DNA of 46,057 nt from Haliea sp. GTDB taxonomy: Bacteria > Pseudomonadota > Gammaproteobacteria > Pseudomonadales > Halieaceae. Positions 1 to 46,057 of the stretch are shown in pieces. Under the pieces are notes generated by a model. That model saw only the letters and a list, made by a program, of their open reading frames with translations, ran no database searches and had not been told where the DNA came from. The stretch covers positions 1 through 46,057 of the forward strand of contig PKDD01000146.1 of the NCBI GenBank assembly GCA_002862465.1, written 5' to 3'. The position numbers and the translations under genes were made by a program. How positions within the stretch are numbered: the stretch's first letter is position 1; each line of letters begins with the position of its first letter.

Positions 1-80
1 CCGGCATTATGGCGGGTGCCCCGGTACTCGCTACCGGGGTTGCCAAGTCCCACAATGAGCTTTATCTCAGGCATGTGCAT
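1..80 (-). CDS. pth: Peptidyl-tRNA hydrolase, N-terminal fragment (cut by window edge)
   Basis: Only the first 26 or so codons are present; the gene continues off the left edge. The translation contains IKLIVGLGNPG followed by EYRGTRHNAG, the N-terminal signature of bacterial Pth. The RHNAG segment carries the catalytic histidine and GNPG the substrate-contacting asparagine. Pth cleaves the ester bond of peptidyl-tRNAs released from stalled ribosomes, recycling tRNA in the cytoplasm. Two in-frame ATGs (at 80 and 74) could serve as start. It lies 26 bases downstream of rplY on the same strand, the usual rplY-pth order, so co-transcription is likely. Confidence 0.93.
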   Translation of the reverse strand, partial: MHMPEIKLIVGLGNPGSEYRGTRHNA

Positions 81-106
81 GCCGCCGTAGTGGCGCGGCG
101 AGGAAA

Positions 107-781
107 TTATTCCTCGCTATCGCCTGCGTCTGCCTCGCCCGCGGCATCTTCTTCAGCTGCAGTTGGAGCCTCATCCAAGTTGTCAGCATCATCACCGCCT
201 TTCGGAGCCATCACGGAGGCGACTGCCAAGTCGTGGTCTTCGCCCAGTGCCAGTGCAACGGACGTTACCCCTTTTGGCAAGCTAATGTCAGACAAGTGAA
301 TAATTTGGCCGGTTTCCACTTCCAGCATGTCCACCTCAATGAAAGTGGGTATGTCTGCTGGCAAACAGGAGACTTCTATATCTGTTGCCTGATGTTGGAT
401 CAGTCCACCTTGTGTCTTGACGCCATAGCAGGCCGTTTCGTTGAGGAAATGAATTGGTATGTTGAGCTTGATAGCGACCTTGTCATCAACCCGTAAAAAA
501 TCGATATGCATGATGTTGCTCTTCGCTGGATGACGCTGCATATCTTTGATGATAGCTTTTTCCTTAGCCTTGCCGATATTGACAGTCAGAACATGGGAAT
601 AGAACGCCTCGTTCTCCAGTGCCTTCTCCAGATCCTTGCGGATAAAGCTGAGCGCTTGAGGATCTTTAGTGCCACCGTAAATGATAGCCGGGATTAGGTC
701 AGCTAAACGGCGTAGGCGGCGGCTCGCACCTTTCCCTACGTCGGTTCGTGCTTCTGCGTGTAATTCAAATTGGTCAGACAT
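107..781 (-). CDS. rplY: 50S ribosomal protein L25 / general stress protein Ctc (long form)
   Basis: This 224-residue protein is the long, two-domain L25/TL5/Ctc form rather than the 94-residue E. coli L25. Residues about 5-95 are the 5S-rRNA-binding L25 domain (starts FELHAEARTDVGKGASRRLR). Residues about 100-190 are the beta-rich TL5 C-terminal domain. The last 30 or so residues are an acidic Asp/Glu/Ala tail. It binds 5S rRNA in the central protuberance of the large subunit. The ATG at 781 is preceded by AAAGGAG (reverse complement of 790-796), a strong ribosome binding site. It sits between prs and pth in a minus-strand operon. Confidence 0.96.
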   Translation of the reverse strand: MSDQFELHAEARTDVGKGASRRLRRLADLIPAIIYGGTKDPQALSFIRKDLEKALENEAFYSHVLTVNIGKAKEKAIIKDMQRHPAKSNIMHIDFLRVDDKVAIKLNIPIHFLNETACYGVKTQGGLIQHQATDIEVSCLPADIPTFIEVDMLEVETGQIIHLSDISLPKGVTSVALALGEDHDLAVASVMAPKGGDDADNLDEAPTAAEEDAAGEADAGDSEE

Positions 782-854
782 TGTCGTGACTCCTTTGATA
801 AGTCATCGAGGCACCTGCGACCGGCGCTGCGATGAGTGGGTGTTTACGCTAAAT

Positions 855-1802
855 CTACTGAAAAAGCGCGCTAATTGATTCCTCATTGGCGACTCTGCGC
901 ATGGACTCTGCCAGCAGGTCAGCAATCGTGAGTTGCCGAATCTTTTTAACAGCCTTCGCTTCAGCACTTAATGGAATCGTGTCTGTGACCACCAATTCAT
1001 CAAGCTGAGAGCCTTTAATATTTTCTAGAGCTTCGCCAGATAGCACTGCATGCGTGCAGTACGCAACCACTTTAGATGCGCCGCGTTCTTTCAGCGCGTC
1101 GGCGGCTTTACAGAGAGTGCCGGCAGTGTCGACCATGTCGTCTACCAGCAGGCAGGTGCGCTCGTCTACCTCTCCGATCAAGTTCATCACCTGGGCCTCG
1201 TTGGCCTTGGGACGCCGCTTATCGATGATTGCTAGGTCGGCTTCATTCAATTGCTTCGCAATCGCGCGTGCTCTCACGACACCGCCTATATCTGGGGAGA
1301 CAACTATTAGATTGTTGTAATTGCTCGCTTGTATGTCTTCTATCAATATCGGCGAGCCGTAAATGTTGTCCACAGGACATTTAAAAAATCCTTGGATTTG
1401 TTCTGCATGTAAATCTACCGTTAACACACGGTCCACGCCTACCGTGACCATCATGTCGGCTACCACTTTGGAAGAGATCGGGACACGCGCTGAACGCACC
1501 CGTCTGTCTTGGCGCGCATAACCGAAGTAAGGCACGACCGCAGTGATGCGTGAAGCTGACGCCCGTCGCAGAGCATCGATCATGACGATAAGCTCCATCA
1601 GATTGTCATTAGTGGGGGCACAAGTCGATTGCAGTACAAAAACATCCTTACCGCGCACGTTTTCATTCAGCTCGACTGTTGTTTCGCCATCACTAAACTT
1701 GCCAACATCAGCTTTGCCGAGCGCCAGATACAAACGGCTAGCGACTTTTTGAGCCAGCTCTGGATTGGCATTCCCTGTAAAAACCATCATTTTTGAGGAC
1801 AC
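855..1802 (-). CDS. prs: Ribose-phosphate pyrophosphokinase (PRPP synthetase)
   Basis: This 315-residue cytoplasmic enzyme makes PRPP from ribose 5-phosphate and ATP for purine, pyrimidine, histidine and NAD synthesis. Class I PRPP synthetase motifs are intact: the N-terminal [44 protein letters not shown], the metal-binding [25 protein letters not shown], and the PRPP loop [12 protein letters not shown]. The likely start is GTG at 1802, with AAGG about nine bases upstream. The in-frame ATGs at 1790 and 1787 lack a visible ribosome binding site. A tRNA-Gln gene lies just upstream on the same strand, as in Pseudomonas, and may be co-transcribed. Confidence 0.97.
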
Positions 1803-1884
1803 AGTACTCTACCTTCGGGTTTCTCTCGAAAATTATGGTAACTAATAACGCTATCTCCCTCTTGGGACCAAAGCGCCGCCTGTA

Positions 1885-1959
1885 TGGCTGGGGTGGGAGG
1901 ATTCGAACCTCCGAATGCCAGGATCAAAACCTGGTGCCTTGCCGCTTGGCGACACCCCA
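1885..1959 (-). tRNA. glnQ-type tRNA: tRNA-Gln (anticodon UUG)
   Basis: The reverse complement starts TGGGGTGTCGCCAAGC and ends with a paired CACCCCA acceptor strand, the discriminator G and an encoded CCA (75 nt). The T arm contains GGTTCGAATCC. The anticodon loop reads TTTTGAT, giving anticodon TTG at 1925-1927 (glutamine). The first base pair is U1-A72, typical of glutaminyl tRNAs. It lies 14 bases after the ispE stop and 82 bases before prs, so it is probably processed from an ispE-tRNA-prs transcript. Confidence 0.97.
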
Positions 1960-1973
1960 AACAATCTGTCGGA

Positions 1974-2807
1974 TTATAATAATTCAGTCGGCAGAGGCGC
2001 TCTGTTGACGCCTCGAGCGAGGATGCTCGTCATCTCTTCCGGCAACTGTTCTTGGGCCTCTTGAGCCTCAGTTACATTTTCGAAGCTAATGAAAACACAA
2101 GCCCCGCTGCCAGTCAGTTTCGCTTCGCCAACATTTCCCAGCACTATCAACGCGTTATCGACACTTGGGTAGAGCCGCCGGACAAGTTGCTGACAATCGT
2201 TCCGGAGACCCTCGTCAAAAAAGGCCGCCATTTTGATGGGGATAGTGTTGCGTGTCAATTGCTCGTGGGAAAATATTTTAGCGGTCGATACATGGCAATC
2301 CGGCGTGACGATGAGGTACCAGCGCTCAGGAAGTTCGATTGGGGTAAGAATGTCGCCAATACCCTCGGCCCAAGCAGTGTGGCCGCCGACAAAGACTGGG
2401 ACATCGGCACCGAGTCGCCGGCCCAATTCCTGCAGCTGCTGCCGCGACAACTGCAGATCCCAGAGGCGGTTGAGTGCAAGGAGTGTGGTCGCCGCATTGG
2501 AACTGCCCCCCCCCAGACCCGCTCCGGTGGGTATGTATTTCTGTAGCTTGATATGAGCGCCCAGTTTTCCGCACTGAATTAGCGCCGCGGCGCGCATGAT
2601 GAGATTCTCTTCTGGTGGTATTCCAGTATTGTTGCTTTCCAGAGTAATTACGCCGCTTTGATTCGGTGTGAACACCATTTGATCACCCCAGTCTAGCAAT
2701 TGGAACAGTGTTTGCAGTTCGTGGTAACCATCGGGTCGACGCCCCGTAATATGCAGGAAGAGATTGAGCTTAGCGGGCGATAGTACGGAGAGTGCACTGG
2801 CCATCAT
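1974..2807 (-). CDS. ispE: 4-(cytidine-5'-diphospho)-2-C-methyl-D-erythritol kinase
   Basis: This GHMP-family kinase (277 aa) phosphorylates the 2-hydroxyl of CDP-methylerythritol in the MEP isoprenoid pathway. It opens with SPAKLNLFLHITGRRPDGYHEL, the IspE N-terminal signature. The GHMP ATP-binding motif is PTGAGLGGGSSNAAT, and the C-terminal TGSGACVF loop is also present. The ATG at 2807 overlaps the lolB stop as ATGA, with a second ATG at 2804, so translation is coupled to lolB. The three glycine codons of the ATP loop are read from a run of nine identical bases (2506-2514 on the plus strand), an unusual slippage-prone tract in an essential gene. Confidence 0.96.
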   Translation of the reverse strand: MMASALSVLSPAKLNLFLHITGRRPDGYHELQTLFQLLDWGDQMVFTPNQSGVITLESNNTGIPPEENLIMRAAALIQCGKLGAHIKLQKYIPTGAGLGGGSSNAATTLLALNRLWDLQLSRQQLQELGRRLGADVPVFVGGHTAWAEGIGDILTPIELPERWYLIVTPDCHVSTAKIFSHEQLTRNTIPIKMAAFFDEGLRNDCQQLVRRLYPSVDNALIVLGNVGEAKLTGSGACVFISFENVTEAQEAQEQLPEEMTSILARGVNRAPLPTELL

Positions 2808-3409
2808 TGTGGCGATGTCTGCCAGGTTGATATCGCAATTTTAGCACGCGTAGTACCGCGTTGGATTTGTAGACGCGTAGGTAATGTAAACCCTTGGAAC
2901 TGCTGATATCGCTGGTACTTAACCTCCCAGTTATCCTGCCAAAGGCTTTGCAGAACATCGGTCTGAGGGTCAACTTGCAACTGCTGCACTTTCGAGTTTG
3001 GAGCAGGAATACCCTTCAGCCAATAAGCCAATGCCTGCAGGGGCAGATCCCAACCTGTGTTTAAGACAATGGCATCCGGATCGGAGATATCGATTGACCT
3101 ATACTCATCGCCTTGATGAATTTCCAGTCTCTCGCCGTCACTGAGAATTGTTGTGGCCCCCATCCCAAGGGGGCCGCTCAACTGTAGGGTAGTGTCCTGA
3201 TTATCTTGTTGCCATATCAGGGAAGCCGATTCTGACGTATTTGCCATGCGCAGGGCCATTTTGCCATTTGCGGTCCATGTCTGCAGCAGTTTGATGTTTT
3301 CGCTATGGGTCTGCCAGCTCACGGCTGGAGGCTCGCGCTGATCCAAAGCGGAACAGCCTGCCAGAACTAGCATAATTAGCCAAGGTGTCAGGTGCTTGAG
3401 GGGACTCAT
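2804..3409 (-). CDS. lolB: Outer-membrane lipoprotein receptor LolB
   Basis: The 201-residue product has a type II signal peptide with lipobox LAGC (Cys19) followed by serine at +2, consistent with outer-membrane retention. LolB takes lipoproteins from periplasmic LolA and inserts them into the outer membrane. Family features are the central WTANGKMALR strand, an LxLSGPLGMGATTI stretch and a C-terminal strand ending in RAKIAISTW. The start lies one base after the stop of the upstream TPR gene, and the end overlaps ispE by four bases. The TPR-lolB-ispE order is the standard Pseudomonas-type arrangement next to hemA. Confidence 0.93.
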   Translation of the reverse strand: MSPLKHLTPWLIMLVLAGCSALDQREPPAVSWQTHSENIKLLQTWTANGKMALRMANTSESASLIWQQDNQDTTLQLSGPLGMGATTILSDGERLEIHQGDEYRSIDISDPDAIVLNTGWDLPLQALAYWLKGIPAPNSKVQQLQVDPQTDVLQSLWQDNWEVKYQRYQQFQGFTLPTRLQIQRGTTRAKIAISTWQTSPQ

Positions 3410-3410
3410 A

Positions 3411-5159
3411 TCAGGGCGGATTCTCCCCAGAATAAGTCTGCGGCGGCAAACTGATCGACAGGTCTATGCCCAAGCGATCGAGTGTGTCCAGTAAGACTGG
3501 GTGGGTCGGCTCGCGAAGCAGAGCGCCTTGCCAGACTGCTATGGCTGCGTCTGTCTTACCCTGCGCCCAAAGCGCTTCACCCAGATGAGAGGCCACTTCA
3601 GCATCAGGAAAGCCAGTGTAGGCACGTCTCAAATAGTTCACTGATGCAGCGTATTGTTCCGTGCGAAACAGTACCCAGCCCATACTATCAAGGATGGCAG
3701 GTTCATCAGGTTTCAGCACTAGTGCGCGCGATATTAGATCAAGTGCCTCTTCATATCGGGTCGTGCGGTTAGCTAGTGTATACCCCAGAGCGTTAAGGGC
3801 CGCCGTGTTATTAGGTTCAATCGCGATAATCGTGCGCAAATCCTGCTCCATTAAAGCGAGGTTGTTGAGCAACTCGTTAAGCATAGCGCGCGCATAGCGC
3901 AGTCGAGTGCTATCGGGGGCTTGTCGCAATGCCCGATTGAGTACCTGCAGTGCTTGTGTCTGGGCCCCAACTCCGGCCAGAATATCGGCTTCCAATATAT
4001 AGAGTTCAGGCCTCAAAGGAGGATTCTCTTGTCTTTGTAGGGCAAACCAAGCGCGAAAGCGTTCCAACTCATAGGCCTCGATAAGAATGTGGCCGATACG
4101 GTTAGTCGCTGCAAGATATTCTGGTCCAAACCTTATTTGCATATAGTAAGAAAGGGCTTCTTCAGTGTCGTAATCTGCTTCTGCCATGCGGCCAAGGTAG
4201 TAGTAGGCTTCATCGACGCGCTTTTCGAGCGCGATAGCCTCGAGTAAATAGACTCGCGCCGCTTCGGGGTCACCAACCTCGTGGCTGATGAGGGCAAGGG
4301 AGAATAATAGATCGCCGTCGTCAGGGTGTTGCTTCGACAGAACCTCAAATTGCTGGCGGGCTGCTGGCAGATTAGTCGCAGTCAGGAGGCGAGCGTACTC
4401 TAGTCTTAGCAGATTATTGTCAGGTTCATTCTGCAATGCCTGTTGCAATCGCACATAGGGCTGCGCCGCATTTTGCTCGGCCAGAATTTTCGCTTCCAGC
4501 AGAATTGCCGGCGTTTTTCCCGGTTCTATGTCGAGCAGGGTATTGAGGTTATCCAGCGCCGCATCAAATTCTCCGGTCTCGGCCTGAATCAGCGCCTGCG
4601 TCAATAGCAAGTTGGTACTCTGGGGAAACTCTGCGACCAATGCCTCGATATCTTGTACTAATTCAGTGCGCTGAGCAGCACCCAATTGTTTAAAGTCTTT
4701 AAGCAACATAGGAAATTTAGCGTCGCCCGTTTCGCGTTGCACCACGATCAGGTAGGGCAGGGCCTCCAACGCTCGGCCCTGACGGACTAAGAGTTGCGCT
4801 AGTGTGGTGTTTGCTTCGGTATTTTTAGGATCCAATTCTACCCACAACGCGGCCGCCTCAAGTGCTTCCTGTTCGCGTAGCAGAAATTGCGCCAGGTGCG
4901 TGGTGTGTTTACTGATGCCCCTATCGCGCAACTGACTAGCCTGAGTAACATATTGCTCTAGTGCTACATCGTATGCGTGTCGACGCAGGGCAAACTCTGC
5001 GACTAGCAAGGGGTATAGACTGTCACTCGGGAATGGCCTCTCACGAACGGCGATAGCAGTTTTAGGCTCAGCTTGAGCCTCATGCTCCGAAACTGATACT
5101 TGCGCTGCACATCCGACGATCAGGGCAGCAGTGATTGCGAGGGCAACGAGTTGCAACAT
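3411..5159 (-). CDS. TPR-repeat lipoprotein (PA4667-like)
   Basis: The 582-residue protein begins with a hydrophobic signal and lipobox IVGC (Cys17), so it is probably a membrane-anchored periplasmic lipoprotein. The remainder is helical tetratricopeptide repeats, for example near LDPKNTEANTTLAQLLVRQGRALEALPYL, NEPDNNLLRLEYARLL and KPDEPAILDSMGWVLFRTEQYAASVNYL. An upstream in-frame start at 5258 would add 33 residues and bury the signal peptide, so the ATG at 5159 is preferred. It lies divergent to hemA and upstream of lolB, matching the uncharacterised TPR gene at this place in pseudomonads. A scaffold role in envelope biogenesis is inference; no enzyme motif is visible. Confidence 0.85.
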   Translation of the reverse strand: MLQLVALAITAALIVGCAAQVSVSEHEAQAEPKTAIAVRERPFPSDSLYPLLVAEFALRRHAYDVALEQYVTQASQLRDRGISKHTTHLAQFLLREQEALEAAALWVELDPKNTEANTTLAQLLVRQGRALEALPYLIVVQRETGDAKFPMLLKDFKQLGAAQRTELVQDIEALVAEFPQSTNLLLTQALIQAETGEFDAALDNLNTLLDIEPGKTPAILLEAKILAEQNAAQPYVRLQQALQNEPDNNLLRLEYARLLTATNLPAARQQFEVLSKQHPDDGDLLFSLALISHEVGDPEAARVYLLEAIALEKRVDEAYYYLGRMAEADYDTEEALSYYMQIRFGPEYLAATNRIGHILIEAYELERFRAWFALQRQENPPLRPELYILEADILAGVGAQTQALQVLNRALRQAPDSTRLRYARAMLNELLNNLALMEQDLRTIIAIEPNNTAALNALGYTLANRTTRYEEALDLISRALVLKPDEPAILDSMGWVLFRTEQYAASVNYLRRAYTGFPDAEVASHLGEALWAQGKTDAAIAVWQGALLREPTHPVLLDTLDRLGIDLSISLPPQTYSGENPP

Positions 5160-5333
5160 GGTGGCGTAAAGCGAGATGATCCATCGATAAGACAAATGAT
5201 ATAATGCCACAGAAGGGCGGTGAAACACACTGAACGGTAAGGAAGAAGATCGGAGCAATAAACGGATGCCCTATCTGCCCCCTGCTATTTATCGTCTAAC
5301 CTGTTAAAATTGCCGGACTTTTTTGCAAATTGT

Positions 5334-5367
5334 GCTAACGTGCTCTCGCCTCTAGGAGGAGGTTAGC
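5334..5367 (+). repeat. Inverted repeat in the hemA leader region
   Basis: GCTAAC (5334-5339) and GTTAGC (5362-5367) are complementary. A smaller CCTC-TAG-GAGG hairpin sits between them. The element lies about 50 bases before hemA in the 258-base divergent region shared with the TPR gene. The region also has an AT-rich TAAAAT hexamer at 5305-5310 that could be a -10 element, but no convincing -35. The structure could act as an operator or leader hairpin; its role is unknown. Confidence 0.35.
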
Positions 5368-5417
5368 GGGTTAGCTACACCCTTATCCGGAATATCGCGG
5401 AGCTATTACCAGTCGCC

Positions 5418-6779
5418 ATGAATCTAATCGCCTTGGGAATCAATCATAACTCAGCGGAAATCGACGTGCGCGAGCGGGTGGCTTTCGCGCCTGAGCAGGT
5501 GGGTGAAGCGTTGCTGGATGCTTGTGATATCGGGGGTGTAGAAGAGGTTGTCATCCTTTCAACCTGCAACCGCACAGAGCTCTACGCCATGGTCTCTGAT
5601 AGCGCAAGCCTAAGCGATAAGACGCGGGAGTTGACTGAGTGGATAGCGAATTACCACCATCTATCGATATCAGAACTGTATTCTCGCGCATATTGCCACG
5701 AGGGCACTCAAGCGCTGCGGCATCTTGTGCAAGTCGCCAGTGGTCTAGATTCTATGGTCTTGGGGGAGCCGCAAATTTTTGGGCAGTTGAAGTCTGCGTA
5801 TGCGGTGGCGAGCGACGCGGGAACTGCGGGCGGTGAATTTGGTCGACTGTTTCCGCGCATTTTCTCTATTGCTAAGCGCGTGCGCACTGATACTGCTATC
5901 GGTGAAAACCCAGTTTCAGTAGCCTATGCCGCGGTAAATTTAGCGGGGCATATTTTTTCCGATTTGAGCCAGTGTAATGCTTTGTTGGTGGGGGCAGGGG
6001 AAACCATTGAACTAGTGGCTCGCCACCTTGTCGGAGCGGGAGTGCGAAAAATCATAATTGCCAATCGTACCCTAGGCAGAGCCCGGGAACTGGCGCAGAA
6101 ATTCGGTGCTGAAGCAGTTTTGCTTGCTGAAATACCCGCGCAGTTGTCGAATTCCGATATCATCATCACCTCTACCGCAAGCCAGCTGCCGATACTGGGT
6201 AAAGGCGCAGTAGAACAGGCGCTGAAGGTGCGTAAGCATCGCCCTTTCTTGATGGTCGATATCGCAGTGCCTAGGGATATTGAATCTCAAGTCGGTGAAT
6301 TGCCTGATGTTTATCTCTACAGCGTGGATGACTTGCGCGAGATCGTGGAGGCGAACATGCTTAGTCGCAGTAGCGAGGCGCGTAAAGCGGACTTTATTAT
6401 TGATGAGGGTGTGCGCCTGTATGTCGAAGAAGGACTGAGTCTTGAGGCAGTGGATACGGTCAAAGAGTATCGAGCGATGGCAGAGCAAGTGCGTGATCAC
6501 GAACTCCAACGTGCCCAGCGTGCATTTGATCGCGGTGATGATCCACGCAAAATATTGGCTCATTTGTCGCGCACTATCACCAACAAGCTGATTCACGCAC
6601 CGACCACTGGCCTTAAACAGGCGAGCGCGGATGGTCGACAAGACTTAATCAATAATGCCCGTAAATTGTTAGGCCTCGAGGGCGATTCATCTCAGTCTCA
6701 GCAAGACTTGAGCGGAGAGCAGACTGGGCCGGAGTTGGCCTCTTCAACGCTGGAAAATACTCGGCGCACACTGCAGTGA
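5418..6779 (+). CDS. hemA: Glutamyl-tRNA reductase
   Basis: The 453-residue protein catalyses NADPH-dependent reduction of glutamyl-tRNA to glutamate-1-semialdehyde, the first committed step of C5 haem synthesis. The N-terminal catalytic domain has [18 protein letters not shown] and the nucleophilic Cys50 in STCNRTELY. The [17 protein letters not shown] signature follows. The Rossmann NADPH domain has [14 protein letters not shown], and there is a long C-terminal dimerisation helix region. Length is slightly above the 418 residues of E. coli because of a Ser/Gln-rich C-terminal tail. It overlaps prfA by three bases (GTGA), so the two are translationally coupled. Confidence 0.97.
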
Positions 6780-7861
6780 AATCATCACTGCTTTCTAAGT
6801 TAGACATGCTTGCGGACCGATATGAAGAAGTATCGGCATTGCTAAGCGACAGCCAGACGATTGCTAACCAGATTAAATTTCGTGAGTTGTCACGTGAATA
6901 TTCTGAGTTGGAGTCGGTCGTTTCTTGCTATGCCCAATATAGTCAAGTTCAGGCGGATATTGAAGAGGCACGGCTAATGTTGAATGACGCTGATGCAGAC
7001 GTGCGTGATATGGCACGGGATGAATTGGAAACGGGCGGTGAGAGTTTAGAGGCCATGGAGTCGCAGATTCAGACGCTGCTACTGCCGCGGGATCCGAACG
7101 ATTCTCACAATGTGTTTTTAGAGATTCGTGCAGGCACTGGCGGCGATGAAGCGGCAATTTTTTCTGGTGATTTATTCCGTATGTATTCCCGCTATGCGGA
7201 GAATCAGGGCTGGAAGATGGAGGTCTTGTCAGAGCGTGCGGGCGATCATGGGGGATATAAAGAAATTATTACCCGCGTTGAAGGACGGAACGTTTATGCT
7301 CAACTTAAGTTTGAATCGGGAGCTCATCGGGTGCAGCGTGTGCCTGATACTGAGTCTCAGGGTCGAATTCATACGTCTGCATGCACCGTTGCTGTGATGC
7401 CGGAGGCTGAGGAGGTAGATCAGGTAGAGATCAATAAGTCTGATTTGCGTATTGATACTTACCGTGCATCTGGTGCCGGTGGCCAGCATGTCAATAAGAC
7501 CGATTCAGCTGTGCGCATTACCCATATCCCCAGCGGTGTCGTAGTGGAGTGTCAGGACGAGCGCTCGCAGCACAAGAACCGAGCTCGAGCGATGTCCCTA
7601 CTGCAGGCTAAGTTGCTGACCAGTGCGCAGGATAAACAGGCAACTGAAACCGCTGAGACACGGCGAAACCTGGTGGGTACCGGAGATCGTTCCGATCGTA
7701 TTCGCACCTATAATTTTCCGCAGGGCCGCATGACCGACCATCGTATTAATTTGACACTGTATAAACTCGACGAAGTGATGGAAGGTGAGCTCAGTGCGAT
7801 CATCGGCCCGCTGCGACAGGAGTATCAGGCAGATCAGCTGGCGGCGTTGGCAGGCGACTAG
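6776..7861 (+). CDS. prfA: Peptide chain release factor 1
   Basis: The 361-residue RF1 recognises UAA and UAG and triggers peptidyl-tRNA hydrolysis. The start is GTG at 6776 inside the hemA stop. The protein from this start aligns with family N-termini ([21 protein letters not shown]), whereas the ATG at 6806 would truncate it. The stop-codon recognition tripeptide is PDT in [15 protein letters not shown]. The catalytic GGQ lies in [19 protein letters not shown]. The gene is followed by prmC, whose product methylates the GGQ glutamine; the prfA stop and prmC start share one base, so enzyme and substrate are co-expressed. Confidence 0.97.
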
Positions 7862-8694
7862 TGGTAACGGTGCAGAAACTGCTGCGTTTGGGTAGTGATC
7901 TGCAGGTCGACAGTGCTAGGCGCGATACTGAAATTCTGCTGTGCCACTGCTTGGATAAACCCCGTGTATGGCTGTATACCTGGCCCGAGAAAGAGGTCTC
8001 TCAGGACTGCGCTAACGCTTTCAAGCAATTATTGGTACAGCGGAGAAAGGGTATTCCAGTCGCCTATCTTACCGGTCAGCGGGAGTTCTGGTCTTTGCCG
8101 CTTGCGGTGAGCGACGCCACCTTAATTCCGCGGCCCGAGACGGAAACGCTGGTCGAATGGGCCTTGGAGTTGGCACTGCCGAATGCGGCGAGCGTACTTG
8201 ATCTGGGTACTGGTTCTGGTGCGATTGCGCTGGCTTTAGCGAGTGAGCGACCCCAGTGGCATTTGACAGCATTGGACGTCAGCGAGGAAGCGTTGCAGGT
8301 TGCTCGGGGCAATGCTGTCAGGACTAAAATGACGTCGGTGCACTTTGTGCAATCAGACTGGTATCAAGCTGTTTTAGGCCAGCGTTTCAACGCTCTGCTT
8401 GGAAACCCGCCCTATGTTGATGCGGACGACCCTCATCTTGGCTTGGGCGACGTCCGCTTCGAACCACGTTCCGCACTGGTGTCTTCCAACCGCGGCCTAG
8501 AGGATCTGGGACGTCTCGTAATAGGTGCGCCAGATCAACTCGTTGATGGTGGTTGGCTTTTACTGGAGCATGGGTTTGAGCAGGCGAAGACCGTGCGAGC
8601 GATGCTGCATGATGCCGGGTTTAGCCATGTGACTACGCGTCTGGATATGTCGGGACGGCAACGAGTTACCGGAGGTTGCTGGCATGCTGACTGA
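7861..8694 (+). CDS. prmC: Release factor glutamine N5-methyltransferase
   Basis: This class I SAM-dependent methyltransferase (277 aa) modifies the GGQ glutamine of RF1 and RF2. A helical N-terminal release-factor-binding domain (about 1-75, with RRDTEILLCH) precedes the Rossmann domain. That domain has the SAM motif VLDLGTGSGAIALALA and the catalytic NPPY motif in LLGNPPYVDADDPHL. The start is GTG at 7861, one base overlapping the prfA stop. The 3' end overlaps moeB by 11 bases. The order hemA-prfA-prmC-moeB is conserved in related gammaproteobacteria. Confidence 0.96.
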   Translation: MVTVQKLLRLGSDLQVDSARRDTEILLCHCLDKPRVWLYTWPEKEVSQDCANAFKQLLVQRRKGIPVAYLTGQREFWSLPLAVSDATLIPRPETETLVEWALELALPNAASVLDLGTGSGAIALALASERPQWHLTALDVSEEALQVARGNAVRTKMTSVHFVQSDWYQAVLGQRFNALLGNPPYVDADDPHLGLGDVRFEPRSALVSSNRGLEDLGRLVIGAPDQLVDGGWLLLEHGFEQAKTVRAMLHDAGFSHVTTRLDMSGRQRVTGGCWHAD

Positions 8695-9439
8695 CGAGCA
8701 ACTCCTGCGCTACAACCGCCAAATTTTGCTAAATGATTTCGATATTGTAGGACAGGAGCGACTGCAAAAATCTTGTGTATTGGTGGTGGGTTTGGGTGGG
8801 CTGGGATGCCCCGCCGCGCTCTATCTTGCCGCAGCCGGTGTTGGTGAACTGGTGCTAGCCGATGGGGACGTAGTGGAACTTAGCAACCTGCAGCGTCAGA
8901 TTGCGCATTCTGAAGTTGATATTGGTGTCAATAAAGCCCGTTCGGCTGCCGCTGCCATCGCCGCATTGAATCCTGAGGTAAAACTGGAAATTCTCGATCA
9001 GCGACTGGTTGAGGATGCGATTCCATCATTAGTTGCTCGCGTTGATTTGGTATTGGATGCTACAGACAACTATCCGGTGCGGTTTGCCCTGAACCGAGCC
9101 TGCATCGCCGCTGCTGTGCCACTGGTGTCCGCGGCAGCGGTGCACAGCGAGGGGCAGTTGGCCATATTTGATCCGGCGCGCGGGGGGCCATGTTATCGCT
9201 GTCTTTATGCCGAGGGAGAAAAACAGACAGCGCTTAGCTGCAGCGAAAGTGGTGTTTTGGCGCCATTGGTTGGTGTTATCGGTTCATTGCAGGCGATGGA
9301 GGCATTGAAAGTGCTTTCGGGCTACGGTAAGCCGCTGCGGGGTAAGTTGTTAGTGGTAGACTTATCCAGTATGGAATTTCGTCAGTTGGCATTGTCTGCG
9401 CGAAAAGACTGTCCGGCCTGTTCTCATCTGCAGTGTTGA
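8684..9439 (+). CDS. moeB: MoeB/ThiF-family adenylyltransferase
   Basis: This 251-residue E1-like enzyme adenylates the C-terminal Gly-Gly of a ubiquitin-like sulphur carrier (MoaD or ThiS). The N-terminus LLRYNRQILL is typical. The nucleotide loop GLGGLGCPAALYLAAAGVG, the LSNLQRQIAHS segment, DATDNYPVR and the zinc cysteine pairs CYRC and CPAC are all visible, as is the GVIGSLQAMEALKVL helix. Its place after prmC supports MoeB, but ThiF cannot be excluded from sequence alone. The start lies 11 bases inside prmC. Confidence 0.9.
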   Translation: MLTDEQLLRYNRQILLNDFDIVGQERLQKSCVLVVGLGGLGCPAALYLAAAGVGELVLADGDVVELSNLQRQIAHSEVDIGVNKARSAAAAIAALNPEVKLEILDQRLVEDAIPSLVARVDLVLDATDNYPVRFALNRACIAAAVPLVSAAAVHSEGQLAIFDPARGGPCYRCLYAEGEKQTALSCSESGVLAPLVGVIGSLQAMEALKVLSGYGKPLRGKLLVVDLSSMEFRQLALSARKDCPACSHLQC

Positions 9440-9641
9440 AACGTAGAGGCTTATCTTCTCGGTCCCGCCGCGAGTTGCTACACTGCTGGTTTTTGGCTGC
9501 TCGAGGGAACACGGTGGCTCGGAGGTCAAGCGCAGATTCTGTCGGCAGTGATATGCAATTGACGCGTTACAGGGAGCAGCATGCTGGTGCTCTATTCATT
9601 GTATGTTGTAGCAGACACTAAACCTTTTAGAGGGACTATTC

Positions 9642-10229
9642 ATGAACGTGATAGCACAGTGGTACTACAGAACAGTCAATGTCTTCGCTTCTTACTCTCG
9701 CTATTTAAATGGACTCGCGCCGTTGGCTTTGCGCCTTTTTCTTGTGCCGGTTTTTTGGATGGCGGGGACGCAGAAAATCGCGGGAATGGAAAGCACTGTC
9801 CAGTGGTTCGGAAACCCCGAGTGGGGTTTGGGGCTTCCATATCCAAGTTTGCTGGCACATCTTGCCGCATATACAGAAGCGATAGGTGCGTTGCTGTTGT
9901 TAATCGGTTTGGCGACGCGCTGGATTTCGATACCCTTGATGGCCACGATGTTGGTTGCAATATTTGCGGTGCATTGGGATAACGGTTGGGCGGTTATCGC
10001 GGATTCCAGTGCGGAGGACGTTGCGGTGCGTTTGGGCGCGGCCAACGATATTCTGCGCGAGCACGGAAATTATGCCTGGCTCACAGAAAGAGGCCCTTTT
10101 GTCATTTTAAATAACGGCATTGAATTCGGCGTTACCTACTTGCTGATGTTATTCAGTTTGCTGTTTACAGGCGGCGGACGCTACACCAGTGTAGATTACT
10201 TTCTTTCAAGGCTCTGGCCGAAGAAATGA
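9642..10229 (+). CDS. DoxX-family inner-membrane protein
   Basis: The 195-residue protein has four predicted membrane segments. The first DoxX-type motif is LALRLFLVPVFWMAGTQKIAG, followed by LAAYTEAIGALLLLIGLATR and further hydrophobic helices near AIFAVHWDNGW and GVTYLLMLFSLLFTGGGR. The family is related to terminal-oxidase or redox-associated membrane proteins, but the biochemical role here is unknown. AGAGG about eight bases before the ATG supports the start. The 202-base gap from moeB contains no gene; it has a possible -35 (TTGACG at 9559) without a convincing -10. The gene appears to be a monocistron ahead of rhlB. Confidence 0.85.
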   Translation: MNVIAQWYYRTVNVFASYSRYLNGLAPLALRLFLVPVFWMAGTQKIAGMESTVQWFGNPEWGLGLPYPSLLAHLAAYTEAIGALLLLIGLATRWISIPLMATMLVAIFAVHWDNGWAVIADSSAEDVAVRLGAANDILREHGNYAWLTERGPFVILNNGIEFGVTYLLMLFSLLFTGGGRYTSVDYFLSRLWPKK

Positions 10230-10330
10230 TAATGTTTGGCGTTGCAATGTATTCTTTACAGCGTGCACCTATTCTGCGTCGGAAATGTTAGACTGCTGTG
10301 TTGGTTTTGGGCAGTTAAAGGTGGATAGAA

Positions 10331-11731
10331 TTGATCAAAAGTTTAGTGAACCGTATGGCGAACAGTAGCAATTCAGGTCGGACTCAGAATCCGGCCTCCT
10401 CTGGCCATGGGCAGCCGCCCCGTCAGGAGCCGTCTCATCAAGCTTCGAAAGCAGAGGCTCCACATGGCAATAATCGGACGGAGTCGTCCAAGGGGAATAG
10501 GCGTCGCTCACGTAAACCGGGTCGCCCTGTTGCACCCTGGTCGTTGGATGATTTTGTCGTTGCGCCAAAGGAAGATGAGAGCCGCTTTCATGATCTAGGT
10601 TTACGTGATGAATTGATGCATGGAATTGCTGACTTGGGTTTCCACTATTGTTCCCCGATACAGGCGGCAATTCTCCCGCATACTTTGCAAGGTAATGACG
10701 CTATCGGCAAGGCCCAGACGGGCACTGGCAAGACGGCAGCTTTTCTCATCACTATTTTTAACGATCAGCTTTGTAATCCGCCAGAGGCGGAGCGCTTCGT
10801 AGGTGAGCCGCGCGCACTGGTTATTGCGCCTACTCGTGAACTGGTAATGCAGATCGGCGCGGATGCTGAGGAGTTGGGGAAACATACAGGGTTGCAGGTC
10901 GCTACGCTGATTGGTGGTATGGACTACCAGAAGCAACTGAATCGCCTGACCAATAGTGTTGTTGATTTAGTCGTAGCGACTCCCGGCCGCCTTCTGGATT
11001 TCATGGGACGGCGTGACCTCTACCTAGATCATGTTGAGATACTCGTGCTGGATGAGGCCGATCGTATGCTGGATATGGGTTTTATTCCTCAGGTTAAGCG
11101 CATTGTCCGCGCAACACCCGCTAAAGACAGGCGCCAGACGCTGCTCTTTTCTGCCACGTTTACGCAGGATATTCTCAATCTTTCTGAGCAATGGACGTAT
11201 GAGCCAATTACTGTTGATATTGAGCCGACGAATGTCGCAACGGATTCAGTGGACCAAAAGGTATATCTCGTCAGTAGTCAGCAGCGTTACCAAGTGCTTA
11301 AAAATCTGCTGCGCAGCGAAGACTGTACCAGTGTGATAATTTTCGCTAACCGACGAGACCAAGTTCGCCGTTTGCATGAGCGCCTGTGTAAATCAGGGGT
11401 ATCCGCAGGTATTTTATCCGGAGAAATACCCCAGGCGAAACGTACTCGAACGCTTGAACAGTTCAAACATGGGGAAATAAAAGTACTGGTAGCAACGGAC
11501 GTTGCCGGCCGAGGTATTCACGTAAGCGGTGTCAGTCATGTGGTAAATTATAACTTGCCTGAGGATCCGGAAGATTACGTTCATCGCATAGGCCGCACCG
11601 GTCGCGCCGGAGCAACAGGTATTTCTATCAGTTTTGCCAGTGAAGACGACGCGTTTTTGCTGCCAGATCTGGAAGCGTTGCTAGGTGCGAAGTTAGAATG
11701 CACTCATCCCCCCAAAGAGCTATTGATCTAA
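10331..11731 (+). CDS. rhlB: ATP-dependent DEAD-box RNA helicase RhlB
   Basis: The 466-residue helicase has a basic, low-complexity N-terminal extension (about 1-80). The core motifs follow in order: Q motif (FHYCSPIQ), [48 protein letters not shown] and [10 protein letters not shown]. RhlB unwinds RNA, typically in the degradosome with RNase E. The start is TTG at 10331, with AAAGGTGG six bases upstream; the in-frame ATG at 10355 has no such site. The pre-core sequence [20 protein letters not shown] resembles RhlB rather than RhlE or SrmB. Its 3' end overlaps convergent cysZ by 12 bases. Confidence 0.9.
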
Positions 11732-12442
11732 TTCCTCGCACCATAGCATTGTAGCGCCTACGACCGCAGCGGGAACCACAAAAAAATTCACTAACGGTAT
11801 GCTGGCGCACAGGGCCACCACCCCGCCAAACCCGAGGCTGGTGAGGCGCCTTGAGCGCACCGCAGCCTTCACCTGCGTAAAACTCAGCCCATGGTTGTCC
11901 ATAGGGTAGTCCACAAATTGTATACTCATCATCCAGGCGCCCAAAAGAAGCCATGCCACCGCGCCCACGCCTGGAACGAAGGAGATCACCAATACTAAAA
12001 GCGCCATTGGAACGTAGTAAAAAAGCTTCCGTAGTTCCCGCATGATACTTCTTGGCACTGCTAGGAATGCTGCGCCCAGACCCTCGAGTGAGTTAACGGC
12101 CCGACCGGTAATCAACTCCTCTGCTTTTTCAGCCAGCAAGGCGTTAAAGGGTGACGCGATGATCAGTGCGACCGAGGTGAAGATGTAACCGCTTATCAGG
12201 CTTACGGTAATGCCAATGATGGGCCATAAAATCCATCGAATAAAATTCAGCCAATCGGGAATGCTAGATAGCATTGCGTCCATTAGGTCACCGATATAGT
12301 TAAAACCAATGGTAATTAAAGCGCCAAAGATGAAAATATTGATCACAAGGGGAATAATCACAAAATGTCGTAAAGAAGGGTGGCTTAAGAGCCGCGCACC
12401 CCGCGTCACATACTTCGCGCCGCGCGCAACATTACCTTGCAT
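11720..12442 (-). CDS. cysZ: CysZ/EI24-family membrane permease (sulphate transporter-like)
   Basis: The 240-residue integral membrane protein has a CysZ-like N-terminus ([28 protein letters not shown]). Hydrophobic segments lie near residues 25-50, 70-100, 140-165 and 195-230. E. coli CysZ is a sulphate channel feeding cysteine synthesis, but many family members are uncharacterised, so the substrate is inferred. The ATG at 12442 is preceded by GGGAGG at optimal spacing, which decides the start over an upstream in-frame ATG at 12499. The first 11 bases overlap the upstream small cysteine-rich gene. The 3' end overlaps convergent rhlB. Confidence 0.8.
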
Positions 12443-12638
12443 CTGATTTGCCTCCCGTGGCCATGCCGCAAGCGGGGCAGAGGTAGCGTTGGCGGGCAAA
12501 GTGCTTGGCTTTCGCTCTCATACAGATATGGACATTTTCACACCCGCAACTGTCTAGCGGCAAAGCGTACGCGATCCCACACTGGTTGTCGTCTCCGCAC
12601 AGAGGGCATACCATTGCAACTGGCTTAAATTGGTTCAT
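12432..12638 (-). CDS. Small cysteine-rich CWC-family protein
   Basis: The 68-residue protein has two CxxC knuckles, CPLCGDDNQCG near the N-terminus and CPAC near the C-terminus, plus a central CGC. This pattern fits the cysteine-rich CWC family of small, probably zinc-binding proteins of unknown function. The central C-x-C has Gly where the family name residue is Trp. The stop lies 11 bases inside cysZ, whose ribosome binding site is within this gene, so the two are likely coupled. The ATG at 12638 has no strong ribosome binding site; an internal ATG at 12614 would still retain all cysteines. Confidence 0.68.
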   Translation of the reverse strand: MNQFKPVAMVCPLCGDDNQCGIAYALPLDSCGCENVHICMRAKAKHFARQRYLCPACGMATGGKSDAR

Positions 12639-12698
12639 AAATGTGTCATGTCAACTTAGACTTGACGCTATGATACCGGACTCGACAAGGAGTGGGTA

Positions 12699-13313
12699 AT
12701 GATGAGTGCTGACAGCGATAAGGCCTTTTCCGATGCGATGTCTGATGTAGTACCTTTGAAACACGAGCCTAGAGTTGACCTCAGTCGAAAATCTGCACTC
12801 GACAAAGACTCTTCTCTCGAGCATCGCAGGCGTGCAGCGGCAGAGATGCCTGAAAGCGATCTTAATGCATTGTCTACAGATGGGGTTGTGCCGCTGGATG
12901 CCTGGTTGATACTTGCCTTCAAGCGCATCGGCGTGCAAAACGGGGTGTTCCGTAAATTGAAGCAGGGCCGCTATGACGCCGAGTCGGCGCTTGACCTGCA
13001 CCGGATGAATGTAGAGGTTGCGCGTCATGAAGTGTTTGATTTTATTGAAGAGGCTTATCAACTGGGTCTACGCAGTGTGTTGGTTATTCACGGAAAGGGC
13101 GGCAGTAAATTGCAAAAAGAGCGCAACTCGATTCTTAAGGGCTGTGTTGACCACTGGTTGCGGCAGTTGGAGGTTGTTCAGGCCTTTCACAGTGCACAGC
13201 CTCGGCATGGAGGCACTGGCGCCCTATACGTGTTGTTGCGTAAGAGTGAAGAAAAGAAGCGGGAAAATCGCGAGAAATTTGCCAAAGGGCGAGTATCTGA
13301 AGATTCTCTTTAG
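12699..13313 (+). CDS. smrA: Smr-domain protein, SmrA-like (possible DNA/RNA endonuclease)
   Basis: The 204-residue protein matches E. coli YdaL/SmrA. The N-terminal region has AFSDAMSDVVPLKHEPRVDL. The C-terminal Smr domain (about 90-185) has LDLHRMNVEVARHEVFDF, VLVIHGKGG and the terminal PRHGGTGALYVLLRK. The LDLH and HGKGG motifs are the signature of Smr domains, several of which nick nucleic acids; the physiological role is not settled. AAGGAG seven bases before the ATG at 12699 supports the start. It is transcribed divergently from the CWC/cysZ pair. Confidence 0.88.
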   Translation: MMSADSDKAFSDAMSDVVPLKHEPRVDLSRKSALDKDSSLEHRRRAAAEMPESDLNALSTDGVVPLDAWLILAFKRIGVQNGVFRKLKQGRYDAESALDLHRMNVEVARHEVFDFIEEAYQLGLRSVLVIHGKGGSKLQKERNSILKGCVDHWLRQLEVVQAFHSAQPRHGGTGALYVLLRKSEEKKRENREKFAKGRVSEDSL

Positions 13314-13344
13314 CGCCAGTGCGTCGGCGCCTCATTAATGTCGG

Positions 13345-13635
13345 TTAGCGAGGTGTGACTGCTCTTAGAATCTCTGCGTACTGAGCCCCATGGCGGTGCG
13401 TCGATATGATATCTAGCACAGTGCGCCCATCCTTGCCTGCCTTATTCATGTCTCGACCATCGTTGCAGAAAAAAGACACAAATAGCTCAAAATCTGATGC
13501 ACGCATGCTCTGGTAAGCCTTGAGAAGCATATGGAAATCCTCATCTGAGCCATCATGCGATTTCACGTTCAGGAAGCTTTTGACATGTTCTTCCGTCCAA
13601 ACCTCGTCCACAACTTTTTCTTTATCTTTTCGCAT
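13345..13635 (-). CDS. PA4642-family conserved hypothetical protein
   Basis: The small soluble protein (96 aa) begins MRKDKEKV and has a predicted helical body with GSDEDFHMLLKAYQSMRASDFELFVSFF, NDGRDMNKAGKDGRTVLDIISTHRHG. This resembles a conserved Pseudomonas family represented by PA4642; the second half also looks ankyrin-like (GRDMNKAGKDGRTVLDI), although only one repeat could fit. Function is unknown. Its ATG shares one base with the gatB stop (TAATG), so it is probably expressed as the last gene of the gatCAB operon. A weak hairpin (GCGCC/GGCGC, 13313-13330) separates it from convergent smrA. Confidence 0.75.
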   Translation of the reverse strand: MRKDKEKVVDEVWTEEHVKSFLNVKSHDGSDEDFHMLLKAYQSMRASDFELFVSFFCNDGRDMNKAGKDGRTVLDIISTHRHGAQYAEILRAVTPR

Positions 13636-15092
13636 TATTCTGCCTCATTATGCGTCAGCTTTTTAGCCAATAACTCGTTCACTACCTGAGGATTTGCCTG
13701 ACCTTTAGAAAGTTTCATTACTTGCCCAACGAAAAAACCTACCAGTTTTTTGCGTTTGGCCTCGTCTGCATTTAGATATTGTTGCACCTGCGCTGCGTTG
13801 GCGCTGAGGACGTCGTCTACAATCGCCTCAATGGCGCCCGTATCACTGACCTGTAATAAGCCGTGCGCCTCGATTATCTCGTCGGCGTCGCCTTCGCCCG
13901 CCCACATCGATTCAAAGACTTGTTTGGCCATCTTCCCAGAAATGGTATTATCGAGAATTCGTCTGATAAGGCTCCCCAGTGCAATGGCGGACACAGGACA
14001 CTCTTCGATACTACTCCCGACGCGATTCAGTTGCCCTAGCAATTCTACCTGAACCCAGTTTGAAGCGATTTTCGCATCGCCACACTGTTCAGCAACGGCT
14101 TCAAAGTAATCTGCCAGAGGTTTGCTGCCAGACAGCACATTAGCGTCATAGGGTCCCAGTCCATATTGCGTCATAAACCGAGTTCGTTTGCCATCGGGTA
14201 ACTCTGGCAGAGACTTGCGAATTGATTCGATATAAGCGTCATCAACGACAACTGGCAGCAGGTCTGGCTCAGGAAAATAGCGATAGTCATTAGCTACTTC
14301 TTTACTGCGCATTGAACGCGTCTCGTCTAGGTCTGCATCGTACAGGCGCGTTTCTTGGGTGATCGTGCCGCCCTCCTCGAGAATTTCTGCTTGGCGTTGA
14401 AACTCGTGATGAATGGCTTTTTCTACAAAGCGAAAGGAATTGACGTTCTTGATTTCTGTGCGGGTACCCAGCAAAGTGGAACCGCTGGGGCGCAGCGAAA
14501 TATTGACATCACAGCGCATTGAACCTTCGGCCATGTTGCCGTCAGAAATACCTAGGTAGGTAACGAGACTATGCAGAGCCTTCAAATATGCCACGGCTTC
14601 GGCTGCACTTCGAATGTCTGGTTCTGAAACTATCTCGAGCAGCGGTGTACCGGCTCGATTGAGGTCGATGCCGGTATAGTTTATGAAGTCTTCATGCAAT
14701 GATTTTCCTGCATCCTCTTCGAGGTGGGCCCGAGTGATACCAATCGTGCGAGAGCTGCCATCTTCCATTAGGATTTCGAAACTTCCTTTGCCAATAATAG
14801 GCGTTTCGAATTGGCTGATCTGGTAGCCTTTGGGAAGGTCAGGATAGAAGTAGTTTTTTCGGTCGAATACAGAGTGCTTACTTATCTGAGCGCCGATGCC
14901 TATTCCAAACTTGATGGCGTGGTGCACAGCCTGTGCGTTAAGTACCGGCAGCATGCCGGGCATCGCAAGATCAACCGCGCTCGCCTGAGTGTTGGGTTCG
15001 GCACCGAAGGTGGTCGCGGAGCCGGAAAAAATCTTCGATTGGGTGGCTAATTGCAGGTGTACTTCGAGGCCGATAACGGTTTCCCATTGCAT
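13635..15092 (-). CDS. gatB: Aspartyl/glutamyl-tRNA(Asn/Gln) amidotransferase subunit B
   Basis: The 485-residue subunit binds misacylated tRNA and catalyses ATP-dependent phosphorylation and transamidation in GatCAB. It starts [26 protein letters not shown], contains [14 protein letters not shown] and EDAGKSLHE, and ends with the YqeY-like tail domain ([21 protein letters not shown]). The ATG at 15092 follows AGAAGGAA and overlaps the gatA stop by one base (TGATG). With gatA and gatC it supplies Gln-tRNA or Asn-tRNA when the corresponding synthetase is non-discriminating or absent. Confidence 0.97.
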
Positions 15093-16558
15093 CAAAGGGT
15101 TCCTTCTGTTGCCGAACCTGGGGTACGTAAATGCCAGTCAGTCGCTTGCTGGAAACGATGGGCAACGTTGAGCAATAGTGCTTCGCCGAAGTGTTGGCCG
15201 ATTAATTGCAGCCCCACGGGCTTGCCCTCAACGAAACCCGCAGGTAGTGATAGACCCGGCAGGCCCGCTAGATTGACCGCCAGTGTATATACATCCTCCA
15301 GATACATGGCAACAGGATCATTCGACTTCGCCCCCAACGCAAATGCCGGGCCTGGTGTCGTCGGGCCCGCAATAATGTCTACCTGCTCAAAACAATGCAT
15401 GAAATCCTGCTTGATCAGGCGTCGAACCTGTTGGGCCTTTTTATAATAGGCGTCGTAGTAGCCGGCAGATAGTGCATATGTACCCACCAAAATACGCCGT
15501 TTTACTTCTTCCCCAAAACCTTCCTGCCGAGTCCGGCTATAAAGGTCGTGAAGATCTGCGGGGTTTTCGCAGCGATAGCCATAGCGCACACCGTCAAAGC
15601 GAGCCAAGTTGGTTGAAGCCTCAGCCGGCGCTATGACGTAATATGTGGGAACGGTTAGCGAGCTATGAGGAAGCGACATTTCTACCAGCTTGGCACCCTG
15701 TTCTTCGAGTTCTTTTAAAGCCGTGTTGATACACTCGCCCGTGGTGGCATCTAGTCCCTCGCCAAAGTACTCTTTGGGGAGTCCGATACGCAGGCCATCT
15801 AAGCTGTCACTGAGTGTTGCGCAGTAGTCTTGTGTCGCTACCGTTGCTGAGGTCGAGTCCAGTGGGTCGTGTCCGGCCATAGCATTCAGAAGCAACGCGC
15901 AGTCCTCGGCGCTGTGTGCCATAGGGCCCGCTTGATCTAGGCTGGAGGCAAAAGCCACAATTCCCAGGCGAGAAACACGCCCATACGTGGGCTTGAGGCC
16001 AGTTATGCCACAGAAAGCAGCTGGTTGTCGAATCGAACCTCCAGTGTCAGTGCCGGTAGCGGCAGGGGCCAATAGGCCCGCAACTGCAGCGGCGGAGCCG
16101 CCGGATGAGCCACCAGGAACCAAATCTGTGTTCCACGGATTGCGCGCGGGGCCATAAAAGCTGCTCTCGTTGGAGGAGCCCATGGCAAATTCGTCCATAT
16201 TAGTCTTGCCCAAGAGTACTGCCCCCGCCGACTTAAACCGCTCCACCACGGTGGCGTCATAGGGTGGAACGAAGTTGTCTAGCATGCGTGAACCGCAGCT
16301 CGTGCGCACGCCGTCGGTGCAAAAAATATCTTTGTGCGCGATGGGAATACCAGTCAGCGCATATGCGGTTCCGTTAGCTAGGCGTTCATCAGCCGCTTCA
16401 GCAGCAGCGAGCGCTGCAGATTCGTCGACAGTAATGAAGCTATTATACTGCCCGTCCAGCGCATTGATGCGGTCTAAATAGGTACGCGTGACTTCCGCAC
16501 TGGAAAACTGACGTTCGCGCAGCCCTTTGGCGAGTTGGGCAACAGATTTAGTGTGCAT
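15092..16558 (-). CDS. gatA: Aspartyl/glutamyl-tRNA amidotransferase subunit A
   Basis: The 488-residue amidase-signature subunit releases ammonia from glutamine for GatB. The Ser-cisSer-Lys triad is intact: Lys76 in IAHKDIFC, Ser151 in [13 protein letters not shown] and Ser175 in [11 protein letters not shown]. Downstream family elements such as [14 protein letters not shown] and [15 protein letters not shown] are present. It lies 29 bases after gatC and overlaps gatB by one base, forming a gatC-gatA-gatB operon divergent from mreBCD. Confidence 0.97.
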
Positions 16559-16587
16559 TCCAATAATCCTGATGCGGCATAAGCCGC

Positions 16588-16875
16588 TTAGTCGATAACC
16601 TTGGGGACTAGATAGAGGCCATTTTCTACGGCTGGCGCAATGGCTTGAAAGGCATCGCGGCGGTTACTTTGGGTCACTTCATCGGGACGCAAGCGCTGGA
16701 CTGCGTCCAAAGGGTTGGCCATAGGTTCTACGTCGTGAGTATCTACTGCCTGTAACTGGTCCACCATTTGCAGGATTTCAGCGATTCGCTGGGCCAACTG
16801 GCCAATTTCTTCGCTAGTGATGCGAATGTGGGACAGGACCGCAATTTTTTCAATTTCGCTGTGTTCAATTGCCAT
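16588..16875 (-). CDS. gatC: Aspartyl/glutamyl-tRNA amidotransferase subunit C
   Basis: The 95-residue stabilising subunit wraps around GatA and GatB. Family features are [35 protein letters not shown] and [15 protein letters not shown] near the C-terminus. The ATG at 16875 gives the usual GatC length. An in-frame upstream start at 16905 would add ten residues (ending GVTK) and cannot be excluded, because neither start has a strong ribosome binding site. First gene of the operon; the region up to mreB holds both divergent promoters, which I could not place with confidence. Confidence 0.93.
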
Positions 16876-17030
16876 TTTCGTAACGCCATTAGAAACCGCC
16901 GTCAAAGGCGCAAGACTTCTAAACTTATCACATTTGCGTCTTGCCCAAAATCCCTGTGATTGGTAGAGTTACACAAATTAGTCAGCTCCCCCGAAAATTG
17001 GCTCCGTACTGTTTTTTTAGTGCCGTTTAA

Positions 17031-18137
<1,107 letters not shown>

Positions 18138-18143
18138 TGTAGT

Positions 18144-18218
18144 TTGATTAAGCGCCAGTTCTTCACTGCGCTACTTGGGGCGGGCTGTGCTGCGTCGCGG
18201 GCCGATTACGGCAATTAA
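18144..18218 (+). other. Possible 24-codon leader ORF ending at the mreC ribosome binding site
   Basis: A TTG-started frame begins seven bases after the mreB stop, with GGAG nine bases upstream. It encodes a short peptide beginning MIKRQFFTALLGAGC. Its TAA stop (18216-18218) overlaps the AAGGAG of mreC, and it is in the same frame as mreC. It could deliver ribosomes to the unusual mreC start by coupling, or be a chance frame. No homology is recognised. Confidence 0.2.
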
Positions 18219-18227
18219 GGAGCCGAC

Positions 18228-19064
18228 ATAAAGCCATTATTTGTTAAGAAATCTTCCCTGGCGCTGCGGGTGTTAGGTCCTGCCGTCGTGGTCCTCGGTT
18301 TGCTGATAGCAGACCTTTATTTTAACAAACTTCACTCCACTCGAGCTGCGCTTGACACTTTAGTAACGCCTATTTTTTGGATTGCAAATCTGCCGATGCG
18401 CGTTGGTGAATGGACCACAACGCATGTGCGGTCCCGCGGTGACTTGTTGGAGAACAATGAGCGTTTGCGTCGGGAAAATCTAGTTTTGCAGGGCCGGTCT
18501 CAGCAGATGGCCTCCTTGCAAGCAGAAAATGTGCGACTTCGAGCATTGCTAAACTCTAGCGCCTTAGTCAGAGATGACGTACTGGTGGCTGAGTTAATCG
18601 GTGTTTCGCCTGATCCAGAGCGGCTTCAGTTGGTGTTGAATAAGGGAGAGGGTGATGGCGTATTTTTGGGGCAGCCCTTGATCGATGCCGATGGATTGAT
18701 GGGGCAGGTCGTCGAAGTCAGTAGCGGCACATCGCGAGCGTTATTGATAACCGATATTACGCATGCAGTTCCTGTGCAGGTCAATCGCAATGGGGTAAGG
18801 GCAATTGCCGAGGGTACTGGAGCTTTAGAATCAATGGAGATTCGTCATATTTCTGCGACTACGGATATTCGTAGCGGCGATCTGTTGGTGACGTCGGGAT
18901 TGGGTGGGCGATTTCCTGAGGGCTACCCGGTTGCTGTAGTGACGCATGTCGAGCGGGACCCAGGTGAAATCTTTGTGCGAGTATTGGCTGTTCCTACCGC
19001 AGCGCTCGACCGAACGCGGCATGCGTTGCTGGTGTTCACCGCCCAGCAAAGTCCGGAGGGTTGA
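18228..19064 (+). CDS. mreC: Rod-shape-determining protein MreC, apparent AUA start
   Basis: MreC is a bitopic inner-membrane protein linking MreB to periplasmic wall synthases. The frame opens ATA AAG CCA TTA, giving (M)KPLFVKKSSLALRVLGPAVV, which matches the family N-terminus MKPxFxxxxSLxLR. AAGGAG (18217-18222) lies five bases before the ATA, and a TAA stop is directly upstream, so no ATG, GTG or TTG is available before GTG 18270. Starting at that GTG would remove the conserved first 14 residues and lacks a ribosome binding site. The 278-residue protein has a TM near 15-35, a coiled coil near 65-100 and beta domains ending in VTSGLGGRFPEGYPVAVVTHV; it lacks the long C-terminal tail of E. 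coli MreC. Confidence 0.9.
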   Translation: MKPLFVKKSSLALRVLGPAVVVLGLLIADLYFNKLHSTRAALDTLVTPIFWIANLPMRVGEWTTTHVRSRGDLLENNERLRRENLVLQGRSQQMASLQAENVRLRALLNSSALVRDDVLVAELIGVSPDPERLQLVLNKGEGDGVFLGQPLIDADGLMGQVVEVSSGTSRALLITDITHAVPVQVNRNGVRAIAEGTGALESMEIRHISATTDIRSGDLLVTSGLGGRFPEGYPVAVVTHVERDPGEIFVRVLAVPTAALDRTRHALLVFTAQQSPEG

Positions 19065-19067
19065 CCA

Positions 19068-19556
19068 TTGGCGAACAGGGAAGGAGGTGGCTATGCGGTC
19101 ATTTTCTTAACCTTCGTGGGTGCGTACATTTTAGCCGTGGTGCCTCTCCCGTTGTGGTTGCAGTGGGCGCGACCAGAGTGGTTGGCGTTGACATTGATTT
19201 ACTGGTGTATCGCTCTGCCGGAACGTGTCGGGATTGCCACCGGCTTGGTGGTGGGCGTAGGACTTGATGTTCTTGAAGGCGCTGCCCTCGGGCAAAACGC
19301 TTTCGCTTTAATGGTGGTTGCGCTGCTAGCGCTCATCCTTTACCAGCGACTGCGTGTCTCGAGGTTGTGGCAGCAGGCTGCTGTCGTTTTTATTTTGGTG
19401 GGTATCAACCAGCTAATATGTCAGTGGATACAAAACCTTGAGGGGGTGAGTACTGTGCCGATGCTATTTTTGCTGCCGGCGCTCTCAAGTGCTCTACTGT
19501 GGCCGATAGTCCTGCACACTTTGCGCGGCGTGCGCCGCTATTACCGGGTAAGCTGA
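19068..19556 (+). CDS. mreD: Rod-shape-determining protein MreD
   Basis: The 162-residue polytopic membrane protein has five or six hydrophobic segments and the family motif PLPLWLQWARPEWLALTLIYWCIALP, followed by GLVVGVGLDVLEGAALGQNAF. MreD is a component of the MreBCD elongasome. The start is TTG at 19068, preceded by GGAGGG at seven bases. It lies three bases after the mreC stop and one base before maf, so the four genes form one operon. Confidence 0.93.
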   Translation: MANREGGGYAVIFLTFVGAYILAVVPLPLWLQWARPEWLALTLIYWCIALPERVGIATGLVVGVGLDVLEGAALGQNAFALMVVALLALILYQRLRVSRLWQQAAVVFILVGINQLICQWIQNLEGVSTVPMLFLLPALSSALLWPIVLHTLRGVRRYYRVS

Positions 19557-19557
19557 G

Positions 19558-20160
19558 ATGAGTCAGGCCCGTTTGATTTTGGCGTCAGCTTCACCACGTC
19601 GTAAAGAGTTATTGGAGCAGTTAGGGGTGCACTATATTTGTGCGCCCGCTGACATAGACGAATCCCCTTCGGTTGATGAGGCGCCCTCCGATTACGTGCA
19701 ACGTATGGCGCAAGAAAAGGCGCGCGCCACTGCTCTGGTCTACCCCCCCTTGGATGGCGCAGTGCTGTCAGCGGATACCATAGTGGTGCTCGACGGCAAA
19801 GTCCTAGGCAAGCCGAGAGACTATGCCGATGCCCTTTTTATGCTAACGAGGTTAAGTGGCAGAAAACACTCTGTTTTGACAGCAGTGTGTCTGCTAAGTG
19901 TCGCTGGCATGGCATGCGAGGTAGTAGAAACTGAAGTAGAGTTTCTGCCTTTGAGTCAGGCGTTATGTGAAGTCTATCTGGGCACAGATGAGCCTTGGGA
20001 CAAGGCAGGAGCATACGGTATTCAGGGGTTGGCGGGTGCCTTTGTACACGCTATTAACGGGAGTTATACCAATGTAGTTGGCCTGCCCTTGTGCGAAACT
20101 TGGCAGCTGCTGAGCGCACAGGGAATAGCAACGGCGCTGAATAACGCATCGTTAGAATGA
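19558..20160 (+). CDS. maf: Maf-family nucleoside triphosphate pyrophosphatase
   Basis: The 200-residue protein has the Maf signature LASASPRRKELLEQLG, the catalytic region SADTIVVLDGKVLGKP, and DEPWDKAGAYGIQG, followed by the INGSYTNVVGLPL loop. It resembles YhdE, which hydrolyses dTTP, UTP and modified nucleotides and is linked to septum regulation. It begins one base after mreD. In the usual arrangement rng (RNase G) follows; here the next gene is convergent darP. A weak hairpin (ATCTTT/AAAGAT, 20257-20273) lies in the 121-base gap and may help termination. Confidence 0.95.
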   Translation: MSQARLILASASPRRKELLEQLGVHYICAPADIDESPSVDEAPSDYVQRMAQEKARATALVYPPLDGAVLSADTIVVLDGKVLGKPRDYADALFMLTRLSGRKHSVLTAVCLLSVAGMACEVVETEVEFLPLSQALCEVYLGTDEPWDKAGAYGIQGLAGAFVHAINGSYTNVVGLPLCETWQLLSAQGIATALNNASLE

Positions 20161-20281
20161 TCCACGAGATAGGCTTGTCAGTGCAGCAAAAACTCGCGTT
20201 AATTGTAGCCTAATGAAAACAGGGGAGGGCGTTTGGTTAGAACTAGGGTACCCAAAATCTTTGTGTTAAAGATCCTTTCGT

Positions 20282-20815
20282 TCAGTCGGGGCCGACCTCG
20301 GTTTGCTGTAATTCTTTTAGATAGCGGAATAACTTTCGGCTTGCCGATAGCGGTTTATTATTTTGTGCTTCTCTGTGGTGTTGTAAAATAGCCTGCCGCA
20401 ATTGCTGACGGTCAGCCTTGGGAAAGCGAGCCATGGCCAGCTCTGCCCCCTTAGATCCGGCAGCAAGAATATTTTCGCGTAATTGTTCTAGTTCATGGAA
20501 CGCTGCACTGCGTTCTTGCTGCGCGTTGTGCAAGGCCGCTAGCGCCTGCTCAATTGGCCCTGAATCGATGTTGCGCATAATCTTCCCGATGAGTTGCAGG
20601 TGGCGTTTACGGGCGCTATTGCTTCGAATCTGCCGACACTCTCGGATAGCGGACAACAGCCGTTCGTCATCAATAGGAATTTTAGAAAGTTGATTGTCAT
20701 TTAACGCCAGTAAGGATTCCCCTACTGCTTGCAGCGCAAGCATCTGACGTTTGAGTGCGCTTTTACTGGGGGGGGCTTGCAACTCGATGGCATCGTCTTC
20801 TTGTCGTTTAGGCAT
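20282..20815 (-). CDS. darP: Ribosome-associated assembly factor DarP (YjgA, DUF615)
   Basis: The 177-residue, highly charged helical protein belongs to the YjgA/DUF615 family, known to associate with 50S assembly intermediates. Family features are SKSALKRQMLALQAVGESLLAL near the N-terminus, DDERLLSAIRECRQIRSNSARKRHLQLIGKIMR, and a C-terminal SASRKLFRYLKELQ. The ATG overlaps the mgtE stop by eight bases. A run of eight G on the plus strand (20768-20775) falls in codons 14-16 and would frameshift the gene early if it slipped. Confidence 0.93.
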   Translation of the reverse strand: MPKRQEDDAIELQAPPSKSALKRQMLALQAVGESLLALNDNQLSKIPIDDERLLSAIRECRQIRSNSARKRHLQLIGKIMRNIDSGPIEQALAALHNAQQERSAAFHELEQLRENILAAGSKGAELAMARFPKADRQQLRQAILQHHREAQNNKPLSASRKLFRYLKELQQTEVGPD

Positions 20816-22160
20816 ACAGCAGTGTCGCCAGTCCTAAAAAAGAAATAAAACCTACTACGTCGGTAATCGTGGTGAGCACCACGCTGCCCGCCAATGCCGG
20901 ATCGATCTTTGCTTTGGCCATCAATAGCGGAAGCGCCGCGCCTGCCAGAGCAGCAGTCACTAAATTGATGATCATAGCGGCCGCGATAATCAGCCCGATT
21001 TTCCATTGCTCGAACCAAATCGACGCAGCAATAGCCACGACTAAGGCCCAAAGAATGCCGTTCATCAGCCCGATTATCACCTCTCGGTTGATGAGCCAAG
21101 CCTGATTGTTTTTAACCACCTGTCCCAAGGCAATACCGCGCACCATTAGCGTCAGCGTCTGGGTGCCCGCTATGCCACCCATTGAGGCTACTATGGGCAT
21201 CAACACGGCGAGAAATACAAATTCTTTAATGGTTCCCTGAAAAAGATTAATGACTGAAGCGGCGATAAAGGCAGTAACAAGATTGATCCCCAACCAGATG
21301 GCGCGACGCGGTGCGGCATGCATAAGCGGGGCAAAGGTGTCAGCGTCCTCATCCAAGCCGGCCATGGACATCAGGGAGCGATCAGCATCCTCGCGAATCA
21401 CGTCCACTACGTCATCAATAGTGATGCGGCCCAACAGTGTACCCTTGTTATCGACCACTGGGGCCGATACCCAATCGTTACTCTCAAATAGACGAACCAC
21501 TTCCTTGTCAGTCATATCAACCGGAATAGGATCTACATCAGTCAGCATCATTTCTCGCACAGAGGCGGCGGGGTCTGATACTAGTAAGGTTCGCAGGGAT
21601 AGCAACCCGATGAATTGATCGGAGCGATTGACCACAATCAGGTTGTCAGTCATTTCTGGGATTTCAGTATGGCGGCGCAGATAGCGAAGAACCACGTCCA
21701 ACGTTAACCTGGCTCGAATGGTTATAGTGTCGGTATTCATCAGGCCCCCGGCTAAATCCTCGGGGTAGTGCATCACTCTTTCCAGGCGTGCTCGGTCCTG
21801 CTGGTCCATGACGGTCAGCACTTCCCGAGTGACGTGGCCGGGGAGTTGCTGAAGGATATCGGCCATATCATCGTCAGCTAATCCCTCGGTTAGCTGCGCG
21901 ACTTCTGTCGCATCCATTTGGCGAAGAAACTGTGCTCGCAGATCGTCACCCATTTCACTTAGTATTTCACCCTCACGGTCAACTTCTACCATTTGCCAGA
22001 GAATATGTCGGAACTTGGGTGGAGAAGATTCTAGAAGATGGGCGACATCGGCCGGTAGCAGTCCATTAAGCATTCGTCGCACGTCGACGAAGGTTCCGCT
22101 ACTCAGCGCTGCGGACAGTGTGTCGAGGTTTTTTTGGGCTGCTACTTGACCTTGCATCAT
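20808..22160 (-). CDS. mgtE: Magnesium transporter MgtE
   Basis: The 450-residue Mg2+ channel has the expected three parts. The N-terminal superhelical domain (about 20-135) has LLPADVAHLLESSPP and LTEGLADDDMADILQQLP. A CBS pair follows (about 140-265; DNLIVVNRSDQFIGLLSLRTLL, APVVDNKGTLLGRITIDDVVDVI). A five-helix pore domain occupies 285-450 (VLMPIVASMGGIAGTQTLTLMVRGIALG). The start is ATG at 22160 or 22157, preceded by a run of seven G that acts as the ribosome binding site. In E. coli the corresponding position is not mgtE, but the arrangement beside npr is seen in other gammaproteobacteria. Confidence 0.95.
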   Translation of the reverse strand: MMQGQVAAQKNLDTLSAALSSGTFVDVRRMLNGLLPADVAHLLESSPPKFRHILWQMVEVDREGEILSEMGDDLRAQFLRQMDATEVAQLTEGLADDDMADILQQLPGHVTREVLTVMDQQDRARLERVMHYPEDLAGGLMNTDTITIRARLTLDVVLRYLRRHTEIPEMTDNLIVVNRSDQFIGLLSLRTLLVSDPAASVREMMLTDVDPIPVDMTDKEVVRLFESNDWVSAPVVDNKGTLLGRITIDDVVDVIREDADRSLMSMAGLDEDADTFAPLMHAAPRRAIWLGINLVTAFIAASVINLFQGTIKEFVFLAVLMPIVASMGGIAGTQTLTLMVRGIALGQVVKNNQAWLINREVIIGLMNGILWALVVAIAASIWFEQWKIGLIIAAAMIINLVTAALAGAALPLLMAKAKIDPALAGSVVLTTITDVVGFISFLGLATLLYA

Positions 22161-22212
22161 TTCAACCCCCCCAAAAAAATAAAATCCGTTTGCCAGCGCG
22201 ACAGTGCAGTAG

Positions 22213-22241
22213 ATTATCCGGAAAAGTTAAGCGCGCAACAA
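22213..22241 (-). promoter_or_regulatory. Candidate sigma-70 promoter of mgtE
   Basis: On the minus strand TTGTTG (22236-22241) and GATAAT (22213-22218) are separated by 17 bases, about 50 bases before mgtE. The -10 matches the consensus at five of six positions; the -35 is weak. No M-box-like magnesium riboswitch is evident in the roughly 100 bases between npr and mgtE, which is too short for one. Confidence 0.4.
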
Positions 22242-22265
22242 TGTGATTAGTTACGGATTGATGGT

Positions 22266-22535
22266 TTACTCGGGTTCGTCGAAGTAATTTGCAATGAGGG
22301 CCTGAAGTGCAGACAGAGCGTCTTCTTCATCGCTGCCTTCAATTTCAATATCTAAGACAGTGCCCTTGCCCGCAGCCAGCATCATGACAGACATGATGCT
22401 CTTGCCATCGATAAGTTGACCGTCCTTTCCGGTCTGTATGCGGCTGGAAAATGATGCCGTGCAGGCGACGAATTTTGCCGCTGCCCGTGCGTGCAAACCA
22501 AGTTTATTGACAATTTTTATTTGAGTCTGTATCAC
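22266..22535 (-). CDS. ptsO: Phosphocarrier protein NPr (HPr-like, PTS-Ntr)
   Basis: The 89-residue HPr-family protein has the phosphorylated histidine at position 15 in NKLGLHARAAAKFV and the regulatory serine region at Ser46 (DGKSIMSVMMLAAGKG). NPr passes phosphate from EI-Ntr to EIIA-Ntr in the nitrogen PTS, which regulates potassium, nitrogen and envelope functions rather than sugar uptake. It lies 12 bases after rapZ, the standard order rpoN-hpf-ptsN-rapZ-ptsO. Confidence 0.95.
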   Translation of the reverse strand: MIQTQIKIVNKLGLHARAAAKFVACTASFSSRIQTGKDGQLIDGKSIMSVMMLAAGKGTVLDIEIEGSDEEDALSALQALIANYFDEPE

Positions 22536-22547
22536 AATTCACTCTGC

Positions 22548-23402
22548 CTACTGCAGCTCTCGGTGCCTTATATTTATGGTCGGGACTTGTTCCTTATAGT
22601 GTCGGAACAATCGCTCGGCCAAATATACTGACCGATGTTGGCCGCCGGTACAACCAAAGGTGATATTCATATAGCTCCGATTTCCCTCCCGATAGCGTGG
22701 CAACCAGTTATCCAGATAGTGGCAAATATCCTGAAAAAGCTCTCCCGTCATAGGCTGGCTTTCGAGAAATGCTTGCACTCCGGAGTCGAGTCCACTTTTG
22801 AGTCGCAATTCCTTTACCCAATGAGGATTAGGTAACATTCTCACGTCGAACACGAGGTCAGCGTCGGCAGGTACTCCGCGCTTGAAACCAAATGACTGTA
22901 AAAGAATCGCCATGCTTCCGACACGGCTACCTAGGAGTCGTTGCTTTATAGCATCGCGAAGTTCATACACCGTCATATGGCTGGTGTCTAATACGAGTGA
23001 TGCACAGTCATAGATGGGCCCCAGAAGTTCCCGTTCCTGCTCGATAGCCTCTGCCAGCGGAGTAGTTTCCGTGCTAAGCGGATGACGGCGTCGCGTTTCA
23101 CCAAAACGCTGGAGCAGATTAGTTTCCTGAGCATCGAGGAACAGCACTTGAGTTTTTACTGATGCTGGGAGTGAGTGAATAATCGCTCCGAACTTCTTCA
23201 GATCTTTCCATGCATTGCGTGCGTCGATACAAACTGCGATGCCTTGAAAAGTGCTGAACTCGTCACTGGCAGCTTTCTTAACTAGTGCGGGCAAAAGCGA
23301 TATTGGGAGGTTGTCAATGCAGTAGAAACCCTCGTCCTCTAACTGGTTCAATGCAGTGCTTTTTCCTGAGCCGGAGCGGCCACTGATGATAATTAATTGC
23401 AT
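22548..23402 (-). CDS. rapZ: RNase adapter protein RapZ
   Basis: The 284-residue nucleotide-binding protein has the Walker A GRSGSGKSTALNQLEDEGF at the N-terminus and the conserved C-terminal ITFGCTGGQHRSVYLAERL. In E. coli RapZ binds GlmZ/GlmY RNAs and GlcN6P to control glmS. The ATG at 23402 matches the family start MQLIIISGRSG; an upstream in-frame start at 23531 would add 43 residues overlapping ptsN and is rejected. It is part of the rpoN/PTS-Ntr cluster. Confidence 0.95.
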   Translation of the reverse strand: MQLIIISGRSGSGKSTALNQLEDEGFYCIDNLPISLLPALVKKAASDEFSTFQGIAVCIDARNAWKDLKKFGAIIHSLPASVKTQVLFLDAQETNLLQRFGETRRRHPLSTETTPLAEAIEQERELLGPIYDCASLVLDTSHMTVYELRDAIKQRLLGSRVGSMAILLQSFGFKRGVPADADLVFDVRMLPNPHWVKELRLKSGLDSGVQAFLESQPMTGELFQDICHYLDNWLPRYREGNRSYMNITFGCTGGQHRSVYLAERLFRHYKEQVPTINIRHRELQ

Positions 23403-23415
23403 CGGATACGGTTTC

Positions 23416-23874
23416 TCAGTCCGCGCCACTGCAGGCGATCTGATAGAGTGTGCTGCTATCCCTGGCGGCGCGCAACTGTCTACAGAATCGATGCTGGCTA
23501 AATAAATGTGCGATATTAGCCAAAATATCAAGATGTTGTTGACGAGCTTCCTCGGGTACTAGGAGCAGGAACAGCAGGTCTACTGGCTGTTCGTCCGGTG
23601 CATCAAAAGGAATGGGTGTTGCCAGAGAGAGGAGTGCGCCTATTGGCTGAGTACAATTGCCTACACGGCAATGTGGTATGGCGATACCCTGGCCCAAACC
23701 TGTGCTACCCAATTTTTCTCGCGCAATAAGATGGTCTAGGATATCGTCATAGCGCAGCGCAGGTTGATTGGCGCAAACTAATTTCGCTATCGTTTCGAAT
23801 AATCTTTTTTTGCTGGGTCCATGTCCATGGCAGACGGTGCGGTCTGGCGTCAATATTTGGCTTAAAAGGTGCAT
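23416..23874 (-). CDS. ptsN: PTS IIA-like nitrogen regulatory protein
   Basis: EIIA-Ntr (152 aa) is the output protein of the nitrogen PTS. The phosphorylated histidine is His68 in GQGIAIPHCRV. Other family features are REKLGSTGLGQG and DLLFLLLVPEEARQQHLDILANIAHLF. It sits 10 bases after hpf and 13 before rapZ, in the conserved cluster with rpoN. Confidence 0.95.
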   Translation of the reverse strand: MHLLSQILTPDRTVCHGHGPSKKRLFETIAKLVCANQPALRYDDILDHLIAREKLGSTGLGQGIAIPHCRVGNCTQPIGALLSLATPIPFDAPDEQPVDLLFLLLVPEEARQQHLDILANIAHLFSQHRFCRQLRAARDSSTLYQIACSGAD

Positions 23875-23884
23875 AGCGTTGTCT

Positions 23885-24172
23885 TCAATGTCCTCGGTGT
23901 TTTTGCTTGTGTTTGATTAACTGCCGATCCAGTTTGTCAGCAAGGGCATCGATGGCGGCATACATGTCGTCTGACTCCGCATGAGCGAACAGATCAGCAC
24001 CCGCAATATGCATTGTGGCTTCGGCTTTTTGCACCATTTTCTCGATAGTGAGAATGACGTGAGTATTCGTGGTCTGATCAAAATGACGTTGCAGGCGCTC
24101 GAACTTACTCTCTACGTACTCTTTTAGTGGGGTGGTTATTTCAAGATGATGACCAGTGATTGTCAGTTGCAT
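23885..24172 (-). CDS. hpf: Ribosome hibernation promoting factor, short form
   Basis: The 95-residue protein is the short HPF that promotes 100S ribosome dimers in stationary phase. It starts MQLTITGHHLEITTPLKEYVESKFERLQRHF and contains QKAEATMHIAGADLFAHAESDDMYAAIDALADKLDRQLIKHK. It lacks the C-terminal dimerisation domain of long HPF. It is 74 bases downstream of rpoN in the usual order. Confidence 0.96.
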   Translation of the reverse strand: MQLTITGHHLEITTPLKEYVESKFERLQRHFDQTTNTHVILTIEKMVQKAEATMHIAGADLFAHAESDDMYAAIDALADKLDRQLIKHKQKHRGH

Positions 24173-24246
24173 ATATTACTGCTCCATTTTATCAGGTTGA
24201 AATTGACAACGCGACCATGCGCTGCCAGATGAAACTAGACTCAGTA

Positions 24247-25752
24247 CTAGACTAACCGTTTACGCTCGTTAGATGGAGCGATAAACAATTTTTCTCGGTA
24301 CTTGGTGATAGTTCGACGAGCAACTTCAATACCCTGTTCATTCATTAATAAAGTGATCTTTTTGTCGCTCAGTGGTTTACGTGGATTTTCTACTGCGATT
24401 AGTTTTTTTAGCAAAGCCTTGATAGCTGTCGAAGAACACTCTCCGCCTGATGATGTCTGTACATGGCTGGAAAAGAAATATTTAAGTTCAAAAATACCCC
24501 GTGGGGTATGCATATATTTGTTGGTGGTAGCTCTGGAAATTGTAGACTCATGCATTTCGATGGCCTCGGCTACATCCTGCAGGACCAAAGGCTTCATTGC
24601 CTCTGTGCCATATTCAAGAAAATTTCGCTGGTGTTCAACGATTTTTCTGGCGACCTTAAGTAGCGTTTCATTGCGGCTATGGAGGCTGTTAAGAAACCAG
24701 CGTGCCTCTTGCAGATTCTCTCGCAAATAGGTGTTGTCTCTGCCGGTGTCACCCCGCATAACTAAATTAGCGTAGCTCGCATTGATACGCAGCTTGGGGA
24801 TAGTGTCTGGATTGAGCTCCACCCGCCAGCGGCTATGTTCTTTCTTGACATAAATATCCGGTACAACGTATTCGATATCCTGTGGGACCGCGGTGTGACC
24901 AGGGTTAGGGTCCAGCGATTGAATTAGCGCAAGCACCGCTTTGAGTTCATGCTCCTTGAGCAGCATGCGCCGCTGAATTTGTGCATAGTCAGTGGCGGCC
25001 ACCTGGCTCAGGTAGCGGCTCACTATCTGCTTCGCTTGCGGCAGCCAGGCAGTGTCGGGCGGCAACTGGTTTAACTGAATCTGTAGACAATCCTGAAGGT
25101 CGCTAGCGCATATGCCGCAGGGTTCAAATTGTTGTAGTCGATGGAGTACGGCAACCACTTCCTCAATATCGATATCCAGATCGTCGGCCAAAGAATCGTG
25201 AATGTCGTCCACGCTCAGCGTGAGACGTCCATTGTCATCTGTAGCGTCAATGATAGATAGGGCGATCAGGCGATCAGTGTCAGATAGTCTCGTGAGGCTG
25301 AGTTGCCACAGCAGCTGTTCGCGCAGAGACTCATTGGCGACCTTGTGCCCAGCCACATCATCATCAAAGTTCCCATCATACTGTGGTGACGTCGTTGGGG
25401 CTGAAGAAGACGGCAGCATGTCCTCCCATGGCACGTCAACAGGGAGATCATCAGGCATGGTCGTTGCTTCATTCAGGTCCCAGTCCGGCCGCTCGTCTTG
25501 ATTGTCATTAATATTGTAGTCGAGACTCTCAGGGGAGCCTCCGTCCTCTGCGGCGCTGAGTGACTGTAGTTGATCATTCTCTACATCAAGCGATTCATCT
25601 TCTGTCTCCTCTAAAAGCGGATTGCTATCGAGCGTGTGCTGTATTTCTTGCTGAAGATCCAGTGTGGACAGCTGCAATATGCGGATAGCTTGCTGCAGCT
25701 GCGGCGTTACTCTCAGCTGTTGGCTCAGTTTTAATTGTAGTGACTGCTTCAT
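24247..25752 (-). CDS. rpoN: RNA polymerase sigma-54 factor
   Basis: The 501-residue protein has region I at the N-terminus (MKQSLQLKLSQQLRVTPQLQ, ILQLSTLDLQQEI), an acidic region II (about 55-125), the core-binding domain (FEPCGICASDLQDCLQIQL), and the C-terminal RpoN box ARRTITKYREKLFIAPSNER that contacts the -24 element. RpoN needs AAA+ activators to transcribe nitrogen, motility and other genes. The ATG at 25752 matches the family N-terminus; an upstream in-frame start at 25848 would add 32 unrelated residues. The 222-base gap to lptB holds a hairpin but no gene. Confidence 0.97.
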   Translation of the reverse strand: MKQSLQLKLSQQLRVTPQLQQAIRILQLSTLDLQQEIQHTLDSNPLLEETEDESLDVENDQLQSLSAAEDGGSPESLDYNINDNQDERPDWDLNEATTMPDDLPVDVPWEDMLPSSSAPTTSPQYDGNFDDDVAGHKVANESLREQLLWQLSLTRLSDTDRLIALSIIDATDDNGRLTLSVDDIHDSLADDLDIDIEEVVAVLHRLQQFEPCGICASDLQDCLQIQLNQLPPDTAWLPQAKQIVSRYLSQVAATDYAQIQRRMLLKEHELKAVLALIQSLDPNPGHTAVPQDIEYVVPDIYVKKEHSRWRVELNPDTIPKLRINASYANLVMRGDTGRDNTYLRENLQEARWFLNSLHSRNETLLKVARKIVEHQRNFLEYGTEAMKPLVLQDVAEAIEMHESTISRATTNKYMHTPRGIFELKYFFSSHVQTSSGGECSSTAIKALLKKLIAVENPRKPLSDKKITLLMNEQGIEVARRTITKYREKLFIAPSNERKRLV

Positions 25753-25878
25753 TAGAAGGTCTCTAGCGCCCTTAATTTTGCGGCCCAATTGGTCTTTGTG
25801 ATAAGGGCTGAGAGCACCAGTGTAGCGCTGGCCGCCGCTGGGTGGCAACTAGTTGGCCCGATAATTGCATGTTTTTTT

Positions 25879-25902
25879 GGCTAATGGAGTCTGATGTTAG
25901 CC
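25879..25902. repeat. Hairpin in the lptB-rpoN gap
   Basis: GGCTAA and TTAGCC pair across a 12-base loop. A run of seven T/A borders the left side (25872-25878). On the minus transcript the hairpin is followed by A residues, so it is not a canonical intrinsic terminator. It may mark an RNA processing or regulatory site between lptB and rpoN. Confidence 0.3.
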
Positions 25903-25974
25903 GCAGTGACTAAGGTCTGGCGCCGGAATAACGAGTTATCAAACAGTTTAAGCGGCGCGGAAGTCTTGCAGGAG

Positions 25975-26712
25975 CTACATGCGAAACTGGTCGCCTAGGT
26001 AGACTTTGCGGACCTGCTCGTTGCCTAGCACGTCTTCAGGTGTCCCAGAGGCGATGATGCGACCCTCCCCAACGATGTAAGCCTTTTCGCAGATATCTAG
26101 CGTATCGCGTACATTGTGGTCAGTAATAAGAACACCGATACCCCTGTCGCGCAGGTGATTAATGATCGCCTTGATATCAATGACAGAGATGGGGTCTACC
26201 CCTGCGAAAGGCTCATCAAGCATAATAAAATCGGGCTCTGTGGCCAACGCGCGAGCAATTTCAATGCGTCGCCGCTCTCCGCCTGATAAAGATTGACCAA
26301 GGCTGTCGCGCAGATGCTGGACGTTAAATTCCTCTAGTAATTCATCCCGTCGCGCCAAGCGTTGTCTTTTGTTCAGATCTGAGCGAGTTTCTAGTATGGC
26401 TAAAATGTTGTCGCCGACAGTGAGTCTTCGGAAGATCGAGGCTTCTTGTGGAAGATAGCCAATACCGCAGCGTGCTCGCTCATGCATAGTCAGTAGGGTG
26501 ATATCTATGCCATTTACGGTAATGTCGCCGCGGTCGGCAGACACGATTCCGATGATCATATAAAAGCAGGTAGTTTTACCAGCACCATTCGGTCCTAGAA
26601 GGCCTACGATTTGGCCACTGTCTATCGATAGCGAGACGTCATGTATGACTTCTCTTCCACGATAAGTCTTGGCTAGGTTATTCGCTCGTAGTTCTGCCAC
26701 TGCCGCTCTCAT
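25975..26712 (-). CDS. lptB: LPS export ABC transporter ATP-binding protein
   Basis: The 245-residue ATPase powers LPS extraction by LptB2FG. Motifs are Walker [18 protein letters not shown], the Q-loop [15 protein letters not shown], signature [16 protein letters not shown], Walker [14 protein letters not shown] and the switch histidine in [11 protein letters not shown]. The C-terminus [10 protein letters not shown] matches LptB. ATG 26712 is given; an in-frame GTG at 26700 ([13 protein letters not shown]) aligns better with the E. coli N-terminus and may be the true start. It overlaps the lptA coding end by 35 bases (23 if GTG is used). Confidence 0.96.
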
Positions 26713-27319
26713 CTAATTGCTCTATTACTGGTGGGTCGGGCATTTTTACTGATGGCTGTTCCTCTGGTGCTTGTTTGTCTTCCGTGTCTTGCACACGGGG
26801 TGGAATGACGACTACAACCTTGTTACCCGTCCGGGTTTGATCAGATTGTGCCGTAATTAATTGTTTCTTCATTAAATAATCAATGGAGTCTCCCTCCACA
26901 ACAGATCCGTCCTGTTCGATATGTGCGTTTGTTTGCAGATGCACTCGATCCTCATTTTTGAAATACTTGATAACATCGGCATGAGCGTGAACGACACCTT
27001 TATCCAGTTCTGGCTGCTGCCGCATCTTGGCAGGCTTTCCCTCTGCCACTATCTCGCTAGGGTCATCGGATGTGTGATAAATCGTCAGTGTTTCTGCCTC
27101 TAGTTCCATACTGCCCTGCTTCATTTGCACATTGCCTGTATAGATCGTAACCCCGTTTTTTTCATCTCGAAGGGCCTTGTCCGCCGTGAGATGGATGGGC
27201 TGGTCACGATCATTTGGCAAGGCGTGGATGATGGCTGCCTGAAAGTGAATGAGCGTAATGAGGAGCCATATGCAGAGTTTGACGGCTCTAGCATATGTAT
27301 CAGCGCCTCGTTGGGGCAT
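26678..27319 (-). CDS. lptA: Lipopolysaccharide transport periplasmic protein LptA
   Basis: LptA forms the periplasmic bridge carrying LPS from LptBFGC to LptDE. The protein has a signal peptide ([22 protein letters not shown]) and an OstA/LptA jellyroll with [41 protein letters not shown] Pro/Glu/Asp-rich C-terminal extension of about 40 residues is not part of the E. coli protein. ATG 27319 with GGAG seven bases upstream puts the signal peptide near the N-terminus. A GTG at 27370, sharing one base with the kdsD stop, would add 17 residues and is a possible alternative. lptC and kdsC, which usually precede it, are absent. Confidence 0.88.
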
Positions 27320-27369
27320 AGAGAGTCTCCAGAGTGGATCTGGGGTGGATTGATCGAAAGTTTTAGGCA

Positions 27370-28350
27370 CTAAACGATCCCCGCATGCAGCAGATCTTTG
27401 AGGTGAACAACGCCGTCGAGGCGGCCCGCCGCGTTCAGCACGACAAGGGAACTGATCTCATTTTCTTCCATGATGTGCAACGCCGCAGCCGCCAACATGT
27501 CAGGGTCTATCGTCTTGGCACTGGAACTAATTAACTGCCCAATTGGCGTCGCATTGATATCCAAGCGAGCATCCAGAGTGCGACGTAAATCACCATCGGT
27601 AAACACGCCGACTAGGTTGCCTGCTTTATCAATTACCGTCGTCATGCCTATGCCTTTGTTGCTGATCTCTAACAGCGCCTCTGCGAGCTTAGTGTTTTCA
27701 TTCACCCGAGGGATATCATCGCCAGATTTCATGATGTCTTGCACTTTGAGCAGCAGTTGTCTCCCCAGTGTCCCACCCGGATGCGAGAAAGCAAAATCGT
27801 CTGCGGTAAATCCGCGGGCCTCCAACAAAGCGATAGCTAGCGCGTCCCCCATGACCAGAGCGGTAGTGGTGCTAGATGTGGGCGCTAAGTCAAGGGGGCA
27901 GGCTTCGATCTCTGCCCCTGTATTGAGGTGAACATCGGAGGATTGCCCTAGCGCAGATTGTGCGTTGCCGGTCATACTTATCAGAGGAATACCGAGTCTC
28001 TTCAGATGCGGAAGCAGGGTGAGCACTTCGGGTACAGCGCCACTGTTGGACAGAGCGATAACCGCGTCTTCTGAGGTAATCATTCCCATGTCGCCATGAC
28101 TCGCTTCGCCGGGGTGCACAAAGAAGGCGGGAGATCCTGTGCTAGCCAGTGTTGCAGCTATTTTGCATGCAATGTGGCCTGACTTACCCATGCCAGTAAC
28201 AATGATTCGACCTCGAACCTGCAGCAACAGTTCACAGGCTGTAGTGAATTCAGCCCCGATACGCTCCTCCAGAGAGGCCACTGCAGCGGCTTCCATGCGA
28301 ATGGTGCGGCGCGCGGATGCGGTGTAACTAATGGAGCGTTGCTCCGGCAT
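27370..28350 (-). CDS. kdsD: Arabinose-5-phosphate isomerase KdsD
   Basis: The 326-residue enzyme converts ribulose 5-phosphate to arabinose 5-phosphate, the first step of Kdo synthesis for LPS. The SIS domain (about 35-180) has RIIVTGMGKSGHIACKIAATLASTGSPAFFVHPGEASHGD and FSHPGGTLGRQLLL. Two CBS domains follow (about 205-326; DIMKSGDDIPRVNENTKL, GVFTDGDLRRTLD). It is 15 bases after yrbG. The Kdo8P phosphatase kdsC that normally follows is missing here, with lptA starting about 50 bases on. Confidence 0.95.
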   Translation of the reverse strand: MPEQRSISYTASARRTIRMEAAAVASLEERIGAEFTTACELLLQVRGRIIVTGMGKSGHIACKIAATLASTGSPAFFVHPGEASHGDMGMITSEDAVIALSNSGAVPEVLTLLPHLKRLGIPLISMTGNAQSALGQSSDVHLNTGAEIEACPLDLAPTSSTTTALVMGDALAIALLEARGFTADDFAFSHPGGTLGRQLLLKVQDIMKSGDDIPRVNENTKLAEALLEISNKGIGMTTVIDKAGNLVGVFTDGDLRRTLDARLDINATPIGQLISSSAKTIDPDMLAAAALHIMEENEISSLVVLNAAGRLDGVVHLKDLLHAGIV

Positions 28351-28365
28351 AAAGCTTTCCTCGGT

Positions 28366-29340
28366 TTACTGCTTTGACAGTATAAAATAATAATACAGTG
28401 CGTAGGCAGAGACTAACACGGCACCCATAATTCGTCCGATATAAGCATGTTTGGGCACTGATTTGCTGCGTTTGGCGCTTACATAAATTGCTAAAGCAAG
28501 GAAAAAAGTTAACGCTGCCATGCTGGCATAGTCTCTGGAAATAGCCTCTGGATCGAGCATTTGGCCTCCCACAATCCCCGGGATGCTCATTACCGCGAGC
28601 AAATTAAATAAATTGGATCCAATGATGTTGCCAAGGGCAATCGCCGTGTGTCCACGCAGGGCGCTTGCGATCGAGGCTGCGAGTTCAGGCAGACTGGTGC
28701 CAACCGCGACAACGGTTAGCCCGATGATGAGCTCTGATATGCCTAATTCTTCTGCGACGATTATGGCACCCCATACAAGAAGTTTGGAGCTGAGAATCAA
28801 TATTACAAGGCCGAACAGGAAAGCGAACCAAGCGCGAAGAGGCGTTAATTCAGGCATCGGGTTATCGCTGGGATTAGTAGCTTGATCAGCCCCGCCGAGT
28901 TGGCTAAGCACTAAAAATATAATGATGATGGTCATGGATGCGAGCATTAGATACCCATCTTGCACAGAGAGCATGCCATCGAGTATCAATGCCCCGACGC
29001 CGACCGTAGCAAGGAGGAGTAAGGGAATCTCTCTCTTCAGACATTTTTCGTCAACTGTCATTGGAGCAACTAGCGCAGTCACTCCGAGTACAAGGGCAAT
29101 ATTGGCGATATTTGAGCCGATGGCATTTCCAATCGCCAGTGGCCCCGCGTTAGAAAGCGAGGCTGTAAGTGATACAAGGATTTCCGGCGCCGATGTCCCC
29201 AAAGAGACAATCGTTAAACCAATAATCAGCGGTGAAATGCCGAGATTTCTGGCGATTGACGCGGCTCCGGCCACGAGCAGGTTTGCGCTCCAGATGAGAG
29301 CGATAAAGCCAAAAAGAATCGATGCAGCGGCTAGCAGCAT
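28366..29340 (-). CDS. yrbG: CaCA-family Na+/Ca2+ exchanger (YrbG-like)
   Basis: The 324-residue membrane protein has two homologous halves with inverted alpha-repeats, each with about five helices. Repeat motifs are GLTIVSLGTSAPEILVSLTA with IGNAIGSNIANIALVLG, and GLTVVAVGTSLPELAASIAS with LGNIIGSNLFNLLAVM. An acidic cytoplasmic loop separates the halves. Function as a calcium/sodium antiporter follows from the family. ATG 29340 is preferred; TTG 29349 is too close to the AGGA ribosome binding site. It is the first gene of the kdsD-lptA-lptB direction and divergent from mlaC. Confidence 0.94.
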   Translation of the reverse strand: MLLAAASILFGFIALIWSANLLVAGAASIARNLGISPLIIGLTIVSLGTSAPEILVSLTASLSNAGPLAIGNAIGSNIANIALVLGVTALVAPMTVDEKCLKREIPLLLLATVGVGALILDGMLSVQDGYLMLASMTIIIIFLVLSQLGGADQATNPSDNPMPELTPLRAWFAFLFGLVILILSSKLLVWGAIIVAEELGISELIIGLTVVAVGTSLPELAASIASALRGHTAIALGNIIGSNLFNLLAVMSIPGIVGGQMLDPEAISRDYASMAALTFFLALAIYVSAKRSKSVPKHAYIGRIMGAVLVSAYALYYYFILSKQ

Positions 29341-29523
29341 AAGCGCCAATTTCCTGTTAAAATATGCGTCAGTCTCTGCACTGGAACTCTTAGAGCATAT
29401 CCGCTGTCAGAAGCGGGCAATGACAGTGAATGATGTGATACTAGATATCGTTCAGTTTCTGTTTTGATTATACAGCGCATTAGACGCCAGGCTAGTCACA
29501 AAATTCAGTATTGGAGTATAGAA

Positions 29524-30207
29524 ATGTCATTTTGTAGAAGTATAGGGGTGGCGCTTGCTTTTTTGCTAGGCTGGACCGGAAACTCTCAGATCTTAGCTCA
29601 AGATCAGGGTCAGGATGCTTATGCCCTAGTGCAGGATACAACAGAGCAAGTGATGGCAGTAGTGGTGGCTGCAGATGACTATGTCGACTCTGACCCAGAG
29701 CGGTACTATAGCCAAATACAGGACCTGCTTGATCCACTAATCGATTTTCGAGGTTTTGCGCGTTCTGTGATGGGGCCCTACGCGAGTTCCGAGCGTTACC
29801 GTGCCCTCGATGAGGCCGGCAGGAAGCAGTTGATAGCGGAGCTTGATCGTTTTACTGCGGTCATGCGTGCGTCGCTGGTGCGCACTTACAGCAAGGGTTT
29901 ACTTGCATTCGGGGGGTCGAGGATCGAACTGGTAGCGCCGGAAGGTGACGCTGCGGCCGGTGCCGGTAATGCGACGTTGTCGGTGCGTCAATTGATATAT
30001 GCTGACAAGTCGCAGCCTTACGTCGTAATGTACCAAATGGGACGCAATAAATCGGGTGATTGGAAGTTGCGTAACGTGATTATAGAAAGCGTAAATCTGG
30101 GCGCGATATACCGAGATCAGTTTTTGGCGTCAGCGCGTGAAGAGGCCGGTGATATTGACGCTGTCATTGACAGTTGGACCACCGTTGTCGTTGATGTCGA
30201 GAATTGA
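29524..30207 (+). CDS. mlaC: Phospholipid-binding protein MlaC
   Basis: The 227-residue periplasmic protein has a signal peptide (SIGVALAFLLGWTG, cleavage near ILAQ). The mature MlaC fold shows DYVDSDPERYYSQIQDLLDPLIDFRGFARSVMG, the LVRTYSKGLLAFGG helix and KSGDWKLRNVIIESVNLGAIYRDQF. MlaC shuttles phospholipids between MlaA in the outer membrane and the MlaFEDB ABC complex. GGAG seven bases before the ATG at 29524 decides the start over an in-frame upstream start at 29464. mlaF, mlaE, mlaD and mlaB are not next to it; the 140-base gap to ibaG holds no gene. Confidence 0.9.
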   Translation: MSFCRSIGVALAFLLGWTGNSQILAQDQGQDAYALVQDTTEQVMAVVVAADDYVDSDPERYYSQIQDLLDPLIDFRGFARSVMGPYASSERYRALDEAGRKQLIAELDRFTAVMRASLVRTYSKGLLAFGGSRIELVAPEGDAAAGAGNATLSVRQLIYADKSQPYVVMYQMGRNKSGDWKLRNVIIESVNLGAIYRDQFLASAREEAGDIDAVIDSWTTVVVDVEN

Positions 30208-30347
30208 TTTCGTCGATGTGCGGCATTCGCCATTCGCTTGCATTTCTCATAAACTGCTGACCGCTGTGAAGCACTCGGAGCGGGTAACGGTTTCGGGCGA
30301 TTAAAATGCCACTGTGCGCGATGGCGACAAATACTAAGGGGATTTAA

Positions 30348-30593
30348 ATGGACGCGGCCGCAGTTAAAGTGCTGTTACATGAGCATATGCCTGAATGCGA
30401 ATTTCAGGTTCAGGGTGAGGGTAGTCACTATAATATTGTGGCCATAGGCACCGTTTTTGAGGGGCTGCGCCCAGTCAAGAAGCAGCAACTGGTCTACGCC
30501 GCACTGACGGGTCAGATCGCCGATGGCAGCGTGCATGCGGTCAATATACAGACTTTCACTCCGCAGGAGTGGCAGGCGAGAGAGCACACATGA
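30348..30593 (+). CDS. ibaG: BolA-family protein IbaG (YrbA)
   Basis: The 81-residue protein has the BolA fold and conserved segments CEFQVQGEGSHYNIVAIG and LRPVKKQQLVYAALTGQIADGSVHAVNIQTFTPQEW. BolA proteins bind monothiol glutaredoxins and [2Fe-2S] clusters; IbaG is linked to acid stress and iron handling. AAGGGG before the ATG supports the start. In related genomes it lies between mla genes and murA; here the next real gene is hisG. Confidence 0.94.
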   Translation: MDAAAVKVLLHEHMPECEFQVQGEGSHYNIVAIGTVFEGLRPVKKQQLVYAALTGQIADGSVHAVNIQTFTPQEWQAREHT

Positions 30594-30679
30594 AACTGAG
30601 TGGATTGCCTGCGATGTGTTTTTTTACGGGAACAAAAAATGGCGAGGCCTGCGACAGTGTTGATCGGTTGAAACTATGA
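30590..30679 (+). CDS. Possible 29-residue small protein bridging ibaG and hisG
   Basis: An ATG frame starts within the ibaG stop (ATGA at 30590-30593) and ends in a TGA that overlaps the hisG ATG (ATGA at 30676-30679). The 29-residue peptide contains two cysteines and begins [25 protein letters not shown] lies five bases before its ATG, whereas hisG has no good ribosome binding site of its own. It may be a coupling cistron for hisG, a remnant of the murA gene that normally lies here, or a chance frame. No homology is recognised. Confidence 0.35.
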
Positions 30680-31326
30680 ACAAGAAACTGACTATAGCCC
30701 TGACTAAGGGACGCATTCTGAAGGAAACGCTGCCGCTGCTTGCGAGTGCGGGTATTGAGTCGCTAGACGATATTAGCAGTAGCCGTAAACTGGTGTTTGA
30801 GACCAATCGGGACAATGTGCAATTGGTTATTCTGCGGGGCACTGACGTTCCGACTTACGTAAGCCACGGTGCTGCCGATATGGGTGTTGTCGGCAAAGAC
30901 GTGTTACTAGAACAGGGTGCTGAAGGTCTTTATGAGCCTTTGGACCTCGGTATTGCGCGCTGTTCTTTGATGACCGCAGGGCCCGTTGGCTGGCAAAATA
31001 ATGGTGCACGCATCAGAGTGGCAACCAAGTTTGTCAACATTGCTCGAGAATATTTTGCCGCACAGGGCGTGCATGTCGATCTGATAAAACTTTATGGCGC
31101 GTTGGAACTGGCTCCCATAATGAATTTGGCCGACTTGATCGTTGATATTGTCGATACCGGTAATACCCTGCGTGCAAATGGTATGGAGCCGCTGCAGAAC
31201 ATCGCCGCCATCAGCTCTCGTTTAGTGGTAAACAAAGCGGCCATGCGGTCCCGCTGTAGCGCTATCACGGAGATAATCGATGCTCTCACGGCAGTGGTGC
31301 AGGAGGTGAGTGATGCGGCGACTTGA
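30676..31326 (+). CDS. hisG: ATP phosphoribosyltransferase catalytic subunit (short form)
   Basis: The 216-residue enzyme catalyses the first step of histidine synthesis, PRPP + ATP to phosphoribosyl-ATP. Motifs are [44 protein letters not shown], and the PRPP loop [17 protein letters not shown]. It lacks the C-terminal ACT-like regulatory domain of the E. coli form, so it is HisG-S and should need HisZ as partner; hisZ is not in the window. It overlaps the hisD reading frame by 14 bases. Confidence 0.96.
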
Positions 31327-32623
31327 CACCACCTGTGCCGATTTTGATAGTGAGCTTAACCGGTTAACGGCCTTTGATTCTGAGTTAGATGCACTGATCA
31401 GCCAGACGGTAGCCCAAATAATCGCAGACATTGCGTCGCGCGGTGATAAAGCGCTACTGGAATATACTGCGCGACTTGATCGGCTGAAAGTAGGCTCGGT
31501 AGAGCAGTTAGAGATACCGCGCGAGCGGCAGATCGCGGCTCTAAATAATATTGATTCGGTACAACGGGAGGCCCTGGAATATGCGGCGCATCGTGTGCAA
31601 AGTTTTCATCAGCACCAACTGCAGCAGAGCTGGCAGTACTATGATGATTCAGGCAATCTTTTGGGTCAGAAGGTTACGCCCCTTGAACGGGTCGGCGTCT
31701 ATGTTCCGGGTGGTAAAGCCAGTTACCCCTCTTCTGTATTGATGAATACTGTGCCTGCGAAAGTAGCAGGCGTGCCCGAAGTCGTAATGGTGGTGCCGGC
31801 GCCCGCTGGAGAAGTAAGCGATCTCGTGCTGGCTGCAGCCTGCATAGCCGGAGTAGATCGGTTATTCACAATAGGGGGTGCTCAAGCGATAGCGGCGTTG
31901 ACCTTTGGAACGCAGACAGTACCCGCTGTTGATAAAATTGTTGGTCCAGGAAACAGTTATGTGGCGAGCGCTAAGCGTCAGGTATTTGGGCGGGTTGGCA
32001 TCGATATGGTCGCGGGCCCATCGGAGATTTTGATTATTTGTGATGCTGGCACTGACCCGGACTGGGTGGCAATGGACCTGTTTTCTCAAGCCGAGCATGA
32101 TGAACTTGCTCAGTGCCTGTTGCTCTGCCCAGACGGCGCTTATTTGGAAGCCGTGCAGGCCAGTATTGATCGACTGCTCCCTGATATGGAAAGGTCAGAG
32201 ATTATTCGCATATCTCTGGCGCGTCGAGGGGCTATGATTCTCACGCGCGACCTTCATGAGGCAGTTACAGTGAGCAATCGCATTGCCCCAGAACACCTTG
32301 AGCTATCCGTGCAAGACCCCGAAAGCTTGTTGCCGCTAGTGCAGCATGCTGGTGCGATTTTTATGGGAAGATTTACCTCGGAAGCACTAGGCGACTACTG
32401 TGCAGGCCCGAGCCATGTGTTGCCGACTTCGCGCAGCGCTCGTTTCTCTTCTCCGTTAGGGGTCTACGATTTCCAAAAACGCAGCTCTATCATCATGGGC
32501 AGCGAGCATGGTGCGCAGCAATTGGGTGCTGTGGCGGCAGTATTAGCCAGAGGCGAGTCGCTGACGGCTCATGCGCGCAGTGCGGAAATGCGCTTTTTGG
32601 AGAAGCCATTCGCTACCGATTAG
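31313..32623 (+). CDS. hisD: Histidinol dehydrogenase
   Basis: The 436-residue Zn2+/NAD+ enzyme performs the last two steps of histidine synthesis. Signatures are [45 protein letters not shown], the zinc site [13 protein letters not shown] and the C-terminal [15 protein letters not shown] 31313 lies six bases after AGGAGG; a GTG at 31310 would be too close to it. hisC, which usually follows in pseudomonads, is absent. The 3' end overlaps convergent algW by 11 bases. Confidence 0.97.
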
Positions 32624-33737
32624 CCTTCACGCTTTGTGGGTCTTTTAATATCCCGACAACGGCGTTGAGTTCGAGACGCTGCTGATTACGCTGTAAAGAA
32701 ATAGCGATTTTATCGCCGGGCTTAAGCATTGCGATTCGGAGCATAGTGAGTCTGCCATCGGTTACTTCATCGCCGTTAATATGCGTGATGATATCTCCCA
32801 CTTGTATCCCAGCTTTTTGTGCAGGACTGCCCCATGCTACTGAGGCCACCGCTAGCGCTAGCGTTTTGTCTCCCGATGCAGACGTTGCGCTAATGGGTCT
32901 CACGCTGACGCCCAGCCACCCTCGTATAACCTCACCGTAGGTGATCAGACCCTGCATCACAAAGACCGCCAGATTCACTGGTATCGCAAGACTGATACCA
33001 ATACCTGTATTGGCCGGTTGCGTGCGGCTGCTGGTCCCATAGATTAAGGTATTGATCCCCAAAAGCCTGCCGCTGGTGTCGATTAGAGCGCCACCAGAGT
33101 TACCCAGATGAATAATTGCGTCAGTCTGTATATAGTCCTCATACGTGTCTAACTGCAGACCAAAGCGCCCCAGAGCAGAAACAATACCTTGCGTTACCGA
33201 ATGGCCGAATCCCAGTGGGTTGCCAATGGCAAGCACAACATCGCCTACTCTCGCGATATCAGAGTCTCCAAGCGTAATGGGCTGCAGATTTGTAAGTGCT
33301 ATCTGCAACACCGCAAGATCCGTGGCAGAATCAGAACCGATGACGACAGCATTGGCGGAGCGCCCATCGTTGAGCATTACTTGAATAGCATCAGCCTCTG
33401 CGATGACGTGGTTATTGGTTAATATGTGACCCTGCTCGGTCATGATGACGCCAGAGCCAAGGGAGCGCTCGATTCGCTGGCGTTGAGGCCGTGGTTGACC
33501 TGAGCGTCGAAAAGTGAGGTCTTTCAGCTGTGGGGTGGGACCCTCTTGTACGAGTTTAGCGGTATAGATGCTGACGACAGATGGCGTAGCTTCATGCACT
33601 GCCATCGCATAACTTACTCGCCCTCGGGCTTCATCTGCAGGAGTGCTCAGAGGTAATATCCAGAGATCCAAAATTAGCAGAGCCGCAAGCAATCCCGCTG
33701 TCGCGGGCCAAATAATAGGGGTTAAATTGTTTTTCAT
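32613..33737 (-). CDS. algW: Periplasmic site-1 serine protease AlgW/DegS
   Basis: The 374-residue HtrA-family protease has an N-terminal membrane anchor ([18 protein letters not shown]), a trypsin-like domain and one PDZ domain (GWLGVSV...[19 protein letters not shown]). The triad is visible: His in LTNNHVI, Asp in SATDLAVL and Ser in GNSGGAL. It senses misfolded outer-membrane proteins and cleaves an anti-sigma-E factor (RseA or MucA). The residues before the active-site loop read [11 protein letters not shown] rather than the common DAAINPGNSGG. ATG 33737 is used; TTG 33743 is an alternative. Confidence 0.93.
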
Positions 33738-33837
33738 GCGCAACCGTAAGTGGTGTTAGTAGCTGCATTGTATATGATGCCTGTCTAGACGTGGCAAATT
33801 GCCAGTGCCCGAGCTGCAAACTACAGGTGATGATGAC

Positions 33838-34605
33838 ATGAGTGTAGCGCTTACTGAACTCGGTATATACCTCGATAAGTGTTTGTGCATTGATCAGTTC
33901 CAGGATTACTGCCCCAATGGCTTGCAGGTTGAAGGGAGGCCTCAGGTCGCTAGACTTGCGACTGGCGTTACTGCCTGCCAGAGGTTTCTAGACGCGGCGA
34001 TTGACTGGGGCGCTGATGCAGTGCTCGTCCATCACGGTTATTTCTGGCGCGACGAAGTGCAGCAGGTAGTAGGAATAAAGCGCCGACGGCTTGCGACTCT
34101 GTTGGCTAATGAAGTGAGTTTGCTGGCCTACCATTTACCGCTGGACGCCCATCCACAGCTCGGCAATAACGCCCGTCTAGGCTGTTTGATGGGCATAGAC
34201 CTAAGATTTCAGGAGCTACTGCAACCGAATGTTTGTGGTGGTCTGGGAAATGTCGGTAACCTGGTTGAACCTGTTTCAGCGGCAAAATTTGTTGCCACAC
34301 TCGAAAGCATAACAGAGCGCAGGGCCTTGCATGTAGGCCATTCAGAGGCTTTAGTGCGGCGCATTGCTTGGTGTACGGGGGCAGCTCAGGATTATATTGA
34401 TGCGGCCGTTAACGCCGGGGCTGACCTGTTTGTGACAGGTGAGGCTTCAGAGCAAACTGTACACATCGCCAGGGAGGAGGGTATACACTTTGTCGCCGCA
34501 GGCCATCACGCGACAGAGCGCTACGGGGTGCAAGCGTTGGGCGACCATTTGGCGGAGGAGTTTTCTGTGGAGCACCGCTTTATAGACATTGACAACCCAG
34601 TCTAA
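33838..34605 (+). CDS. Nif3-like dinuclear metal-centre protein (YbgI family)
   Basis: The 255-residue protein belongs to the Nif3/YbgI family of hexameric ring proteins with a dimetal site. It contains DYCPNGLQVEGRP, ADAVLVHHGYFW, LPLDAHPQLGNNARLG, and the C-terminal metal ligands in FVAAGHHATERYGVQALG. A GTP cyclohydrolase I type 2 name is often attached, but the biochemical role is uncertain. AGGTGA seven bases upstream supports the ATG at 33838 over an upstream in-frame start at 33799. Its last four bases overlap convergent zapG. Confidence 0.92.
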   Translation: MSVALTELGIYLDKCLCIDQFQDYCPNGLQVEGRPQVARLATGVTACQRFLDAAIDWGADAVLVHHGYFWRDEVQQVVGIKRRRLATLLANEVSLLAYHLPLDAHPQLGNNARLGCLMGIDLRFQELLQPNVCGGLGNVGNLVEPVSAAKFVATLESITERRALHVGHSEALVRRIAWCTGAAQDYIDAAVNAGADLFVTGEASEQTVHIAREEGIHFVAAGHHATERYGVQALGDHLAEEFSVEHRFIDIDNPV

Positions 34606-35102
34606 TGCGCGCGGAAATCAGGCGTTGGTCCATTCTCCTCGGGGGTGAGTTCCTGAGACTTGCGCTCAAGGCCAAACTCTTCATTGAGCATTCCTTTTTC
34701 CTCGGGTGAGCTTTTTGGCGCATAATCGAGGGGAGGCTGAGTATTGGCCAAATGTGCTGGTATGTCTGTTGGCTCGGTATTGTTCTCAGCAACCTCTAAG
34801 GAGATTGGACCCTCACCCTGGCATAGCGTAGCGGCCCCGGCAGCCAATTGTTTGTGGACTTCACGGTAGCTGTCGGTCAGATTGTTGAGCAGCTTTGCGG
34901 TTTCTGTAAAGTGCTCGACTACCTCGGTCTCATACGCTTTTTTGTCCTGCATCACCTGATCGAGTTTTTGCGATACCTGCTGATATTTTTTTGCCGTGCC
35001 TGATGTGCGGCGACCTGCTAGCCAGCCAAGCCATAAGCCCACGATGGCTATGGCGGCGCCCATCGCCCAAAGAATTTCCATGCTATATACCGGTGATTCC
35101 AC
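34602..35102 (-). CDS. zapG: DUF1043 inner-membrane protein ZapG (YhcB)
   Basis: The 166-residue protein has one N-terminal membrane helix (ILWAMGAAIAIVGLWLGWLAG), then a coiled coil (KKYQQVSQKLDQVMQDKKAYETEVVEHFTETAKLLNNL) typical of YhcB/ZapG, and a low-complexity C-terminal tail. The family is linked to division and envelope synthesis with MreB and FtsZ. GTG 35102 is preceded by GAGG at eight bases; the ATG at 35081 has no clear site. It is divergent from zapE. Confidence 0.88.
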   Translation of the reverse strand: MESPVYSMEILWAMGAAIAIVGLWLGWLAGRRTSGTAKKYQQVSQKLDQVMQDKKAYETEVVEHFTETAKLLNNLTDSYREVHKQLAAGAATLCQGEGPISLEVAENNTEPTDIPAHLANTQPPLDYAPKSSPEEKGMLNEEFGLERKSQELTPEENGPTPDFRAH

Positions 35103-35115
35103 AAAAATGTCCTCG

Positions 35116-35143
35116 TTGTAAATAATCGTTGTCCGAGTATAAC
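35116..35143 (+). promoter_or_regulatory. Candidate sigma-70 promoter of zapE
   Basis: TTGTAA (35116-35121) and TATAAC (35138-35143) are separated by 16 bases, in the 157-base divergent region between zapG and zapE. The -10 matches at five of six positions. A leader of about 110 bases would follow before the zapE ATG at 35260. Confidence 0.45.
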
Positions 35144-35259
35144 CCGAATGTTTAACCGGCAGTAGGTCTCGTCTTAGACAGCAGGTGTCGTTGCCAAGTG
35201 CGGAAGCTCTGGTTACAGTGTGCCGATTTTAAGTGATTCGGGATTAGGTCGGCCCAGAT

Positions 35260-36360
35260 ATGACGACACCTTGGCAGCGTTATCAAGCTGACTTACAACG
35301 CGAGGGTTTTTCCCATGACGTCGCGCAGGAACAGGCTGTCCTCTTATTGCAGGATTTATACGAGCGCCTTGTAGCGGTTCATCATGGGTATGCTGGCGAT
35401 TTCAAAGTTTGGATGCACAAACTTCGCCGGACTCAAGTAGAGCCGCAGATTGGCCTTTATTTTTGGGGAGGCGTCGGACGGGGCAAGACCTACCTTATGG
35501 ATACTTTTTTTGACTGCTTGCCCTTCAGTAGCAAGTCGCGTGTGCATTTCCACCGTTTTATGCAACGGGTCCATAAGGAGTTAGCGACTCTTGAAGGGGA
35601 GAAAAACCCATTGGAGCTTGTGGCGGATAAGCTTGCTAAAGAAGCACGCATTCTTTGCTTTGATGAATTTTTTGTCACCGACATCGGGGATGCAATGATT
35701 CTTGGAGGTCTTATGAAGGCACTATTTGCGCGCGGTGTAACATTGGTGGCCACATCTAATATTGAGCCTCAAAAGCTCTATGAGAACGGTTTGCAACGCC
35801 AGCGTTTTCTGCCGGCGATAGATCTGATAGAAAAATATACGCATGTGCTTAATGTAGATGCCGGAGTAGATTATCGTCTACGTACTTTACAGCAGGCAAC
35901 GCTATACCACTTCCCGCTTAATGAGGCAGCCGACAAAAGCCTCGAGGACAGTTTTTTACGTCTCGCGGGGGAACCGGGTAGGCACTGGGAGCGCCTTGTG
36001 ATTAGCAATCGTTATTTGACGTGCCGCTGCGTGGCCAATGGAGTAGCTTGGTTTGACTTCGCTGAGTTGTGCGATGGTCCCCGCTCTCAGAATGATTACA
36101 TTGAACTAGCGCGTATATTTCACTCCGTACTTATCTCGGGAGTTCCAGCATTCGACGCTGACAAAAATGATCAGGCACGGAGATTCGTTAATCTAGTGGA
36201 CGAGTTTTATGACCGCAACGTCAAGCTTGTGCTGACTGCCGCCAAACCACTTCCTGAGCTCTATCTAGACGGCAAACTGGCGTTCGAATTTCAGCGCACC
36301 GTCTCTCGGTTGCTAGAGATGCAGTCATACGAGTATCTCGCCCGCCAGCATCGGCACTAG
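35260..36360 (+). CDS. zapE: Cell division ATPase ZapE (AFG1 family)
   Basis: The 366-residue AFG1-like ATPase interacts with FtsZ and modulates the Z-ring. Motifs are Walker A GGVGRGKTYLMDTFF, HFHRFMQRVH, Walker B ILCFDEFFVTDIGDAMILGGL, and TSNIEPQKLYENGLQRQRFLPAI. The N-terminus TPWQRYQADLQREGFSHD is family-typical. The ribosome binding site is weak. The 220-base gap to rplM holds a long inverted repeat and the rplM promoter. Confidence 0.95.
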   Translation: MTTPWQRYQADLQREGFSHDVAQEQAVLLLQDLYERLVAVHHGYAGDFKVWMHKLRRTQVEPQIGLYFWGGVGRGKTYLMDTFFDCLPFSSKSRVHFHRFMQRVHKELATLEGEKNPLELVADKLAKEARILCFDEFFVTDIGDAMILGGLMKALFARGVTLVATSNIEPQKLYENGLQRQRFLPAIDLIEKYTHVLNVDAGVDYRLRTLQQATLYHFPLNEAADKSLEDSFLRLAGEPGRHWERLVISNRYLTCRCVANGVAWFDFAELCDGPRSQNDYIELARIFHSVLISGVPAFDADKNDQARRFVNLVDEFYDRNVKLVLTAAKPLPELYLDGKLAFEFQRTVSRLLEMQSYEYLARQHRH

Positions 36361-36422
36361 GCTGTTTAGCATCACCCTGCGTTAGCCCATGGGCAGACTT
36401 TTTGAGCAAGTCAGGCTATTTT

Positions 36423-36482
36423 GCGGCCTAATGCGGTGATCGCGTGCCCTAGGCTCGAGCTGTGCCTTGCCGAGTAGGCCGC
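36423..36482. repeat. Long inverted repeat upstream of the rplM promoter
   Basis: GCGGCCTA (36423-36430) and TAGGCCGC (36475-36482) are perfectly complementary eight-base arms, with a 44-base interval. Inside, CTCG (36454-36457) can pair with CGAG (36471-36474). No T-run follows, so it is not an intrinsic terminator. It sits between the zapE stop and the rplM promoter. Confidence 0.35.
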
Positions 36483-36510
36483 TGGGTGACAAATTTGTCA
36501 GATTCGTCGC

Positions 36511-36539
36511 TTGAAAATGCGCTTCCCATTGGGTAGTAT
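36511..36539 (+). promoter_or_regulatory. Sigma-70 promoter of rplM-rpsI
   Basis: TTGAAA (36511-36516) and TAGTAT (36534-36539) are separated by exactly 17 bases, giving a predicted start about 35 bases before the rplM ATG. The -35 matches the consensus at five of six positions. This is the best-looking promoter in the window, as expected for a ribosomal protein operon. Confidence 0.65.
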
Positions 36540-36580
36540 TCGCGCTCTCGAAATTAGACTCCTCTAACAGGCAGTTATTG

Positions 36581-37009
36581 ATGAAAACTTACAGTGCCAA
36601 AGTGGAAAATGTTGCCCGAGATTGGTTTGTGGTAGATGCCTCAGACAAGACTTTAGGGCGCCTAGCCAGTGAGATTGCGCACCGTTTGCGTGGCAAGCAC
36701 AAGGCTGAATATACGCCTCACGTGGACACCGGCGACTACATTGTGGTTGTGAATGCCGACAAGGTTAGGGTTACGGGCGCTAAAGCTACCGATAAAATGT
36801 ATCATCATCACACTGGCTACCCCGGTGGTTTGAAGTCAGTTTCGTTTGAGAAATTGATTGCGAAGGCGCCTGAGCGCGTCATTCAGAGCGCAGTGAAAGG
36901 CATGCTGCCTCGTAATACTCTGGGTAGGACTATGTTTAAAAAACTGAAAGTGTATGCCGGTAATGAGCATCCCCATGCAGCCCAGCAGCCTCAAGCTCTG
37001 AACATCTAA
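36581..37009 (+). CDS. rplM: 50S ribosomal protein L13
   Basis: The 142-residue protein has the same length as E. coli L13. Signatures are [53 protein letters not shown] and a C-terminus [22 protein letters not shown] (split here for length only). L13 is an early 50S assembly protein. ATG 36581 is used; an in-frame TTG at 36578 adds one residue and is unlikely. It is co-transcribed with rpsI, 12 bases downstream. Confidence 0.98.
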
Positions 37010-37021
37010 CGGATAAATTTT

Positions 37022-37414
37022 ATGTCAGCTACCCAATACTATGGAACGGGTCGTCGCAAGACCTCCACCGCTCGCGTGTTTCTAAAAAGCGGCGCCGGCA
37101 CCATTATCGTCAACAAACGTCCTCTCGATCAGTACTTTGGTCGCGAAGTAGCGCGTATGATTGTGCGTCAACCGCTGGAACTCGTCGACCTGAACGGAAA
37201 GTTTGATATCAATGTCACTGTTGCCGGCGGTGGAAGTTTTGGCCAAGCCGGTGCAATTCGCCATGGCATCACGCGCGCCCTTATGGAATATGACGAGTCT
37301 TTGCGGCCCAGTTTGCGCAGTGCCGGATATGTTACGCGTGACTCTCGCGAGGTGGAGCGGAAAAAAGTCGGGCTGCGTAAAGCACGCAAGCGTCCTCAAT
37401 TTTCCAAGCGTTAA
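37022..37414 (+). CDS. rpsI: 30S ribosomal protein S9
   Basis: The 130-residue protein matches S9 in length and sequence: [42 protein letters not shown], and the basic tail ending [11 protein letters not shown] whose last arginine contacts P-site tRNA. It is followed by a strong intrinsic terminator. Confidence 0.98.
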
Positions 37415-37466
37415 GTGGGTTGTCTGCATCTTCGATGTTGGTGAGGATATATATAAAGCGAACCAG

Positions 37467-37498
37467 GCCCGGTTGCTGCGCATCCCGGGCTTTTTTTT
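37467..37498 (+). terminator. Intrinsic terminator after rpsI
   Basis: GCCCGG (37467-37472) pairs with CCGGGC (37485-37490) across a 12-base loop, followed directly by eight T (37491-37498). It lies about 50 bases after the rpsI stop and separates the ribosomal operon from petA. Confidence 0.85.
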
Positions 37499-37541
37499 GA
37501 GCGATTCAAAGGCATCGGGCTTGTAATTTGGGCCCACTCAA

Positions 37542-37589
37542 GCTGTTGCAAAAAAGGCATTCAAATCAAGGCGTTTTCCTTGTAACAGC
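37542..37589. repeat. Inverted repeat upstream of petA
   Basis: GCTGTTGCAA (37542-37551) and TTGTAACAGC (37580-37589) form a ten-pair stem with one G-T wobble and a 28-base loop. It lies in the 269-base gap between rpsI and petA, after the terminator. It may be a copy of a dispersed intergenic repeat or a petA operator; no second copy was noticed in this window. Confidence 0.4.
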
Positions 37590-37683
37590 CGAGCAAAATC
37601 ATTACCATCTGCATCCGTTTAAAGACGCATCTCAGATCATTGTTTGATGGGCGTCAGTTGGCCTGCAATATTGGGAGAGAAGC

Positions 37684-38283
37684 ATGACGAGCGACGGCGT
37701 GAACCCGGGAAGAAGGAAATTCCTGACAGCTGCCACAAGCGCAGTCGGTGCCGCTGGGGCTGTCGGTATTTTAACGCCATTTGTAGGATCTTGGAATCCG
37801 TCAGCAAAGGCGAAAGCAGCAGGAGCCCCTGTCAAAGCTGATGTGAGTCAGTTAGAGCCCGGTCAGATGATTGTTCTCGAATGGCGTGGGCAGCCGGTTT
37901 ATATTGTAAACCGCACCACTAGCCAGCTTGAAGCGCTTGCAGGCCTCAATACCCAGCTGCGAGACCCTGAATCTGAAAACGCTGCGCAGCAGCCAGAGTA
38001 TATCACCGGGATAGAACGTTCTAGCAACCCAAACATACTGGTGGTTGTCGGACTTTGTACACACCTTGGCTGCGCCCCCAAGTTTGTTCCTGAAGTGGGC
38101 GCGCCCGACATGGGCGGAGCCGCCTGGGTGGGTGGATTCTTTTGTCCCTGCCATGGCTCGAAATTTGATCTATCCGGCCGCGTTTATGCGGGCGTTCCTG
38201 CTCCCTCTAACTTGTTGGTTCCTCCCTATTCATATGAGGGTGACGAGGTTTTGGTTGTCGGCGTGAATCCGGAGAATGTGTGA
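37684..38283 (+). CDS. petA: Ubiquinol-cytochrome c reductase iron-sulphur subunit (Rieske)
   Basis: The 199-residue Rieske protein of the bc1 complex carries the [2Fe-2S] cluster that takes electrons from ubiquinol. A twin-arginine motif (GRRKFLT) precedes the N-terminal membrane helix. The cluster ligands are in CTHLGC and CPCHGS, followed by SGRVYAGVPAPSNLLVPPY. GGGAGAG lies just before the ATG. The stop overlaps the downstream gene start by one base (TGATG), so the whole complex is encoded as a two-gene operon. Confidence 0.97.
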   Translation: MTSDGVNPGRRKFLTAATSAVGAAGAVGILTPFVGSWNPSAKAKAAGAPVKADVSQLEPGQMIVLEWRGQPVYIVNRTTSQLEALAGLNTQLRDPESENAAQQPEYITGIERSSNPNILVVVGLCTHLGCAPKFVPEVGAPDMGGAAWVGGFFCPCHGSKFDLSGRVYAGVPAPSNLLVPPYSYEGDEVLVVGVNPENV

Positions 38284-40319
38284 TGAGTAATATGCTAGTT
38301 GGATTAAGAGATTGGGTCGATGCGCGCCTGCCTATCATGAAGGCGTGGAACACGCATATGGCCAAGTATTATGCGCCCAAAAACTTTAATTTTTGGTATT
38401 TTTTCGGAGTCTTGTCCCTGTTGGTGCTGGTTAACCAACTGCTCACTGGAATCTGGCTGACTATGAGCTATACGCCCTCCCAAGAGGACGCCTTCGCTTC
38501 TGTCGAATATATCATGCGTGACGTCGATTACGGTTGGATACTGCGCTATATGCACTCCACGGGGGCGTCGGCGTTCTTCGTAGTGGTCTATTTGCATATG
38601 TTTCGAGCCATGCTTTATGGCTCTTACAAGAAGCCTCGAGAGCTAATCTGGATTTTTGGCATGCTTATTTTTGTTGTGCTAATGGCTGAAGCCTTCGTTG
38701 GCTATGTGCTGCCATGGGGCCAAATGTCGTACTGGGGCGCACAGGTTATTATTTCTTTATTCGGTGCAATTCCTTACTTCGGTGAGGATATCGTCACATG
38801 GATTCGCGGAGACTACCTACTCTCCGGCATTACGCTGAACCGGTTCTTCGCGCTGCATGTGGTTGCTTTGCCTATTATTTTGTTGGCTTTGGTTGTGTTG
38901 CACCTACTGGCACTGCACGAAGTGGGCTCAAACAATCCGGATGGCGTCGATATTAAGAAGTACAAAGATAAAGATGGTGTGCCGCTGGATGGGGTAGCAT
39001 TTCACCCCTACTACACGGTGCATGACTTGCAGGCAATTGGCGTGTTCCTATTTATATTTTGTGGGATCATGTTTTTCATGCCGGAAATGGGTGGCTTCTT
39101 TCTGGAGTATCCCAACTTTGAGCAGGCAAACAATCTGAAGACGCCTGAGCACATAGCCCCTACTTGGTATTTCACGCCTTTTTATTCTGTGCTTCGTGCC
39201 GTGCCAGACAAGCTCTGGGGCTTCGTAGCATTCGCCGCGTCGGTTGCCATACCGTTCATGTTGCCTTGGCTGGATCGTAGCCCGGTCAGATCTTGGCGCT
39301 ATCGCGGTAATATCACGAAGGTAATGTTGGTGGCATTCGTATCTTCATTCCTCATTCTGGGCGTATTGGGTGCCTGGGCGCCCACCGAGGGGCGGACGAT
39401 ACTGGCTCGCATTTGTTCCATCATCTATTTTAGCTTTTTCTTGCTGATGCCAATATGGTCGTCGATTGACAAAACTAAGCCAGAGCCTGATCGCGTGACC
39501 ATGGACGGCGGCATTGGGTTCTGGGGCAGCATGGGCGCTTTACTGCTGGTATTAGCGTTGACTGTTTTGCCTCTGCAAGCGGTAGCAGCATCCTCATACG
39601 CTTGTGGGACTATCGAGTGCGACGAATTTGTAGCTGATCCCCGCGATAAGGCCTCATTGCAGCACGGTATTCAAACTTATATGAATTACTGTATGGGGTG
39701 CCACTCCCTTAAATATCAGCGTTATACTCGGGTAGCGGATGATCTTGGCATTCCGGAGGACCTGTTTAAGGTCAATTTGATGTTCGATCCTGACGTCAAG
39801 ATGGGGTCTTTGATGGAAAATGCCATGGATAACGCTGAAGCTAAAAAATGGTTCGGCGCTGCGCCGCCGGATCTGACACTGGTTTCTCGCGCTCGTCAAC
39901 CGGAGTGGCTCTACACTTATTTGAGAACCTTTTATCAGGACGGTAGCCGCCCATATGGCGTTAATAACAAGGTATTTAAGGACGTGGGTATGCCGCATGT
40001 GTTGCTAGAATTGCAGGGCATGCAGGAGTGCGCCCCGGGTCCCGTTACGGCCGCCAATGGTGGTGTAAAACGCGATCCTTTGACGGGCGAAGATATACTG
40101 GAGGATCCTTGCGGGCAGTTTGTCATTCCGGTAGCTGGAGAAATGACTTCCCAACAGTTCGATAAGACGGTGTATGATCTGGTAAACTTCCTTGCCTATT
40201 CGGCTGAGCCGATGGTCGTTGACCGTCACCGAATAGGCATGTTTACATTGCTTTTTATTGCCTTTTTTACGGTTTTTGCTTGGTTACTCAATCGAGAGTA
40301 CTGGAAAGACGTACACTGA
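38283..40319 (+). CDS. petBC: Cytochrome b / cytochrome c1 fusion polyprotein
   Basis: One uninterrupted 678-residue frame joins cytochrome b and cytochrome c1. Residues about 1-405 are cytochrome b, with haem-ligand histidine pairs in RYMHSTGASAFFVVVYLHMFR and ALHVVALPIILLALVVLHL, and the PEWY-type element as PTWYFTPFYSVLRAVPDK. Residues about 412-437 (GSMGALLLVLALTVLPLQAVA) look like an internal signal peptide. The c1 part has haem c motif CMGCH at 470-474, a DVGMPHVL methionine-ligand region and a C-terminal anchor (MFTLLFIAFFTVFAWLLNREYW). The arrangement resembles Bradyrhizobium fbcH, whose product is cleaved into b and c1. ATG 38283 has GGAG eight bases upstream; GTG 38280 is less likely. 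Confidence 0.95.
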   Translation: MSNMLVGLRDWVDARLPIMKAWNTHMAKYYAPKNFNFWYFFGVLSLLVLVNQLLTGIWLTMSYTPSQEDAFASVEYIMRDVDYGWILRYMHSTGASAFFVVVYLHMFRAMLYGSYKKPRELIWIFGMLIFVVLMAEAFVGYVLPWGQMSYWGAQVIISLFGAIPYFGEDIVTWIRGDYLLSGITLNRFFALHVVALPIILLALVVLHLLALHEVGSNNPDGVDIKKYKDKDGVPLDGVAFHPYYTVHDLQAIGVFLFIFCGIMFFMPEMGGFFLEYPNFEQANNLKTPEHIAPTWYFTPFYSVLRAVPDKLWGFVAFAASVAIPFMLPWLDRSPVRSWRYRGNITKVMLVAFVSSFLILGVLGAWAPTEGRTILARICSIIYFSFFLLMPIWSSIDKTKPEPDRVTMDGGIGFWGSMGALLLVLALTVLPLQAVAASSYACGTIECDEFVADPRDKASLQHGIQTYMNYCMGCHSLKYQRYTRVADDLGIPEDLFKVNLMFDPDVKMGSLMENAMDNAEAKKWFGAAPPDLTLVSRARQPEWLYTYLRTFYQDGSRPYGVNNKVFKDVGMPHVLLELQGMQECAPGPVTAANGGVKRDPLTGEDILEDPCGQFVIPVAGEMTSQQFDKTVYDLVNFLAYSAEPMVVDRHRIGMFTLLFIAFFTVFAWLLNREYWKDVH

Positions 40320-40344
40320 GTGCGCGTAATTGGTGGTGTTGAGA

Positions 40345-40374
40345 TTGACTCAGCGCCATTCCGTGTTCTAAAAA
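40345..40374 (+). promoter_or_regulatory. Candidate sigma-70 promoter of sspA
   Basis: TTGACT (40345-40350) and TAAAAA (40369-40374) are 18 bases apart in the 73-base gap between the cytochrome gene and sspA. The -35 matches at five of six positions, the -10 at four. It would allow sspAB to be expressed independently of the bc1 genes. Confidence 0.4.
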
Positions 40375-40392
40375 AATACTGAGGAATCCTTA

Positions 40393-41025
40393 ATGGGTGT
40401 TGTGGCAAAGCGGTCTTCGATGACATTTTTTTCTGATAGCTCCAGTCACTATAGCCATAGGGTGCGCATTGTGCTGGCTGAGAAAGGTGTCACGGTCGAC
40501 CTCGTCGAATCCGATGCAGCGCACCCTCCCGCCGAGTTGGCCGATCTGAACCCCTACAATAGTTTGCCAACATTGGTAGACCGTGATTTGGTGCTTTATG
40601 AGTCCAAGGTAATGATGGAATACTTGGACGAACGCTTTCCACATCCGCCGTTGTTGCCGGTATACCCAGTGGCTCGCGCAGAAAGTCGACTCTTTATTCA
40701 CCGTATCGAGAAGGATTGGGGCGCACTGGTTGATACGATCCAGCACACTCGCAGTGAGAATGTTATCAAGAAGTCAGTCAAGGAACTGCGTGAAAGTATT
40801 CTGGGTGTTGCGCCAATTTTTGCGGAAAAGCCGTTTTTTATGAGCGACGAATTCACCTTGGTAGACTGCTGCATTGCGCCTATTTTGTGGCGTCTTCCGT
40901 TTTTGGGTGTGGAAATCCGGCCTAGCAAGCAGACAAAACCTCTGCAGACTTATATGGATCATCTATTTAACCGAGAGTCTTTTCAGGAGAGTCTGACCGA
41001 GCAAGAGCGAGAAATGCGACTTTAG
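40393..41025 (+). CDS. sspA: Stringent starvation protein A
   Basis: The 210-residue GST-fold protein binds RNA polymerase and alters transcription during starvation and stress. The thioredoxin-like N-domain has [24 protein letters not shown] and [19 protein letters not shown]. The helical C-domain has [31 protein letters not shown] before the ATG supports the start. It is followed 15 bases on by sspB, the conserved pairing downstream of petABC. Confidence 0.96.
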
Positions 41026-41040
41026 GACAGTCTTTCCCTA

Positions 41041-41433
41041 GTGGCAGAGTTGATGATGAATTCTAGTCGTCCTTACATTATGCGTGCACTCTATGAGTGG
41101 ATTGTAGACAATGACCTGACGCCCTACGTGCTGGTGGAGGCATCGACGCCCGGTGTCATAGTTCCTCAACAATTTGTTAAGGACAACCAGATTGTCCTTA
41201 ACATTTCCCCGGACGCCGTAGTTGACTTGAATATATCCAATGAGGCCATGGTTTTTAACGGTCGATTTGGTGGCGTCGCAACTGATATCTTTGTGCCAAT
41301 CCCTGCCGTTGTGGGCATCTACGCTCGAGAAAATGGCCAGGGTATGGTGTTCGACCCTGAGGAGACCGTCAGATCGCCGGATGATACGCCGCCTGATCCT
41401 GAAAAGCGTCCTTCTCTCAAGATTGTCAAGTAA
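41041..41433 (+). CDS. sspB: ClpXP protease specificity-enhancing factor
   Basis: The 130-residue adaptor delivers SsrA-tagged proteins to ClpXP. Family features are SSRPYIMRALYEWIVDNDLTPYVLVEAS, PGVIVPQQFVKDNQIVLNISPDAV and FNGRFGGVATDIFVPIPAVVGIYARENGQG, with the C-terminal ClpX-binding tail PSLKIVK. GTG 41041 is used; ATGs at 41053 and 41056 are plausible and closer to the family N-terminus. It is shorter than E. coli SspB (165 aa) because the acidic linker is reduced. Confidence 0.94.
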   Translation: MAELMMNSSRPYIMRALYEWIVDNDLTPYVLVEASTPGVIVPQQFVKDNQIVLNISPDAVVDLNISNEAMVFNGRFGGVATDIFVPIPAVVGIYARENGQGMVFDPEETVRSPDDTPPDPEKRPSLKIVK

Positions 41434-41478
41434 GATCCGGCGCTTGCCGTTATTGCCTGTGCTGCCAGCGCGGTAACA

Positions 41479-42051
41479 TTAACTTATGATTTGAAACAGT
41501 GATACGACTTTGCTGACCCCGGAAACGTCCGCCGCCATTTCTTTGACATGCGTTGCTTCTTTCTGAGTTACTAGGCCCATCAGATAGACCACGCCATTTT
41601 CAGTTACTACCTTGACCTGTGAGCTTTCAATATCATCACTGGTCAACAGCACAGATTTTATCTTGGAGGTGATCCATGAGTCCTTGCCGCGGGTCAGTCC
41701 GGAGGTGGGTGGGCCGATTTCAAGCTCGTTATATATTCTGCGTACATTCTGAACTTTGCGCACCACCGCAGTTGCTCTCGCTTTTAACACTTTATCGCTG
41801 ACTTGGCCGGCTAAAAGGACATAACCGTTATAACTGACAACTACTAGATGCGCGGTGTCATAGGCGTCATTCGAGGCATGAATGTTTACCTCAACTTTGG
41901 TTTCGATGTTGTCGTCTTCAATAATCCGTCCGAGAGTGCGTTTGTTAGGTGGGTCTTCTATCGAGCCTACCTGCATGCTTGAAAGAAGACTTCCGCAGCC
42001 ATGCAGTGAAAGTAAGAGGCAGGTTAGCAGTGGTGCGAAAATGATTCTCAT
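41479..42051 (-). CDS. dolP: BON-domain outer-membrane lipoprotein DolP (YraP)
   Basis: The 190-residue lipoprotein has a signal with lipobox LHGC (Cys19). Two BON domains follow: about 45-110 (DDNIETKVEVNIHAS, VVSYNGYVLLAGQV) and about 125-190 (WITSKIKSVLL, VVTENGVVYLMGLVTQKEA). DolP helps maintain outer-membrane integrity and BAM function at division sites. It begins three bases after diaA in the minus-strand cluster lpoA-yraN-diaA-dolP. Confidence 0.94.
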   Translation of the reverse strand: MRIIFAPLLTCLLLSLHGCGSLLSSMQVGSIEDPPNKRTLGRIIEDDNIETKVEVNIHASNDAYDTAHLVVVSYNGYVLLAGQVSDKVLKARATAVVRKVQNVRRIYNELEIGPPTSGLTRGKDSWITSKIKSVLLTSDDIESSQVKVVTENGVVYLMGLVTQKEATHVKEMAADVSGVSKVVSLFQIIS

Positions 42052-42054
42052 GTT

Positions 42055-42654
42055 TCAGCCTCGATTGTGCGTGCTAAAAAGGTTGTGATCTATAAGTTCG
42101 CAAAAATGGTGAATGACCATGGTGTGTATTTCGACAATCCGCGCTGGTTGCGTGGCATCTACGCGCAGTTCCACATCCTCTGGACGCATGAGAGTGCCCG
42201 CCTCGCTGTCTTTCGCATTCGACATCATAATGATCCCCATATTTCGTTCTTGGGCTGTCTTTACCGCTCGCAGCAGGTTGTCTGTGCTTGTCGAACTGTT
42301 TATGCACAGCAAGACATCTCCCGCTTGGCCCAGCGCGCGCAGTTGGCGCGAGAAAATTTCATTGATACCATTGGATTGAGCGATGGCGGTGACGCTGGTG
42401 TTGTCTGCACCGAGCGTGAGGCTAGGTAGCGCGGGCCTGTCGTTATCAAAGCGATTGAGTAAATTGCAGGTAAACAGCTGTGCCAGTGCGCCATCTACAC
42501 CGTTGCCGCATACGATGATCTTGCGATCTGCCAGCAGTGCCTCTGCCATCAGTTGGGCGCCACGCACTATCACTTCTGCCAGAGGGTCCACAGCCATAAC
42601 GACAGTATCTATCGTGCTCTGAAAATTATCGGCAATGATGCGGTAGTAGTCCAT
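42055..42654 (-). CDS. diaA: SIS-domain protein DiaA (phosphoheptose isomerase-like)
   Basis: The 199-residue single-SIS-domain protein has KIIVCGNGVDGALAQLF, NTSVTAIAQSNGINEIFSRQL and DVLLCINSSTSTDNLLRAVK. Its genomic context (lpoA-yraN-diaA-dolP) matches DiaA, the DnaA initiator-associating factor, rather than the LPS enzyme GmhA. Sequence alone does not rule out isomerase activity. AAGGA before the ATG supports the start. Confidence 0.88.
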   Translation of the reverse strand: MDYYRIIADNFQSTIDTVVMAVDPLAEVIVRGAQLMAEALLADRKIIVCGNGVDGALAQLFTCNLLNRFDNDRPALPSLTLGADNTSVTAIAQSNGINEIFSRQLRALGQAGDVLLCINSSTSTDNLLRAVKTAQERNMGIIMMSNAKDSEAGTLMRPEDVELRVDATQPARIVEIHTMVIHHFCELIDHNLFSTHNRG

Positions 42655-42678
42655 GCAGGTCCTTCCAGAAAACGAATG

Positions 42679-43077
42679 TCAGGCATTAAATGCACCGCGA
42701 ATCCATCGGATACGCGTGTCGATCCCAGATTGTGGCGGTTCGAAGGCAATCACGTCAAATCGACAGGGCATATTTATTAAATTTGGTCTCTGTTGTAGAA
42801 AAAGTTGGGCCGTTTTCACAATACGCTTTTGCTTGTGAGAGTTGACAGAAGCTGCGGCGCCGTCAAATCGGTCGTTACTGCGCGCCCTGACTTCTATGAA
42901 GACCAAGTGTGTGCCATCGATGGCGATGAGGTCGATCTCGCCGATTTGCATTCTGAAGTTGCGTTCCAGAGGTCGCAGTCCTGCCCTCGCTATCAGGGAC
43001 AGTGCCTGATCTTCGTAATAGTCTCCCAGTGATTTCATCAGGGCATTGCGATGTGGTGGTCGATTCCATTGGGGCAA
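42679..43077 (-). CDS. yraN: YraN-family (UPF0102) endonuclease-like protein
   Basis: The 132-residue protein has a restriction-endonuclease-like core: the acidic residue in IGEIDLIA and the D-ExK-like segment LVFIEVRAR, followed by AAASVNSHKQKRIVKTAQLFL and CRFDVIAFE. Function is not established. The start is TTG at 43077, immediately after the lpoA stop; an ATG at 43038 would give a 119-residue protein that still covers the core. The gene is in the conserved lpoA-yraN-diaA order. Confidence 0.88.
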   Translation of the reverse strand: MPQWNRPPHRNALMKSLGDYYEDQALSLIARAGLRPLERNFRMQIGEIDLIAIDGTHLVFIEVRARSNDRFDGAAASVNSHKQKRIVKTAQLFLQQRPNLINMPCRFDVIAFEPPQSGIDTRIRWIRGAFNA

Positions 43078-44907
43078 TTAGTATATCTGCTGGGCCTTTA
43101 GGACGCCCGCATCAAATGTGGCCGGGGACAGCTGTCGGGTGATACTCAGAGTTGGGTCCATGCTTAGCAGACCCGTATTCCCGCGCATCACTGCGTCCGC
43201 ACCGCTCTGAAGACGCAAAAAATTAGATTGTACGAGATAGGCGTCTGCTCCTAGCGCGTTGAGCCGAGTATACTTGCTGCCCTTGGCGTCCGGAGCTAGG
43301 GCTGCCCGCAGGCCTGAATTGATATCCAATAGCCAGGGCGTTTCAACGAGTTGGATGCCATTTAAATCCTGATTACGCTCGTCTGGAACGCCGTTGTAAA
43401 TACTAGAAATGGCGTAAACAGGAAGATTACCAGCATAGTGAAATGCTAGTAGTGGTTTAATCGAGCGGGCTTCCGCTCCATTACGACTAAGGAGAAAGAT
43501 GACATCCGCGTCTTGTCTGCGACGGGGAGTAAACTCGATGTTGGCACCTATTGCCGCGCGAAGGTCACGCGCCCGCTGTTCACTGGCATCCAGTGACAGT
43601 GCCAATGTGACGCTGTTGGAATAATCGTCGTAGGTGCTATACGTTGTGTCGCTCGCGATGGTGCCGCCAAGGGAATTCCAGCGCTTGCGCAAAGCAGTGT
43701 CCACCTTGCGACCCCAATCCCCTGCTGGTCTTATGATTATCGCTCGGCGAGCGCCCCTGCCAAAAGCGAATTCTGCGACACTGATAGCCTCATCCTCTGG
43801 TGCTAGCGACAGTTGCACCAAGGCGCTGCCCTGAGCGAGCAATACCGGATCATCGATACGATTCAAGGCAAGTATCGGTATAGGGCGCTCTGGGCGCGCA
43901 GCTAGGTCAGCCACAGCTTGTTTGCTCAAAGGGCCAACGACGATGCTAGCGCCCTCGCGCAACGCTTCTGTATAGGCGTCGCTGGCAGAGGGGAATTTTC
44001 CCACGTCAATGACCAAAAGTTCATCTGTCGAGTGCCCCGCGGAACTGTCTGCATAATGAGCGGCGAGAAAGCCTTCCAGCACGGCTTTGCCCGCTTGCGC
44101 CAGTTGTCCGCTAAGCGGCAGTATCAATACCACCTTGCCGTTCTGGATCGATGATGCCAACAGATAATCGAGCCCACCGGGTAGCGGGTAAGCGGCAGGA
44201 TGACCTGGGTTTTCAATGCGCCACTGAGCTAACTCACGCTGCATTTGAGAATCAGTCTGACGGTTGATTAATGCTAGGGCCAGCCAACCGCGCCACTGCG
44301 GATCGGTGGCGTTGGAAAAGGCAATCAAAAGTTGCTGTTTATTCGTCCGTTCTAGATTTTTCCATATGCTGCGCTTCCAGGCGTCAGCAATGCCCCCTTG
44401 GGTGCCCCGCAAAATTTTATCGGCTAGTTCTGCGCTTGCCAGCGAATCGCCTTGCGTTTCGAGTATGTAGTGCTCGAAGCTGCGAATCCGGTAGCGTAAA
44501 GCCGGATCCATACCTGAATAATCCAACTGCTTTAATTGATTCAGTGCCTGTAACTGATCTCCGCGAATATAGGCTATTCGAGCGTGGAGATAACCGACAT
44601 AGGTGGCGTCGTTGGATGACAAACCTTCCGCAGGAAGCTCCTGCAGTACAATACTGGCCTGCATCCAGTCAAACTCTGCAAGCGACTGCTCGGCGCTATT
44701 TAGCGCGTCACTAAACTGACTGGGCGGCAGTGTCAGAGACATCCCCGATCGTTGTATCGGTTTCTGCTCCTCGGGTGCAGGGGGCTGTGGCTCCTTTTTC
44801 TGCGGGTTGCTAGCGCAGCCCCATAGCAATATTGTCAGTAAAAGAAGTGTTAGCATTTTTACTTGGCTGCGCGGACTGGAATATCTCTGTGTCATGTTAT
44901 GCTTCAT
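43078..44907 (-). CDS. lpoA: Penicillin-binding protein activator LpoA
   Basis: The 609-residue outer-membrane lipoprotein has a signal with lipobox LWGC near residue 31. A Pro/Gln/Glu linker follows (QKKEPQPPAPEEQKP), then an N-terminal TPR-like helical domain (about 60-260). The C-terminal half is a periplasmic-binding-like domain (KVVLILPLSGQLAQAGKAVLEGFLAAHY, GASIVVGPLSKQAVADLA, YAISSIYNG). LpoA activates PBP1A in peptidoglycan synthesis. ATG 44907 is given; ATGs at 44895 and 44856 are alternatives and none has a strong ribosome binding site. It is divergent from rsmI. Confidence 0.92.
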   Translation of the reverse strand: MKHNMTQRYSSPRSQVKMLTLLLLTILLWGCASNPQKKEPQPPAPEEQKPIQRSGMSLTLPPSQFSDALNSAEQSLAEFDWMQASIVLQELPAEGLSSNDATYVGYLHARIAYIRGDQLQALNQLKQLDYSGMDPALRYRIRSFEHYILETQGDSLASAELADKILRGTQGGIADAWKRSIWKNLERTNKQQLLIAFSNATDPQWRGWLALALINRQTDSQMQRELAQWRIENPGHPAAYPLPGGLDYLLASSIQNGKVVLILPLSGQLAQAGKAVLEGFLAAHYADSSAGHSTDELLVIDVGKFPSASDAYTEALREGASIVVGPLSKQAVADLAARPERPIPILALNRIDDPVLLAQGSALVQLSLAPEDEAISVAEFAFGRGARRAIIIRPAGDWGRKVDTALRKRWNSLGGTIASDTTYSTYDDYSNSVTLALSLDASEQRARDLRAAIGANIEFTPRRRQDADVIFLLSRNGAEARSIKPLLAFHYAGNLPVYAISSIYNGVPDERNQDLNGIQLVETPWLLDINSGLRAALAPDAKGSKYTRLNALGADAYLVQSNFLRLQSGADAVMRGNTGLLSMDPTLSITRQLSPATFDAGVLKAQQIY

Positions 44908-44970
44908 CAACAATTTGATAGATCCTGTTTGTTCGGGATTTCCGATGTGTGGACATTATAAGGGGAATTT

Positions 44971-45816
44971 GTGTATTCCGGGCTCTATGTTGTGGCAACG
45001 CCCATAGGTAACTTCGGTGATATGTCACAGCGCGCAGTCGAGGTTCTGCAAAATGCAGATATTATTGCTGCAGAAGACACCCGACATACTCAGCGGTTGT
45101 TGCAGTTTTTCTCAATCAACACACCCGTCATGGCATACCATGACCATAGCGACGAGCGTGCATTACAACGCATTAGCGGTTGTTTGTCTGCTGGTGGAAG
45201 CGTAGCGCTTGTGTCTGATGCTGGTACGCCTCTTATCTCTGATCCAGGCTACCGCCTGGTGCGTCATGCGCAGGAGGGTGGCTTTGCTGTGCGGCCTGTT
45301 CCCGGTGCCTGTGCTGCCATCGCAGCATTAAGCGCATCAGGTCTGCCCACGGATCGATTCCTCTTTGAAGGCTTTCTTCCTGCGCGGGAGGGCGCGAGGT
45401 TAAATCGGTTAAATGCACTAAGGTCTGAGTCAGTAACGTTAATCTTTTATGAGGCGCCTCATCGTGTTGAAGCCTCTTTGCAGTCGATGGTTAAGGCGTT
45501 CGGTGCGGCAAGAGAAGCGGTGTTGGCGCGAGAAATGACCAAGCTCTATGAGACAATCAGGCGAGGCTCATTGGCTGAACTGGTGCAGTTTGTAAGCGAT
45601 GACAGTGATCAACAGAGGGGCGAAATGGTCGTCATCGTTGCCGGGAAGCCAAAAGGAGAGCATGCATTGGATGCTGATGTTGCGGCGCTGCTTGTACGGT
45701 TATCGCAGGAATTGCCCGCCAAACGTGCCGCGGCGGTAGTAGCAGACTGCACTGGTTTGCGTAAGAAACAGCTTTACGACTACTTGCTGGCCAATAAACA
45801 GAACATTGGCGGATAG
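44971..45816 (+). CDS. rsmI: 16S rRNA (cytidine1402-2'-O)-methyltransferase
   Basis: The 281-residue SAM-dependent enzyme methylates the 2'-O of C1402 in the P-site decoding centre. Tetrapyrrole-methylase-fold motifs are LYVVATPIGNFGDMSQRAVEVLQ, AAEDTRHTQRLLQFF, ALVSDAGTPLISDPGYRLVRHA and VPGACAAIAALSASGLPTDRFLFEGFLP. The start is GTG at 44971, with AGGGGA five bases upstream. It lies just before rnpB, as in pseudomonads. Confidence 0.96.
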   Translation: MYSGLYVVATPIGNFGDMSQRAVEVLQNADIIAAEDTRHTQRLLQFFSINTPVMAYHDHSDERALQRISGCLSAGGSVALVSDAGTPLISDPGYRLVRHAQEGGFAVRPVPGACAAIAALSASGLPTDRFLFEGFLPAREGARLNRLNALRSESVTLIFYEAPHRVEASLQSMVKAFGAAREAVLAREMTKLYETIRRGSLAELVQFVSDDSDQQRGEMVVIVAGKPKGEHALDADVAALLVRLSQELPAKRAAAVVADCTGLRKKQLYDYLLANKQNIGG

Positions 45817-45838
45817 CGAGGCAGTGGCCACGCATTGC

Positions 45839-45867
45839 TTGCTCTTGACAGCATCAAAGCGTACGCT
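45839..45867 (+). promoter_or_regulatory. Candidate promoter of rnpB
   Basis: TTGCTC (45839-45844) and TACGCT (45862-45867) are 17 bases apart and would start transcription about seven bases on, at the predicted 5' end of RNase P RNA. A perfect TTGACA at 45845-45850 lies in between, but it has no acceptable -10 at 16-18 bases. Confidence 0.45.
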
Positions 45868-45874
45868 TGCTCGC

Positions 45875-46057
45875 GAGTCGGTTAGGCGATCGCTTTTCGG
45901 TTGTGGTGACATGATTGGGGGGAGGAAAGTCCGGGCTCCATAGGGCAGAGTGCCAGGTAACGCCTGGGGGGCGAGAGCCTACGGAAAGTGCAACAGAGAG
46001 GATACCGCCTAGTCCGCTAGGTAAGGGTGAAAAGGTGCGGTAAGAGCGCACCGCGCG
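45875..46057 (+). ncRNA. rnpB: RNase P RNA, 5' part (cut by window edge)
   Basis: The sequence from GAGTCGG onward contains the bacterial type A RNase P core: GGGGGGAGGAAAGTCCGGGC, CTCCATAGGGCAGAGTGCC, GGTAACGCCTGGGGGGCGAG, CCTACGGAAAGTG and AAGGGTGAAAAGGTGCGGT. It closely resembles Pseudomonas rnpB, which here follows rsmI in the same way. The RNA cleaves 5' leaders from pre-tRNAs. About the first half is present; the 3' half, with the second P4 strand, lies beyond the window. Confidence 0.97.

Follow-up and report, generated by a model that had tools for sequence, protein, structure and literature searches.

Lineage-wide fusion of the cytochrome b and cytochrome c1 genes in Haliea sp. and its relatives

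In the window analysed here, a 46,057-nucleotide stretch of DNA from Haliea sp., cytochrome b and cytochrome c1 of the bc1 complex are encoded by one uninterrupted gene. The fusion is ordinary for the lineage of the window and is lineage-wide rather than an oddity of one genome. Fused b/c1 genes are an already known and named kind: an excerpt of one paper gives the 'cytochrome b/c1 subunit' (fbcH) as an alternative to petB/C (PMC12456017), and an excerpt of another records fbcH for alpha- and gammaproteobacterial MAGs (PMC7565560). Among the titles and abstract beginnings that were retrieved, none was found to describe a gammaproteobacterial b/c1 fusion or its processing. This literature search was not aimed at a conserved Lys or a ninth helix on cytochrome b, and no mention of either was met in those titles and abstract beginnings. 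Three aspects of the fusion may be of weight, namely its spread over 14 families of one order, an origin separate from that of the fusion seen outside the class, and the presence in one family (f14) of a cytochrome b that carries the ninth helix with no c1 joined behind it.

One frame encodes cytochrome b, a junction helix and cytochrome c1

The gene is a single forward-strand frame of 678 codons with its ATG at 38283, a stop codon ending at 40319 and no internal stops (Table 1). Its ATG overlaps by one base the TGA (38281-38283) of petA, the Rieske gene directly upstream. A Pfam search of the 678-aa protein returned Cytochrome_B at residues 28-215 and Cytochrom_B_C at residues 281-383 (PF00033 and PF00032), both above their curated cut-offs, and Cytochrom_C1 (PF02167) in two stretches, the best of them at residues 455-553 (64.8 bits against a cut-off of 22.8). 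The cytochrome b part has the four conserved His and the Qo motif P-x-WY, and the c1 part has CXXCH, a downstream Met and a C-terminal anchor. His91, His105, His192, His207 and Met570, which we take to be the haem ligands, are kept in all 51 aligned fused proteins. The frame itself, Pfam and the relatives bear out the sequence-only reading that one unbroken frame holds a complete cytochrome b, a signal-peptide-like helix and a complete c1, and CMGCH lies at residues 470-474 as that reading had placed it. It had further found neither a stop nor a ribosome binding site at the junction; the frame is indeed open there, and the absence of a ribosome binding site is a judgement by eye alone.

The gene order is zapE-like, rplM, rpsI, petA, the fused gene, sspA and sspB, in which zapE, rplM, rpsI and sspB are presumed names. 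NCBIfam identified the upstream gene as the proteobacterial Rieske subunit, and no NCBIfam model scored above its cut-off on the fused protein. Among the matches listed, petA 5' and sspA 3' flank 25 of the 30 fused and 44 of the 49 separate named loci. Scans of 37400-40450 yielded no promoter-like sites, and terminator-like sites at chance level only.

The Qo motif of the window (39159-39170) reads PTWY, and that of 47 of the 51 aligned fused proteins reads PVWY. In c1, Cys583 (40029-40031) and Cys610 (40110-40112) are invariant in the 51 fused proteins and likely form a disulfide; a second, N-terminal Cys pair (CGxIxCD) is common among them.

Table 1. Positions in the window of the fused gene, its parts and its conserved neighbours
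Feature	Positions	Strand	Evidence
petA, Rieske iron-sulfur subunit	37684..38283	+	TIGR01416, 224.8 bits (cut-off 97.4)
Fused cytochrome b - cytochrome c1 gene, 678 aa	38283..40319	+	ORF and Pfam
Cytochrome b part, ~residues 1-402; His91, His105, His192, His207; Qo PTWY 293-296	38283..39488	+	Pfam, alignment
Junction helix (ninth membrane helix), residues 412-435	39516..39587	+	AlphaFold2; hydrophobic segment
Predicted signal-peptidase site A433-V434-A435|A436 (alternative: after A436)	39579..39590	+	Profile score 20.9
Predicted mature cytochrome c1, residues 436-678	39588..40316	+	Pfam, cleavage profile, identity to 8smr_J
Haem c motif CMGCH, residues 470-474	39690..39704	+	No variation at C470, C473 or H474 among 51 fused proteins
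Met570, presumed sixth ligand of haem c	39990..39992	+	Present in 51/51
C-terminal membrane anchor of c1, residues 645-677	40215..40313	+	Helix in AlphaFold2 model
sspA (stringent starvation protein A-like), conserved neighbour 3'	40393..41025	+	NF007016, 304.5 bits (below cut-off 314); synteny

The fusion is lineage-wide within the order and rare in the class sample

A survey of fused petBC genes, which the sequence-only reading had called for, was run at four taxonomic levels. In the window's own family 130 genomes were searched, 118 had a c1 match and 106 of these had a frame of at least 599 aa; in the order 135 were searched, 128 had a match and 41, in 14 families, had a frame of at least 659 aa. 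Both fractions (106/118 and 41/128) take frame length as the criterion and were tallied by hand from the search output. Among the other 12 genomes of the family, three are fused but cut off or short (G257, G212, G276) and G241 has only a divergent separate b/c1 pair (L179); the c1 frames of G201, G309, G284, G266 and G274 look cut off, and those of G311, G289 and G228 are small fragments. In G276, of the same genus as the window, a second, separate b/c1 copy (L181) occurs besides the fused one. The two separate pairs of the family, L181 and L179, are divergent in c1, and we offer the reading that they are second copies, transfers or contamination.

Across the class, 129 genomes were sampled and 106 had a match, a few of them fragments. 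A frame of at least 600 aa was found in the window and in none of the 105 others, the longest of which (G330, 540 aa) belongs to separate genes; separate petB and petC are thus the rule in the class, as had been claimed. In the phylum, at least 120 of the 135 genomes searched had a c1 match. Six genomes with long frames were fetched from outside the class: the frame test showed fusion in L185 and L186, L184 and L190 have separate genes, and BLAST found no cytochrome b in L187 and L188.

Frame length alone was rejected as proof of fusion, since G470 has an open frame of 694 aa, yet its b and c1 are separate (L184). Long c1 frames were also seen in G478 (664 aa) and G468 (573 aa), and that of G478 joins SH3-like repeats, not cytochrome b, to c1. 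This is a second c1 copy of the same phylum (L187, 1473-3428, minus strand; 651 aa), with repeats recognised by eye before the c1 domain; no cytochrome b was found on the fetched stretch around it. Because frame length is unsafe by itself, frame tests were made on fetched loci; each of the 14 families counted as fused has one or more genomes that passed (in f1, the window itself).

Among the matches listed, the 80 named loci that were kept comprise 30 fused, 49 separate and 1 incomplete, and loci L004-L113 (n=110) comprise 33 fused, 76 separate and 1 incomplete. The names listed for fused loci include Halieaceae, Zhongshania, Gilvimarinus, Marinimicrobium, Porticoccaceae and Pseudohongiella; all the Pseudomonas loci among the matches listed are separate. 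One locus on a contig named Verrucomicrobiaceae (L084) has the same b and c1 identities and the same junction sequence as L225 of G029, a genome of the window's order, so that this contig is probably misbinned.

The fusion arose independently of that outside the class

To place the fusion, we compared fused and separate loci in trees of cytochrome b, of c1 and of both. A single clade for the fusions inside and outside the class, with all 9 fused rows of 26 held together, was rejected on cytochrome b (p-AU 6e-63). L185 and L186 are, in our reading, alphaproteobacterial and have an fbcH-like architecture; in the tree their neighbours are rows with separate genes that likewise come from outside the class of the window. 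The fusion in the window's order arose independently of theirs. The comparison with Bradyrhizobium fbcH made in the sequence-only reading is apt as architecture, with a single b and c1 gene behind the Rieske gene and an internal export helix as in the window, but not as a shared event with the fusions outside the class. Their junctions differ as well, reading ARA|EG and AKA|AE, in contrast to PLKAVGA or PLQAVAA in the clade of the window.

The number of fusions within the order is less clear-cut. The label fused or separate changes five times on the cytochrome b tree (113 rows) and five times on the c1 tree (110 rows). On the concatenated tree (86 rows, after 12 long or odd rows and 17 further rows, for speed, were dropped and 2 added) it changes three times, with fused rows in three places and a main fused clade of 33 rows (SH-aLRT 96). 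The odd rows dropped include L206 and L181, which are separate and lie inside the fused clade in the cytochrome b tree, and their removal accounts for the fall from five to three. Holding all fused rows of the order as one clade gave p-AU 0.048, the main clade with f46 0.111 and the main clade with f44 0.254. A motif P[LI]K that is common to parts of all three fused groups speaks for one origin. Every tree in this analysis, those that place f14 included, was a quick search, except for the cytochrome b tree behind the p-AU of 6e-63.

The petA-petB-petC locus of Pseudomonas is orthologous, in its subunits and with the same neighbours. In the bc1-cbb3 supercomplex of P. aeruginosa (8smr), chain D has 73% identity to cytochrome b of the window and chain J 52% to its c1. 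In Pseudomonas, b and c1 are separate, with the start of c1 overlapping the stop of b (gap -1) in a shifted frame; c1 there has its own MKK signal peptide. With an overlap of a single base in a shifted frame, a small indel and loss of the stop could have fused the two genes.

The junction resembles a signal peptide with a predicted cleavage site

AlphaFold2, run with 51 fused sequences (mean pLDDT 75.2), modelled a confident helix over residues 412-435 that ends at 435, with a mean pLDDT of 83 for residues 411-420 and 94 for 421-430. A hydrophobic segment follows cytochrome b in the fused rows (65 rows), and the segment between b and c1 is signal-peptide-like. Its cleavage was predicted with a home-made profile of 15 positions, used in place of SignalP and trained on a non-redundant set of 152 N-termini from separate c1 proteins, whose cut sites are themselves inferred. 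In the window the maximum falls at AVA|AS after Ala435 and scores 20.9 bits, against a training median of 22.6; the next score elsewhere is 2.5. The cut had been expected after about residue 437; a site does lie at the junction, but the likeliest cut is after 435 (or 436).

Most relatives score lower. The profile was run on 65 fused rows, made up of the window plus 64 loci; two of these loci come from outside the class, and one genome is present twice, as L146 and L208. The top-scoring position is in the junction in 59 rows and outside it in 6, and in L060 and L185 the peak is in the junction yet not at a plausible site. Junction scores range from -5.4 to 24.5, with 53 of the 65 between 4 and 13, so that most lie well below the training median and overlap the maxima of separate cytochrome b, for which the control of 174 separate-gene loci gave a median best score of 0.5 and a maximum of 11.4. 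A permissive (-3,-1) count fits 65/65 and does not discriminate. With these lower scores, cleavage is not certain for all members.

P[LIV]x[AVS][VAS][GAS][AS] occurs at the junction in 57 of 62 fused rows (the set without L146 and the two rows from outside the class), and x is Lys in 45 of the 57; the window has Gln there, and its site is stronger than that of most relatives. P[LIV][KR][AV] is found in 0/152 separate c1 signal peptides, of which only 3 have K or R in their last 8 residues. Among the aligned fused proteins, residue 432 is Lys in 37/51 and residue 435 Gly in 33/51, and such junctions may be cut slowly or not at all. Val or Ala occupies residue 434 in 49/51, and Ala or Ser residue 436 in 47/51.

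In family f14 the ninth helix ends a separate cytochrome b

Family f14 belongs to the same order and was represented by six genomes of two genera (G013, G055, G088, G116, G142, G166; loci L257-L262). In all six, b and c1 are separate, and cytochrome b ends as R[VI]TM[DN]GG-helix-stop, with the same ninth helix as the fused clade; in one genome (L253/L261) some bases a little upstream of this helix are unread. Whereas the frame of the window runs on into c1, that of f14 stops after the helix, and c1 is encoded by a separate petC that follows and brings its own signal peptide. The helix tail has a best cleavage score of -4.7 to 1.4 in 6/6 genomes. For the signal peptides of c1 the range is 18.0-23.2 in the 5/6 genomes where a c1 frame was picked up, values that are not fully independent because L206, of f14, is in the training set. 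The site is thus absent where c1 has a signal peptide of its own and the helix does not need one.

On cytochrome b, f14 groups with the fused clade: the best tree has four f14 rows inside it (SH-aLRT 97), and a placement outside was not rejected (p-AU 0.18). Either a secondary split or a surviving intermediate would be compatible with the trees. The quick c1 tree raised the idea that c1 was replaced in f14, which is unproven, as holding f14 c1 together with fused-clade c1 was not rejected (p 0.62).

Probable processing of the precursor

We consider it likely that the precursor is cut by signal peptidase, leaving helix 9 on cytochrome b and giving a normal bc1 complex; sequence and relatives support the earlier expectation of a single precursor that contains a signal-like helix. 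Cytochrome b of bc1 complexes has eight helices and its C-terminus in the cytoplasm. The single gene would yield a single membrane precursor in which the ninth helix, directly after cytochrome b, runs outward and carries c1 to the periplasm; this helix would be a descendant of the c1 signal peptide, or would have taken over its job. Signal peptidase would then cut after about Ala435, and mature c1, with its own C-terminal anchor, would assemble with cytochrome b and the Rieske subunit into a normal bc1 complex, with b and c1 made in a fixed 1:1 ratio and helix 9 still attached to cytochrome b. What the sequences show directly is the frame and the selection on it, how widely it occurs, the conserved junction and, in f14, a homologous helix on cytochrome b where the genes are separate. 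For Haliea sp. we infer that a cut takes place, in which order the events occurred, that b and c1 come in this ratio and what becomes of helix 9. The Bradyrhizobium fbcH precursor is reportedly cut by signal peptidase; for the window, division into b and c1 is a prediction.

It is unlikely, though conceivable, that the protein stays fused, the ninth helix being a plain transmembrane linker and b-c1 one permanent subunit. The geometry would permit it, since a helix that runs outward places c1 on the periplasmic side, and the weak junction scores of most relatives, with Lys near the outer end of the helix, point the same way. Against this, the junction score of the window is like that of a real signal peptide, the small residues 434-436 persist across the clade, and the cleavage site is missing where c1 is a separate gene, in f14. 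Cleavage is favoured over permanent fusion on these grounds, which sequence as such would not decide.

Translation of c1 also, or only, from an internal start at Met407 or Met417 is very improbable. Both are in-frame ATG codons just 5' of the helix, Met417 is preceded by GGGG, and Met407 is the majority residue of the fused alignment (consensus RVTMxGG). By eye, however, no purine-rich site precedes Met407, and R[VI]TM is kept in 5/6 genomes of f14, with RITM in the sixth (L262), where no c1 follows in frame, so that RVTM need not serve c1. Met417 is Met in only 12/51, and starts at either codon would lack a positive n-region, whereas the signal peptides of separate c1 have a mean net charge of 1.9.

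The nearest named relatives among the matches listed share the frame of the window: a Halioglobus MAG (L034) at 95% protein identity and a Haliea MAG (L035) at 93%. Over residues 399-445, they differ from it by 13 silent and 5 replacing and by 21 silent and 8 replacing codon changes, respectively, with no indels, a dominance of silent changes which indicates that the junction is translated and selected. An assembly frameshift or missed stop joining two real genes has a negligible chance of being correct, given the same frame in other assemblies, the silent differences across the junction and the fused-length frames of the own family; neither chance nor assembly error needs further consideration.

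For the cut precursor, the fate of helix 9 bears on cytochrome b itself. The helix has its own conserved sequence, in most fused members with a Lys close to the outer end, and the homologous helix on f14 cytochrome b, with no c1 behind it, is the best hint that helix 9 stays in the fused relatives. We hold the chances to be evenly balanced that the clade has a nine-helix cytochrome b, the helix being a former c1 signal peptide kept after the cut, even where the genes are separate. If true, a signal peptide would have been recruited as a structural helix by the protein that precedes it, a testable question. A C-terminal hydrophobic segment of unrelated sequence was also seen on the cytochrome b of a separate-gene locus of the same class (L163, G534, family f180).
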